Of a stretch of DNA of 64,000 nt, positions 1 to 64,000 are shown piece by piece. The position numbers and the translations under genes are program-made. Source of the stretch: Polytrichum commune (taxonomy: Eukaryota > Streptophyta > Polytrichopsida > Polytrichales > Polytrichaceae); assembly GCA_950295325.1 (NCBI GenBank), contig OX485805.1, forward strand, positions 36,319,501 to 36,383,500. The letters are read 5' to 3'. Position 1 is the first letter of the stretch, and each line of letters starts with the position of its first letter. The notes below the pieces were generated by a model. It was given only the letters and a program-made list of their open reading frames with translations, was not told the DNA's origin and ran no database searches.

Positions 1-3000
1 CATGCTTGAAGGTCTCCAGTAGAGAAATATTGGCCGTAGTGTAAACCTTAGTTGGTGAAGAACCCATTTTGTAGCCAATCATATTGCTCCATTCCCCTCA
101 TTTTTTTGACCGATGCACTTCTTCACCATAGTCTAAATTGGCCCTAAATATATACCACATCTAAAAACAACGATTTTTCATATTCTTAGTAGTGTTAACA
201 ACCTCGGTTGTTTACTTCGCCTCTTCTTCCAATAGTGGACTCTCCCTAACAATAACCCTTAAACATCAAGATAAAACAAATCTTATAGGGTTGCCACATC
301 ATTGACAAGATAGCCAAGCTGAAACATTTTATTTAGTGTCACCAATTTAATATGTATTGCTCCATACTAATTTTAAGCCGCCCATGAAGTGTCACCGACA
401 CTAAATGCAAACCTAACATTATTCACCATTCCTTCTAAAGGAATTCATGCATCAAAGAGATAATGTAGAAGACCCTTGCTCTTATGAGTCTTTGAAATAC
501 TTTGATGCATTGAAATACTTTGAGGCATCATTGAAATACTTTGATGCATTTGAAATGGATTAAGTGTGTGCGACATGGATAGCAATTGGGTCCTACTGTT
601 ATTTACCTCGTGTATGTAACTAATCCTCAATTGTTTGTTGGTTGGTTGCTTGGGCACATGTGAGGCAGGCCCTTCACACATTCAATGCAGTGATGTATTG
701 TGATTATGACACTTTATGCACATCTATTGGTTGAGGTTACTATGAACATCTCATTTGTAAGTACCCCATACATGTGGTGGATTAGTTAGATGTACTTTGC
801 AGAGAAGCAAGAAGGTAAGTGATTAACTTCCAAAGCATGGGACAATCAAAATCAAACATTTGGTGGTGGATACCGTAAGGTACATATTATTGCAAAGCAA
901 ATTTGATTATGACACAAAATGTCTATGTGGTACAACACATCCAATTAGACATATTTGCAAGTGACTCTATTATGCAAAGTGTTATTGTCTTATCAAATAG
1001 GAAGAAGCAAAAGACATAGAAAGAGAAGATTTAGCATTATGTAATTCCAAATGATTGTTCCCACAAAATGATTTAAATGGTTGAGCTTCTGGAGCCGGTG
1101 TTAACTAAAGCCCCCATCTACAATGCCAATTCACTTTAAGGAACCCTAAGAAGCATGAAGGAGATATGTCACACACTAAGACCCCCCCCCCCTTTCCCCA
1201 AATATCCAAGAGGCCCAAAATCGGGCCTCAAGAGGTTATACGGAGATGTTTAAAGCAACTTATTTTGTTGACATAAGCTCCCAATATCAAAAGGTTAAAA
1301 TAGGATGGATCACACCTATCGACTAACTTTGTTAGCTCACCAATTTGTTAACTTTGTTAACACATTCATCAAATTGAATGTATCAAATAGGAGTATCCTA
1401 TACATATGTATAACACAAATTGAACTTGTATAGATGATGTAGAGTCAAATACATATATACCGCATTTATTCGGTTTTGTCACACATGATCATAAATTCAC
1501 TTCCTATTTGTATTAGTTTCTATTGAATCAATTTCCGATTTTCATAGCCCATGCAGAACTTGAATATAATACTCATTGTCCAAGGCTCGTACAAAACTAT
1601 CACATAGACTATCAAAAGTATATCGGTGGCTTTCAAGGGTTAACCCTCAATGCCTAAATGTCAAAAAATGGGAGTTCTATGTTTCAATGGTCACATCTTG
1701 TTAAGAGATCGTTATTTATGAAAAACTTTCTTCTTTATTTCCAGACGTAGCTATTGAAGTTCACTATCATCTCCAAAAGCTCGATCATAAATGTATGTGC
1801 ACGAGTCATCCTCTATGCCTTATGAAGTGCTCGCATCTAAAGAAGCGTTTTGACAACTTATCACTTCGAGATTATCTCATGCTTGCAACTTTTCCATCAA
1901 TCTAAAGTATATGTAACTTGAACCAATTTTACCAAGATTTTCAATCAAAACAATGAAATTTGTGATGCAATGAATTTTCAAACTTTTAACTTCTCAATTC
2001 TATATAAGGGTATAAAATGTAGATATTATAAACTTGACTGCAATGGACGTGCTCCTTTGATGGTGTCTCACAACTTCTCTTTTTGTATTTGGGTTTACTT
2101 TACCCCGTTTGTACCTTAAAATAATAATGTGGGGTAATTTAGAGCTTTCTATGGACAGTCACCACAACATTGGCAAAGAGATGGAGAAGGTGATGTTGGG
2201 CAATCACATACAAAATATACCCCTCATTCATCCAAAATAAAAACCTCCAAATAATATGGATCCTAGAGATTATCTCTTTTATTTGATTTAATGCTTTGAA
2301 AGACCTTGAGTTAGTCCAGTGCAACCCCCTGAAGGCATGTGCATGTGTTTATTTATTTAGTCCATGTAGTCATCACTGCTTTAAAAAAATACCAATACAC
2401 ATGTTTACATTATAAACTTCCGAGTTTGGACACATGAACAAATCACTTTTTTGGGTTAAGAATCTCAACTTAACAAAATTTCCATCCGTACGGTCAGATC
2501 TTCTATAAGAGGTGCCGGTTATTTTCAATAAACTCCTAAATTGAACAAACCATTTTTGGCGATTGTGTGTGATTTTGCTCCATCTTTGTAGAGGTCAACC
2601 CTTAAAAGACATGGGGTTTCAATATAAAAATTATATACACAGTTTACATGGGCTCCACCATGTTCACAAAATCATATGTTATACATTTATAACATTGAAA
2701 CCTTATTATATACATTGTCTTATGTCATACAATAAATAAAAATACATACTCATACTAGACATTGATTATCAAATTCATCACATGTATTTGCACCCAAGGG
2801 AACCCAAACTACAATTAAACTTAAATCTTCATTAACATCAACACATTTGACTCATTCAAATAGTGCACTTGAAGAGAAACTGATTTTCAAAACGGCCATT
2901 TTCAACTTAATAGCTAAATATGAAAATATGTAACTCAAATATTTTTCTTTTTTCTTTTTGTCTTTTTGTCTTGGATAGGCCACTTAGATGCTTAAGAGTT

Positions 3001-3590
3001 AAGTCATTTGAGATAAATTAGCCACAGACCTATAGGAGGTCAAGTTTTAATGTTGGATGGATGAAAGAGGAAAGGTCCGTTCCTATGCGATGATAATTCC
3101 CTTTTTGCCGCAATGTTGTAATAACATAGCCAAAGCACCAAATGGATGACAAGTGGCATTCACGAAACCAAGTGAGGGGTCTTCTAGACCACTCAACGTT
3201 ATCATCTTTGACCAAGTCTTGTATAAGCCGTGCACTTTTGATTAGGTTTGAACTTAGCCCATTGCCACGACACTTGGCCCCTATCTTTTGGGCTTAAAAA
3301 GCAAAAGCAAGGGTTCTAGGTTTGTGGTTGTGCATGAGTCACGATAGCATCAGTCACGATTAGCTGTGCATGCCAAAAATATCCATTTATTGAGCCAATA
3401 TACTCTATATAATAATGCATATAACTTGAACTTGGGGCCCACCCCCATTTTTAGTTATGTTGGGCACAAAGGCCCACCCACAAATTCATAACCTCGGTTA
3501 CTTGCTTGTCAAATTTATATCAAGTTCATTTTGCATGTAAGTCATTTATCGGTGTATATGATAAGTCTACATTTGTCATTATATTTTCTA
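1..3590. other. Gene-free AT-rich stretch
   Basis: No reading frame here resembles a known protein and the frames that exist are short. The stretch holds a minisatellite at 492-557 and a poly-C run near 1171-1184. About 3385-3560 is weakly similar to 5943-6075, which suggests an old duplicated repeat. A short frame near 890-1050 is cysteine and histidine rich but carries stops, and I do not assign it. Confidence 0.5.
492..557. repeat. Minisatellite, about 19-21 bp unit, three copies
   Basis: The unit TTGAAATACTTTGATGCAT is present three times in a row (about 492-509, 510-530, 531-549) with small differences, followed by a partial copy. It accounts for the repetitive 78-residue frame on the minus strand here, which is therefore not a gene. 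Confidence 0.8.
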
Positions 3591-3591
3591 A

Positions 3592-4952
3592 ATTATGCCC
3601 CCTCCCCACATGACTTTAGCTAAGTCTAAAAGTTGGTTCTAAAAACACGGCCTTCACACCATCCACGTTATCAGGTGCCGAGCCTAGTTGGCAAACGATG
3701 TGGCATGGTTTAGGACTGGAGGTTTTAAGTCTCAAGCACCGACCTTTCCATCAGTATGAAGACATGAGGCAAGAGTGTAGGACCTTTAAAAGTGTCACCT
3801 CCCGTCCTTGTGATTGGTTGCTTTTGGTCTTAACTATGAGGGTACGAAGAGTTGCATTAAAAGAAAAACCGATGGTAATGCCTCCTCCCCACCTGACTTT
3901 AGCTAAGCCTAAAAGTTGGTTCTAAAAACGCGGCCTTCACACCATCGACATTATCTAGTGCTAATGCCCCCTTCCCATTTGACTTTAGTTAAGACCCAAA
4001 GTATTTCCTAAAAACCGGGTAAAGCTCCCTCGGTTATAGCGGAGGCATCCGACTATCCCAATGCACCTACAAGAACTTGCTCTGGAGATTTTCAAGTAGG
4101 TTTAAGTTAAGTAGCTTTCACACATGTTCATGGTTTTATCTACCAAGCAATGAATGTTGGGTAGTTTTTGTCCCATCCCCAAATGCCTTACTACTCACCT
4201 ATCTTACCAAGTTACCATCGGTTTTTGTTAATGAAGCTCCTCGTGCCCTCATAGCTAAGACTAAAAAGCAACCAATCACAAGGGTGGGAGGCGACACTTT
4301 TAAAGTTCCTATATTCTTGCCTCATGTTTAGGTACCGATGGGAGGGTCGGTGGTTGAGGCTTAAAACCTCCACTTTTAAGCCATGCCACATCATTTGCCA
4401 CCTAGGCTCGGCACTAAAAAGAGCCGTATGTGTGAACCCTAGATAACTAAAACCGCTTTTAGACTAAAACTACTTCTAACTAATGTCAGGTGGGAATGCC
4501 CCATAAGCCTAGTTGGCAAATGATGTGGCATGGTTTAAAAGTGGAGGTTTTAATAAGCCTCAAGCACCAACCCTCCCATCGGTACCTAGACATAAGGCAA
4601 GGGTATAGGACCTTTAAAAGTGTTGCCTCCTGCCTTTGTGATTAGTTGCTTTTTAGTCTTAGCTATGAGGGCACGAGGAGCTTCATTAACAAAAAAAAAC
4701 GATGGTAAGATAGATGAGTAGTAAGGGATTTAGGGATGGGACAAAAACTTTCCAACATTCATTGCTTGGTAGGTAAAACAAATGAACTTGTGTCAAAGCT
4801 ACTTAACTAAAAGCTACTCAAAAATCTCCGGAGCAAGTTCTTGTAGGTGCATTGGGATAGCCGAATGCCTCCGCTATAACCGAGGGAGCTTTACTCGGTT
4901 TTCGGGAAAGACTTTGGTTATTTGGTAAAGTCAGGTGGGGAGGGGGCATTAG
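3592..4952. repeat. Foldback element cluster with arms of about 450 bp
   Basis: The segment 3961 to about 4405 is repeated in inverse orientation at about 4503-4952, leaving a loop near 100 bp. The outer ends read CTAATGCCCCCTTCCC on the left and GGGAGGGGGCATTAG on the right. A further partial copy lies at 3592-3960 in the same orientation as the right arm. It starts with ATGCCCCCTCCCCAC and shares internal text with that arm, such as GATGTGGCATGGTTTA. The open frames here (3698-3925, 4077-4331, 4212-4394) are mutual shadows of these arms. The structure fits a non-autonomous foldback or long-TIR DNA transposon. The superfamily is not established. Confidence 0.8.
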
Positions 4953-5199
4953 GGTTCAAAAATGTCATGCAAACCTCAATAGAATGGTTGATTTAGTGTT
5001 GATTGAGAAGAAGAAAAAGTTATACTAGTCTCCCATGCTCTTCATATGAACATTGTAGTAACGAGTGTAAGAACTTGGATGATGTTGTGACTATCCTCCC
5101 CCAACTCCATGGTCCACTGAACTACATGTACATTCTAGTTGATGGGTTCACGTACACAACTTCATCACCCTGCATAGGGTTAAGTGAAAGGCATTAACA

Positions 5200-5740
5200 G
5201 ATATATACTAACTTTGAATTTTTTGAAGGAAAAAGATCATAAACATTTGAAAAACACATTGATCTCCAAAGCCAAACAATTTATGTTGACAATTTATTTT
5301 TCAAGAAAAGTCTACATATATTTAGAAGATGGTGCAAGCACTGTACAAGTAGATATATTGAACACGTAATTGTCTAAAATTTGTTTAAAACATGATAGAA
5401 TCACATTAAATTAATGTTTTCCTACATTTTTTTGTAATGGTGCCCTCAACTTTATAATGAATTCCAACTTCAAAATGTTAAAGGTGATAAAATCGATGTC
5501 CAAACCCCCTATTTAGTCATCACCTTTCGAGTAGTACTTTTAATGATAATTTATGAAGATCTCATCTTGATATTCTATATTGGAGCACCTGACACAACAA
5601 TAGAGGGCACTATGGGAAAAAAAAAACCAATATAAACAACACTTTGCTACTATTTTTAAGCATTTGACCCAAAAAAATTATGGTTCTAGTATACCCAAGC
5701 ATTTTTTTCATATATTTGACCGTGCCTGCTCCTTGATGTT
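5200..5740 (+). repeat. Dispersed repeat, copy 1 of a pair with 60650-61200
   Basis: About 540 bp here aligns by eye, in the same orientation, with 60650-61200. Shared pieces include the order 'acatattgatctac', 'gtgcaag..gtacaagtag', 'gatgccctcaa' and 'agtataccaaagca', with small gaps. No conserved open frame is seen in either copy, so this is an old non-coding repeat or a transposon interior of unknown class. Confidence 0.6.
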
Positions 5741-6239
5741 ACAGGACCCACCCGCATAATTAAAACATGGATTATTCTAAATGCATATTGCCAAATTATG
5801 AAAATGAATATGTTATTTAGAAATATTTCGTTTGCCATTGTAGTTGCTAGATTACATAATCAAAACCGTTGCACAAACTTCAATAGAATGTTTGAATAGT
5901 GTTGTTTGAGAATTGAAAATTTAACATCAAAATATATAGCCAAGATATCATACAATTATGCATATATGGGGGCTCACCCATAAAGTCAATAACCAATTTA
6001 TTTGCTTGTATTCAAAGCAAGTTCATATAACCTCATTTTTAAGTCAACCATATCTATAGATTCTAGATAATGGAATTGCTAGTATCATGCTCCCGACTTT
6101 CAATGGGTGATGTCGTTAAATAAGATGACTTGCTGAAAACATCGGATCTTTCTGTTTACTTTTGAAACATAAGATTTTTTATTATAGAATATAATTTTAA
6201 ATTATTGAAACTTTTAGGGTTTCACCATCGAAGGCTCTG

Positions 6240-6712
6240 TGATCCATGTCACTGAGGCGTTGTGACTGAAAGGTGTGTGGTCGTGGGCAGACCGTATCCA
6301 AGTCATTCACTCATAAAGCCCCATCTTAACAGTCTACGAAATTGTTTGGGCAACCTGAATTTTTTTTTTCGACAGATGAAATTTTGGCAGATGAGAAATC
6401 AATGTTTGCAAGATGAAGGGGTTGATTGTTCATCCCATCGTATGAGAGCATTTGTGTGAGATTTTGAAGGTTCCCAAAGTTCCCAATGGACTTTAGTTTG
6501 AAAATTTTCATCCAATGTGAGTGGATGGAGGTGGAGATTTCATCCAACGTGAAGTTTTTCTAGCTCTACCTGAGGGGAAGAGAAGCCAAAAGTTGGGGCA
6601 GTATAAGAGTCTTTAGATCTCCCAAATCGAAATCGACGGCCGAGATCTTCCTACCCCACGACCACACAGGAGGCGTTCATAGTGTCTCAGTGACGCAACT
6701 CCGCAATTCCAT
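6240..6712. mobile_element. TIR element with GTCACTGAG-type ends
   Basis: The left end (about 6245-6300, GTCACTGAGGCGTTGTGACT then GTGTGGTCGTGGG) recurs inverted at about 6645-6712 (CCCACGACCACAC then GTCTCAGTGAC). The interior carries no conserved frame, so this is a non-autonomous element near 470 bp. A partial inverted copy lies at 23785-24062. A target duplication was not clear. Confidence 0.6.
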
Positions 6713-6714
6713 GT

Positions 6715-8780
6715 GCAACCATTGACAATATAGGACCTAGGTAGTGGCAAAATAGAATCCACTCATTTTTGGTATATTTATTTTGAAGTTATGGTTTGAT
6801 TTAGTTTCAGAGAGGTTGGAATTAAGACAATTATGTTGATTTTTTTTAATATTGAGGTTTGGATAGGCGTAATTTTTACAAATTTAATATTTTTAAAATT
6901 GTGAAGTTTCATTAAGTTATAGTATTTTAAAAGGGTATCCAAAGGACGATGGATAAATCTGACGTAAGAGTAATATTAAAATATTATTATAAATTTGTAA
7001 ACTATATCAATAATTCAATATATCACCGAAATGACTTATGGGCGAATAGAAGGGTTGTCGTGTTATTAGTTGTAATGAAATGACATAGTTGAGTATTCTT
7101 GGATAATCCATAATAAAAATAAGTATGGTACTACATTGTTTATGGTATTTAGTGTCACTTACTATGTGACATTACACAAGGCTATGACTTCTTGCTACAA
7201 ATTTCATTTTTTATTTAAAAATATTAAATAGGTTATATGGACAATATACAACATAAATGACTTTACTTGGTAAGAAGTTGCATTCTTGGCAAAATGTTGC
7301 AACATTGTGCAACTCCAAATAATAAGTGACATATACCATAAATGGTGTAGTATACAAGGAAAGAAAAATTCCCACACGCTCATGTACTCTACGAGAACAA
7401 TATGCATTATGCACTAACAAATATGATTTGATCTATTTACAATTATCCCACATCCCAAAAATAACATGTATACTAGCTCACATAACATGAATGCTAATTA
7501 AAAACCATTACTTACCATTATCAAACCCAAGTTATGTGAAGTCTCCAATTACCACATCTGCAATGCCTGAAACTTACTTATACATGATTTAGTGGGTCAT
7601 GTCGACATTCCCAAACATCTTTTAATTTAAAATTCTTTACGTAAAGGTAGATGTACAAAAGGGGGTTCTAAGGTTTGGAGGAAAGATTGACAATATATGT
7701 GTTTGTTTCATTCAATTCATGATTTTCATTCATTGTTGTCATATGGTTATAGTTCTTAATGACTACCATGTTCATTCTTGTTAGAATTTGCATCTAGGCT
7801 TTATTTTTTAATAAATTGGAAGCTCTTGGAGTACTCATGGTTGCTCTCCAGATTGTGGTTATTAATATGCTCTAACTTTTTTTCTTATTCGATGCATTTG
7901 TTGAGTTGCATGCTATGGATGAGAATTTGTTCAATGACTTTCTCGTTGAAAAGCGAAAGATGGATTTTACATGTAATAAAGCCTTATTTAAGTCATGATT
8001 TACATTTTGTATATGCAGTGGAGGCATTTATTACTTTTGATTGGAAATTTTAGTATATATAAATGAATTAATTTTTCTAGCATGCCGTTACTACGTATAC
8101 ATTTGTTTTCCTCCATAAAAGACTCATGTATGTAGGGGATTTAATTTCATAATGACCCACACACGTCTTTAGATTACCAATGAAGAGTCCACCCCCCCTC
8201 CCCCGGGTCTCACCCTATTTCTACTATTTTGCCAGTGAAGTTCCCGGAACAGTTGTGAAAGATAAAGCAAGGTAACAAATAAGGAAATTGATTTTTGAGA
8301 GGCTAAGCAAGAAGTCAACTCGGGGGGGGGGGGTAGTCATTGGTTGGAGTAGCAATATATGTGCGAACAAATGATAGGGTATTTTAAAAACATGGGGGCA
8401 AAAAATTATAAATGGACTTAAGAGTAATATAGGGTATCAAAAATGGCATTGGACATCTTTAAAGTACTATAGGGTATGGAAAAATAGGTAATTTGGAATT
8501 ATAAGTAATGCAAGCCATTTTTCTATCAACCCAAAGTAGAAATTTACATAATGATAGCATGTGAAAAAAAGAAGAGAATTGAAAGTAATACCCCCCTATA
8601 AAATAGTGGTTGTTCGCACCTATATCCTTAACTTTTTAACACACTGCCCCCCCCCCCCGAGGAAGTCAAGCATGAGATGCAAAGCATTGGAGGTGTATGA
8701 CATGACAAACACACATTCTACAATGAAAGGGAATGTATTATTACCAACATGGTGGTGGTCATCCCAACGGCATATGATAA
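6715..8780. other. Gene-free AT-rich stretch
   Basis: No recognisable gene. G or C homopolymer runs occur near 8197, 8323 and 8648. Frames at 7204-7420 and 7778-8053 look like chance frames in low-complexity sequence. Confidence 0.5.
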
Positions 8781-8786
8781 TGCAAT

Positions 8787-9385
8787 CTAGTAACAATTGC
8801 TTGAACCGTGCTCTTGAAATTCATCAACTTGATCACCCACCACCTCTTGATTGAAGTCCATACACTTATGATGAAGGAAGTTGGTTAAAAATGGCGCCGC
8901 TCGAGAAAATGTTTGTACTTCATATTTAACGACATTGGACATCTTCATCAACCTCGCAAACTTCCTTGTCAAAGTGCCAATGCCGCATTCAACCCAAGCA
9001 TGGTAGCAAACATGCATTTTGCATCCATGGCGTTATCTCGGGAGGGCGCTCACTAACACCAATGCGACAAAGAATGAATATTTCTTCACCCATGTGCCTT
9101 GGATCGCCTTGGAGGTACTAGAAGTTGTCATTATCATTCTTGAAGTGAACTTTTCAATTTCGATATAAACTCGAAACAACATAGAAACATCATCAAAAGA
9201 GCTCATATACCCTAGATTCGCGTACATGAACAAACCCTCATGTGACACGGCGACCATATTGTACGTTCAAAAGATCTTCTTCCTCCCATTGAACCATTTT
9301 GAGTGCTCTGGCACTTTTTCAAGGCCTTTGGGTCTTAGATGAATGTTCCATCAACAATGCCAATACAACCAAGGAAATTTAGGTT
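8787..9385 (-). pseudogene. PIF/Harbinger transposase relic (DDE domain)
   Basis: Read on the minus strand, the order of motifs is that of a Harbinger-type nuclease. Near 9370 comes GCIGIVDGTF with the first catalytic Asp. Near 9290 comes WFNGRKKIF. Near 9200-9255 comes HEGLFMYANLGYMSSFDDV with the second Asp. Near 9100 comes GDPRHMGEEIF. At 8820-9000 comes VECGIGTLTRKF, with the third acidic residue, followed by FLTNFLHHKCMDF. These lie in different frames with stops between them, so no transposase can be made. The family match is from memory of conserved motifs. The stretch upstream on the same strand (to about 10.8 kb) may be the rest of the element but shows no motif I recognise. Confidence 0.85.
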
Positions 9386-12059
9386 GAGTACATTGTTCAT
9401 GTGGTATATAGGTGAATACATGGTATCAGTAATCGACATTAATAACGATGTCAAAGAACCTAACCTTGGGTGTCAAAATTGTAACATCAATCAAATATTG
9501 ATATTTGGTGGGTATCTCAAGGTAAGATAACTTTTGTTTACCTTAATTATTATTTGGGTCAAATGCACCATTTTGAACTATATTGGTACTAGGACGGTTT
9601 TGCCCGTGTATGAAAATTTCTTTCATGGTGTATATATCCGAATGGTATCAATATATTGAAAAAAAAACACCTCAAACATTCATACCCTAGTGGTACCAAA
9701 CATTATGAAAAATTCCAGACCAAATGACATCAACAAATAAAAATAGAACCCATGTCCAACATTGGTCGAGTCTTGCAAGACTAGCTTGTTGAACCATATT
9801 CGGCCGCATTATATATATTTGCAAAGAGCATGATTGATGCATGCCGTGATAAAGATGACATCATCATTCAAAGCCAACCTCAACCAATTCCGCATGAAAG
9901 CATCATAATCGGTGGCGTTTGTCATGATTCATAGAGAGGATGAAGTTCAACAAACGTCGTTGTGGCAATAACTTCATGGGAAGTCCGGCAAGCTCGGACA
10001 ACTTACATGTACTTCTAGCATGAAAACAATGATCGGGACAACAAGACCACACAATTCATCAAACGTGGGGATGGTAAAAGCTTGCAAGAGTCTTAAAAGA
10101 ATGTGGGATATCACACGTTCGGCCCAAAGGATCCCAAACACCAATGTGTGTGGTTGATTGTGCCTTGGCCACCATGATCCTCTCTAGCTCATTAGGATCG
10201 AAGAATTCAATTGAATTTGGAGACATTGTCATAATGGTGCATTGAAGCACAAAATCCTCATCAAGCTCTTCTAAAAGCTCGTCATATGGTTCACTTCACA
10301 CTACGCTTGAGGCACCAACGGAGTATGTGAATGCAAGATAGGTGTAAAGTCAACATGGATTCCTACATGGCATCCAATGGATCATGTTTCATGGTCACTT
10401 GGATTATTTTTCAAAACCACCTCTTGAAGGTAGACCTAACACAAAACTAGGAGACCATGACACTCCGAACGCTCACAACCGTTGGTTTATTCTTTTTTTT
10501 ATCATGCATGAGGACCCGCATGAATAGAAATTGATTGAAGTAGCATGTGGTTGAGGACCCGGTCACATATGACTTCACACTACACTTAGGGTCCGTGACC
10601 ATACTACATGATTTTGGAGGTGTGTTGGGACGGCCTTTGGACACTTTCTTTTGGGCTCTCACAATTTCATGGTCTCGGCTCTTGGCTCGTGTGTGAAGTG
10701 ACCCGAACTCTCTCAAGCTAGCATGCAAATTAGTAAGTACTGCATAATTTAGCCCATGAACTTTATCAACACACATTGTGATTTAGGCCAAAAGCCCCTA
10801 AATCACAATCCCTTGTTGTGTTGTGACAATCCCTTGGTAGCTACACTTGTTGTTGGGTTGATTGCATAAGCTAGATCAATAATGCACGTATTTACACCGG
10901 GTGGGAAGAATTTTGTTAGTTGGCTTGGCCATGTGGCTTCACGTGGTTGGCCTTGCATGTTGGAAGTTAGACAATGTGGAGGCAAATATAAGGTGGGGGT
11001 AGTTTGCCTAGCCTCCTTGCCATGGGCGTTGGTAACCTTATTAAAGGGAGTTAAACTATGGGACCACTTTACGCTTAACCGAAGAATGAAATAGAGGATT
11101 TGGGGTGAATCCAACATGGGCTCCGACATTTTAATAGTTCACTTTACAGATAACTCGATTGACTTTGGGTGCGTTCCAATTATTTTGAAAGTTTCATACC
11201 ACTCTTGATGCCAAGGGTATTTGAGCTCACTATCATTAATATTCATTTTGATTGGTCATTTGTATGTAGAAACCGACCTTATAATAAAGTGTGGGAACAA
11301 ACATCTCTTCGTTGCATAGACATTTGAGAAGATTCAACAGTTGCAAAGGTAAGTTTTTCATGTTGGGACAGCTAGTGGAAAACACATATTTCTTCTAATT
11401 TTTACATGACATGATGGAAGTGGACCTGGAATGAAACAAACACCTATGTACACAATTGAAGTGCATGCATATGAGAATTTCCAAATATGGGGTATATACT
11501 AAGTAAATGTCTTCTACATGTTGCCAAAGTTTATTGATTGTTATGGGTGTCTCTCATATTGAACTTGAATGCCATCTTTGAAGCATGTTTGTGTTGGGGT
11601 GTTGCCCATATTGCCAAATGATAGTTGATTCTTACAATAGCAACACTGATGGGCAAGAAAACTTGCCTCCTCAACCAAGTCTTAATGACCTTCTATGAGG
11701 ATCAATTTTACTTTGGAGCATCATTCTTCTCATATCAAAGCAAAACTTCATGAGATAACTTGTGCCTATCTGCCAATTCTAGTGTATAAGATTTATCATG
11801 TCAAGTGGGAGGCTTGGATGATGATGCGAGGTGGCCGTCTAGGATTCTCTCCCGGCAAGAGATGATCCCTCGGGTCATCAGGGACAACAAAGGGTCAAGA
11901 AATGGGTGCAACAATCTCTACATGTAAAAGTAGACCATGGACCATACATTGGAGAGGTATGGTTGAGTTCATTTGTTTTAAGGTATGCGTGTGTTATTCA
12001 ATTAGTTTTCTTGTTCTCCGTCTCCTATTAATCAAAAATTGTCTTCAAATTTGTGTTGT
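9386..12059. other. Region upstream of the Harbinger relic, no gene recognised
   Basis: Several minus-strand frames (10059-10250, 10447-10776, 10803-11129) lie on the strand of the Harbinger relic and could be decayed parts of the same element. None shows a motif I can name. The plus-strand frame 10882-11094 overlaps one of them and is probably a shadow. Confidence 0.4.
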
Positions 12060-12385
12060 ATTAGAAAATCTACGATGAAACATCAAAAAAACTAGATTGA
12101 AAAACGGACCTCCCTTGATGTAGTTATATTTATTGGAAGTAGATGTTTGTTGATTCCTTAATTGATTTAACATGTTCTCTCAATTATGTTCATATTGATT
12201 GTGGAATAGGTAGCCAATAAAAGTTGAAGATGTAGTTCATTCTTTTTTAAACATGTGTCTTTATGGTTTGTTTTTCGGTCCTCATCTAATCACACACCAA
12301 TCAAATACAAGTTTTTGCTTAAGAAAAATAACCGAATAACATATGCATTCCTTACACAAATATGGTTTGTTGTGTTTCCTAGTGC
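12060..12385 (+). repeat. Dispersed repeat, paired with 30735-31060
   Basis: The two segments share an ordered run of matches, including 'tgtttgttgattccttaattga', 'gaagatgta', 'ttctttgtggt/tctttatggt' and 'ggttaagaaaagtaac/cttaagaaaaataacc', in the same orientation. Each copy lies upstream of a CAGTAATCTCC pogo element, directly in this case and about 0.7 kb away in the other. No coding content was seen. Confidence 0.6.
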
Positions 12386-12391
12386 TTAGTA

Positions 12392-12947
12392 CAGTAATCT
12401 CCCGCTTAAGTACGCACTTTGAACCGGAGCCGTTGGTGCGCACTTAGTTGGTAAGTGCGTACTCTACTCATATCGCTTTATAGACCCTCTAATTCGATGA
12501 ATCGCAACATGAAATGGATGAAACTTGAGGCAATCCACCTGACCGAAGCCCAACGATGTGAAATCACCTATTGATGACAAAATCCAACCTATCAAGGCAT
12601 TTGTTGAATATGAAAGTGCTACTGATTTCAAAGGTTTTGAAGCTCTACACATCATTGTCCTAGACATTGACGACCAATTGCTTTGCTCCGATGTTTAAGT
12701 TGAAGTCAGACAAATGTATGATGAATTGCAATGATAATTCGAGATGTTTCAATGAAATGTTAACAAATTGACATTGAAAGTCAAACGAAAAAAATTATGC
12801 AATTGCGGCAAATGACTCTGCATGACATGTTCAAACAATAAAATACGAACCATTTAAAAAAAGTATTATTATTATTATTTACTTTAAATTGCGCACTTAA
12901 CCGAGATGCGTACTTGAACGGGTGCGTACTTAAGCGGGAGATTACTG
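12392..12947. mobile_element. pogo/Tigger-derived MITE, internally deleted
   Basis: The ends are perfect inverted repeats beginning CAGTAATCTCCCGCTTAAGT, and the element is flanked by TA on both sides (12390-12391, 12948-12949), as expected for Tc1/mariner/pogo insertion. The interior matches the element at 31795-32426 but lacks about 120 bp that in the other copy encode most of the helix-turn-helix domain. The minus-strand frame 12464-12667 is a shadow. Confidence 0.9.
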
Positions 12948-14356
12948 TAGTGCAATTGAGGAATAATGAAATAAGTTGGTTTTCACCTCCCCCATATATA
13001 GGTACTGTCCTACATTGACGTTTAAATTCCGACATTCAAATATTCAATTTACTTTGTCAAATAAACTTCAACAAAATTGAAGAATGTTGTCTTTCTCCTT
13101 GTTAGAATCTTATTTTCTAAACAACATAATTTCCATTGAAGCCGCTTAGGTAGGAGAGTAGATTCCATTCCACATCATATATGAACATTCACACACCTTG
13201 TTTTAGTAATAAGATGGGACCCAACTACATGGTTTTGTCTAATTGGTGTGGGTTACCATTTGGAGTCACACATTGCTATAACATTTTATTGAGAGTATCA
13301 AGTATTAGTGTGACTCACGCTAATTTTTCAACCACACTAATAGGACTATTTAGTGTCTGCATACAAGAGATTTGAGTTTGTGTATTCAAAGGAACATGTT
13401 GGGTTTGAGTTTTGAGGTTCCAACTTTGGGAATCTTAGTACAATTGATGTGGTAGTTTCGTAATCGGCACCACATGCACCCACAAACCATGTAGCCTACG
13501 TAACTTAGATACTTCTTCTTTATGTGGTTTATTGACTCATTTGCTTGGAAGTGCAATTTTTCTTAGGAATGTAAGTTTGTTGTTTCTCTTGGCTAAGGTT
13601 AGACACCCAGCTCTTTCATTTGGGCCCCCATCAACATTACCCAAGGTGAAATTGCAATGAAATCGTATTAAAACACGTAAAGTTGTTTTTTAAAAGAATA
13701 TTTGGCGCCACAATCAATATTGGAAGTTATGAATTAATCTAAATGAAGGACCCACTTGAGATGAATTAGCCACAAATCAATGGGGATTAGAGTGTACTAG
13801 ACCCCTTCAACTTGGTAATGTTGGTGGGGACCAGCTCAAAGGTGTGGGTGAGCGTCTAGCCCTTGGTCCATCCACTTGCAAACCTATACTAGCCGTGTAG
13901 GACAATTTGGATCAATTATAACTAATGTTAGTATATAAGTAGAGCTCTTTGAGGATTTGGACCAACCCTCCAAACATGACCAACCTTTTTGTGGGAGATG
14001 GCTAAAATACAAACGTACATTACCTCAACAATGGAATCTAACTTGATCTTCGTTGTCATATGGCTCCCTAGCTAGTGCAACCTTGTATTATATTCTTAGT
14101 TGACTTGTGGACAACGTGCACAACAAACTCATATTCCTAAGACAAATTGTACTTCCATGCAAATGGGTCAAGGAACCACATAAAGAAGAAGCATTTAAGT
14201 TATGTAGGCTACATGGCCATGGGTGCACATGGTGTCAATTAGGAAACTACCACATCAATTGCATGAGGTTCCCAAAGCTAGAACCTCGACACTCAAACCC
14301 AACATGTTCTTTGAATGCACGAGCTCGGATCTCTTGCATGCAAACACTAACTAGTC
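12948..14356. other. Gene-free stretch with MITE fragment
   Basis: No gene recognised. About 13220-13290 matches one end of the element at 15313-15517 ('gtctaattggtgtgggtt', 'accatttggagt'), so a truncated copy is present. The 118-residue frame at 14107-14463 runs into the repeat at 14357 and is not considered a gene. Confidence 0.5.
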
Positions 14357-14969
14357 CTATTATGCCCCTTTCCCACCTGGCTCTAGCTAATACCAGGTGG
14401 GGTGCCCTAAAACCCCGGAGGTTAAGCTGTCCCTTTTGCTCTCAGGGTCGGAGGAACTTTTGATGTGTGACCTACTATTTCGGGTTTAGGGATTTACCAG
14501 TGTTCTCCACCTGGTATGCGTTTTACGTTTGTCAGAAGCCACCTTGGCAGATACAGATACAAACTAACTGACCTTCTTCGCTGAAGCTTATCTAAACCGA
14601 CATCTTATGAGAAATCAGAGCAGAGCCCACTGTGACGACACATGTTACTTGACTTCGTTTTAGCAAGGCTCTTAAAAACTAAGTTTTTGCAAATATGGCA
14701 GTTGGCCCCAGAATAGTTAAGATTTGCTGCATCCAATTTGGGGCCACTGCCATTGCATACTTAAGTATCCATAGATTGTGCCGGATTTCTAGTAACAGTA
14801 ACTAGGCTCGGTGACCGGGAAGGTTTTAAACCGTTTTTAAAGTGGCCATGTCAATTGTCCACCTAGGCTCGACACTAAATACCACCGATAAGTGTGAACC
14901 CTAGATAACTAATATTGGTTTTAGACTAAAACTACTTCTAGCTAATGTCAGGTGGGAAGGCCCCATTAG
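14357..14969. mobile_element. Single copy of the 3.6-5.0 kb foldback family
   Basis: The left end CTATTATGCCCCTTTCCCAC and the right end GTGGGAAGGCCCCATTAG are inverted relatives of the ends at 3961 and 4952. The segment 14825-14969 matches the loop and arm junction near 4390-4500 ('gtgaaccctagataacta', 'actaaaactacttct'). The interior (14400-14800) is unrelated to the 4 kb copies, so it is either a different family member or the site of a later insertion. Confidence 0.65.
14696..14754. repeat. Short hairpin
   Basis: ATGGCAGTTGGCCCCA is followed about 28 bp later by TGGGGCCACTGCCAT, its near-perfect inverse. The stem is about 15 bp with one mismatch or bulge. Confidence 0.6.
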
Positions 14970-17180
14970 TGTGGGTCACACTAATTTTCTAGTTAAGTTG
15001 GAATTTATGAAGATTAATGTGGAGAAGGACAAAAGTGGTCCACATTATCTAATGGGAGAGGCCAATGTCATTTATGAGAATTAATGTGGCTCACTTTTGT
15101 CCTTGTTATGAGAATTAGCGTGGGCTCTAAAAACATTATTGTGGCCAAAGTACTAGGACTATTTAGTTTACCTTGGGATTTTGATTCTACGTTCAACCTT
15201 AAACAACTAGGGTGAAATTTCATTAAGATGACAAAACATGAATTTTCATGTTGGGACCTCTATGCACATACATTGTCCTCATACCTAATGCATGTAGATA
15301 GTGTAGTAGGTACATTGTTTCGTCTAATTAGTGTGGGTTACCATTTGGAGTTACGTGTTGCTATAGTTTTTTACTGACCTCGTCATCTTTTATATAATAA
15401 TCTTCAGTGTGCATACTAACTACTTATGTTATTTGGATAAAAAATGATACTCTCATAAGAATGCTATAGCAATGGATAACTCCAAATGGTAACCCACACT
15501 AAGTAGACAAAACAAAGTATTGCAATTTAGGGGGGGGGGTATATTTGACCTCTTAGGTGTTATATTTAACATAAGATTGAAAACGTGTTAAATATTATCA
15601 TAATTGTTATTCACTTGGTAACAATTGATTCAAAAGATTATAAATGACATTGGCCTCTCCCATTAAATATTTCCTTTCAATTAGTCACTTAGGGCATCCT
15701 TACTGCCACTTTCTAAAACCTCTCATTGGTTAAGAGGTGAGTGGCAGTTCCACGCCATTTCACACATGGTCATCAAAAATAAAAGTGATCATGGGTGAAT
15801 ATCCGAGAAAATGAATGAGAAAGTGACATGGAATCCTACATGTTCATAAATTAACAATGTTTAGTAATGACTTGGCTTTTGTAGTGAGAAAACTCAAATA
15901 GGTTGCCTTAGCAAAAAAATTGTGACCATGTCAAAAGAAAAAATTGAATTCTAGTTTTGGTAAAGCTTATTTAAAGCATATTTTTAATTTTATTTATTTC
16001 ACTATTTTTTTTTAACATGTCCTAGTCATATTTGGTTTACACTAAGTCCCATGACCAAGTCATATATTGTTAATGTGGGTTTAAGTTTCTCTTGGTCATA
16101 GTCTTCGAATTGCTGATTGTGACCATGAGAATTCCTAGATTATTATCTCTTACAACCCTTTGTTACGTGTGTAAAACAACCCTCAATGAAAACACACCCC
16201 AATTGTTCAAGTTGGGCATGTTCACATATTCTAGTGCCACATGTAACCCCCTCCCCCACCCAATCCACCTGACCCCAAAGTCCTTCAACATGATGAATTG
16301 TTGGTTAACCTCCCAACTGACCCCAAGATGAAAACGTCCTCATGGGGCGTAACACGAGGTCTCATGTTGTGTGGTCTCTAATACTAAGTGGTTCCATTTT
16401 TGGTTTTTTGGGTTATTTTCCCTTCCAAAGTAAATGTAGAAGGTGATTTTTTGTATGCATCTCCTTTGATGTTGTACCAAAAAAACTCATCAATGGTTTA
16501 TGCGTCAATCACCGTAATATAGCAACTCACATGCTCTCACACGTATATGAGAATAAACATCTTGGAACCCAAATTACATTGGAGCTATAGGAACACCATG
16601 GAGAGTTGTTAAATTTGCTGCGAAGGGAAACCCATCCAACACCTATGAAACATACACGCTTTCCAACACTAAGAAAAACTCCACCTTATGCTACTGCGGA
16701 TCGGGTTGATCTGATTGCTAGTTGCCAAGCAAACAAATAGCAAGCACAAGGACAAAGAGCTTTAGAAATTTAGATTTGACTAATGCACTACAAATTTGGG
16801 TGAGAGAGTAATTAGACATGAATTTAAGAATCATCTCAATGGTGACGAGACTCAGTTATGCAAACCCATGTGAGAAACTCAAGAGCCAAGCCAATGACGA
16901 TAGGGAGAGGGAGTCCGATATTGGATGTTGGACACCATGAAGGTAGTGGTGGACAAGTGCAAATCCCATATTTGGAGATGACGATAGATCCATAGGAGCT
17001 GATGGAAGCATTAGGAGAATCAATCATGCAACTTGGGCTACACACCTTATGTGCGATTGCATGCAAGGTGATCCCTAAGGGCATGGTGAGAAACAACAAC
17101 GGGATCATGATTAATTTAGGATCCAAAAGTTTACAAATTGATCAAGCATAAGTACAACCATGGATCAATTACACACATCA
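14970..17180. other. Gene-free stretch apart from one MITE
   Basis: Apart from the MITE at 15313-15517 no recognisable coding sequence was seen. Short pieces of 'attagtgtggg' text around 14965-15130 suggest further fragments of the same MITE family. The frames at 16092-16331 and 16836-17126 have no recognisable motif; the latter may overlap the eroded 5' part of the LINE that follows. Confidence 0.45.
15313..15517. mobile_element. MITE, 205 bp, TA target duplication
   Basis: The arms begin CATTGTTTCGTCTAATTAGT and, read inverted from the right, CTTTGTTTTGTCTACTTAGT. They continue to match for more than 50 bp (GTGGGTTACCATTTGGAGTT, then TTGCTATAG). TA flanks both ends (15311-15312, 15518-15519). 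It is almost all terminal repeat with no coding space. Relatives lie at 26857-27055 and as fragments near 13225 and 28351. Confidence 0.85.
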
Positions 17181-17426
17181 ATCGGTAAGTTCCTTGGATG
17201 GAGATTAGACAATGTTGCCTCAAATAGATGGTTGTTGTTGATTAATGCAAGATTGTTGCCCAAGGATGCAATGAGCGTATGACAAAACCGGTCGCGGGTT
17301 TTTTAACTTGAAGACCGAGAATGTTGATGTGATCTCCAACTACTCATGCAATCTCCACATAAATTCATTCTAGACACATGTGTTATGTAGTGGTGGGTGC
17401 CATGATTCAATCCTGACACACCTTAA

Positions 17427-17757
17427 ACTTTAAGAACTTTGACTTGGGTCATCTTAAAGAGAATCCCACTCGAATTCATACAAAACATGATGCAAATAGT
17501 GGATCACTTAGGCCATATAATTAGTTTTGACACAAACAATGAGACGGCCAAGAATCCCCGTTTTTTGTATTGCATTAGATCTTTCAGAAGGCTACGCTAC
17601 CTCCATAGAAATAGAATGTGGAGAAGATGAGCCACCACATTGGATCTTGGTGGAATATGACCACCTCCCCGTAAGGTGTTGCTTTTGCCTTTCTTTAACC
17701 CACCAAATTAGAGAATGCAAGTGGAAGCAAAGAGAGGTAGGATGAGGCAAGTGGAAT
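17427..17757 (+). pseudogene. LINE ORF1 fragment (DUF4283-like plus zinc knuckle)
   Basis: One frame reads TWVILKRIPLEFIQNMM and continues in the next frame with DLSEGYATSIEIECGEDEPP and VEYDHLPVRCCFCLSLTHQ, then IRECKWK. This is the usual order in plant L1 ORF1 proteins: a DUF4283-type fold then a CX2CX4HX4C knuckle, here C-C-F-C...H...C. A frameshift near 17560 separates the two halves. The protein would bind the element's RNA. A start codon could not be placed. Confidence 0.75.
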
Positions 17758-18828
17758 GAGTAGGAGGAGGAGATAGATCAAGGGGAGAATGATGATGAGG
17801 GTTGCACCAAAATAGAAGGTAGAACATTCAGACACAAACAATACAAACAAAACCCATTGTGGTAACATGAGTTGCCAATTACAATTTTTTCCCACACCAT
17901 GCAATAGTATGAAGAATTGAGTAGGGGCAATTGCCAAGGATGGGACCAACTATCTTGCCACTCACGATAAATTGGCACGTGCTTGTTGCCCCAATGGGCA
18001 CTGAGCGCAAGGCACCCGGTGATGAAAACGGCCCACCCAACTGTAGTGCCCAACATTAGCTCCATTCCATAATCGAAGGTAAGTGACTACAAATCTCCAC
18101 AATATCATATGCATGTACACTCGCTAGCAACAAATCAAGGCATGCATGTGGTACAAGCAATGCTAGGAAGAAACATAGGCATGATGAGACAGACAAAGGT
18201 GGACAAGATAAGTAGTTGCGACAAGAGAAAACATTGCAGTTAGAGTGCCAAGGAGAGGAACGTGTAGAGAGCATCGATATGAGCAAATTCAGTGTTGAAA
18301 AGTTTGAGCTAGCCTCAACGGCTTTTGACACACCCAAGGCAACGAAAATTGTGGAGGTAGTGGAGACAACCAAGTGGCAAGCAACCAATGGACAAGCCAG
18401 AGAGAAAATTATGCATAATAACACACAAAAACAATTAGCAAGTTCCATATACGTAGCAAACCCTGAGCAAGACATGTTTGTTGACTCGGCACATCAAATT
18501 CTAAAATTTCAGCCACAAATTGACAAATATCATGGTAATTTGGAGCAAGAGGAGGTTGAATCCCCAAGAATTGAAGGGACGGGGATGAAATGGCTTTAGG
18601 AAATGCAATACAAAATCATGTGAGAGCATAACAAATTCATGACAAATGGTGGAGGCCATTGTCTCCAAGAGATAGGCCACTAGCCACATCAAACTTTAAG
18701 GGGGAGGCAAAAAGGAATGTTGCCCTTTTTACCACCCCTTGTACTTTGAAGAAGAAATCACATAAGCTGCAAAAGAAAATAAAAAATAGAGCAGATGAAG
18801 CACATGCCTCTCTTATAAACCATCATGA

Positions 18829-19345
18829 GTGGAAGTACACTTCATATCCTATTATGTAAGAAGGTTAAATGATAGACTCTCTACATTATCTCTAGGTAGG
18901 TACCTTAGAAACTTTCAACCAAGTATAGACATCTATCATATTCAAGAACATAAGTTACATCTAGATAAGGCCAAAAAAGTGGGTGATTTGCTACGTAGAC
19001 ATTATAAGTGTAAAATCTTGGATGCGGAGGCTAGGGAAGAAAATACACCAAGTGCAGGTAGGGGAAGAGTATGTACATTAATAAAAACATCCATTGCCAA
19101 ACATATTTGTGAAGAGGGAACTGTGTGTGGTAACAAACTACAATGGCTCCAACTCTTAGGCTTACTAGGGGGCTCATATAGATCGCGAAAATCTATGCGT
19201 CTAATAAAATGCATGAGAGGATAGAAATGTGGGAAGCTATGGTAGAGTCCTTACCATAGGATGGGAAATGAGTTTTTGGCGGGAATTGGAATATGGTGGA
19301 AAATGACCATAATTGATTTACCCATAACAATAGAATGTTTTAAGG
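18829..19345 (+). pseudogene. LINE ORF2 endonuclease domain fragment
   Basis: The frame from 18829 reads MEVHFISYYVRRLN, then IYHIQEHKLHLDKAKKVG with the QEHKL motif holding the catalytic Glu, then RGRVCTLIKTSIAKH and LQWLQLLGLLGGSY. After a frameshift near 19185 another frame continues AKIYASNKMHERIEMWEAM and then GNWNMVEND, which corresponds to the GDFNMVE motif with Asp changed to Asn. This is the exonuclease-endonuclease-phosphatase domain that nicks target DNA in L1 elements. At least one frameshift and two stops make it inactive. Confidence 0.8.
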
Positions 19346-20040
19346 GAGCGAGGAAGGAGTTCTTTTATAAATTTTGTAAAATACAAAGATTTTATAGGCA
19401 TTATTGCGAGGAGAAAGTAGAAAAGTGGAAGGACATGGGAAAATGTGAAGGGATGTACTTTGCGAGGCAACTATGGAACTACAACAAGATTACCTTAGTG
19501 AGGATGCTCAAAGGAGATTAAAGGAAAGCAAAGCATCTTTGAATTTTTTTTGAGCAACTGGAAACGGAAGGGGCTCAAGTTAGGGCAATGGTGAGATCGC
19601 GTAGAAAAGGGACACCATGTTGACCGAGTTTTTAAACTTGGTCAAGGAAAATTCACAAGCAATTCAAGAGCTTGAGGGGGAGAATGGTACTAGAGTCACA
19701 AATTTTGGAAGTTTAAGTAAAGTATGCTCAACATTTTATGGTCAATTTTTATTAGCAAACATTTGAAAATGATGAAGTAAGAGAATGCAAAAGACAAACA
19801 TAAGAGGGGCTAGGAAGCAAGGTACTACCAAAACGAACTCAACATTAGGAGAAGCTATGACAAAATCAAAGTCGAGGGTAGTGGCTAAGTCAATGATCCA
19901 AGAAGCCCTATATATAGGTCATTTTCTTGCATGCGTGACCAAAGGCTTAATCACCCTATTATTTAAATATGCAAAGAAATATGAATTAGGGAACAAGAGA
20001 CTTATTACCTTATTGAACGTCACCTAAAAAAATCATGCTA

Positions 20041-20660
20041 AGGCATTTCAGGCTAGGCTTCAACCAATGCTTAAAGAAATCATTAGTGTAGATCAAACAA
20101 CATTTTTACCCCTTAGATATATTTTGGACAATATCCCACTGGCATATGAAAAACTAGCTTGAGCAAAACAAAGTAATCAAGAGGTCATTTTTACGAAGTT
20201 GGACTTCACCAAGGCCTACGACATAGTAGCATGGGGCTTTATGTTTTTAGCAATGGAAACCATTGGACCATCCTAGTTTCATCATGATGACCAAACTACT
20301 TTTCCACAATGCAAGTGCAATGGTTAATATTAATGGTCAATCAATTGCAAGGTTTGACATTAAGCGAGGAGTTAGGCAAGGGTGCCCATTGGCGCCCTAC
20401 CTTTCCTTAATGGTTGGAGAAGTGCTTCACCACATGTTGAAACAAACAATGCTACAACAAAAAGTCTAGGGAATTACCATGCCAAGCCACACGAAGCGAC
20501 AAATCATTGCATAGTATGTAGATGATACCTCGTTCATAATTAAAGGGAAATAAGAGGCAGTCATGAACTTAGTTACACTACTCAACATGTTTAGCTTAGC
20601 TTTTGGACTCGAAATTAAATGGAGCAAGTTCGCAATCTAATGGCGGAGCTCAATAAGAGC
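20041..20660 (+). pseudogene. LINE ORF2 reverse transcriptase fragment
   Basis: Successive frames give KLDFTKAYDIVAWGF (finger and first catalytic Asp), KRGVRQGCPLAPYLSLMVGE (palm motif) and YVDDTSFIIKGK, the YXDD active site with Val at the second position where L1 elements usually have Ala. Then comes LLNMFSLAFGLEIKWSK. Stop codons interrupt the frame before YVDD, just after it and near the end. The sequence ends before the thumb. Confidence 0.9.
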
Positions 20661-20689
20661 AAAACTGTATTGGCTAGATATTTTTCAAC

Positions 20690-20925
20690 ATGTAACCGGC
20701 GGTTAGTTACAGATGAACCGGTGGAGTTTGAGAAATAACCGGTCAAAGTTGGAGACTTCCGGAGAATTACCGGTCGTTTTGGAGGAATCTATAGAAGAAT
20801 ATACCTCACATGGATGAAAGCCAAACCCGGAAGATGTTGTCAACATGTTACCGGTTGGATTTAGAATCACTAGGATCAACATGTAACTGATCCACGTTAG
20901 GATCCACGTTTGGTGTAACTTAAGG
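20690..20925 (+). repeat. ACCGGT-rich dispersed repeat, copy A
   Basis: The repeat reads GAACCGGTGGAGTTTGAG, AAATAACCGGT, AATTACCGGTC, a run ending ATAGAAGAATATAC, then TGTTACCGGTTGGATTT and CACTAGGATC. Hexamer ACCGGT or one-base variants recur roughly every 40-60 bp. Further copies are listed at 34686, 38884, 58715, 59035 and 60500. No coding potential is seen. Confidence 0.8.
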
Positions 20926-20972
20926 TAGGGGGGCCAATTTCCGAGCGGGTCCTAAAGTCGACCCCTAGGGTC

Positions 20973-21037
20973 AGAAGCACCTATCTAGGTGCTTTTACCT
21001 AGGTTTACAAAAGCACCTTGATAGGTGCTTTTACCGT
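20973..21037. repeat. Paired short palindromes AAGCACCTATCTAGGTGCTT
   Basis: A 20 bp near-perfect palindrome (about 20976-20995) is followed by AAAGCACCTTGATAGGTGCT, a second one with two central differences. The two could fold separately as small hairpins or with each other. The role is unknown. Confidence 0.55.
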
Positions 21038-21899
21038 TCACAGCGCTGCCAACATTTCATTGGCTGCTAGCGGTCGGTTTTGGAAATCCAGCATGTGGAT
21101 ATACCACGTACCCTATGTGCGAGTGTTGGTCACTCTACAAGGTTTACTTTAAAAATTTGTAGGAAATCATAGACATGCTGGAAAATTTTGATTTTTTCAT
21201 AGTTGCTCTTGCACCAGCTTTGCGGAACGCTCAAAATTAAAAAAAAAATAGTTTCAGCATCCCAACTAGGCACATCTGAAATTTGGACGGAAATTGGCAC
21301 CGCTACCTTAGTGAAGGTTTTCTCAACAAAGTTGACTTGACTTCAAGAGAGCATAACTTTGACTCTGAGTTGTTGTTGATGGGCTTGCCTGGAACAATCA
21401 TACGCTCCTTTCGAGGTTTCAACTTTCACCTTCAACTGCATCTAGTAGAAAGGAAGAAAGAAATGCTTAGGTCTAAATAATTACAAGTTAATACAATACA
21501 AATCATATTAAAAGCTACTAGAATTGCTGCCTTCAAATAAATGTTATCCAATCTTAATATCTATCAGTGCCAATGGGCACAAGAAGGAGAGCTATCTAAA
21601 TTATTGGGCACAACATTTGGGCTTTCACTCGAGGTGCATGATGTGGATTGTTTAGGTAGAAATTAGCATTGTGTTTTAAGAACATAAATATCCTTAGTAA
21701 ACCAACCCGCCAAAAACTAACTAGTTGGTCACAAATTGTTGAAAGGGCGAAAAATGCTAGTCTATTATTTGATGTCAACTCTGTCCTTAATACAATTAGT
21801 TATTAAATCGTCCACTAGTTGATTTTTTATTGTTTTAATATTGAAGAGTCTATTCAGTAGAAGTAATTGTTTGGTCTTAGTAACTTAGTTGGTTAGAAA

Positions 21900-23062
21900 A
21901 TGACTTGTAAGTCCAAAGTTATTAAAATGGCAATGTGAGTCTTTTACTAGTTGATTGTTTTTAATGACCTCAGTGTTCCAGTTAGACATAAACTGGACAG
22001 AGGGAAAAAACACGTCATGCTAACTAGTTACAATGTTTTGTCTGGATGGCAATCTACCAAATTGACCCACCTAGTAGGTAGTTGTTTTGAAGTATATAAG
22101 GATTGTCCTAGAGTCTTTTGGCTCTCTTAATTCACATGTGTGAAGATTGCTTAGACTCTTAGAGAGGGTGTGTATCCTTGGGAGTTCAAGATCTAGACGT
22201 GTAGTGTTCTGGAAATTTGTAGCAGTTCAAATGTACAACAACCCTGGGAAACAAACAGTCAAGTGCTGAATGAAGGATTTAAAGAGTAGATTCATTGTTG
22301 GCAGTCTCCTATTATTGCTCTTTTTGTAAGCTCACATAGTCCTTTGTGTTGACAATACGAAGGTGTTGAATGTGTTACTGAAAGTGTGCATTGGACAACT
22401 CGTGATGTATTACCTAGGAATGCATTAGAAAGCAAAGAGGGTGGGTATGCGCGGACATGACGCTAATGGGAGGACGTCCAAAGCAAGTGGTTAGAATGAC
22501 ACGAAAATTGTACCATAGGTTGGTAAATGTTAGAGAGGTCAATTTGGACTCAGTTTGCGAAAACCACCTCCGGAAGTTGCCCGATCTAACCAAAAATGCT
22601 AGTTGGTTGGCAATATGGAAGTGGTCAGAATGACCTGAAAACTCTATTATAGGTTGGTAGAATGTTAGAGAGGGTAGATCCGGACTTGGTTTGCAAAAAC
22701 CACCTCTGGAAGTTGGCCAATATGACCAAACAACTGGTTGGAAGAATGTAAGTGGTTAGAACAACTGGAAAACTCTACCAAAGGTTGGTAGAAGATTAAA
22801 AATGCCATATCCAAATTTAGTTTTTGGGAACGACCTCCAGAAGTTGGCTGATTAGGTCACGAACGTGAGCTGGTAGGTGGTGTTCATAGCATATTTTCAA
22901 GCTTTAAACGGAAGTTTTAGGGTATTATACGTTGAAGGAGCATTTTGGGGATGAAGGACTAGCTTGGGAGATGTTTTTGCAAGGCTTGGATGTGGCTAGC
23001 CAAACTAGTGAATGGAGCAAGGAAGGAGTGTGAAAACCATTAACATTTGGCGACCATGCAAT
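21900..23062 (+). other. LTR-like stretch with TATA box and possible primer-binding site
   Basis: A TATA-like GTATATAAGG sits near 22093. About 960 bp later comes TGGTATCGCAACTC (near 23062), which resembles the plant retrotransposon primer-binding site for initiator Met tRNA (usually TGGTATCAGAGC) with differences. Downstream, a short frame from about 23432 reads MARVQTRSMTRQRALEL, a charged gag-like start, and soon stops. Paired LTRs were not found, so this may be a damaged single LTR plus leader. The assignment is weak. Confidence 0.3.
22485..22880 (+). repeat. Tandem repeat, three units of about 131-134 bp
   Basis: Units start at 22485, 22619 and 22750 with AAGTGGTTAGAATGAC-type text and share AACTCTA..ATAGGTTGGTAGAA, GTTAGAGAGG and ACCACCTCYGGAAGTTG. 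Identity falls in the third unit. Confidence 0.8.
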
Positions 23063-23784
23063 GGTATCGCAACTCTATCTCATTTGCTTTCTTTTGAAGT
23101 TTAGGGTTAAAGTGAAATTCCAATGGATCTAGATCCATAACAAGGAGTACAAATGGTATAGAGTGGCGAGACAAACATGTTATGATTTACTTGCAATAAG
23201 GGGCATAAACCACTTGGGACGTGGAAATACATCTAGGACAGGAGGGTGCAACAAAGATTCCAACAACCAAATGTGTTGGTGGACAGATTGTGGCGACTCA
23301 GCCATATCTACTCAGTCCAAAGACATCCAAGGGTGACCTGCCACTTCAAGTGTGAATCAAACACGAGGCATATCTACATACTAGTGTGTACGCACCTAGA
23401 TCTAGCACAATCATACTCTAGGTAATTGTGATGGCACGCGTACAAACTAGAAGCATGACTAGACAAAGGGCTTTGGAGCTTCATACGGATTTGCACATCT
23501 CATATACTAGCGATTCAGAACTAGAGAGGCCCACTAGGCAAAGTAACTCAAGGGAAACCACCCAATAGGCAAATGCCATGCATAGGGCATTATTTCCAGA
23601 GTATAAGAATTACATAAATCACCACATGTACAGCCGGCGGAGTGGGGACGCCCGACCGCTGTCACCCGTCATAGGTGAAGACTTACAAGTTGGACTTGAC
23701 AACTTAACTCTCATCAGGAAGACCATGTACAACAGTATGACCAACCAGGGTTTGGAATGCCTAGTGATTTTCTGAAGCATTTAC

Positions 23785-24062
23785 GGAGAACTCCATTGGG
23801 AACTTAGGGAACTTTATGGGAGCCTTCAAAATGCCGCACAAATGCTCTCATGTGATGGGATGAATAATCAATCCCTTCATCTTGCAAACATTGGTTTTTC
23901 ATCCGCCAAGATTTCATCTGCTAGAAGTTTTTTTCCGGGTTGCCCGAGCAATTTCATAGACCGTAGAAAGGGGCTCTATGAATGAATGGCTTGGATGTGG
24001 TCTGCCCAGAGCTTACACACTCTCCTTTCACATCGCCTCAGTGACATGGGTTGGTGACCAAG
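23785..24062 (-). repeat. Partial inverted copy of the 6240-6712 element
   Basis: Read on the minus strand this matches 6245-6500, including GTCACTGAGGCG, TGGGCAGACC, TTGCAAGATGAAGGGATTGA and GAGAGCATTTGTG. The second terminal repeat is absent, so the copy is truncated on its left side. Confidence 0.7.
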
Positions 24063-24109
24063 GCCGTTTAGTACGTTTAAGCTTAACTTAGGTCTGATAG
24101 GTCAGGTGT

Positions 24110-24220
24110 CTCCCTAAATCAAATTCCACATCATCCTCTAAAACGATTCAACCATTCAGATGATGACACGTGGTACTAATAATGAATAGATGTCTAATAA
24201 TCTGGCCTCCACGTAGGATA
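24110..24220 (+). repeat. Direct repeat flanking the DUF427 locus, left copy
   Basis: About 100 bp upstream of the gene (AAATTCCACATCATCCTCTA, then GTGGTACT and AATCTGGCCTCCACGTAGGA) is matched at about 26008-26113 downstream of the exon array (AAGTTCCATGTCATCTTTGA, then ATGGTACTTTC and AATCTGACCTGCATGGA). The copy here lies in the presumed promoter region. Confidence 0.55.
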
Positions 24221-24384
24221 TCCTACAACGAGGATTTAAAGATGCTAGAGTAGATTCTCAAATTCTCCTTACAGTTTACATTCTTCTTCCTCTTCTTGTT
24301 GAGGAATGCTTTGTTTCTTGGAAACCCCATTTCAGTCTTTCAGTTCCCCAATTTGCGACGAGACGAGGGTTTGGAGCACCGTGA

Positions 24385-24893
24385 ATGTTTGCGAAATTGT
24401 GGAAGAAGTCGAAACCCAAGCAATCGAGCGAGGAGAGGATGGCGACCAAGGCTATTTGGAATGGTGTGGTGATAGCGGCGACTGACAATTACGAGACCGT
24501 GGAAGGGAATGTGTACTTCCCGCCCTCGTCTGTGAACATGCAGTATGCGAAGGCGAGCGACACGCACACCACTTGTGGCTGGAAAGGGAAGGCGTCCTAC
24601 TACACCCTCGAGGTCGATGGGAAGCAGAACAAGGATGCCGCCTGGTTCTATCCGTCGCCGTTGCCTGCCGCCGCCAAGATCAAGGACTACGTCGCCTTCT
24701 GGAAGGGGGTGAAGATTGAGAAAGGTAGTGGTGTAGCGCAGTAGTACAATTTGCGCGAATTGCAGATTGATTACGTGCAGCTGTAATTTTTGTAAATTTC
24801 TCCTCCTCAGGGTTTTTCCTGCAAGAAGGCAATCCTGCAGAGGCAGAGTATTTGGAAATGCCTTTTTCTGAAACGATGTTGGACAAATTGTGA
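24385..24893 (+). CDS. DUF427 (NTP_transf_9-type) domain protein, two exons
   Basis: The first ATG is at 24385. The second, at 24439 (AGGATGGC context), fits the usual domain start MATKAIWNG better. The domain spans about residues 19-113: AIWNGVVIAATDNYETVEGN, FPPSSV, DTHTTCGWKGKASYYTLEV, NKDAAWFYPSP, YVAFWKGVKIE. These match the compact DUF427 fold found in bacteria, fungi, algae and some land plants; its biochemical role is not settled. Unspliced, the frame stops at 24744. A GT-AG intron (24725-24810, 86 bp, phase 1) instead joins to 24811-24893 and adds 26 residues ending MLDKL. That exon is repeated downstream with its frame kept once more, which supports splicing. Total length is 140 aa from the first ATG or 122 from the second. 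GC is higher than the surroundings. A 188-residue antisense frame is a shadow. Confidence 0.85.
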
Positions 24894-25900
24894 CCGAAGG
24901 CCACAAATTGACTTAACCGAAAGGCCCCTCGCACTCGCTGAGTTGAGCTTGTGAGTGGAGAGGTGAATTTGAATTACGTATTGCGTAACACGTCCGCTTT
25001 GGTCAATAAGGTCTACTAGTATGGCGGTGCAAAGTGCAGATTGTGTGCAGCTGTATTTTTGTTTGTGGGAGTTTTGTAAATTTCTCCTCCCCAGGGTTTG
25101 TCCTGCAAGAAGGCGATCTTGCAGAGGCAGAGTATGTGGAAATGCCTTTTCCTGGAATGATGTTTGACAAATTGTGATCGAAGGCCACAGATTGGCCGAA
25201 AGTCCTCTGGCAATCATTGAGTGGAGCTTGTTTGGAGAGGTGAACACCTCCTTTTATGTGTATTATAATTGTGTCGCCCGTGGGCGCAAAGTGCAGATTG
25301 TGTGCAGCTGTATTGTTGTTTGTAGAAAATTGCTCCACCCCGGGGTTTGTCCTGCAAGAAGGCAAATTGTTGTGGAGGCCGAGTACATGCAAATGCCTAT
25401 CTTTGAAGTGATGTTTGACAAATTGTGACCGAAGGCCACAGATTGACCGAAAGTCCTCTCGCAATTACTGAGTGGAGGCTTATGAGTGGAGAGATAACAA
25501 TTGGGGCGCCATCTCCTCTAGGCCTTCCGATCATGAAAATATACGGCTTAGATTGAGGGTGGAGGAGGATGAAGATTATGCTCTAGGGAAGTCATCCTCT
25601 TCCCAATTCTGGGGCGCCACCGCAGGGACCAATGGTTATGGATTGCGTATTGCGCAACACGTCCGTTTGGGTCAACAAGGTCTACTATAATTGCGTTGCC
25701 GGTTTGCTTGAAATGCGGAATGTGTGGAGCTGTATTTGTGTTTGTAGAATTTTTGGAAATTGCTCGACCCCAGGGTTTGTCCTGCAAGAAGGCGAACTTT
25801 TGCGGAGGAAGAGTACATGGGTATGCCTTTTTTTGTGATGATGTCTGACAAATTGTGACCGAGGGCCACAGATTGACCGGAAGACCTATCGCTGTCATTA
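24747..25900 (+). repeat. Four tandem copies of the DUF427 terminal exon and flanks
   Basis: Each copy holds TGCAGATTG..GTGCAGCTGTA, a pyrimidine-rich CTCC..CC(C)AG acceptor, GGTTTGTCCTGCAAGAAGGC and GACAAATTGTGA. Exon copies lie at 24811-24893, 25095-25177, about 25345-25428 and about 25775-25858. Copies 1 and 2 have AG acceptors and an intact 26-codon frame with the same phase. Copy 3 has CCCCGGGG where the AG should be, plus a frameshift. Copy 4 keeps the AG but shifts frame after EGEL and would end 20 residues in. An extra piece of about 145 bp, bounded by GGGGCGCCA-type text (about 25500-25640), separates copies 3 and 4. Confidence 0.85.
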
Positions 25901-26856
25901 AGTTGAGCTTGGGAGTGGAGGAGGTGAATGTGACTTGCGTAGCATGCCTGTTTAAGTTAGGTCAACAAGGTTCATACGTTCAGGTTCGGTTGGGGGCGTC
26001 TCTGCTATATTCAAGTTCCATGTCATCTTTGAAGAGGTTCCAACCACTCACATGAAGACATATGGTACTTTCTGGGCCAAAAACAAATCTACACGTAATC
26101 TGACCTGCATGGAGGGTAGTGCATTTCGCTGCTATTTTCTAAGGTTTTTGAGTGGAATTGCAATCTAATCTCAACGTTCTGGAACTGCAACTGGATGATT
26201 GGATCAACTCTGCCTGAGTTGGATTTGGGTTCTCTTTTATGCGGAGCTTGGCATGTGGTGGGGCATTACTGCCCGAGGCTGTGGAAGTGCACAATTGGTG
26301 GTGTCAACAGCTGTGCACATGAAATTTTTGAATGTGCTAATGTGATTCTTCCGTGCATCCTCACAATCTCCTTGACTGAAGCCATACCTAGGTACACAGA
26401 AGCTTTGATTCAACTGGAGCTATAATCTCCCATTCTGTCACCAGCAAAAGCTTGTTAGAGCATCCCAGGTCTGAAGAAGGCGTGCTCCTCGTGGCAAAAG
26501 TGTTCACAAGAGTTATCCTAATATATGGTGACTGTACAGAGGTACATTTGTGATGATGCCTGGATGTTGATGTTGAAAGTAATCACAAAGGAATTACAAG
26601 CAACTTTTGTCTGCTTACTGGGTTGAAAAGAAATAGCCCATTTGATCTCCAGGTACTAAACCTGTATTTCACCACCTAAGAAGGCAAGATAGTAAAGATC
26701 TGTGTGAAAACATAATTGACGAATTCAGTGAAGCAATATTTCAGTCCATGTGGATGCAGCAAAGTTTAATCAAGAAATTGTCCAGTGGGACTAGTCTGGA
26801 ATGACATAACCAGATATTCTGGGAAGGTGTTGTATTAGAGCTTTATCTTGTTAGTA

Positions 26857-27055
26857 CGCTGATTATCCCAATTAGTACGTGTTACTATTCGGAGTTATGC
26901 AGTGCTATAACTATTTAATGAGAAAGTAATGTTTTACCAAGCAAAGTCATTTATGTTCTTTAGTGTTCCGAGTACCCTATTGAACTTCTGTTAGTAAAAA
27001 TTGAACACCTGAGTAAGATGTTATTGCACTGCATAACTTCGACTAGTAATCAGTG
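26857..27055. mobile_element. MITE, 199 bp, related to the one at 15313
   Basis: The left end CGCTGATTATCCCAATTAGT and the inverted right end CACTGATTACTAGT lie next to TA on both sides. The inner arms match as GAGTTATGCAGTGCTATAAC against GAAGTTATGCAGTGCAATAAC. The inner arm resembles GGAGTTACGTGTTGCTATAG of the 15313 element. Confidence 0.65.
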
Positions 27056-28350
27056 TACTGCACAGTTGCCTTGTAACATAAAGGTCTGAGGAGTTTTACT
27101 CAGATTTTCTGACTCTGGTGCTGATGGATTACGTCTGGAATTTTGTCCCCTGCATGTTTTAGGTGAGGATTAGTTTGTGCACTGTGCTGGTTTTACCTTT
27201 TCTGGTATTGAATTTGACTTTTTATTTCCACATTATCATGTACCTAGGTACTCCATCTCAGCACTTGAATTGATTTAATGACAAGTTAATGCTGACATTG
27301 GCGAGGCAAGACATAAGTGATAATTATGCATCAAAGAGACTTTGAGGTCAGAGACTTTAAGGCCAGAGGCTTAAATTGGCTCAATGAGCTCCATGGTACA
27401 TCTCAGAAGGATTAAAGAGATTGCAAATTGTCATTGTATGTTGAGAAGGTATCCAAGCACTTAAGGGTTGCCAGGCAATGTGCATTTCAAAACAAGAACG
27501 CAGTGCTTTGGGCTACATAATTATTCCATGCGTGCCAATGTCCTGACAACATCGTGACAGGTTTGCTTTGGCTCATACCAGATCAATGGGGTGATTATAT
27601 ATTGCTGTCTTTCCAGAATAAAAAGGAGGAGGAGTTATTGATATATGGCAAAGTAGTGTGTGATTCTACATTACAGTCTTTTCAAGATGCAGGGTCTAAG
27701 TGCACTATTGATCTTGGATGCTTTGTTCTTGGTTGCATATTTCCTTAATGTTGGTTGTTAGCAATAGAAGCCATATGACATCAAACCTTCTTTCAATGAA
27801 GGGACTCGCTTTGTTCAAGCCTATAAGTCTCCGATTTGGTTTGATGTGTATTTGTGGAGAATCAGATTATACCAGAATGATGACATGAAAATACCAGAAT
27901 GGATGGGAGATTTTGGCACCGAACATTCCTCGTACTGGATTCCAAGGATTCCATTAACCGACATCAAGAGAATCACAAAGAATTGTGGGATGAACAGTTT
28001 GAGGAATATGAAGATAGCAGTCACATTCTTGACCTATCTAACATTTGGTCCATTCAAGTGTGATTGGAAATGGATTAGACAACAAAAACCACTGCCCATA
28101 AAATGTTGCTCAAAATGCCATTGAGTCAAGGATCACAGAACAGTTGTGCAAAACATTGAAGTCTCTCAATAAATTTGCAGGCTGATGAAGGAGTGAGAAT
28201 GGTAAAATGAGTGAGGATGCACTATGGCAGGAAGTTTCCTTTGCCAAGCTCTTTGGTTGCTGCTCAGTGCTCAGTGACTGCAAGCAAGTTGACTTTAATG
28301 TGGGTCAATGATAATAGTTCCGGCCACACCAAACCACATCTATAAGTGTA

Positions 28351-28480
28351 CACTGTTTTGTCTAATTAGTGTGGGCCACACTAATTCCCAATTACCCACA
28401 CTATTTTTGTTGTTGGATAATTTGAAGTGGTCCACTGTAATTTCCAATGTGAAAAAATTAGTGTGGGGGTCTTTTGTCTA
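28351..28480. mobile_element. MITE fragment
   Basis: CACTGTTTTGTCTAATTAGT followed by GTGGG matches the left end of the 15313 family and is preceded by TA. The expected inverted right end is replaced by a same-strand piece (AATTAGTGTGGGGGTC, TTTTGTCTAC), so the copy is rearranged. Confidence 0.5.
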
Positions 28481-29147
28481 CATATTTGGATGAAACTTCA
28501 AGGCAAGGCAAATTACATACTTTTACACTAAATACGCTCATTACATGTGGAGAAAGGTGGAAGTGTGCGAGACTATATCTTCTTCTTATTTTTGGGCTTT
28601 GTCCTAGAGCAGTGCTCTTGGTTTGGTTTTGTTTTCTCGCCCATAAGTTTGTCTCGGAGTGTATGTATGCACATGGATGTGGAGACAAGATAGCTAATGT
28701 GGATGAAACTAAGTTAACTTCAGACAACTAGAAATCCATGTAAGAAACTAGATAGAGTCATGAACTAGTTAGAATCATGGGGACAATTCATCCAATGGAA
28801 TGGGCAGAGCCTTCTGTGCAGAGCACCTTGTTTACCATAGTACTTATTTTCTACAGTAAATTTGGTCCAATACTAAAGGTTTTTATTACAATTGAAGCCA
28901 ATGTGTTGGATATTTACAAAATGTGAGGTATTTAGTTTGAGCCACAGTAATGAGCCTAGTTAGATAGTGTAGGGCCCGATTTGGCCCTTGGGGCACTGGG
29001 AGCATCCCAAGACCTCATCTGGTTTTGTGGACTCTGAGTTAATAAATCTCTGCGCTTCTGTTGTATCTGCGAGTCATCTGTTTGATATCAGCTCATCAAT
29101 TTTCTAACTTACTCCTGTGCAGCTTCCGTGTGTTGCCCATCCACGCT

Positions 29148-29489
29148 ATGGTTGTGGAAGCTTGGAGGAAACAAATGCAATCTGATTTCAACGCTTTCTT
29201 TCAAGCTGAGCTCGAAGACGCCGATGGGTCCGAGGAGTGGATGGTCAAATTGGTCATGGACAACTTATCTGCCATGATCGAGGATCTTGATGAAGACATT
29301 GAGAAGTATAAACAGAGTGTTGCTTCCAGAGGACGATGTAGTGCCAACATTGAGAGAGGTAGGAAACTTGGGCGATGGAGGCAAGAGGCGAGAGAGCATT
29401 ACAAGAGGCCTAGAGGTCGTTGGACAAGAGGGCTCCGGAGATCACAGGGTGCTTCGGTGAAAGCACCAAACATGAATTTGGACAGATGA
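29148..29489 (+). CDS. Hypothetical 113-residue protein with acidic helix and Arg-rich tail
   Basis: ATG at 29148 is the first Met of a plausible protein (MVVEAWRKQMQSDFNAFF). Residues 1-60 are amphipathic and acidic (AELEDADGSEEW, DNLSAMIEDLDEDIEKY). Residues 65-105 are strongly basic (RGRKLGRWRQEAREHYKR, RGRWTRGLRR). The frame is open upstream to 29061, and an AG preceded by pyrimidines (TACTCCTGTGCAG, at 29121-29122) could be an acceptor, so this may be a last exon. The first 50 residues faintly recall the N-terminal helices of plant histidine phosphotransfer proteins, but the phospho-accepting HQLKG segment is absent. I do not assign a function. It may be a broken gene. Confidence 0.35.
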   Translation: MVVEAWRKQMQSDFNAFFQAELEDADGSEEWMVKLVMDNLSAMIEDLDEDIEKYKQSVASRGRCSANIERGRKLGRWRQEAREHYKRPRGRWTRGLRRSQGASVKAPNMNLDR

Positions 29490-30015
29490 TTATTTTATCT
29501 TCTGAATCTTATTCACGTTAAATCATATTGTCGTGAGTGAATCTTAACATTGTTGTGAGTTTTTATAGACAATTGTGTTGTGTGCACGCTTTCTGACTCC
29601 ATGTAAAACTCTGCAAGGGTTTAGGGTTAAGATTCAGATGTCCAAACATGAAAGCATGAAACATAAATATGAACAGATGATTTTTAAAAATTTCTTCTTC
29701 TTCTTCTTCTTCTTCTTCAGGTTAATTGATAATGTAATGAGTGAAATCTAAGATATTGTGAGTTTTTATGAACAATTGTGTCATGTGCATACCTTCTGAC
29801 TCCATGTGATACTCTGCAAGGGTTTAAGGTTTAGATGTCCAAACATGAATATAGACGAATAATTTAAAAAAAAAATCTTCTTCAGGGTAATTGATATTGT
29901 CGTGACTGAAACCTAACATGTTGTGAGTTTTTATGGACAATTTTGTCATGTGCACGCCTTGTGACTCCATGTGATGCTCTGCAAAGGTTAGGTTTAGGGT
30001 TCAGGGTTAAGGATT
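29468..30015 (+). repeat. Tandem repeat, three units of about 175-195 bp
   Basis: Units start near 29470, 29645 and 29842 with AACATGAA text and share TTGTGAGTTTTTATRRACAA, GTGCAYRCCTT..GACTCCATGT and CTCTGCAAGGGTTTA. Unit 2 contains a (TTC)n run at about 29692-29719. The array starts inside the 3' end of the frame at 29148-29489. Confidence 0.8.
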
Positions 30016-30019
30016 GGAT

Positions 30020-30310
30020 GGGTGACTTAGGTCTAGATCTGCTGAATGCAAAATTAGAATTCTTTTGCAGGTTATGGATCGATAATTTAGCTCCAGCATA
30101 CAAGGATATCAACATCTTGGCAGATAAGGAATTCTTGTGCATAGCTGCTGGAAACATTGGCATTTTGCACTTCCACTAACCCTGACATCAAAGTCCCATC
30201 ACATCTGCTGCTGCCAGCATTGCCAGGCTCGCGACGTGAGAGAATCCAACCAAGGTGGAGGAGACTCAAACATTCAGATTCCAGTCTGGAATTTGGAGAC
30301 ATGAACTAAA
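30020..30310 (+). other. Open frame of unknown significance
   Basis: A plus-strand frame (29943-30179) ends WIDNLAPAYKDINILADKE.. with a plausible amino-acid composition, partly overlapping the third tandem unit. No family is apparent. It may be a decayed exon or chance. Confidence 0.2.
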
Positions 30311-30315
30311 CTTTT

Positions 30316-30607
30316 AGGGGGCAGAGTGCTACAGAGGGGACCCCATCTCTCTCTGCCTGGAGTTTTTTGGGTTTGCAAAGACTGAATGACCACTAGGCTA
30401 GGCTGTACATGGCATCTTGTTTTATGGTTCTTGCATGGAATTTTGAAAGGGCTGACTCCACATTTTTGGGTTCTGTGTAGTATAGAATGAGCAGGTAGAA
30501 GGTGACAAGTAGGATGGTAGTGAGATTCAAAGATCGCAGGAGATAGAAACCCAAAGAAACAGCAGGCGGAGAGGGATGGGGTCCCTTTTACAACACTTGT
30601 CCCCCTT
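30316..30607. mobile_element. TIR element, about 290 bp
   Basis: The left end GGGGGCAGAGTGCTACAGAG continues GGGACCCCATCTCTCTCTGCC and matches the inverted right end GGGGGACAAGTGTTGTAAAA, then GGGACCCCATCCCTCTCCGCC. Similarity continues to TTTGGGTTT, giving arms of about 60 bp. There is no coding content. A clear target duplication was not seen. Confidence 0.75.
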
Positions 30608-30734
30608 CAGGTGTGTAAAGACTTACGAAATAAGTACAACTTTTCGACCGTATAAGAGTTTGTAAGCTATGTGGTTATTATTCAGTTCGTTCTTCATGTT
30701 CTTCAACTTCTACTGATAGATTTACACAACGAAA

Positions 30735-31060
30735 CTTGTGTAGCATTAGCAAATCTATGAAGAAGCATCAGCAAAAATCAGATTGAAAATTGGACCTCCC
30801 ATGATGGAATTCATGGTTACCACAAGTGCATGTTTGTTGATTCCTTAATTGAATACATAGGTCTTCCCGATTGTGCTCCCTATTGAGTGAGGGATAGTTG
30901 ATGAATTGTGAAGATGTATTCCAATCTCGTTAAACATATTTCTTTGTGGTGTTTGTTTTTCCATATTACCTAACCACATTCCATTCAAATATAGGTGTCC
31001 GGTTAAGAAAAGTAACTGAGTAACACCTGTATACTTTATGCCCCAGTAAGCACTTCTGGC
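30735..31060 (+). repeat. Dispersed repeat, partner of 12060-12385
   Basis: This is the second copy of the pair described at 12060, same orientation. No open frame is conserved between them. Confidence 0.6.
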
Positions 31061-31794
31061 TTACCTCTCCATATACAATATACAAGCTCAAGGATCAATA
31101 AAAGAGACATGGTTTTGGGATAAGTTGTGCTTGTCGAATTTTTTAAAGGAGCAACATAGTAACATTTTGCTTCTGCTGAATTGATGTCATCAAAAGGCTC
31201 ACAATTTTTTCTTTCCTTGCAGTTCTCTGTTGTTACTCAAGTTCGCATTCTCTCACCTTCCGTATGTACATGTCCCTGTCCAATTTTCCACATTCCTGCC
31301 TGAATTCGCGACTCCTAATGTCAGCCTTTCAGCAGACTGTAGTCCACTTTTATTCAATCATGTTAAAGCCCTAGGTAATCAAGGGTTTGATGTGATTTAT
31401 TGATGGCTCAGCATATGCTGCTAATCACATTGGTGACAAAATTTATCATAATATATTGTCAATCAAGTCCAATAAAATGAAATTGATTTCAAAGTCCAGG
31501 AAACCAAAGGCTTATGAGACGCCTATGTTTACGGTATTTAGTGTCACATGCATAGTAGTGTTACTTACCTTATTTTGAAGCATATGCTAAGGTTACACTG
31601 ATGATTAACAACTTCACCATAAGTGCTATCTCATGACACTTAGTGTTCAAATGCGCTCACTAATATCTTGGCATAAGTATGTTCAATAGCGTTATGAGGT
31701 GCATGCTTGTGTTACACAATGCTCTACTAGTTGACTAAAGTGTACACAAATGACACTTGTCATTAGTATGCTCAAGAATATCTTCTCTTGCATA

Positions 31795-32426
31795 CAATAA
31801 TCTCCTGCTTAAGCATGCACTTTGAACCGAAGCCGTTGGTGCGCACTTAGTTGGTAGGTGTGTACTTTACTTGTATCGCTTTCTAGACCCTCTAATTCGA
31901 TGAATCGCAATGGGAAACGGATGAAACTTAAGGCAACCCGCTTGACCGCAGCCCAACGATGTGAAATCATTGCAAACTTGAGCAAGCCGAATGTGCCAAG
32001 CAAGAGGGCGCTAGGGCGGGAGTATGAAGTTAGTGAAGGCGCCATCCAGAAAGTTATGGAAACGAGGCGAATTGAAGAATAACCACCTATCGACGACAAA
32101 ATCGAGCCTATCGAGACATTTGCTGAATCTAAAAGTGCTACCGACTTCAAAGGCTTTGAAACTCTATTGTCCTTGACATCGACGACCAATTGCTTTGCAC
32201 CGATGTTCAAATGGAAGTTCAATAGATGTATGATGAATTGTGATGATCGTTTGAGACGTTTTAATGAAATGTTAACAATTTGACAATGAATGTCAAGCGT
32301 AAAAAATTCCTGCATTCACAGCAAATGACTTTGCATGACATGTTCAAACAATAAAATATGAACCCTGTTTTTTGTCAAAAATTCTGCACACTTGACTGGG
32401 ATGCGTACTTAAGCAGGAGATTACTG
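31795..32426 (+). mobile_element. pogo/Tigger-derived element retaining a transposase HTH
   Basis: The right inverted repeat, read inward, is CAGTAATCTCCTGCTTAAGT. The left is CAATAATCTCCTGCTTAAGC, with a few changes. TA lies on both sides (31793-31794, 32427-32428). A plus frame from about 31900 reads MKLKATRLTAAQRCEIIANL, then RALGREYEVSEGAIQKVME, then stops after ETRRIEE. This is the N-terminal Psq/CENP-B-type helix-turn-helix that pogo transposases use to bind their ends. The catalytic domain is deleted: the text jumps to a C-terminal-like piece (DDKIEPIETFAESKSATDFK). It is a non-autonomous element that could at most make a short DNA-binding peptide. Confidence 0.85.
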
Positions 32427-32429
32427 TAC

Positions 32430-34410
32430 TAAAATGTAAACACATTACACTTATCATTAGTATGCTAAGAAATATCTTCCCGTTGCATATTAAAGTGCAA
32501 GACAATCATCTAAAGTATCCCAATGTGCCACTCTAATGTCATAATGTAGATATTTTTTCACTTAAAAATGTTACCGATGTTGATGAATGCAATCACATCG
32601 GCCATTAGCGGGCATGACACTTTGAAACCTCTAGGGATGTAGTTTAGGCCCTTTACAAATAGTATACGTGACACTAAATACCATGAACAGTGTAGAAGTA
32701 CACAAAGATGGTGTCATTAATCACCTCGAATTTGTTATTACTACATGTCTAGTGAGACCTAACCTTGTTGGCCTACAATTCCACGTCAATAGGCATTCTT
32801 TAGGACTATTTCATGCACCTTTGTGTCAACTTTCTGCGACTAACAATAAATCCTAATTTACTCTTTTATGGTTATGATCGGTGTGTGTTAAACATAGTGT
32901 TTCATCAGGCTAGTTTACCAAATATAAATAGCAATTTTTTCTTCATCTTCTGTTTGGTAATTTTCACCTCAGTCCACCTACACAAGGAGTCAAAATGTCT
33001 GCGTTTACTCAATCTTATACAACATGGAACAATTACATTACAAGGTTGGCTATTTACGATTCACGAAGCTGGCATGATCTCACTATCATTGTCTTTCTTT
33101 CTCCTCAAAACAGTCCCTGATCAACAATCATGGAGTGTAAGCCTGAACTTTTCCCTTGGCACTGTAGAACCTTGCCAAACTGCTTTGCAAAGGATGTGCT
33201 TCCCTTAAATGACAAGAAGCAATTAAAAGGGGATTGATGTAGTATTCAACCTAGCACTCGCTCTCATTTCTACTATAATGGTAGAGGCAACTAATTTTGA
33301 CCCCTACCTAAATCCGTCTCCTATGTCATCTTTCCCATTCTAATATCTTTATGCAACTTAAATTTGTTCTAGTGTAAGTACGTAGCTCAAGGGTTGGTAT
33401 TGAGTGTATTGATTATATTGGTTATCCCATTTACTGTGTTTGGTACTAATTCCTGAAACAAACATAATTTTGCCAAATTCCAAAATTAGGGAGGGCTGAA
33501 ATTTTTATTCAATGATACTAAATTCATGAATACATGCTCATTTACCATACTTTGGGCTCCCAAAACCCTAGATCTTCTGGTGGCATTTTCAAAGCGTATA
33601 GATATTTAGCAACAACTTTACTGATTCCCCACACGCACTATTAGCCAACCCTCACTTAATGGGATAATCAATGTAGCGAGGTTGGGCAATGATTGGACAT
33701 GTCAATGGCTACTTGGGGTCAACAAAGGCTAATTAAAAACTATAGTTAGCTACTTAATGCATGACACATAAGATGGTAGATAGCGCCAAAGTTAGTAAAT
33801 GGTGCGTTGGCTTGTGGATGGATTAAGTCAAATGGGGTCCCATTTATAGGTTAACGGGGATGGTTCAAGGCCCACATGCTAGGAATGGGGCCCGAACGAG
33901 GATGGGTAGATTGAAGTTGCAGCAAGCCGACTCAAGGGTAGGACAAACCGCAAAAAAGGCTAGGTGTGGACAAATTAAGGCTATATGAAAGTTGCTTTGT
34001 AGTGGCCTAATCAAGCGCCCCCCCCCCCCCATATGATGGCATTGAGACAACATATGATGAAATAATTGCTTATTATACTTAGGTTGTAGTGAAAATAAAA
34101 TAACAGATAGATAGATATGACAATGTGGTTGCATTTGCCAAGACATGCATGTGAACTCTTATACAATATGGATGCTATATGTAGGCTAAAGCAGCCGAAG
34201 GGTTGGTTTAAGCACCCTCTCTACCTTACACTGAATTGTCATTTAGGTCATGACCACTCAATCGTTTAGTAGACTTACATTCCTAGCCAAGCCTAAGTGG
34301 TTTCGGCCTCAATTTTTTCACAAGTCAATAAGAACTGTGTTGATCCAGCAATGAGCCATCCCTGCCAATTCTTATACTCTCGACCATGGATTTACAAGAT
34401 TGCCTGAGAA
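32430..34410. other. No gene recognised
   Basis: Frames at 32668-32856, 32813-33208 and 33865-34146 show no known motif. A poly-C run lies near 34019-34030. The sequence at 32455-32490 repeats 31761-31794 next to the pogo element ('cattagtatgct', 'aatatctt', 'ttgcata'). Confidence 0.45.
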
Positions 34411-34685
34411 GCCCATGAAACGGGGGTTTGGCTGGGAAGTTTGTGGATCAACACACGGCAGCTTGCCAATGGCAGCCACATTAGAAGGCAACAAACCTTC
34501 TGTCTACATTGCGGCAGTGCACGGTTCTTTGGCGTTTGAGGGAGCGAATGTGGGATATTAGGATTCAAGCGTGAGAAATCCGGAGCTCTGTTGCATCTAA
34601 AGGCATTTTTGTTGCGGTGTTCGATTCGCCTTGGGCAAAGGAATATATGTGCAGATTTTTAGTGAACTTAACGCTATGATCGAGG

Positions 34686-34905
34686 AGAACCGGCAGTTAG
34701 TTACAGATGAACCGGTTGAGTCTGAGAAATAACCGGTGGAAGTTCATCAAGACTGCAGGAAAATTACCGATCCTTTTAGAGGAATTTATAGAAGAATATA
34801 CCCCAATTCAATGTAGGAAAACCGGAGGATGTCAACATGTAACCGGTTGGATTTGCAAACACTAGGATCTCAACCGGTTATGCCCAAAAATCTCCCCGAT
34901 CACTG
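34686..34905 (+). repeat. ACCGGT-rich dispersed repeat, copy B
   Basis: This is the best-preserved copy: GGAGAACCGGCAGTTAGTTA, GATGAACCGGTTGAG, AAATAACCGGTGGAAG, ATTTATAGAAGAATATACC, CATGTAACCGGTTGGATTTG, ACTAGGATCTCAACCGGTTA, then TGCCCAAAAATCTCC. GATC occurs just outside both ends, which may be a short target duplication but is uncertain. Confidence 0.8.
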
Positions 34906-34959
34906 ATGTAACGCAGTCTTTCAGATTCTCAGTATACGTGTGCACTACTTTTGAGCATG

Positions 34960-35640
34960 GAGATCTTTGCAAGAATGAGGGCGGGTGCTCATGCTTCGAG
35001 TCACCAAAGGGTTTGCGCAACTCTCAGATAATGTGTCACTAGAACAGTTGGGGGGGAATCGATGTTGGCATTTGTCGTTTGGTGCATTTGAGAAGGTTTT
35101 GGAGAAGCATCGCCTTGCTGATTTGTGTTGTGTGAGAGGGGTGGTGCTCTCATTCACAAGCATTTTCATATGGTTGTGAAGGGCAATTTTAGTAGTGTTC
35201 CAGTTTTGAACAAGAAAATCAAAGTTGCTCTTGGCTGGGAAGATAATTCTCTTGTAGGTCATGTAGTCACTTGCAAGAAATTAAGATTTGAGGGCTTGTA
35301 CAGTTTCTTTAATACTGCATGAAAGACAACAGGGAGGGTCACTTTAGGTTTGTCAAGCACAATGTGTCTCTATAGCACATGAGTGGGTAGTTCTACCCCA
35401 ATTGTATTTGGTTATTCCATTGAGGTCAATTGTAATGGATGTGATGAGGGTTGTTTTTATTTGGAGGATTACGATGGATCCTCACAACACAAAAATGAAG
35501 GACATCTCTAATAATCTGTTTGGACACTATTAGTGAGGTTTGTAGCAAGAGATACTTTGTTGCATAACATATCACACCTTGCATGATGACAATTTTGTTC
35601 AAATGGAGGGAGATGATAGGGACGAAGCTTTTAGGGTTGC
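34960..35640 (+). pseudogene. Replitron-like HUH endonuclease relic
   Basis: A frame at about 35125-35322 reads GGALIHKHFHMVVKGNFSSV followed by PVLNKKIKVALGWED, VGHVVTCKKLRFEGLYSFF. It contains His-Phe-His, the HUH metal-binding pattern of Rep-type nickases. The spacing to GW, GHVV.CK and the GL..F segment matches the Replitron HUH endonucleases I know from algae and seed-free plants. Further on, after frameshifts, VIPLRSIVMDVMRVVFIW and MDPHNTKMKDI look like the C-terminal part of the same protein. The stretch before it (34985-35120) is in another frame. Stops and shifts make it inactive. No terminal structures were identified. The family name is from memory and needs a profile search. Confidence 0.65.
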
Positions 35641-37400
35641 AACAAAGATGGCATTAGGAATATTACAAGGTAGGAGTTGCCGTAGGCGAGGTCCCTAGAG
35701 GGAGGTTGTTTGCGGCTATGGTGGCAGGGCTGCCAACCAAATGCCAAGGGGTCTTTGATGTCAGACTTTGGCACCAACACCTAGGGCTTGGATACCGTTG
35801 ATCTCAACAACAATTCCTCTACTACAGTCCGTTTATACGTCCCGGGGAAGGCACTTAGGGAGGATAGCTTAGATGAGGCCTTCTAATTCTTTGAAGCTAT
35901 CTAGACCTATGTATAACTCTTTTCATAATTTTATACAGTTATAATGTATATGTTGTATCTACATCATTGACTTGTCTTTTTTGAGATAGTTTTTTTCCCT
36001 TAAAATAATTATAATTTATTTTTTTACAAAACTTTTTTTGCAGACAACCCTAAAGTAACAAAACAACCAAACAAACAAAAATTCTAAGTCAAGGCTAAGG
36101 CATTTCATTGAGGTCTCCATGGTATTGCTTCCTCATGTTCCCACAGCCTAACTCTCTACATCTCCGGAGCCAGTTTACTCTTTGTTTTCTGAGGGCCAAA
36201 CATTCCCCATGATTCCCATGATGGGGACTTCATCTCCCTCCTCGTTGTTAGGCTAAGGTGGAGGATACAATGGCTATGGGAGAGAAAAGGGCTCTTGGAG
36301 CTACATTGTTGTCTCCTCCAATGGCAAAGACCATATACACTACAAAGCAATTCTTTTGAAAGTGCATAAACAATATGCATGATGTTGTTTCCATTTGTAA
36401 TTTGATGTGTTAACTTTGTGTGTTTAGAGAAGAAAGAAGAAAGAAGAAAAGGAACATTAGTGTTCATTTTACACTAACATGCAATGTCCGTTCACCACCC
36501 TAGTCCATGTCCATGTGGTCATGTGGGCCACATGTGGCTTAGTACCTATTTTCATAGGTGGACCGCGTTTTAGAGATTCACCTAGATGGTGAGTAATACA
36601 AATGATATTATGGCAATACAAATTGATCACTTCTACACCATGAAGTGTCGGAATTGATGTGCGTAAAGTTTCTCTTGGATTCTACATAGGAGTATAGTGT
36701 TGCACACTTGTCCTATAGCTATGCTCTGTAAACTTGTCTCAATTTACGTTTGAGTTTGCAATTATGATTAGGGTGAAGCGTCTCTCAGTTTTTTGAACCC
36801 ATGGTTGGCATTATCTCCCTCTTTGTGTTGTGCTCAAGTCTGTAAACTGTGACTAGGAACATTTTTCCTTCCGATAGAAACTCTCGCTTGACAAGGGTTG
36901 TGAAGCACAATGAATGGTAGCAATAGGTCAACATTAAAATCTTTCCTTGTACGGTGACCAAATGCATAGCAGGAAATCTCACTTCATCACAAAAATGAAA
37001 TCCTTTCCTGAAACTCTTAATTGTTTCGACCACTTCCAAAAATAGTGTCAACCGCTATCCTTGGAACTCATGTTGGTCTTCCTCATATTTTGTGTGTTTC
37101 GCATAGGAATTCATGCTTAACGTCCTTTAGGTTGCAACGTGTCTTGGCTATAGTCATTTATAACTCCTAAAAGGTTCCTGATTTTTGTAGATTATGAAAG
37201 CCAATGTCAATAGCAAGGAGGGAAAATCCATCATTTGCATGCAAGATGCTTCACATGATTTAAAAGGTGGTTGAATATTCCATGGTTGTGTTTGGTCTCC
37301 TTGTGAAAAAGGATTCATGAGTGAGTTAGAGAAAAGTATGCACGGATATTACCTCAATATAACACGTGAAAGCTAGATAAAGAGAATTGAAGGAGTTATC
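35640..37400. other. No gene recognised
   Basis: Frames at 36156-36467 and 36785-37051 (minus) have no recognisable motif. The last few hundred bases would be the promoter and leader of the C2 gene that starts at 37402. I looked for an upstream lipid-binding (SMP-type) exon and did not find one. Confidence 0.45.
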
Positions 37401-37401
37401 G

Positions 37402-40400
37402 ATGCAACTTTGGTATGATGACGCATCCAAAATGTTGCATATGAAGGCCATGAATCCCATTGGGAACCTTCAAGTTTCTGTTGTAGAAGGGAGGAAGCTT
37501 GTCCCTAAACAAACCGATGGGACTTTAGACAGTTATGTTGTGCTCGAACTTGAACACGAGCAGGTAAGATGAAATCTATAAAGCCACTTTCTCTAATCTT
37601 TGCATTTAATTAGGAGAAGCTTGACTTTGCATTACATTATGAGTGTTATTTATATAATATGAATATATTTATAGATAGATAAATCACGATTTGAGTGAAG
37701 AGATCCAATTGCAAAACTTTTGCCTCCCATGTGCTCGACATGAGCTATATATGCCATGCAATTCAACACCTTCCCTTGAATTTCTTTGCCTAAATCCTTA
37801 CACAGGTTTTATTTTGTTGATGGTCTATGAGCACATATCAGGAAAGACATACATATTTAATTGACTCAAACTCCTATTTCAGGTACAAACAAATACAATG
37901 TTGCACAACTTGAATCCCGATTGGCTTGCAGATTTCAAGCTAAGTGTGCACTCGGAGGATTCTCATTTGTTGGTCTGTATTTCTAAAATCATTTCCCATT
38001 CCCTGCGAACTTCTCTGTAGGAGACAACTATTTTGCTAAAAGAGAGTGACACCATGGTTTACTTTCAATTAGCCCAAGCAATATAAAAAACTACATTTGG
38101 AAACAGAGGAAAGAACAGAAAGTATGATGGCCATCTTCTATCTTGTCCTTTGAAAAACCCAGCCTAGATTTCACTACCCATTAAACGAACAATGAAAGGC
38201 AATATTTATTGACTTTGAGCTCTGTCGAAGCATTCCAAAAGCACTGATAGAAACTCTTACTTACCCATGCTTTGATTAGTAACGTGGTCGTAACACCACT
38301 CTCAGAACATTATTCATATCCACAACAGTGTTTTGCAGAATATCCCCACATTCAGGTCAACCTAAATGTGGGAATATTCTGCAAAGTACTGCCAGTCTCA
38401 TAGAACATTTGTTATGGATCTGAATAATGTTAGGTTTGATGTGTAATAACATACTGTACATGCACCTAATATGTGTATACAATAGGAGGTGGAGTCCACA
38501 TCTAAAGCCGATTCTTGGCATTCCTATCATATCAACTACCGATTAAAAAAAAATTGTTGTGTCTGAAAACTCATACACAGATTCAGACTCACTCAATACC
38601 TCGTCTAATTCGGTTGTTCCTTGAGCACGTGTTTTTGGGCAGGTGTTTGTCTACGAGGCTAGGTTTCCTCGAAGCAGTGGATTGATCGGCAAAGCATCCG
38701 TTGGGCTTCGAGAATTCGTCGACATCGGAACGAATGTTCAATGGGTGATCCTCAAAGATGCCAACGGTGTGTATGCAGGGGAAGTTTGCCTTGTCCTCCG
38801 CTACACGAGAACGTCACAAACAGGTACAAACACCTCCTCTTCAACACAAAATCTATCCAAATGGTGGGTAATTGCAACCAATGAACAGGGAGAACCGGCC
38901 GCTACTTTGAGAAATAACCGGTTGTAAGTTCTAGACTTCAGGGAAAATTGTCCATCATTTTATAAGAACTCAGAGAATATGCCTCGAATCAATGAAGGAA
39001 TGCCGAAAGATTTCAACATGTAACTGGTTGGACTTGGATACACTAGGATGTCAACTGATTATGCCCCAAACGTTTCTCGGGATATTGATGGGAACAATGG
39101 AACGGGGAGAAATTTGAGCCACCTCGGTCGTTATCCTTACTTCTTTTATTATCAACTGGTTATTTGTTGAAATGCTCTGGTTGTTCCTAGTGTTTTCTTG
39201 TACTTGAAACAGGATTAATTTTTCCAGCATATGGTTCAGTTCATTCCTAGAGTTTTGGTTTTGAACCGGTAACTTGAGAAAAGGAGCTGGTTTGTTTGTA
39301 AGTAGTAGTTGGTTCTCCCCACTCGTTGGATGGCCACAATACCGAGTCTTATTGGGATTCGAATCTCATCATTCTGTAAACATATATAGCTTTGGAATGA
39401 GTTGGTTAAGCCGTCCGAGGCTCAAATATTAGGATAGATGAACTTCCTAGCGCTCGATTTCTGGTGCACCCTACCACTATGATAGTTTTTGGAAGTATCC
39501 ATGGTAATAGGACCTCGACACTCTTGTTCTTTTGTAGTGTTGTAACTTTACACTTTGGAAAATGCAATCAAATGAGAGCCACATTTAGAGTGTGGACCCT
39601 AAGACCGTGCACGTTTACCTAATTTGGCTTCATCACTCACATGTTGCCGCTCACTTCTCATGTGTTATTGCTCACCGTTCGTTGCTCACCACTCATCGCT
39701 CATGTCTAAGGTTCCCTTTGATCCATCCAATCATAGTGGGGGTATCTACTATCAGGGTGAATTGGACATTTTCAACCAACCCTGTGGGAATCTAGGCGCT
39801 TCCTCTTAAGAGAGATAGGTGCATGCCAACTTATTTGTACCCGTTCAAGATGTTCACCTTGGAAACAAGACAACAGTCTTGGAGTGTCTTCTAATTCTTG
39901 TGATGTCCATTTTCAAATCATATATAGACTTAGACCAACTCGAAGAATTCGTGCAACATTGTAATTGATGCCAGTGGCAACACCGGAGTCATCTCTTCTC
40001 GAATTCCTAGTGCACCCAGCCAATTACCTTGGGAGTATCGAGGTGAGCTCACCCTTGCGAGAAAAGAAATAACTTAATTGCAACCCAGCTTGTCCGCGCC
40101 CGTTCGTTCAACATGTTCAACCTGATGAGACGAAGCAATAGAGTCTTTCGAAAACCCTTTGATTCTCATGATTCTCAGGATTACATGTAGACTTAGACCA
40201 ACTCGACGATGAAGCAACAGCATGAGTGTTTCACGCAAGTGGCAACACCCGAGTCGCCGCTTCTTCTCAGCACGAAGTGTGCAAGAAGAATCGCGATGGG
40301 AATCATTCTCGGGACGTCGCGATTCTTGCAGGTGCGAAAACTGATGCATACGACCTCAAGTTCCCAGGTGTTACAAAAGCCTCTCAACCTGCCAGTCCGT

Positions 40401-40747
40401 GGAAGGGCAGTCCCCGGAAGAGCACGCTGGCCAAAACACCCAACGCCCCGACCGAGAGCAGTCGAGTATCAACGCGCGTCCCGCAGCCCACAGCACCTCC
40501 TCCTCCACCTCCACCTCCCGCTCTCCCTCCGCCCAAGGAATCGGACGCTCAGAAGCCACCGCCGATTCGTGCCCAACTCCAAGTTGCTCGGCCACCGTCG
40601 CCCCCTCCGCTGCCGCAAAACAAGTTGCTCGCCATCGCTGGGGCGGCTGCTGCGTTGCTGTTGGCGGCTATGTTTGCGATCAAATACCGCAATCGAAGTC
40701 GCAAAACACAGGTTTGTCCAAATGATTCCCAACTTGGTGAGGCCTAG
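37402..40747 (+). CDS. C2-domain protein with proline-rich linker and C-terminal membrane anchor
   Basis: Four exons join in frame: 37402-37563 (donor CAG|GTAAGA), 37883-37972 (TTTCAG|, donor TTG|GTCTGT), 38643-38823 (GGGCAG|, donor CAG|GTACAA) and 40332-40747 (TTGCAG|, stop TAG). Phases are 0, 0 and 1, and the last split codon gives Gly. The product is 282 aa. Residues about 17-140 form a C2 fold: NPIGNLQVSVVEGRKLV, TDGTLDSYVVLELEHEQ, LNPDWLADFKLSV, LLVFVYEARFPRSSGLIGKA, GEVCLVLRYTR. Loop 3 lacks the usual Asp residues, so calcium binding is doubtful. Residues 185-240 are Pro-rich (eight prolines in a row). Residues about 243-261 (LLAIAGAAAALLLAAMFAI) are a membrane span followed by KYRNRSRK, so it is probably tail-anchored with the C2 domain facing the cytosol. 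The start is the first ATG after an in-frame TAA at 37378; an upstream exon cannot be excluded. Confidence 0.75.
38304..38434. repeat. Long hairpin inside intron 2 of the C2 gene
   Basis: TTGCAGAATATCCCCACATT is followed after a 4-6 base turn by its near-perfect inverse AATGTGGGAATATTCTGCAA. Weaker pairing continues outward (AGAACATTATTCATATCCAC against the inverse of GTTATGGATCTGAATAATGT). The arms are about 55-75 bp. Confidence 0.75.
38884..39085 (+). repeat. ACCGGT-rich dispersed repeat, copy C
   Basis: It lies in intron 3 of the C2 gene, about 60 bp after the donor site. It reads GGGAGAACCGGCCGCTACTT, GAGAAATAACCGGTTG, AACATGTAACTGGTTGGACT and ACACTAGGATGTCAACTG. An internal stretch of the left end present in copy B (AGTTACAGATGAACCGG) is missing. 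Confidence 0.75.
39505..39725 (+). repeat. Solo right end of the 49.8-56.3 kb Mutator-like family
   Basis: It matches about 56085-56305 in order: GGTAATAGGACC against GGCAATAGGGTCC, GTGGACCCTAAGACCGT against GTACCCTAAACCCGT, then clusters of GCTCAC/GCTCAT ending CATCGCTCATGTCTAAGGTT against CATCGCTCATAAGATAGCTT. It lies in intron 3 of the C2 gene. No matching left end is seen nearby. Confidence 0.6.
39815..40315 (+). repeat. Direct duplication of about 240 bp in intron 3 and exon 4 boundary
   Basis: About 39815-40045 and 40065-40315 share, in order, AACTTATTTGTACCCG / CAGCTTGTCCGCGCCCG, TAGACTTAGACCAACTCGA, and AGTGGCAACACCGGAGTC / AGTGGCAACACCCGAGTC with TCTTCTC after it. The second copy ends just before the acceptor of exon 4 at 40332. 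Confidence 0.65.
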
Positions 40748-41176
40748 TATATACGTTGTGCATACGATTTTATGTTGGGACCAGGCGGCATCCTTTAAGG
40801 AGTAGCTTGCCACAATCGTGGACAACGTTTCGAATTTGCTGGGATTTACCCACAGATTTCTCGACTCCTTGAAGTTGAGGCTCGGGGGGTGCGCGCTCTG
40901 CATAAGGATCAAAAAACAATGTGCATATTTTCAGTTTCACATGAATATCCCTCCATGAAGAGAGGAACAAGAACGTACATGAAATTGTGGAGATTACACG
41001 TAGTCTCAAATTTTATGGACTAGTCTCAATAATGTACACCACTCATGTAGCGAGAACGTTGCTTTTTTTTAGATCCCCTCTAAGTGATGGGCATGTTTGT
41101 TTGTTTATAGCTAGATTGGGAACATCACATACCAACACAAAATATACATACAAACTTACCTTCAACAATATGCCTC
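40748..41176. other. Downstream flank of the C2 gene
   Basis: No coding sequence was recognised. The 3' UTR and terminator of the C2 gene should lie here, but no polyadenylation signal stands out. Confidence 0.4.
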
Positions 41177-41422
41177 GGCTGGGGATTCGTGGCACTCAAG
41201 TAAAATCATCCATCCAAGATATCGTGGATGAAGTGGCTCCAATAAAAAAAGCCCCCCTATGGGGTTGAGGGCCGATTCATTCGAAGGTGACGTCACTAGA
41301 CTAATTCGGGGCCTTTGACTCTATTTCCGGAATCAAATTGCCCAAAAATAGCCATTTAGATGATTCCTGTGTTTTTTTCATCCGCACGGATGATTTTACT
41401 TGAGTGCCACGAATCCCCGGCC
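41177..41422. mobile_element. Mutator-type MITE, 246 bp, 9 bp target duplication
   Basis: The inverted repeats are 35 bp with one mismatch: GGCTGGGGATTCGTGGCACT on the left and GGCCGGGGATTCGTGGCACT read inverted from the right, both continuing CAAGTAAAATCATCC. The flanks are identical direct copies of ATATGCCTC (41168-41176 and 41423-41431). A 9 bp duplication is typical of Mutator-like elements. It has no coding capacity. High arm identity and intact duplication suggest recent insertion. Confidence 0.93.
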
Positions 41423-41431
41423 ATATGCCTC

Positions 41432-44400
41432 CTCTCTGTACCATGTATTCAAGTAACACCCCTTTTCTGCACGCACAGAGGCATGTATTGTGATGTAGAG
41501 TGCACCTCTCGAAAGTTGAGGCTACATAGATTCTACAATTGTCATCATAAGTTCCTTAAATCACACATTTTTGAAAGAGGCCATTGGTACACATCTATGG
41601 CTCACGTTTGAATTGTCTTTGTAATCTTTACTGAGCTTTACAACATATTATTACCTTAGGTTGATAGTAGGTTGGGCACATATTGCCCAATAATTAAATA
41701 ATCTTGAAAAACAATGCTTAGGCAGTTTGTAAAACCATTCATAGAAACTTAGACATATATTTCCTTAATCATTTAGGCACATAACATATCTAACATACAA
41801 TAACATTTACTGTAACTTATATTTCGAGTCATTCATGGTTGATAAGTACGCGATGTTGACCATTAAGGTTTTAGGTTGAGTTGTCTTAGTGTGCTAATTA
41901 GGGTTGTGAACAATGTTTTATGTTGTTGTGTGCTCATATTTGATAGAGGTTGTTGGAAATTTACAAGCATGATTAAGAGACAAAAGCAAATCAGTTATAG
42001 GTTCCATCCCATTTTACATGCTTGAATTTGAGAGGTTCACTACCTACCGTGTGAATGCGACAATGAATGCATGTGACAGACTATGTTGTTGGTGCATGTG
42101 AGTTTTTGGCTTTGGGTTGTGTTGTTCCAACGCACCAAATTTCCAAATATCTAGACATTTTCATGATTTGTTTCCATTCATTTAGGGTGTTTGACCCAAT
42201 AATTTCCCAAAAACATTAGGCTTGATTATTTTTAATTCTTTTCCACCCAATATGCTATCAACCTACATTATTAGGATAATACCATCATGATAGTAAGCCT
42301 ATAGCTATGGTACGATGTTTGAACATGAGAGCATTCCAATAGGGCACCATCAAATTCACTTCAATCTAGAAAGCAATATTATTTTAAGAATAAATATAAG
42401 ACAAAAGATCAATGCTTGATTGCCTCCTTGTAGTCCATATCCATGAATGCTTTAACTTTGTATAAAATGCATGTGATGCAGGAGGTCAACAAATGAGTAT
42501 GTTGGGGTGCACAAGAGCAAATAGACCACTAGTTCAATAAATATGTATGCATGTTTATGAGGAGTAGAACAAAGGACATGGATTTGTGCATGTGTGCAAA
42601 AAGCTTGGGACATCAATTGTTCAACCCCGACAACGTTCACTTGCATCGAAGCTCGATTGACATTATGAACGTGATGATGATGCATCATGCAAGTGCGGAT
42701 TTTGCAATAGACCCCATCCACATGGCCCATGCATTAGGGCATAGTTTGGGCTCAAAATTGGATGGCGAATAGGAGCAACAAGGTGGCCACCAAATGTTCA
42801 TTGATGAGCGCCAATTGTCACTTACTTCCAGTCCCGATACTACCCCATCTTGCTCCTAAGTAGATTGAACACATAAGATCTTGGTGATTTGGATCAAGCA
42901 TTTTTCCTGCTTTCAAATTTGGCAGAGTATTATTACCTCTGGGAACAGAACTCCTATATCATGTAAACAATCTCTATCAAACACAATGTGGTTTGCTCTT
43001 GTGAAACTTGTCAACAAATTCGTTCATTGCTCTTCTGTCAACCTACGTGCATGTGAACACATATCATACGTGATTCTTGAATAACAGATTGTGGATAATA
43101 ATTATCAGTTTCACAAAGTTATGAGGTGTATAGCAACAGTTGATTAAAATTGGATCGTGCTGATTTGGCTCAAATTGGAAGAGATAGTGCCAAAATGCAA
43201 ACATCAGCAGTGCTACTCAAATCCAAACACAAGAAATAAGTCAAATTCTGCATCCCAAAATACGATCTAAACTCCGTGGTGTTAACCTCCTTAGTATCAC
43301 TCCTCCTCTTATATCCCAAAACCCTAGGGAATGGATGTTCTCGGTTTAAATCTCACTCCTTGGTCTGACGTTTCCTTCCCATATAACACGAGTTTTGACA
43401 TTAAAATAAACGATCAAAGAATTCAAACCACACGTTTGCACGCATCACATTGTCAACATTAAAATTATTTTCATTGTTGTAATATTGACTTTGTGTTATT
43501 TCAAAATGAAATATATTACACTAATTTTCTTTTATCACGCATGCATGTTAAACACTACAAAAGTCCTTGATATCGCATCAACTTTGGTCGCCACAAGCGT
43601 GATAGTACGGAGTTTAGAGTGTATAACTTCCTACCTTCTAGATTGGTATCTCAAAACAACTCCCTTCCCAAAGTTGAAAAGCTTTCATACTCACCTTTCT
43701 TTTAACCAAATTCATATCTGCATTTCTTGTTTTTGTGTTTGCTCTTTGGAAATCTTACTGTCAGCTTACCCTTTGATATAAGCAGAAGGGAGTATGGTAC
43801 TCTATTTTGAGTCATACCACAGCTGCAACTTAACTTCGATCCTTCACTCGAGTATGTAGTATTTTGCAACACATTCGAGGGCATTTCTCATCAACATACG
43901 CCCTCCTCTGAGAATCGTGGATCCTCAAGAGCAACCCGAGTTACTTTCTGATCCGCGTTTGAGAAAATTCGCCATGGTCAAATCTCTATTTCCAGAAGGG
44001 CCCTATTTAAGCCACGATATGCACAAAAACATGTAGGTGAGCTACATACCTTTGACTTTTACAGTGTGCCCTCTATATTTGTGTTAACATTTTTTTTGCT
44101 TCTTACATGGGGATGCTACAAAGATGTTAAGTGTTACCTGAATGTTTATTCTCTTCTTTGTATATTTGCCCTATGTATGTACTGCTTAAATTCCTGAGAA
44201 TGTTGTTTCTAACTTCTGATTTGTAGGTCAAATCGCATACCACTAGAAAGCTCTTGAAAAGACGATTTAGATTATAATACTACTGTTGAGTTTTCAATTT
44301 TAACGAGTGAGTTATGCTAGTCCAGAATTGCCTTCCAAGTCTCTTGCGGCGGCCGTGAGTTTTGTCTCTAGAAATTTGAGGGTGTTGTTTCAATTTTTGT

Positions 44401-44960
44401 GGATAGACTTTGTGTCCCAATGGTTAAAGATCAATCTAGCAACTATCTTTCAATTGAATATATCTAAGGGCAATCATTTCCTCTCCTTATTGTTAACATA
44501 TATAGAGGGCACATTGTATTTGATTGTGTTCAAAAGGACTCTATTTGAGCTTAACTTATTAACTTATTTGAAATCAGTTGAATATCTCAAAGCAATTGCA
44601 GAGTCAAGTTCAAAGTGTCCTTGGATACCCTTGGATTTTATTAGTTAAGATGCCGTGATGATTGTAGCCACTCCAATCATTTACAAATTATTTTCATGGT
44701 ATCTTTTGATTGAATAAACCAAATGCTATGCAACACAATTTCCAAGGGCTACAAAACTTCATGGAGACTAAACTCACCTTTGATGCCCACCTAAGGATTA
44801 TCTATTTTATGAAATGAATTTGTCGTGTGTCACAAAAATATTGATTGGAATATGTGAATAAGTCAATAAGGCATAAAACAAAACTATAACTCAACATGGA
44901 AAGCGCCAAACATGCCATGATACTCTAGTAACCCTCAAAAACAAACACATACACAAAATC
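41432..44960. other. No gene recognised
   Basis: The longest frame (44307-44648 plus, 113 aa) is hydrophobic with no motif I know. A start-less frame at about 43863-44035 (RPPLRIVDPQEQPELLSDPR, ending HDMHKNM before GTAGGT) has exon-like composition and a donor-like sequence, but no matching exon was found. Everything else looks non-coding. Confidence 0.35.
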
Positions 44961-44967
44961 AACGAGT

Positions 44968-45471
44968 TTATAAAATTTGGCCACAATCAACAATCTTAAC
45001 CTCATGCTTTGGTGTCCCTGACTTTGAGCCCACGGCTTCCATAGCACGCAACACATCAAAACCATCATGGACTTGCCCAAACACCACATGCTTCCCATCT
45101 AGCCACGGAGTGGCTACAATGCAAAGGAAGAATTGGGAGCCATTGGTGTTGGGGCCTTTGTTGGCCATTGAGAGCACCCCCATGTCTGTGTGCTTTCGAA
45201 TAAAATTCTCATCGGTAAAGTTGGGGCCATAGATGGACGGGGAGTGGTCTTTTCCATGTGTTAAATCACCCCCTTGACACATGAATTGGGGGATGATGCG
45301 GTGGAACGTTGTCGACTTGTAGTGGAGGCGGAGCCCCGAAGATGTCAACCCCTTCTCCCCTGTACACAATGCTCGGAAATTTTGGGCTATCTTTGGAGTC
45401 GTGTCTATAAACAATTCAATTGCAATGCGGCCTAATGTCTTTATCCCAATGGCTATGTCCAAATATACCAT
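44968..45471 (-). CDS. Cyclophilin-type peptidyl-prolyl cis-trans isomerase
   Basis: The 167-residue product starting [14 protein letters not shown] is close to the usual 170-175 residues of a single-domain plant cyclophilin. Conserved blocks in order: [42 protein letters not shown] (catalytic Arg, then the FMCQGGD motif), [40 protein letters not shown] (substrate-pocket Trp) and CGQIL. No active-site residue I know is lost. It isomerises Xaa-Pro bonds, and without a signal peptide is expected in the cytosol or nucleus. The frame is open upstream to 45531, but a strong acceptor (TTTCTTGTTGCAG, exon start 45496) suggests a 5' intron, so the Met at 45471 is preferred. The coding part has no intron, as in many plant cyclophilin genes. 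Confidence 0.88.
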
Positions 45472-45690
45472 GGGGTTGCTTGGGTTGGGAATTTTGCTGC
45501 AACAAGAAACATTGTTTTTGGAGTCACACACTTTGATAGAAAAAAATGAGTTGGTTTATTGTTGTGAAAAACTACTAAAAAATGTACAATATTGATCAAC
45601 CCCTTTATACCAATCATAGAGAATTATCATGAGATATGTCTCTCCATGCACAAAGATAAATGTCATAGAAACTTGCAATATCCTCATTAT

Positions 45691-46262
45691 TCAACAACTC
45701 AAGTGCATGTTTTGAGTGTATAAATCCATCAAAATCCCACATCCTTCAATAATCAAGAACTCATGTTCTTGGCCATGACCAACAAAGTATGACATTTGAT
45801 TCATATATATATGTATATAGGTGGCAATTACTGCATAGCATTCTTTGAGAACAAATGGATCTTTCAAATTGTAGATGCACTTTGACACTTTACAAATGTG
45901 AGTATTTACTTGTCTATAAAATATTGTTGTTCAAGTGTCAATGCAATTGGAGTCGGAGGCGCAATTGCTCGTGAGATTTCCACTTTTGCTGCCCGAGCTC
46001 TTGCCATTAGGGCTTCAAGGTCATAAACTGAATCCTTGACATTTTGGGATGGGGGTTCCAAAACCACTTGTTGAGGAGGCCTTTTCATGATCAAAGGAGG
46101 CGTTGGGATTGGAATTTGGATGGGCATGGGGAATGTGGTGGTCACATTGGGAGGTGGACACTCCAACATTGTTATTGAAGGAAGTTGAGGCGATTGAGCC
46201 AGTTCCCTATGTAACACTTTGGCATTGGACTTGCTTGGTTTGCAACCCATGCCCTTGCCCAT
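45691..46262 (-). other. Two minus-strand frames upstream of the cyclophilin, unknown
   Basis: 46262-45906 encodes 118 residues: MGKGMGCKPSKSNAK, a Pro-rich middle (PMPIQIPIPTPPLIM), then LEALMARARAAKVEISRAIA, which could be helical, and QQYFIDK before a stop. 45888-45691 encodes 65 residues (KCIYNLKDPFVLKECYAVIA). Both point towards the cyclophilin exon and could be exons of its transcript or of a separate decayed gene. A GTAAAT donor overlaps the end of the first frame. No family is recognised. Confidence 0.25.
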
Positions 46263-46299
46263 ATTTCATTTGTGCTCGTCACCATGATGTCATGCCATG

Positions 46300-49200
46300 A
46301 TATTTTAACAACACAGTTGGAGAGTTCAATTTGGCAAGTAGGCAACAATTGCTATGCAAATTCTAGCATGATGTTGTGAAATCAACTTTGAAGTTGCTTT
46401 GATAAACTTGATTTTGAGAAATTTTGACAATAGGAAGTATATGGAAGATTGACATAACACTGGATTAGGTAAGAAGTTTGATGTCAAGGTACCTCTTGAT
46501 AACTTCCATACTGTATAAGATGCTTACCAATGCTAAACATTTTGAACTAATTCATCAAATTATAGCAATCCAAGTTCATCTCTTTGAAACAAAACCAAAT
46601 GATCATGATGCATGACATGTCAAATAACTATGGCTAACATAAAAAAAAATCTCTAAATAAAAAATCAATTATGTATTCATAAGCTTGTATTTAGCTCTCA
46701 ACCTAAACATGAATACAAAATTTCATGTATTCATGAAACTTTGAATACATGAAACTTTAATTGCCTAACCCTACCTATAACATTGAAACAAAATTTGAAT
46801 TTAGGGTACTACCTTATCAATTAAGTTATTGGATATGCCTTATTGGGATCAATCTCAGTTGTAGTAGATTGTTGTGGCTTGAAGCTTTGGAGACATATGT
46901 ATTGGATTATGTGCTCTATCGATTTTTCAAGCATGTTGCAAAAATCATTATCATGTAGAGAGCTTGCCTACAACATATGCTCTTGTAAGGTGAACTTAGT
47001 GTTTACTAAGACAACACTAATATTCGAGGATCATTTTACCCAATAGCAGTCCGATTGTTCTTGGCATATTGTGTCGAGAGATTCTCTAAAGCGAGAAAGT
47101 TATCCGTAAAGTCACAAACGGGAGGGTCAAATTCATGAATTTTAGGAGGATCTTCTACCAATCCCATTTCTAGTATCCTTTATTAAGTTAAACAAAACTT
47201 ATGGAATATTGGATATTTTGGGTCAAGATTCAAGAAGAGAGAATTCATGAGTTTGAGTCCAATTTTTTAAGTTGGAGTCAATGAACCACCCCCTAAATAA
47301 GCATCACTCTCTTGAGTCTTCCATGTGAGCCAAGGTAAAATCAACCTCCTCCATTCTAACCAAGTTGATGTCACCCTCTAATTAAGTGTAATCTAAGATA
47401 AGGTCCATAATTTGGGCTACAAGTTACATCTAGAAACCACTAATATTCCTATTTTTTTCCATTCAAACTCATGATTAACCTTGAACCCCACTTAAAGGGT
47501 CTTGATTGCATTGAAACACATGCTTACTTTAAGGACAACTCTAACATTTGTAACATTTCATTCTACCAATTTTCTCATACAAAATTGACCCACGTTGGAT
47601 TTTGTTTTAATAAAACTGAGAGTAATATTTTCCAACTAGTCAAAGATTTATATTGACAATAAACAAAAATCCATCCATAATTTTTGGATCTCTCATCATT
47701 GTATTCATTGCAAGTCCATTTTATGCAACCACAAAATCTGTGAAAAGGGTAAAATGAAGAAGAATGACACAACATTTAGGTCAAAGAAATACGTTGGAGA
47801 AGTTGGTTTGTCTAGCGTCTTGTAGATGATTGATATTTGCTCACATTATAATTGATATCAAGGGGGTTTGGGTGCATATACAAAATATTTCTTTCATTAT
47901 ATCAATCACATCAAGATACAAAATTGAGCTAGCTAGTATGTATTTAACATAGTATGTACATCAACAACATTCACCAATTATTTCTATAATTTATAGTTGT
48001 AAGATCTAGTAAGAGGATGAAGTGCAAGTTGAATACGTGTTGAATGAATCCTTGTTCAAATGTTGGATTAGCACTTACAATATATATGATCAATATACAA
48101 TAATCATGTAGGGTTTGTAACTCTAGTAACTCAACATGAAGCCTTGGTCACTTGCATATTGAAATGTCATGATTTGTCCTCCCCCATGATGCATGTAGTT
48201 AGGTTTTTGCCATCTCCAGTATAACAAAACTTAGGATACAAACTCTTAAGGAAGATTGGGTATAGTGTAATGAGGATTAATTGTCACATTGGGGTGGGAA
48301 AATTATAATAATCTATAATTCTTCATTGTCAATCCCTTCTCAGCATGGTTAATTATGCACTCCTCCCTCTCTAGATGGTTCCTTTGTGTTTCTTAAAGTT
48401 GTGGGTGATTATGTCCTATAAATGGACCCCTACATTTTTTATTTGCATGCTTCTATGTCAGTCATGAAGCTCAATAGCTTTTGGCAATAATCTTGTAACT
48501 TGGAAATGGTCTTTTTCCTTTTCAGGATGCAATAGTCTTCTCATAACTTTCATCATGAATCTTTGTATTAGTCCAATTCTTGATCACCTTTTTCTTTTTA
48601 CTTCAACATAATTCACTTTAATCTAACATTACATTGATCAATCATGCAACATTCACTTACAAATTGATTCTCATGAAAAGACCAATGCCAACACCTGCAA
48701 GGTAAGAACATTGCCACAATTCATCCATACAATTACATCATTAAGCAATGACCAATGAAATGAAACATATAGGCTATGGCCAAGCTATCCAATCATCCTT
48801 AAAGACCAATACCTTGCATACATCATATGATAGCAAATACTCATGATACCAACAACCTAACTTAGCCCGGCAACCTTCTTAGCGCGTGCACTAATGTTCT
48901 CGGTTGCACTCACATGGCTATAGCCTACTTCATCCGTCTTCACTCTTCACCCTCGAGGTAGTTCGCTTACCTCTCTTCGTGTTTCGTTGACCGAACCTCT
49001 CAACATCAGGTCCACCTACAATGGATTTTGGTCTCTCTCATGATCCCCTTCTCTCAGTGTGTGTTTGATTCCCTTTATGCTTACCACTCCTTTATTACTT
49101 CCTCAACTCTTTTGTTTTGATTTGCTCTACTCTTGCTAGGTCGATCCTATCCACTCCTGGGAATAGGTTTCGGCATGTTGATATTGCGCTCACCACTGAG

Positions 49201-49826
49201 TCAACTTCACTCTTTCTCCAAAGCTATACACTTTCAAAGTACTCAGGTACACAACACATCATGACAATCGAGACCACTGTAGTTGATATACTCGATAAAT
49301 TTATATGTCCAAGCATTGTCCCTTATCACAAGAAATATAGTTGCATGACAATAATCCACTCACAATCCACAAACATCGTTTTTTTTCATTAACTTCCATT
49401 CAACACCATGGCCGGTCCTAACAACCTCAAAATTCTATCCTATTACCTTCCTCTTCCTCACACTAACTTGCACTTGCACTCAAAGCTCTCACACATCTCT
49501 TTCTTGGAGCTCCTTCAGCTCTCTGACGCTTCTCCTGCTTCCTTATTGCCTATTAACCTTCTTTCGGCGGCTATACTTGGTGGTTAGTGTCTTGAATGGT
49601 TATAATTGTTTTTACTTGTTTGTCGTCTTTCATCCTCACCTAATAACCCTTTTCACATTCTATCTATGGTTTTTTACTCAATGCTAAGGCTTACGGATGA
49701 ATATGAAAAACTATAGTAAAAAAAAATTTAGATTACAGTTCACAATATTAGCATGTCAATGCAAATTATTATTTGCATTATGGCTTGCCCCCCGGCCTCC
49801 ACCCGCTTCCCCCCTCCCTTGGTCCC
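46300..49826. other. No gene recognised
   Basis: Short frames only. A 59-residue frame starts at about 49408 (MAGPNNLKILSYYLPLPHTN) in somewhat GC-richer sequence but has no known match. The 48.9-49.6 kb part is CT-rich and could be an old repeat. Confidence 0.4.
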
Positions 49827-49850
49827 TGCTAGAGTGGGGAGTGCTATCTT

Positions 49851-49920
49851 GTGAGCGGTGAGCAGTGAGCGGTGAGCGATGAGCGGTAATTTGTGAGAGG
49901 TGAAGAAAACAAAATATTTG
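49851..49920. repeat. Left subterminal GTGAGCG array
   Basis: GTGAGCGGTGAGCAGTGAGC continues GGTGAGCGATGAGCGGTAAT and then GTGAGAGGTGAAG. The inverted counterpart lies at about 56221-56293 (GCTCAC/GCTCAT series). Subterminal arrays of this type are usual binding sites for the element's own transposase; that role here is inferred. Confidence 0.85.
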
Positions 49921-50499
49921 GTAATAGGACCCCTAGTATCCTATAACCGTGGCCTAAAGAAATAAATTTTTAGGGTTCAATAATAAGAAGATTGGGGAGG
50001 ACAAACAATATGAATGCTAGATTGCAAGTAGTGAGCAATGAAAAATACCAATATGTACATGACTCAGGGTTGCTAGTATGTGAGCATGCGAGTGTGAACC
50101 TGTGAGCCTTCAATTTTTTCCTGGTTATGGTTTGTAAATCCGTTGGGGGCCTATGATTGTGGAATTACATGTAAGGGTCTATAGTCCAAATGAACAACAA
50201 ATGAGAATGTTGCTATAACAATTTTGTATAAAAAATGAACTAATATACATTCAACTGTTGAGATAATAATAATGTAATTGGAGACAATGTGTAAGCAAAC
50301 TCATGTTGAAAACAAGTGTAGCATGTTAGAATGTCTCACTATAATACACATCAATGTAAAATTTGAATACATCATAACACCATCATGAGGGTGACATTTA
50401 CGAAGTGCAAAACATAAAGAACAACAAAAGTGAATTGTAGATATAAATCGGGTAGTAGATTTAAATTATTGAAGTTTTTAGGAATCAAATATAAAAAAT

Positions 50500-52124
50500 A
50501 AAAATAGTGGACACATGATCCATACCATCTGGAAGATAGTTGATGGACACATGCATATTAGCCACAGTAGCATCAAAGAGCTTATCGGTCTCAATAGCCA
50601 ACTGCCAAATACAAAATAAAGATTAGAAAAATTGAATGATTGAAAAAATATCTTTTTTTCAAAAAACATAGACAAAAAATTATCACTTGAGCCCAGTAAG
50701 TAGCTTTATCAAGTCACTTAGGAAACTCTATATCATTCCATTTTGGTTTCGGAAACTTGAGAGCCTCACGAAGAGTAGATGAACTGTTCCACCTCTCAAG
50801 CCACTTAATCTTCATAGATGTATCCATTGCCAAAGTTGCTAACATCCAAAGTTTTTTTTGAATCATCTTAAGATTCTCATCGTGAGTTTCATAATGAGAC
50901 TTCACCTGCTTTAAGAACATAGGAGAATGTCTAGGATCTACAATGAAAAGTTGTTTCTTTAGTTCCAAATGGGAAGTCAATCCTACCCTCTCCACAGCTT
51001 TGGAAACAAATTCACCCACTGCACTTAAAGTCCAATGTGTAGAATCAAGGTATTTCTCATAAAATTTCCTTTGAGCAGTAACAGCAACATCTCCCAACTA
51101 TTGCTACACCAAGGAAAAAACATATAAGAGTATGATAAATCACATATAATAAAAATAAGATGTAATAAAACATATAGTTATAGAATTCAAAATAAAAAAA
51201 TATATATATACAAGAAAAAAAAAACGTGAAAAACTAATACTTTAGAAAAATAACCTAACATAGAAATCCATTAAAAGCCTCAACAGTAAAAAAGAACCAA
51301 GTTCTATATTTGGATTTTTATTTGGCATCAGCGGCAGTAACATCTTCTTTGAAGACAACTTTTTTAAAATATGAAAGTGGTTGTCCAACAATGCTTTGAA
51401 TGCGGCAAAGCTTATGAACAAGATTCGTACAAATATGAGATTCTTAGTTCCTCATGACAAAATAAAACAACCAATGATAAGCCACGGAAAATAAATATAC
51501 AATAAAAAAATAAACTTAAAAGAAAACCAAATGAACCGAACAAATAAAAAGAGAAGAATGAAGGAATTACCACTTCATGTAAAGCTGCCAACATGGTTGC
51601 AATATCTCCCTTGACGTCCAAAATAATACTTTCAACAGCATAATGTCAAGCATGATCATGTATATGATCTCGATTAATAATGGGCAACCATGTTTGCAAA
51701 CGGTGGTTTCCATCCCACATCATAAACATTTTGCGAGAGAAAACTTTGAGGTCCTCATCAGTTTGCAATATTTTCTCAAAGGCATCATTTGTCCGTACCC
51801 AATTTTCACTCCACGATTCAATGATATTATCGGTAACATCTATTGTTTTCCCCTCATTGTTTTCCAAGGCCACGTAAAAAACCCCGTTGCCCTCCATATA
51901 ACCACAAGCAACAAAATGTGCAGTCAGGTTCATAACGTTATTTTTCAAAAAAGACCTAACAACATACAATGCAATCATTCGACATAGTGGAATATTGAAT
52001 TTTAATTTTGCCCTTGGTTGATACCTCAACCGTTCAAGACGGGAAGACATGTTGACAGTTTCTTTCTTAAAAATGCATGCAATTGTAATTCCAATTGATC
52101 TTCAGAAAGATGTACAACTTCCAT
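50500..52124 (-). pseudogene. Element-borne multi-exon gene, 'WDGNHRLQTW' family, broken
   Basis: On the minus strand the text starts MEVVHLSEDQLELQLHAF (ATG at 52124). After a frameshift in a lysine-rich stretch come LERLRYQPRAKLKFNIPL, VTDNIIESWSENWVRTNDAF, FMMWDGNHRLQTWLPIINRD, a TGA where Trp would fit, then HYAVESIILDVKGDIATMLA. Later pieces are IQSIVGQPLSYFKKVVFKED (about 51400), EKYLDSTHWTLSAVGEF to PKPKWNDIEFPK (51097-50714) with a TGA just after it, and LAIETDKLFDATVANMHVSI (about 50580) behind a TTTGGCAG acceptor. Intron-like AT-rich spacers separate the pieces. I know similar proteins from moss and fern genomes but no function for them. Linkage to a transposase suggests an element-encoded accessory protein. 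Confidence 0.6.
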
Positions 52125-52299
52125 ATCTAAATCACAAAAATATCATCCATATGAAAGATAAAACTAAATTAAAAGAAATATATACATATGAAAGAAATCA
52201 CATATACAAACTAAAATAATATACAAAAATATTTATGAAAGTGAGAGTATACATAAAGAAAAACCACATATAGAATAGAATCTGAAATTTCAATATGGA

Positions 52300-52994
52300 T
52301 GGCCGTTAACGGCCACCCTTGTTGGAGGAAAAAAAATGAAGGAAATGAGTGTATACATGAAGAAATATACATATATAGAAAATAATATAAAATTTTAATA
52401 AAGGTGGAAATGAGTGCATATATGAAAAAAATACATATATAGAAAAGAATATGAAATTTTAATAAGGGTGAAAATGAGTGTATACATGAAAAAATAAACT
52501 TATATACCAATAAATTTGAGATGCAACCAAGGGTGGCCATTAACAGCCACACTTTTAGATGGAACAGACATAAGAAATATATGTATATATATGATTTTAT
52601 TTCAAAGAAATTATGTTGTTAAATGAAAACTGAAACCCAGGAAGGGGTACCCTAAACTAGAAAATAGAAGTTAGCATCATACAAAAGGTGGCCGTTGACG
52701 GCCACCTTAAACTAGAACACAGAAGTTGGCATCATAAAAAGGGTGGCCGTTAACGGCCACACTTTTAGATGAAACAGACATAAGAAATATATGTATATAT
52801 GTGATTTTATTTCAAAGAAATTATGTTGTTAAATGAAGACTGAAACCCAAAAAGGGGTACCATAAACTAGAAAATAGAAGTTAGCATCATACAAAGGGTA
52901 GCCGTTGACGGCCACCCTAAACTAGAACACAGAAGTTGGCATCATAAAAAGGGTGGCCGTTAACGGCCACACTTTTAGATGGAACAAACATAAG

Positions 52995-53065
<71 letters not shown>

Positions 53066-53180
53066 ATTTCATTTCAAAGAAAATATGTTGTTAAATGAAG
53101 ACTGAAACCCAAGAACGGCCACCCTAAACTAGAACATAGAAGTTGGCATCATAAAAAGGGTGGCCGGTAACGGCTACCCA
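52300..53180. repeat. Palindrome-bearing tandem repeat between the divergent genes
   Basis: GTGGCCGTTAACGGCCAC, a perfect 18 bp palindrome, or close variants occur at about 52298, 52531, 52687, 52742, 52897, 52951, 53113 (half) and 53158. From 52531 they sit in a tandem unit of about 210 bp (starts 52531, 52741, 52951) that also carries AGATGGAACAGACATAAGAA, TTTCAAAGAAATTATGTTGT and AACACAGAAGTTGGCATCAT. The third unit is expanded by an (AT)n run. Confidence 0.9.
52997..53062. repeat. (AT)n microsatellite
   Basis: About 65 bp of uninterrupted alternating AT in the third 210 bp unit. The first two units have only ATATATGTATATAT at the same place, so this is a local expansion. Confidence 0.95.
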
Positions 53181-53639
53181 TTTGGAAGAGAAATACACCT
53201 TGATTTGAGTCACTTTCCGGAGTTGCTATAACGTATCCAAATATTCTAATTTATTTCCGAAAAAATTCAAGTGCATAGATTATAGCCTTGCCATTCACTC
53301 CAATTTTTTTCAGAATTTTTGGAGATGATATCAATTTTACATAAATTACCAAATTCTACTGAAATTAATATGATTAGATTTCCTGCATAAAATCTTTATT
53401 TTTTGAAGATTTTAGAAGAATCTAAGATGCTCTAATTGTTTTTTTGGCTTTAAAACATGCAAAACAAAATCATTTTATTCATGCTATATACCGTTGGAAT
53501 CATATTCTCGGCGTGCACAATATTGTATACATTACATACCTCTAAATTTATTTTGATTTTAAAATTATTTTCTTACGATTTCGTTCGTACAACCTACCTC
53601 CATCTCCGCCTCAGAAGATTGTTCTTCTTTTTCGTATTG

Positions 53640-55403
53640 TGTGGCGTATTTCTTCATGGTTGCACGTGAGCGTACATGTCTTTTCCATTGGTCTACGAGT
53701 TTGGATAAGATGACCCAAAAATATATCAAACCATCCTTGCAGTGTCAACACAAGTAATTATGCAAGGATTACAATGACGCGAAAACAATGGACGACGCCG
53801 AGACTAAGTATCATGTGATTCGTTCTTGATGGTTGTCATCCGGATCTGCCTCGGAAGAAGGCATCCTTGGCCTTTCAGAGTAGTTGGGTTTTTAGCACTT
53901 TCGTTACAGACAATGAGGTGGTCATATGTTATTTGTAAGTACATATCAAAATTCAATATTCAATGTCATTCATTTTTCTTCTATTATTATATATATCTTA
54001 TATTTTTATTATCCTCATATTTATGTGTTGTTCATAGGATATGACAATAGAACAACGTGCGGAAATGCCAACATGTAACCTTGCAGAGACTGTACACAAA
54101 AAATGGCTCCAACAGTCCGGCAACAAGATGACTTGTTTATATGAAGCTACAGTGGATGATATGATCCGTGCCTTCATGCAAATTGCAAATTATTGGACAT
54201 GGTTGAAAGGGAGTCTGATGGTAGAGGTATTGATTCGGCATCCTTGAAACTCAAAGCGGCTGCCAGGTGTGGAGATCCAAAAATGTTGGCTGATGCCATG
54301 AAGTCTTATCTAGGGGCAGAAGACGTCAACACTAGAGATTGTGCATTGGAAGGGTCAGAGCTCTTTGGTTCCACCAAACGCAAACTCAACCTATCACCGT
54401 GTGTTGATTGTGACTCTCATCGACCCGACAAAGTGAACTATTTCATTCCTCGTCCCAACACCCGAGCAACTCGTCAACGCATAGAGGAATCGTTGAATTT
54501 TGCAATTCATGGTGTGGCTCATACCACATCTATGTTAAAGACTGATTGTCTTGCTTCTAAGTGACACATTGCAAGATTGCCACCCAACTCAGCCAAACGA
54601 TGTTGGGTACTGCAGGCCATTACATGGACTATGTACAATACCAAAGTCGGGATTGGGAAACATGGCACACCTGCTCCAACATACAAAGGGCTCAGGAAGG
54701 AATTTTGCTCTCCCAACAATGTGGAGTATGAATTTTGGTTTTGCCTTGACGATATTAAGCATTGTGTGAGTGGCAGTATGAAGAAATATGTGTTGGATTG
54801 GCCTATAGTACCCAACATGTGGCCGGTGAAGATAGGTACCAATCTATCGAGAGAGGAGGTTCTAGCACTTGAAGATGCTGAATTTCAACTACAGCAAAGG
54901 GAGGCATTGTCCCCTCGTCGTAGGCTTTCAACAATCGCAACTCTTCCCAACCCTCGTTCGCATTTTTGTATGCCACCAAACCCGGACGTCCACCCTACAT
55001 TCAGGTTTGGGAAGACAGTGCGTCGTAATCCAACAGCACCGCTGGCGGATCACAAAAACAAATGGGAAAGCACCGGACTCATGGAAGATTACTATGTGGT
55101 TGGGGTCACTGCCATTCTATATCCGGGCTTTGGAGTGATAATCAATATTGTCTCCAAGCAGGATATCACCTACCATGTCACAATTGGCGACATCCCGCAT
55201 TGCACATGCCCGGATTTCACGAAAATGTCATCTCATGCATCAGGAAAAAAAGGAAAATGGGGTATTGTAAACATCTTTATTATGTGTTTAGATTTTTGTG
55301 CATGGTGGATTACGAGAGTGACAAGTTCATTTATGCACCTACATATACATATAATGAGGTCATACAACTACTTGAACTTGCTGATATTGTAAAATGTGAG
55401 TAG
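53640..55403 (+). pseudogene. Mutator-like transposase C-terminal half with SWIM zinc finger, broken
   Basis: From 53661 a frame reads VARERTCLFHWSTSLDKMTQ, YIKPSLQCQHK, LCKDYNDAKTMDDAETKYHV, WLSSGSASEEGILGLSE, HFRYRQ with five in-frame stops. After an intron-like gap, 54041-54228 gives CNLAETVHKKWLQQSGNK and VDDMIRAFMQIANYW. A frameshift near 54190 leads to SLKLKAAARCGDPKMLADAM, then after a break near 54560 a long open piece to 55260 ending VTIGDIPHCTCPDFTKMSSH. One frame over, CKHLYYVF completes CXC...CXH, the SWIM finger. The element's DDE catalytic core upstream of 53640 is not visible and seems lost. TVHKKW and SWIM together are typical of plant Mutator-like transposases; the rest of the assignment is inference. 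Confidence 0.7.
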
Positions 55404-56090
55404 TATTGCAAGTGTTCTATTAAGCAACATATATTTGAATGTCAATAAATGGCATGTTTTAGTTTGGATTATTATAACAAAAATTAGTTATGGACTGAAA
55501 GTCTTTCAAATGATTCAGTAACTTCAATTCTATTTAGACTACGACCCAACCGTGAGCGGTTTGATTGAATCACACAGATAAATAATAACAAGTTTCTAAA
55601 AATAAAAAATAATCGACAAGATTCTACGCACATCCGCGTAGTAACCTCTTCTTGGTATCCGCCTATAGATTAATCCTACTTTATCATTAGCTCAATTTGG
55701 GATAGCACCAGTCAATGTAACCAACCGGATTCGAACCTGGGTTGATCCAGACCTAATACCAGTCTCTTACACAACTCGCATCTACAGGCGGATGTCTCAA
55801 AATCTAGTACCTACCTACATATTGACTATTTCTAATATCTAATTTCCTTGCTTTTGTAGATTGTGGGCCTTAACTGAGCCCGTGAGCGGTTTGAGTGGTT
55901 CACAATTATGACACCTATATATACGTATAATGAGGTTATGCACCTACTTGAACTTGTTGGTGTTGTGAAATGTGAGTAGCTGTACAAGTGTAGGTTGTAA
56001 CTACATGTATAAGGATGTCAATAAATGACATGTATTGGTTTGGATTATTATAATAAAAATCAGCAATGGATTGAAAGTGTTTAAAATGAT
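55340..56090 (+). repeat. Direct duplication of the transposase 3' end flanking a SINE-like insert
   Basis: About 55340-55525 (ACCTACATATACATATAATG, CTTGAACTTGCTGATATTGT, AATGTGAGTAG, TTTGGATTATTATAACAAAA) is repeated at about 55908-56090 with 10-15% differences. Between them CCGTGAGCGGTTTGA is present near 55549 and again near 55881. This suggests a duplicated target or a second tandem copy. Confidence 0.65.
55590..55800 (-). repeat. Possible tRNA-derived SINE
   Basis: On the minus strand GTGTAAGAGACTGGTATTAG is followed by CCCAGGTTCGAATCCGGTTG, an arrangement like the A and B boxes of an RNA polymerase III promoter. No full cloverleaf can be folded: the T-stem has mismatches. A tRNA-derived short retroelement is the most likely reading. 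Confidence 0.35.
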
Positions 56091-56319
56091 CCATGGCAAT
56101 AGGGTCCTTTCACATGTGCTTCATTTAAAATACTGGCAATTTACAATTGAAAATATGCAATTAATTTGTCAAAATTCTGGTTATGTACCCTAAACCCGTA
56201 TGTCTTTACTAAATTTGGAGTCATTGCTCATATGTTACTGCTTATTGCTCATGTGTTACTGCTCACCGCTCACCGCTCACTGCTCATCGCTCATAAGATA
56301 GCTTCCCTCCTGCTAGAGT

Positions 56320-58714
56320 CTAGGAGATCTTTGGGCATAATTGGTCTATATCCTAAGGTATTGAGGCATTGTACTAAACATGTATGATTATATGTAAGTG
56401 CATAAAATAGGTATTAATGTGAGCTTTCTTGTATCTATCCATGGAGGACCTTAAAACATATACAACAGTTGTACTTGTACGGTAGTGTCAAATAAACTTC
56501 ATAGAATACATTCTTTTATATTGGACGAAACCATGATTTATAATGATGAACATGAAAGTGTTGGCATCCCCTCTCAATCTAAGGTGAAGTTCATTGTGGT
56601 TTATGTAGAGGTATGGGATTTAATTTTTTCTCACAAGTATGTTTGTTAATCGATTGATTGGCAATCCGATGTCATCTAAAGATCAATTGACTTGGGATAA
56701 CGCTAGCAATAATATTTGACTCCTTGTCACTGCAAATATGATACTATGTTGAATTTAGGTTATGATTGTGGTGTGTGTTTTTTGAACACACTTTAAGCTA
56801 AGATTGTAAATAAAAAGTTGGACCAAAATGTTAGCTCCAATTAAGGTTTGGTTTGTTGCGAGAGTTTATAGGATGCATAGAAGATTTAGTAATAGTTGGG
56901 TGGAGTATAAGAATCCAATTGACTTGAATCATGGTTGTCCATCAAACATGGAGATTGCCTTATGTTGGTATCAAAAAGGAACCAAGAACAAGTGGACATG
57001 CTATCTTATTAATAATTTGATGATAGACTTAGAAACAATAATTGCATTAACTGCTATGCCATATATTGTAGACTTAGATAGTTATGAATTACATCCAAGG
57101 GATGAAAAAGAGTGACATTCTTTTCGTCACATGTTTTTTCTTTTCTTTCCTCTGGTTTTTTGCCAAGTGTTGTTTTCTCTTGCATCACCACCACCCCCTT
57201 CTTCATTGTAGATTTCACTTACTAGGGATCGGTTGGCATTTGCAAGACTCTTGAAGAATTGAATGATGCAACTTTCTCTTTGTGATCCTAGCATTGGAAA
57301 TGACCATAATTTTTTTGTGGAATGTTATACTAAATAGAGGGTGATGAAGATTACATTCAACAATTTCACATTGATTGTCATAATGCAAATTATTGTGGGC
57401 CTTGTTAATTTTCAACGCATGCTAATCTCTAGTTTAAATTAACATGGGTCACATTACTTTTTTCCCTAGCAAATTGATGTGGTTGAATGTTTTATTTTTT
57501 GCTACTTTTGATGTATGACGATAGTCATTCAATGTCAAGGCGTTGTTTGGAAATCTGAAGGAGGACCCCTTCGGACCTTGGACCCATGTTATTCCACCTT
57601 GACTAGATATTTTCAAGCAAGCCCACATTAATTACAGTAAACAATTTCACATTTATTGTCATAATGCTAATTATTGTGTGGGAATCGAATGAAGCACAAG
57701 AACAAAATCACATATGATATTATACATCAAGAATCTTGTATAAATTTTCTCCTTATATGCATCCAACACTCCAAGGAATTTGAATGAGAATCAAGATTGT
57801 GCGTTACTTTTTCCTAGAGAACTAGAATCATTATAGACACATCCATAAGAGAAAATACATCCATAAGAGAAAATTGAAGTTTGAGGAGGGGATGTGACTG
57901 CCTCTCTATCCCGGAAATTAGAGTTGAGTTTCATTTGAGTGGGAAAAATTGGTGTAATTTTTTTCATAATATTCAAACCTTGCGTAAAGTTTTTTCATAT
58001 TTTAGGATTATTCTCATTTTTCTAGAATATCAAGTTGTAAAAACTCTTATGGAATAAATCCTCTTATGCAAACTTTGAGGTTATGTGAGGTCGATTTTTA
58101 TTCCAACTAGATTAATATGTTGTTTGATGTCACTTTCAAAAGTGTTAAGCATTGCCAAAAACATCTTGAGTGAACAATTTCTAAATACCGGAACAATTTG
58201 ATTTCAGTTATTACAGTCCTGTGTCAAATTTTGGGAATAAGTATATAGATGTGTGCAATTAAGTTGACCCTCGCTAATAAATTGACATTCCACACTATTT
58301 TAAATATTTATTACCACGACAACAAAATAAACACTCTGATTTGAGCTTTTATTGTGGTTCTATATGGATGAAGGAATAAAATTACAAGGTTTTGTAATTT
58401 GATTTTGATCCAAAGTGATTTGCATGGGTAAAGTGGCAACCTATTCGTGAAGGCAACCTAATTGCACATATCAATTTATGTGTTTATTCTTTGGTTTCAC
58501 GAGGCCAAATTGCACCAAAAATAATAAGGTGATCTTTTTTCCTTTAGAATATAGACCTGAAAACACCAACAAAGCAACATGGTTTGGCAGGGTAGTACCA
58601 ACTTTGCATCAAACGTCACATATGCAACCCTATGTCATTGCCAACAAATCGGCCATGATAGTTCCTCCTTTGTAATCTAACCCTAACTTTTAGGAGAAAA
58701 TAGCTTCCTAGCAT
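56320..58714. other. No gene recognised
   Basis: The 95-residue frame at 56828-57115 (MHRRFSNSWVEYKNPIDLN) has a plausible composition but no family. About 57340-57395 is repeated at about 57632-57680 ('caatttcacattgattgtca', 'taatgcaaattattgtg'). Confidence 0.4.
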
Positions 58715-58942
58715 CCAATGTCCGGGGAAATTTTTGGGAATAATCGGTGATATCCTAGTGTTTCCAAATCCAACTGGTTACATGTTGTGATCTTTTGGAT
58801 TTTCTTTACTAATTTGAGGTTTGTTCCATAAATTCCTCTAAAATGATCAATTAATTCTCTTGAAGTATTGACCTTGAATCAATGAATTTGTCAAATTCAA
58901 TGGGTTCATCTGTAACTAGTGGTTGGTTCTCCATGTTCATTG
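58715..58942 (-). repeat. ACCGGT-rich dispersed repeat, copy D (decayed)
   Basis: On the minus strand it reads GGAGAACCAACCACTAGTTA, CAGATGAACCCATTGAATTT, TTTAGAGGAATTTATGGAAC, AACATGTAACCAGTTGGATT and AACACTAGGATATCACCGAT. Most ACCGGT hexamers are mutated. C-to-T or G-to-A changes account for many, as expected for methylated repeats. Confidence 0.75.
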
Positions 58943-59217
58943 CTCTCGTCAACTTTAAATTTGGATAAAACAAAAGATTCAAATGATATTCTTTAGGGTG
59001 CCTTATGCAATGTGCAACCAACATACATATCAATGTTTGAGGAGACTTTTGGGCATATTCGGTCAAGATCCTATTGTTTCCAAGTCCAATTGGTCACATG
59101 TTGACATCTTTTGGTTACACTTTATTGATTTGAGGTATATTCTCTAAATTTCTCTAAAATGATTGATGAATTTTCTTAAATCTTGAGCTTCGGCCGGTTA
59201 TTTCTTAAACTCAACTA

Positions 59218-60376
59218 CAGTCTAACCTTGATAATGTCACACCATCCATTTCACCAAAAAGAGTGATATAAACAAGGTGTGACATATTTGATAATGTCAC
59301 ATTTTGAAGATTTGTGCATAATGTGATATTATCAAAAAAATAATAGAAAATCTAAATAAAATTACAATGTAAAAAAGAAAATAACAAATACGAGACTTCA
59401 ATGTTTTTGAATGTAAAATCTAATTCAAAATTGTGAATAACAACAAGAGCACATCATAATGTGTCATTGAGATCAGGTAAAGACCTCTCACTAGAGACAA
59501 AGAAGCTTCTAATGTCACATTGTTTTGTTGATGTTAAATGTGCAACACCAATTCTAATGAGTTTGTCATGGATTTTTTCCATTCCTAACAACTCCAGAAT
59601 GTTGAAAATCTGATAACCTTGGTTAGCCATAAAATTCAAAACATCTTTAGCATATTTTTGTGCATCGCTTAGCTTCACTACTTTAGACTTATCATCACTG
59701 CTATCAACAATCAATGGGTCTACTTCCATGGAATCAAGAACATGTTCGCCATCTTGCACTAATTCCACAAGCTCCTCAGTAGAATATTCCACCTCAAAAT
59801 CATCTTCACCTCTCATGTTTATGTACTCCAAAGGACAAAGCTTTTCTACAGGCTTGCCTTCGACATCCAAACCCAAATTTAATGTGGCGATGAGATTGCC
59901 CAATTCCAAAGTTGCTTCCTCCATTTTGGATTTCATACGTTCACCAAAATTGTTGATATCTGCATTCCACTCTGTAGGCAATATGGCGGACTTTCTCCAA
60001 CAATTTCTAATGGTTTGATCATCTAATTCATGCCATGCCGCCACACACCATAGCATAGCTTGAAATAGATCAACATTCAGTTTCCCCAAATCGGGTTGGT
60101 GCACGATCAAGTTCCAAGAATAGCATTGCATTTATCATGGGGCGGTGCATGACCCTTTCGGCTACTACAATATGTCCATCCAACCATCACATACAATCCA
60201 TCCATACTTGGTATTATCACATTTACACTACGGATTTTGGAAAAAAATAGTGACATTACCAAGGGTGATAGGGATAATAACGAGGGAGTTTTACACTATG
60301 AAAATCGGTTTCAAACTTTTAGGTGACAATATCAAGGTGTTCTATTAACAAGGGTGACATTATCAAGGTTAGACTG
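59218..60376 (-). mobile_element. pogo-type DNA transposon, 1159 bp, TA target duplication
   Basis: The inverted repeats begin CAGTCTAACCTTGATAATGT on both ends and are perfect for 23 bp; subterminal CTTGATAATGTCAC-like copies recur inside. TA flanks each side (59216-59217, 60377-60378). The interior encodes only the C-terminal part of a Tigger/pogo transposase. Tc1/mariner/pogo elements all use TA targets. Confidence 0.93.
59454..60131 (-). pseudogene. pogo/Tigger transposase C-terminal fragment
   Basis: An open frame of 225 residues contains NVDLFQAMLWCVAAWHELDD and QTIRNCWRKSAILPTEW, the conserved helix-rich segment just after the DDE catalytic core in Tigger and Jerky-type (CENP-B-related) transposases. 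The rest is acidic (EDDFEVEYSTEELVELVQDG, DSMEVDPLIVDSSDD) and ends near the right terminal repeat. The helix-turn-helix and catalytic domain are absent, so the element is non-autonomous although this part of the frame is still open. Sharing of the 3' end by a longer, autonomous relative elsewhere in the genome is likely. Confidence 0.8.
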
Positions 60377-60499
60377 TACTTCATCTATAACTAAGTGTCA
60401 GTTCTCCGTGTTCATTGATGGAAATAAGTAATAAAACAATTTTGTCTCAAAAAGCGTCAGGTTTGCCTCAAAGAGACCCAAGATGTGGATCACTTCAAC

Positions 60500-60605
60500 T
60501 TGTAACTTAGTTAAAAATGAAACTGGTTGAGTTTGAGAAATATCCAATTGAAGTTAAAGACCTCCGAAAAAATCACCAATCATTTTAGAGGAAGTCTATG
60601 AATTT
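60500..60605 (+). repeat. ACCGGT-rich dispersed repeat, copy F (fragment)
   Basis: AACTTAGTTAAAAATGAAAC, TGGTTGAGTTTGAGAAATAT, CCAATTGAAGTTAAAGACCT and TTTTAGAGGAAGTCTATGAA match the left half of copies A and B. It runs into the dispersed repeat at 60650, beyond which ACACTGGGATTTTGACTGAT (about 61272) may be the displaced right end. Confidence 0.6.
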
Positions 60606-60649
60606 GATGCAACCATGGTAAAATGGACAACTCTGGATCTTGGCCAAGG

Positions 60650-61200
60650 TTTGAGTGAAAATGATTCAAAAACATATGGTAACTTTGACTTTTGTGAGAA
60701 AATAATTCACAAACATCCACAAAACATATTGATCTACAATTCCAAAATTTTCATGTCGACAAAAACAATTTCAAAAGAAGTGTACACAGTTAAGCAGACG
60801 GTGCAAGTGGTGTGCAAGTAGGTGACATTGAAAAAATATTGTCTAAAGGTTGCCAAGAATATGATAAAAGTAAAATAAAGTGATTATTTTCCACATTGCT
60901 TTTTCACGATGCCCTCAAGTTTATATCGAATTCAAAGAATGTTAAGAAAACAAGAACAAAATATTTAAGGTCGTGAAATTCATGTCCAAAATTGAGTCAT
61001 TTGGTTTTGAACATTACTTTTAATTATAGGTTTTGAAGATCCCATCTTCGTATTCTATGAATAAGTTTTTAACACAATAGTAGAATGCGTCATGAGAAAA
61101 AATCATAATTTAGGCAAAAGTTTCATGGTTTTCAGCCCAAAAAACTATGATTTTTTAGTATACCAAAGCACTTTTTGGTCCATTTTACCATGCTTGCACT
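60650..61200 (+). repeat. Dispersed repeat, copy 2 of the pair with 5200-5740
   Basis: This is the second copy of the pair described at 5200. It sits between the left half of an ACCGGT repeat (60500-60605) and a possible right half near 61272. This may be an insertion into that repeat, or both may belong to one larger element. Confidence 0.6.
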
Positions 61201-61279
61201 ATATACCTCAAATTATACTAGGAAAAAAAACTACTAAAAGACCACAACACATAAATGTGTGGACTTTGAAACACTGGGA

Positions 61280-62245
61280 TTTTGACTGATTGTGCCCAAA
61301 AATTTCTATGGCCACTAAGCTATGTGAGTGTTATGCGGTTAGTTTCCTTAATCGGACCCGTAGCTTTGATTGGTATGGGGTTCGGTGAGGATCGTAGACC
61401 TAACATCATGAAGACACATGTATAAAAGAGATTGGACTACGTCTTCAAATCTTTACATCCACACTCAATAGTGAACACAATTGGGAGGACCCATGTATCT
61501 AGTTAAGAAATCAACAAACTTGCACTTTTGATAACCATAACTAAAGCAAGAGAGGTATGATTTTGGATCCGGTTTTTGCATAAGTTTCAGCATGGATTTG
61601 GTAATGGAACATAAGTTTTGTTGTGTAGATTTAAGTGCTAGAAGCAGAAGGACATGAGAAAGTAACCAAATAACACCCACATACCTTCAACCACTTTCTG
61701 TCGGGGCCTTGGCTTCGTCTTGCTGCTTATTATTTCAATGTCATGAGCTGAGTCCTCCATAATCGGCACAAGTTGAGGTAAGTTAGGTTGGAAGATGTGA
61801 AGGGACATGGAAGACTCCTTGAAAAGGGGAGGCCACACGATTACAGACAAGTCTACCCAATGAAAGAGGGACCAAGCTTCTAGAAGGAAGGAACATGTCA
61901 AGGCCAATTTGTTTTTAAATCCGAAACCGACGTTTTCGAACGTGTGGAGCCTCCCCTTGAGTCACGGCATGGCGAAGCAGGCGGGAGATAAGTTAACTTA
62001 ATTGTTCTCATCAGTCGAGATTCTTGCTTATCGGTAACAACTAGGACTTGCTCATTTTGTTTATTTTTTTGGGTAAGGAGTTGTCAACCTTGGACTGTTT
62101 CCAAGGCCGGACGCTAAAGAACCCCTATCGAGCTATGTCCGTCTAAGAATCCGTTGCCCCTGGCCCACCCGCTAGTGCCTAGACCAAAATTTATCGGTGT
62201 TGCCCACGTTGTTGCCCGTAGCTTGCTTGACCGGACACAACCATG
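61280..62245. other. No gene recognised
   Basis: Frames at 61465-61680 and 61638-61907 (minus) show no motif. The 61.9-62.2 kb part is a little GC-richer. Confidence 0.4.
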
Positions 62246-64000
62246 CACTACAACAAAACACGTCTTTTATTCCAACACCCACTTCACTACATGTCTTTTA
62301 CTATTATTAACATGGAACTTGTGAAATGGTTGAATTCCACGTTTACTCATTTTATGTCCGAGTTAACTTTGGGGAGACATGGTAGTGAAGTGGGATAGAA
62401 ATTCACTTGAGAACGCACTTGAGAACGTGTTTGGGAACGTCTAAGAAAACGTGCATGACTATGAAAAGTGAAGTGGTTGATTTGGGTTTGTCAATTCAAA
62501 TTGGCACATGTTTTTCGGTTTTGCATTGAATACTCACAAAAAATGACCCATCTCTTTTCGGATTAATAATGAAGTTTACATATTTATAGACAATACGGTA
62601 TTTCTACCTACTCAGCATATTGTGATTTAATCTATGAGAGCATTTCCATCTTCTTCAATTCCAAATTCATCCTCATCTTTGTAAGATGGTTCATCCTCAT
62701 TTGTGTTCAAAATTACAACCACTTGATCACTGCTTAAAACCACAACCTCATCTAATATTGGATCTCTCGGTGTAGCATCATGCATTGTCTAAGGATGCTG
62801 GTACCAATTCACAATACTCTTCAACATTGCCTAAAGATAGGCATCCTATATCTGGCATAGAATCTTTTCCATAAACAACTCTTGCTCCCTTTGGCTCTTT
62901 CCGTAGAACCACCTTCTATCCACGATTGTTCAAATCATCCGTAAAGAAAACTTATTCAATATGGAATAGAAATGCAAAAGATTCGGCTGATAGTGGCACT
63001 AGTCTATCAAAATGCACTAGGCTATTAAACCCATAATCATCTCGCTTCATAGTAGCATTATGCCCAACCATGTTTACCATCATCAAATTACAATATAACA
63101 CAACCAACTCATATCGACCATAGTCCACGGCCAATATTTCCTCCATCCATCCCACATACTCCAAGTTTGCCGCTTTCAAGTTCCTTGAAAGTACACTCGA
63201 GCGACAATGTTGGGAGAATGTGGCGGCCACACCAGAGTTGACCGTTGTCAAAGTCCCTTCTGCATTATGCAAATGGATATGGTTTCCGAAAGCATACATG
63301 GAGCGTACGATGTTGCTTGGCTAGAGGGTAGTAGAGATAAGACCAACAAATCATCGTCAATCTCATATCCCGCTTGTTTCGCACGTGAAACCCCTTATTT
63401 GAACCATTTGGAGAAATTTACATCTTGGAGATTTTTGGGATAAACAATCATGCCATTTCATTTTTTTCTTCGATAGTCTTCATGATCCAATTTATGTTGT
63501 ATCATAATAGCAGTGTGACGCCTGTAAAATTAAAATAATTTGTGATACATTTGATGTTATTAAACTACATGCACACTAAACATTCAAGTACATTGGATAC
63601 ATCTAGCGGGCATGTACGGGCCCGCAAATATCTATTTTTTTAACCAAACGCACCAACAAGTGCGTCATTACATCAAAAAATGCCGGTGGAAACTTTTTTT
63701 CAAGCGTGCACAAGGTAATGGCTGTATCCTCTCATAATTCAATCATTTCTAATGGATTTATGGTTTTTGCACATATGCGTTTGAATATCCGGTTTAGTTT
63801 TATTATACATATACGGACCTCTTTTGACAAGATTTTGCGTACACAAAGGGGCAAAACTTGTTGCATAAGGACATGGTAATTCTGGGATTTCAATCATTTG
63901 AAGCTTCCATCCACGTTAATTTTTTTTTGCAATTGGCCAACATGATGAGTTGGAATTTTCAACTATCGTACAACATCCACAATTACCTCCTTCTCTTTCT
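62246..64000 (-). mobile_element. CACTA (En/Spm) transposon, one end, continues past the window
   Basis: CACTACAACAAAACACGTCT at 62246 is a canonical CACTA terminus. Subterminal repeats follow (CACTTGAGAACGCACTTGAG, AACGTGTTTGGGAACGTC, about 62404-62455). Inside lie DUF4216 and DUF4218 coding fragments on the minus strand. The transposase proper and the other end must lie beyond 64000. Confidence 0.85.
62840..64000 (-). pseudogene. CACTA element protein with DUF4218 and DUF4216 domains, broken
   Basis: Reading the minus strand from the right edge, about 63735-63600 gives TLCTLEKKFPPAFFDVMTHL, LVRLVKKIDICGPVHAR, a TAG where these proteins have Trp, then MYPMY: the DUF4218 signature. About 63450-63300 gives NFSKWFK, a stop, QAGYEIDDDLLVLSLLPS. 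The frame 63299-62952 then gives TVNSGVAATFSQHCRSS, LEYVGWMEEILAVDYGRYEL and RDDYGFNSLVHFDRL, continuing to QVFFTDD and KVVLRKEPKG: the DUF4216 signature. These domains follow the Tnp2 transposase in plant CACTA elements. Several stops and frameshifts show it is dead. The N-terminal transposase is outside the window. Confidence 0.85.

What the first reader, a model, noticed from the sequence alone, without database searches (positions are those of the whole stretch)
49836..56310. Complete 6.5 kb Mutator-like element with two divergent genes
The 9 bp duplication TGCTAGAGT, matching ends and inverted GTGAGCG arrays define the element exactly. One gene has a TVHKKW...SWIM arrangement of a Mutator-like transposase. 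The other is a multi-exon gene of an uncharacterised family marked by WDGNHRLQTW, transcribed the other way. A conserved second gene in a Mutator-like lineage would be a candidate for a little-described two-component transposon system.
Basis: partly seen in the sequence, partly recalled or inferred. Interest (0 to 1): 0.8.

Follow-up and report, generated by a model that had tools for sequence, protein, structure and literature searches.

The report
Jumping gene with DNA-methylase-like partner
The stretch is a damaged copy of a plant jumping gene whose intact relatives carry, next to the gene that moves them, a second gene resembling bacterial DNA-methylating enzymes, and two versions of that second gene each travel with their own repeated mirror-image DNA signal that they may recognise.

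Summary
Confirmed and extended. The window holds a transposon with intact ends (49836-56309) and a 10-bp, not 9-bp, target duplication, one of a large family in this land-plant genome. The copy is not complete: two deletions removed the region between the two genes' starts, the proposed catalytic aspartates of the SWIM transposase and the C-terminal half of the second gene.

Long copies are 11.6-11.8 kb and carry two divergent genes. Of the 150 best SWIM-exon hits, 130 have the second gene upstream on the opposite strand; of 60 catalytic-exon hits, 55 do. The second gene (over 1,000 aa, at least seven exons) is under purifying selection (dN/dS 0.14). Its C-terminus is an N6/N4 DNA methyltransferase domain (PF01555 above cut-off in one copy), but the catalytic DPPY is replaced in all 23 copies read. 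The WDGNHR region looks ParB-like by motif only.

A ParB-methyltransferase gene opposite the transposase is published for a brown-algal Sola transposon. I found no report in a Mutator-like or land-plant element.

New here: second-gene cassettes appear swapped between closely similar transposases, and classes A and B each carry their own palindrome array in the first intron. I infer self-recognition for anti-silencing or self-marking.

The parts
49826..49835 (.). left target-site duplication CTGCTAGAGT (10 bp)
49836..56309 (.). transposon, non-autonomous derivative of class A
   Evidence: ends shared with other copies
49836..49890 (+). left end with subterminal GTGAGCG-type array
   Evidence: similar ends in class B copies
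50500..50503 (.). deletion junction with 4-base overlap; about 2.3 kb with the methyltransferase exons missing
   Evidence: comparison with L023-L027
50500..50601 (-). second gene, remnant of exon 5 (first 34 of 177 aa of the query)
   Evidence: tblastn
50687..51103 (-). second gene, exon 4 (two stops in frame)
   Evidence: tblastn
51261..51452 (-). second gene, exon 3 (two stops in frame)
   Evidence: tblastn
51571..52008 (-). second gene, exon 2 with WDGNHRLQTW (one stop in frame)
   Evidence: tblastn; alignment A2
52529..53012 (.). tandem array between exons 2 and 1 of the second gene, unit with the palindrome GTGGCCGTTAACGGCCAC
   Evidence: genome-wide pattern search
52743..52760 (.). intact class A palindrome GTGGCCGTTAACGGCCAC
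   Evidence: C3:36372243-36372260
52953..52970 (.). intact class A palindrome GTGGCCGTTAACGGCCAC
   Evidence: C3:36372453-36372470
53574..53645 (-). second gene, remnant of exon 1
   Evidence: tblastn
53645..53656 (.). second deletion junction: region between the genes, start of the second gene and residues 1-621 of the transposase first frame missing
53656..53976 (+). transposase, remnant of exon 1 (residues 622-728 of the 742-residue frame, of which the last 14 or so are intron in the intact gene; 5 stops in the aligned stretch)
   Evidence: tblastn; exon end
54038..55400 (+). transposase exon 2 with NLAETVHKKW (proposed catalytic E) and SWIM-like CxC...CxH; frameshifts and one stop
56221..56309 (-). 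right end with inverted subterminal array (21-bp units)
56310..56319 (.). right target-site duplication CTGCTAGAGT (10 bp)

Best explanation
The window copy is a non-autonomous remnant of a two-gene, Mutator-like transposon family. Fuller members encode (1) a two-exon transposase with D, D, E and SWIM-like motifs, presumably acting at the GTGAGCG-type subterminal arrays seen in classes A, B and D, and (2), divergently from the region between them, a protein of over 1,000 aa with a basic N-terminus, a WDGNHR region that looks ParB-like, and a C-terminal N6/N4 DNA-methyltransferase-fold domain with a converted active site. Proposed mechanism: protein 2 binds the class-specific palindromes arrayed in its own first intron and, through its methyltransferase-fold domain, changes the chromatin or methylation state of its own element, most likely to escape host silencing. 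Gene-2 cassettes are exchanged between elements with closely similar transposases, which diversifies target recognition. Shown: anatomy, linkage, methyltransferase homology, selection on gene 2, class-specific arrays (A and B), mosaic structure of the elements. Inferred: ParB-type fold, binding to the palindromes, anti-silencing.
For: Linkage: 130 of 150 and 55 of 60. Methyltransferase homology: PF01555 37.5 bits, cut-off 26.7, in L032; 20.5-22 bits in L003, L018 and L028; 12.3 bits in L024. PHROG DNA methyltransferase E 1.1e-12 in L032. Four-sequence profile against PDB: CcrM (6pbd) E 7.8e-6 over nearly full length, DpnA-type 5hfj and 5hek E 4e-6. Selection: dN/dS 0.14 over 993 codons, 113.5 synonymous to 66.5 non-synonymous changes (L003 and L018), against 0.17-0.23 for the transposase. 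Mosaic: A (L001, L023) and B (L003) share the left end (80%) and everything from about 0.8 kb before the transposase start to the right end (71-75% before, 90-94% after); elsewhere over gene 2 no DNA match at E 0.01. Their gene-2 proteins are about 42% identical in exon 2. Palindromes: GTGGCCGTTAACGGCCAC has 143 sites and CTGTGCGTTAACGCACAG 502, reversed controls 0. Of the first 50 listed of each, 43 lie within 6 kb of class A and 0 of class B, and 45 of class B and 0 of class A; all 43 and 45 lie 5' of gene-2 exon 2. The two share the core CGTTAACG; I see no further likeness between the units. Palindromes in A and B units were reached by 0 of 100 shuffles. A ParB-like plus methyltransferase protein opposite the transposase is published for an Ectocarpus Sola transposon (PMC12477816, passages).
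Against: The ParB resemblance failed every sequence test: Pfam, PHROGs, PDB profile, profile-profile with real ParB domains (P 0.12). A structure prediction from the single sequence was useless (pLDDT 40.8). The methyltransferase region of L009 alone gave no Pfam family at E 10, and a single-sequence PDB search with the L003 region gave nothing. The catalytic [DNS]PP[YFW] is absent in 23 of 23 copies where the region was found, so activity may be lost. Class-specific palindromes are also expected from shared descent of each gene-2 half. Subfamily D shows only weak palindromes (4 or more of 100 shuffles reach them), E borderline ones (1-3 of 100); class C could not be judged, since in L009 a run of N lies there. 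Among very close copies dN/dS is 0.42-0.63; for the methyltransferase exons alone it is 0.26-0.66 on few changes. No expression, binding or methylation data.
Confidence: 0.5

Rival explanations
1. Protein 2 is an active N6-adenine or N4-cytosine methyltransferase that marks its own element, for example within GTTAAC, using a non-canonical active site.
For: Fit to beta-class methyltransferases along nearly the whole domain. Motif IV is conserved rather than random: D-[LIV]-P-E-[GN]-L in the 6 class D copies read. GTTAAC is shared by the A and B palindromes.
Against: Neither the PP pair nor, except for the Y in L025, the aromatic residue of DPPY is kept in the 23 copies; class B has QFPD without the first acidic residue.
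Confidence: 0.17
2. Protein 2 is a transposition cofactor like MURB of MuDR, needed for excision or insertion.
For: Regular divergent pairing with the transposase. mudrB is a known second gene apparently required for integration (PMC6446971, passages).
Against: The transposase is little changed between A and B while gene 2 is replaced wholesale, unusual for an intimate cofactor; the gene-2 palindromes lie inside the element, not at its ends.
Confidence: 0.18
3. The palindrome arrays are hitchhiking or hairpin-forming satellites with no relation to protein 2.
For: Association with class is expected by descent; D shows only weak and E borderline palindromes.
Against: Two otherwise unalike arrays in A and B share the core CGTTAACG within long palindromes and lie on the same side of gene-2 exon 2.
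Confidence: 0.25
4. The second gene is a one-off host gene capture, as in Pack-MULEs.
For: The window copy is truncated and dead.
Against: Five gene-2 classes (A-E) read beside transposases in the same arrangement; purifying selection.
Confidence: 0.02
5. The transposase belongs to a separate DDE superfamily, not Mutator, with convergent SWIM and long target duplications.
For: PF10551 lists 142 canonical MULEs in this genome, and none of the listed places coincides with the copies studied here, by inspection. Profile comparison with canonical MULEs is weak, P 0.059.
Against: The weak alignment falls on the D...N.I...C.H motif; a 10-bp duplication and terminal inverted repeats fit Mutator (PMC6446971).
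Confidence: 0.15

Closest known systems
ParB-like plus DNA methyltransferase accessory protein of algal transposons (Sola1-1_Ec32 of Ectocarpus; reported also from green and red algae)
   Same: Two domain types, size (1104 aa against over 1,000 aa), opposite strand to the transposase (PMC12477816, passages read)
   Different: Another transposon superfamily and host lineage; here the catalytic motif is altered, and class-specific palindrome arrays and mosaic elements are seen. I could not compare sequences: the proteins were not at hand, and the two sources cited there (Iyer 2011; Petroll 2025) are not held, so I read neither
VANDAL elements and VANC anti-silencing proteins of Arabidopsis
   Same: Mutator-like element with an extra gene whose protein targets often form tandem repeats that vary between related elements (PMC5735166, abstract and outline)
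   Different: No VANC sequence was compared here; I know of no methyltransferase domain in VANC (recall)
MuDR (mudrA/mudrB)
   Same: Two-gene Mutator-type element (PMC6446971, passages)
   Different: Second protein not compared here; in this family it is a methyltransferase-fold protein
Transposons carrying SET histone methyltransferase genes (HarbingerS and MuDR families of Phytophthora)
   Same: A MuDR-type element with an epigenetic enzyme gene (PMC12730594, passages)
   Different: Histone methyltransferase of the SET kind, not a DNA-methyltransferase fold
Fungal transposons carrying TET/JBP dioxygenases
   Same: DNA-modification gene carried by, and exchanged among, DNA transposons (PMC12730594, passages)
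   Different: Oxidation enzymes in fungal elements
Bacterial or phage ParB-methyltransferase fusions (L075, L078)
   Same: ParB_N followed by a DNA methylase domain (L075) or by a DPPY-bearing region (L078)
   Different: Canonical DPPYGV motif and recognisable ParB_N; on small contigs of this assembly, probably contaminants

Membership tests
Mutator superfamily (MULE) | target-site duplication of 8-11 bp | tested here: met
   at least 10 bp perfect in 14 of 16 copies, 9 bp in one, one not readable; range from PMC6446971
Mutator superfamily (MULE) | terminal inverted repeats | tested here: met
   33 of 39 terminal bases match; imperfect and array-like, short for a MULE, within the 14-500 bp range given in PMC6446971
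Mutator superfamily (MULE) | match to Pfam MULE PF10551 | tested here: not met
   no match in the transposase exons; whole-genome search lists 142 other places
Mutator superfamily (MULE) | DDE catalytic core with C2H motif | tested here: inconclusive
   D, D, CLFHW and NLAE invariant in 4 sequences, one from each of classes A-D; BLASTP none; profile comparison P 0.059
Mutator superfamily (MULE) | SWIM zinc finger | tested here: inconclusive
   PF04434 13 bits, cut-off 19.6, E 0.076; cysteines and histidine present by eye
N6_N4 DNA methyltransferase (PF01555) | match above the curated cut-off | tested here: met
   L032 37.5 bits against 26.7; L003, L018, L028 20.5-22 bits and L024 12.3 bits, below it; L009 none; CcrM in PDB E 7.8e-6
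N6_N4 DNA methyltransferase (PF01555) | catalytic motif [DNS]PP[YFW] | tested here: not met
   absent in 23 of 23 copies in which the region was found; not found in L029 and L074
ParB / sulfiredoxin fold | ParB_N match or fold | tested here: inconclusive
   no Pfam, PHROG, PDB or profile match; structure prediction of low confidence; GNHR invariant in 9 sequences
VANC-type anti-silencing factor | sequence homology to VANC | not tested
   no VANC sequence was at hand
VANC-type anti-silencing factor | loss of DNA methylation at own elements | not testable with these tools
   needs methylation data

The most novel reading that the evidence does not exclude
A plant transposon lineage encodes a self-addressing epigenetic system: a ParB-like, methyltransferase-fold protein with a repurposed active site that reads a palindrome arrayed in its own first intron, with protein and palindrome evolving as an exchangeable cassette on a common transposase.
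Probability: 0.4. Interest if true: 0.85.

Novelty: new variant of a known kind. Interest (0 to 1): 0.7.

Why it matters
So far as I know, few transposons carry a DNA-modification-type gene, and for the ParB-methyltransferase kind the function is only a published suggestion. This family offers many closely similar copies, five gene-2 classes and two clean class-palindrome pairings that can be swapped in vitro, so whether such proteins recognise their own element can be tested directly. It would also place the system in a land plant, in Mutator-like elements.

Tried and rejected
ParB fold by sequence: Pfam, PHROGs, PDB profile and profile-profile comparison all negative; kept as motif-level only. 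Weak Pfam matches of an acidic stretch of L003 exon 2 (NTR2 E 0.004, MRC1 E 0.02, both below cut-off) were judged compositional. Structure prediction of the window exon alone: pLDDT 40.8, not used; no fold search was run. Viral relatives of the second gene: none for exon 2, one weak methyltransferase hit, L033, not followed. Canonical MULE similarity: BLASTP none, profile weak; a PDB profile of the catalytic region gave only snake-venom proteins at E 0.004-0.005 and one weaker match, judged chance. Palindrome conservation in motif-selected units was not used as evidence, because units were chosen by the motif; the shuffle test on units found by period was used instead. L068, upstream of L032: no transposase ORF over 110 aa within 8 kb, so the copy with the best methyltransferase score is not itself shown to be paired; L010, of the same broad class, is, with a broken transposase. 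Of the transposase subfamily at about 74-78% to class C, the first 46 hits were tested and 2 had a listed gene 2 within 20 kb; one of two such loci then read, L066, has a divergent gene 2 of its own class. L012 was fetched and not used. Host name: PF01698 (LEAFY) has 4 matches, so a land plant or near relative (recall of its distribution); a moss with seven chromosomes was my guess and is untested. Literature searches; of what they listed, only PMC12477816 matched the kind.
Full report
WHAT IS THERE. The window copy runs from 49836 to 56309 (6474 bp) between 10-bp direct repeats CTGCTAGAGT. The same ends were scored in at least 40 left and 40 right places of the host genome (lists capped). That genome has 408 Mb, seven large contigs and LEAFY genes, so it is a land plant or near relative. 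Of 16 copies whose two flanks were read, 14 show a perfect duplication of at least 10 bp, one 9 bp, and one had no readable left end.

THE COPY IS A REMNANT. The two long copies read through, L003 and L004, are 11.6-11.8 kb. Compared with long class A copies the window copy lost about 2.3 kb at 50500-50503, across a 4-base overlap, removing most of exon 5 and the later exons of the leftward gene. It also lost the stretch at about 53645/53656: the region between the two genes' starts, the start of the leftward gene and residues 1-621 of the 742-residue first frame of the transposase, with both proposed catalytic aspartates. Remaining exons carry stops and frameshifts. Of 46 class A pairs, 35 have the two hits 2.3-3.8 kb apart and 11 lie 5.9-10.3 kb apart, so the deleted form seems to have spread, presumably moved by transposase from fuller copies (inference).

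GENE 1. Fuller copies have a first open frame of 742 residues (712 codons from the ATG) and a second of 455. D (MFDHVKR), D (GFM-DSA), C/H (RTCLFHW) and E (CNLAET-HNKW) are invariant across four sequences, one from each of classes A-D. Pfam MULE does not match and SWIM stays below its cut-off. PF10551 lists 142 canonical MULEs in this genome, none coinciding by inspection with the copies studied here. Profile comparison with canonical MULEs from the same genome touches the right motif but is weak (P 0.059). I therefore call it Mutator-like, not a proven MULE.

GENE 2. In L003, exons 2 to 7 read 996 aa and exon 1 adds 94 aa with a basic stretch; the acceptor of exon 7 lacks AG in L003, and a further exon is likely. 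Exon 2 holds the WDGNHR region, in which GNHR and a W are invariant over nine sequences. The last exons form a methyltransferase domain that I proposed from the motifs (note) before the search found PF01555: E 5e-4 in L003 and none in L009; then 37.5 bits (cut-off 26.7) in L032, 22 in L018, 21.9 in L028 and 12.3 in L024. A single-sequence PDB search found nothing; a four-sequence profile finds CcrM (6pbd) along nearly its whole length and two DpnA-type structures, and a PHROG methyltransferase scores E 1.1e-12. The catalytic DPPY aligns with DYPD (class A; DYPY in L025), QFPD (B), EYPD (C), DIPE, DLPE or DVPE (D) and HIPE (E): none of the 23 copies in which the region was found has the canonical motif; it was not found in L029 and L074.

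LINKAGE. Of the 150 best SWIM-exon hits, 130 have a gene-2 hit upstream on the other strand within 15 kb (46 class A, 84 class B), 19 have none listed and 1 is arranged otherwise. Of 60 first-exon hits, 55 are so paired; of 18 class C hits, 13 within 20 kb. Three truncated class C hits left out there: two have a class-C-like gene 2 at 8.1 and 14.9 kb, the third has a neighbouring class B one nearest. Chance is about 0.5% per locus. Classes C, D and E show the same divergent layout where read (L009, L010, L066). All lists are capped. In the subfamily at about 74-78% to class C, 2 of the first 46 hits were paired with gene 2s of my lists; its gene 2 may be too divergent for those lists, or absent. 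One of two such loci read has a gene 2.

SELECTION. Over 993 codons L003 and L018 differ by 113.5 synonymous and 66.5 non-synonymous changes, dN/dS 0.14, without stops; L019 and L004 give 0.15. Closer copies (L020, L021, L022) give 0.42-0.63 on few changes, two of them with one stop, as expected of decay after insertion. The methyltransferase exons alone give 0.26-0.66. The transposase gives 0.17-0.23.

MOSAIC ELEMENTS. Classes A and B share the left end (80% over 192 columns) and everything from about 0.8 kb before the transposase start to the right end: 71-75% in the part before it, which reaches into exon 1 of the B gene, then 90-94%. Over the rest of gene 2 there is no DNA match at E 0.01. 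Transposase synonymous divergence between L001 and L003 is 0.16, while their gene-2 exon-2 proteins are about 42% identical. D (L010) against B gives the same picture: ends and transposase match at 74-81%, gene 2 not. Recombination, not age, explains this best (inference).

PALINDROMES. Between exons 1 and 2 of gene 2 lie tandem arrays: in A (L001) about 105-bp units with a 32-bp palindrome around GTGGCCGTTAACGGCCAC; in B (L003, L004) 64-bp units with a 28-bp palindrome around CTGTGCGTTAACGCACAG, and 32-bp units around GTTTGGGTCG-nn-CGACCCAAAC, which recur in the transposase intron. None of 100 shuffled units reached the A and B palindromes; E was borderline (1-3 of 100), D weak; C could not be judged because L009 has a run of N there. 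Genome-wide there are 143 and 502 exact sites, with 0 for the reversed patterns. Of the first 50 listed of each, 43 A sites lie within 6 kb of class A hits and none of class B; 45 B sites near class B and none near class A; all 43 and 45 lie 5' of exon 2. Descent alone would give class-specificity; the shared CGTTAACG core in otherwise unalike arrays is the stronger hint of a common type of binding site.

MECHANISM AND PRECEDENT. I propose that protein 2 binds these palindromes, ParB-like, and acts through its methyltransferase-fold domain on its own element, most likely against silencing, as VANC proteins do by targets that often form tandem repeats (PMC5735166, abstract and outline). [quoted passage not shown] Extra genes of MULEs named in PMC6446971 (passages) are mudrB, mutB, vanB and vanC; the word methyltransferase does not occur in its main text. 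SET histone methyltransferase genes in MuDR families of Phytophthora are named in PMC12730594 (passages). My searches listed no report of this protein in a Mutator-like or land-plant element (an open-licence library only).

Noticed in passing
L075 (C12), L076-L077 (C23), L078 (C10): Small contigs of the assembly carry bacterial or phage ParB genes; L075 is a ParB plus DNA-methylase fusion by Pfam and L078 shows ParB and a DPPY motif. GC 0.49-0.63 against 0.38 in the window, so probably contamination.
   Followed up: partly
window:55905-55976: The last 24 residues of transposase exon 2 are present a second time, about 0.5 kb downstream of the first.
   Followed up: no
window:52997-53062: A perfect (AT)33 microsatellite lies at the edge of the palindrome-bearing array.
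   Followed up: no
window:59454-60131: 225-aa open frame with a stretch reminiscent, from memory, of Tigger/jerky-type transposases (NCWRKSAILP); no Pfam match at E 0.01.
   Followed up: partly
C53:13587-20631 and C2:19221784-19228828: A copy of the element on the small contig C53 gives the same scores as one on C2 with each of four probes; possibly an unmerged haplotype or duplicate contig.
   Followed up: no
L066:5550-6721 and L067:5561-6477: Subfamily E carries a 295-bp tandem array with GTGTCTCGGTsCCGAGACAC palindromes, a possible third palindrome type.
   Followed up: partly
L003 against L018, gene-2 exons: Synonymous divergence is 0.34 in exon 2 but about 0.06 in the methyltransferase exons, suggesting recombination within gene 2 itself.
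   Followed up: no
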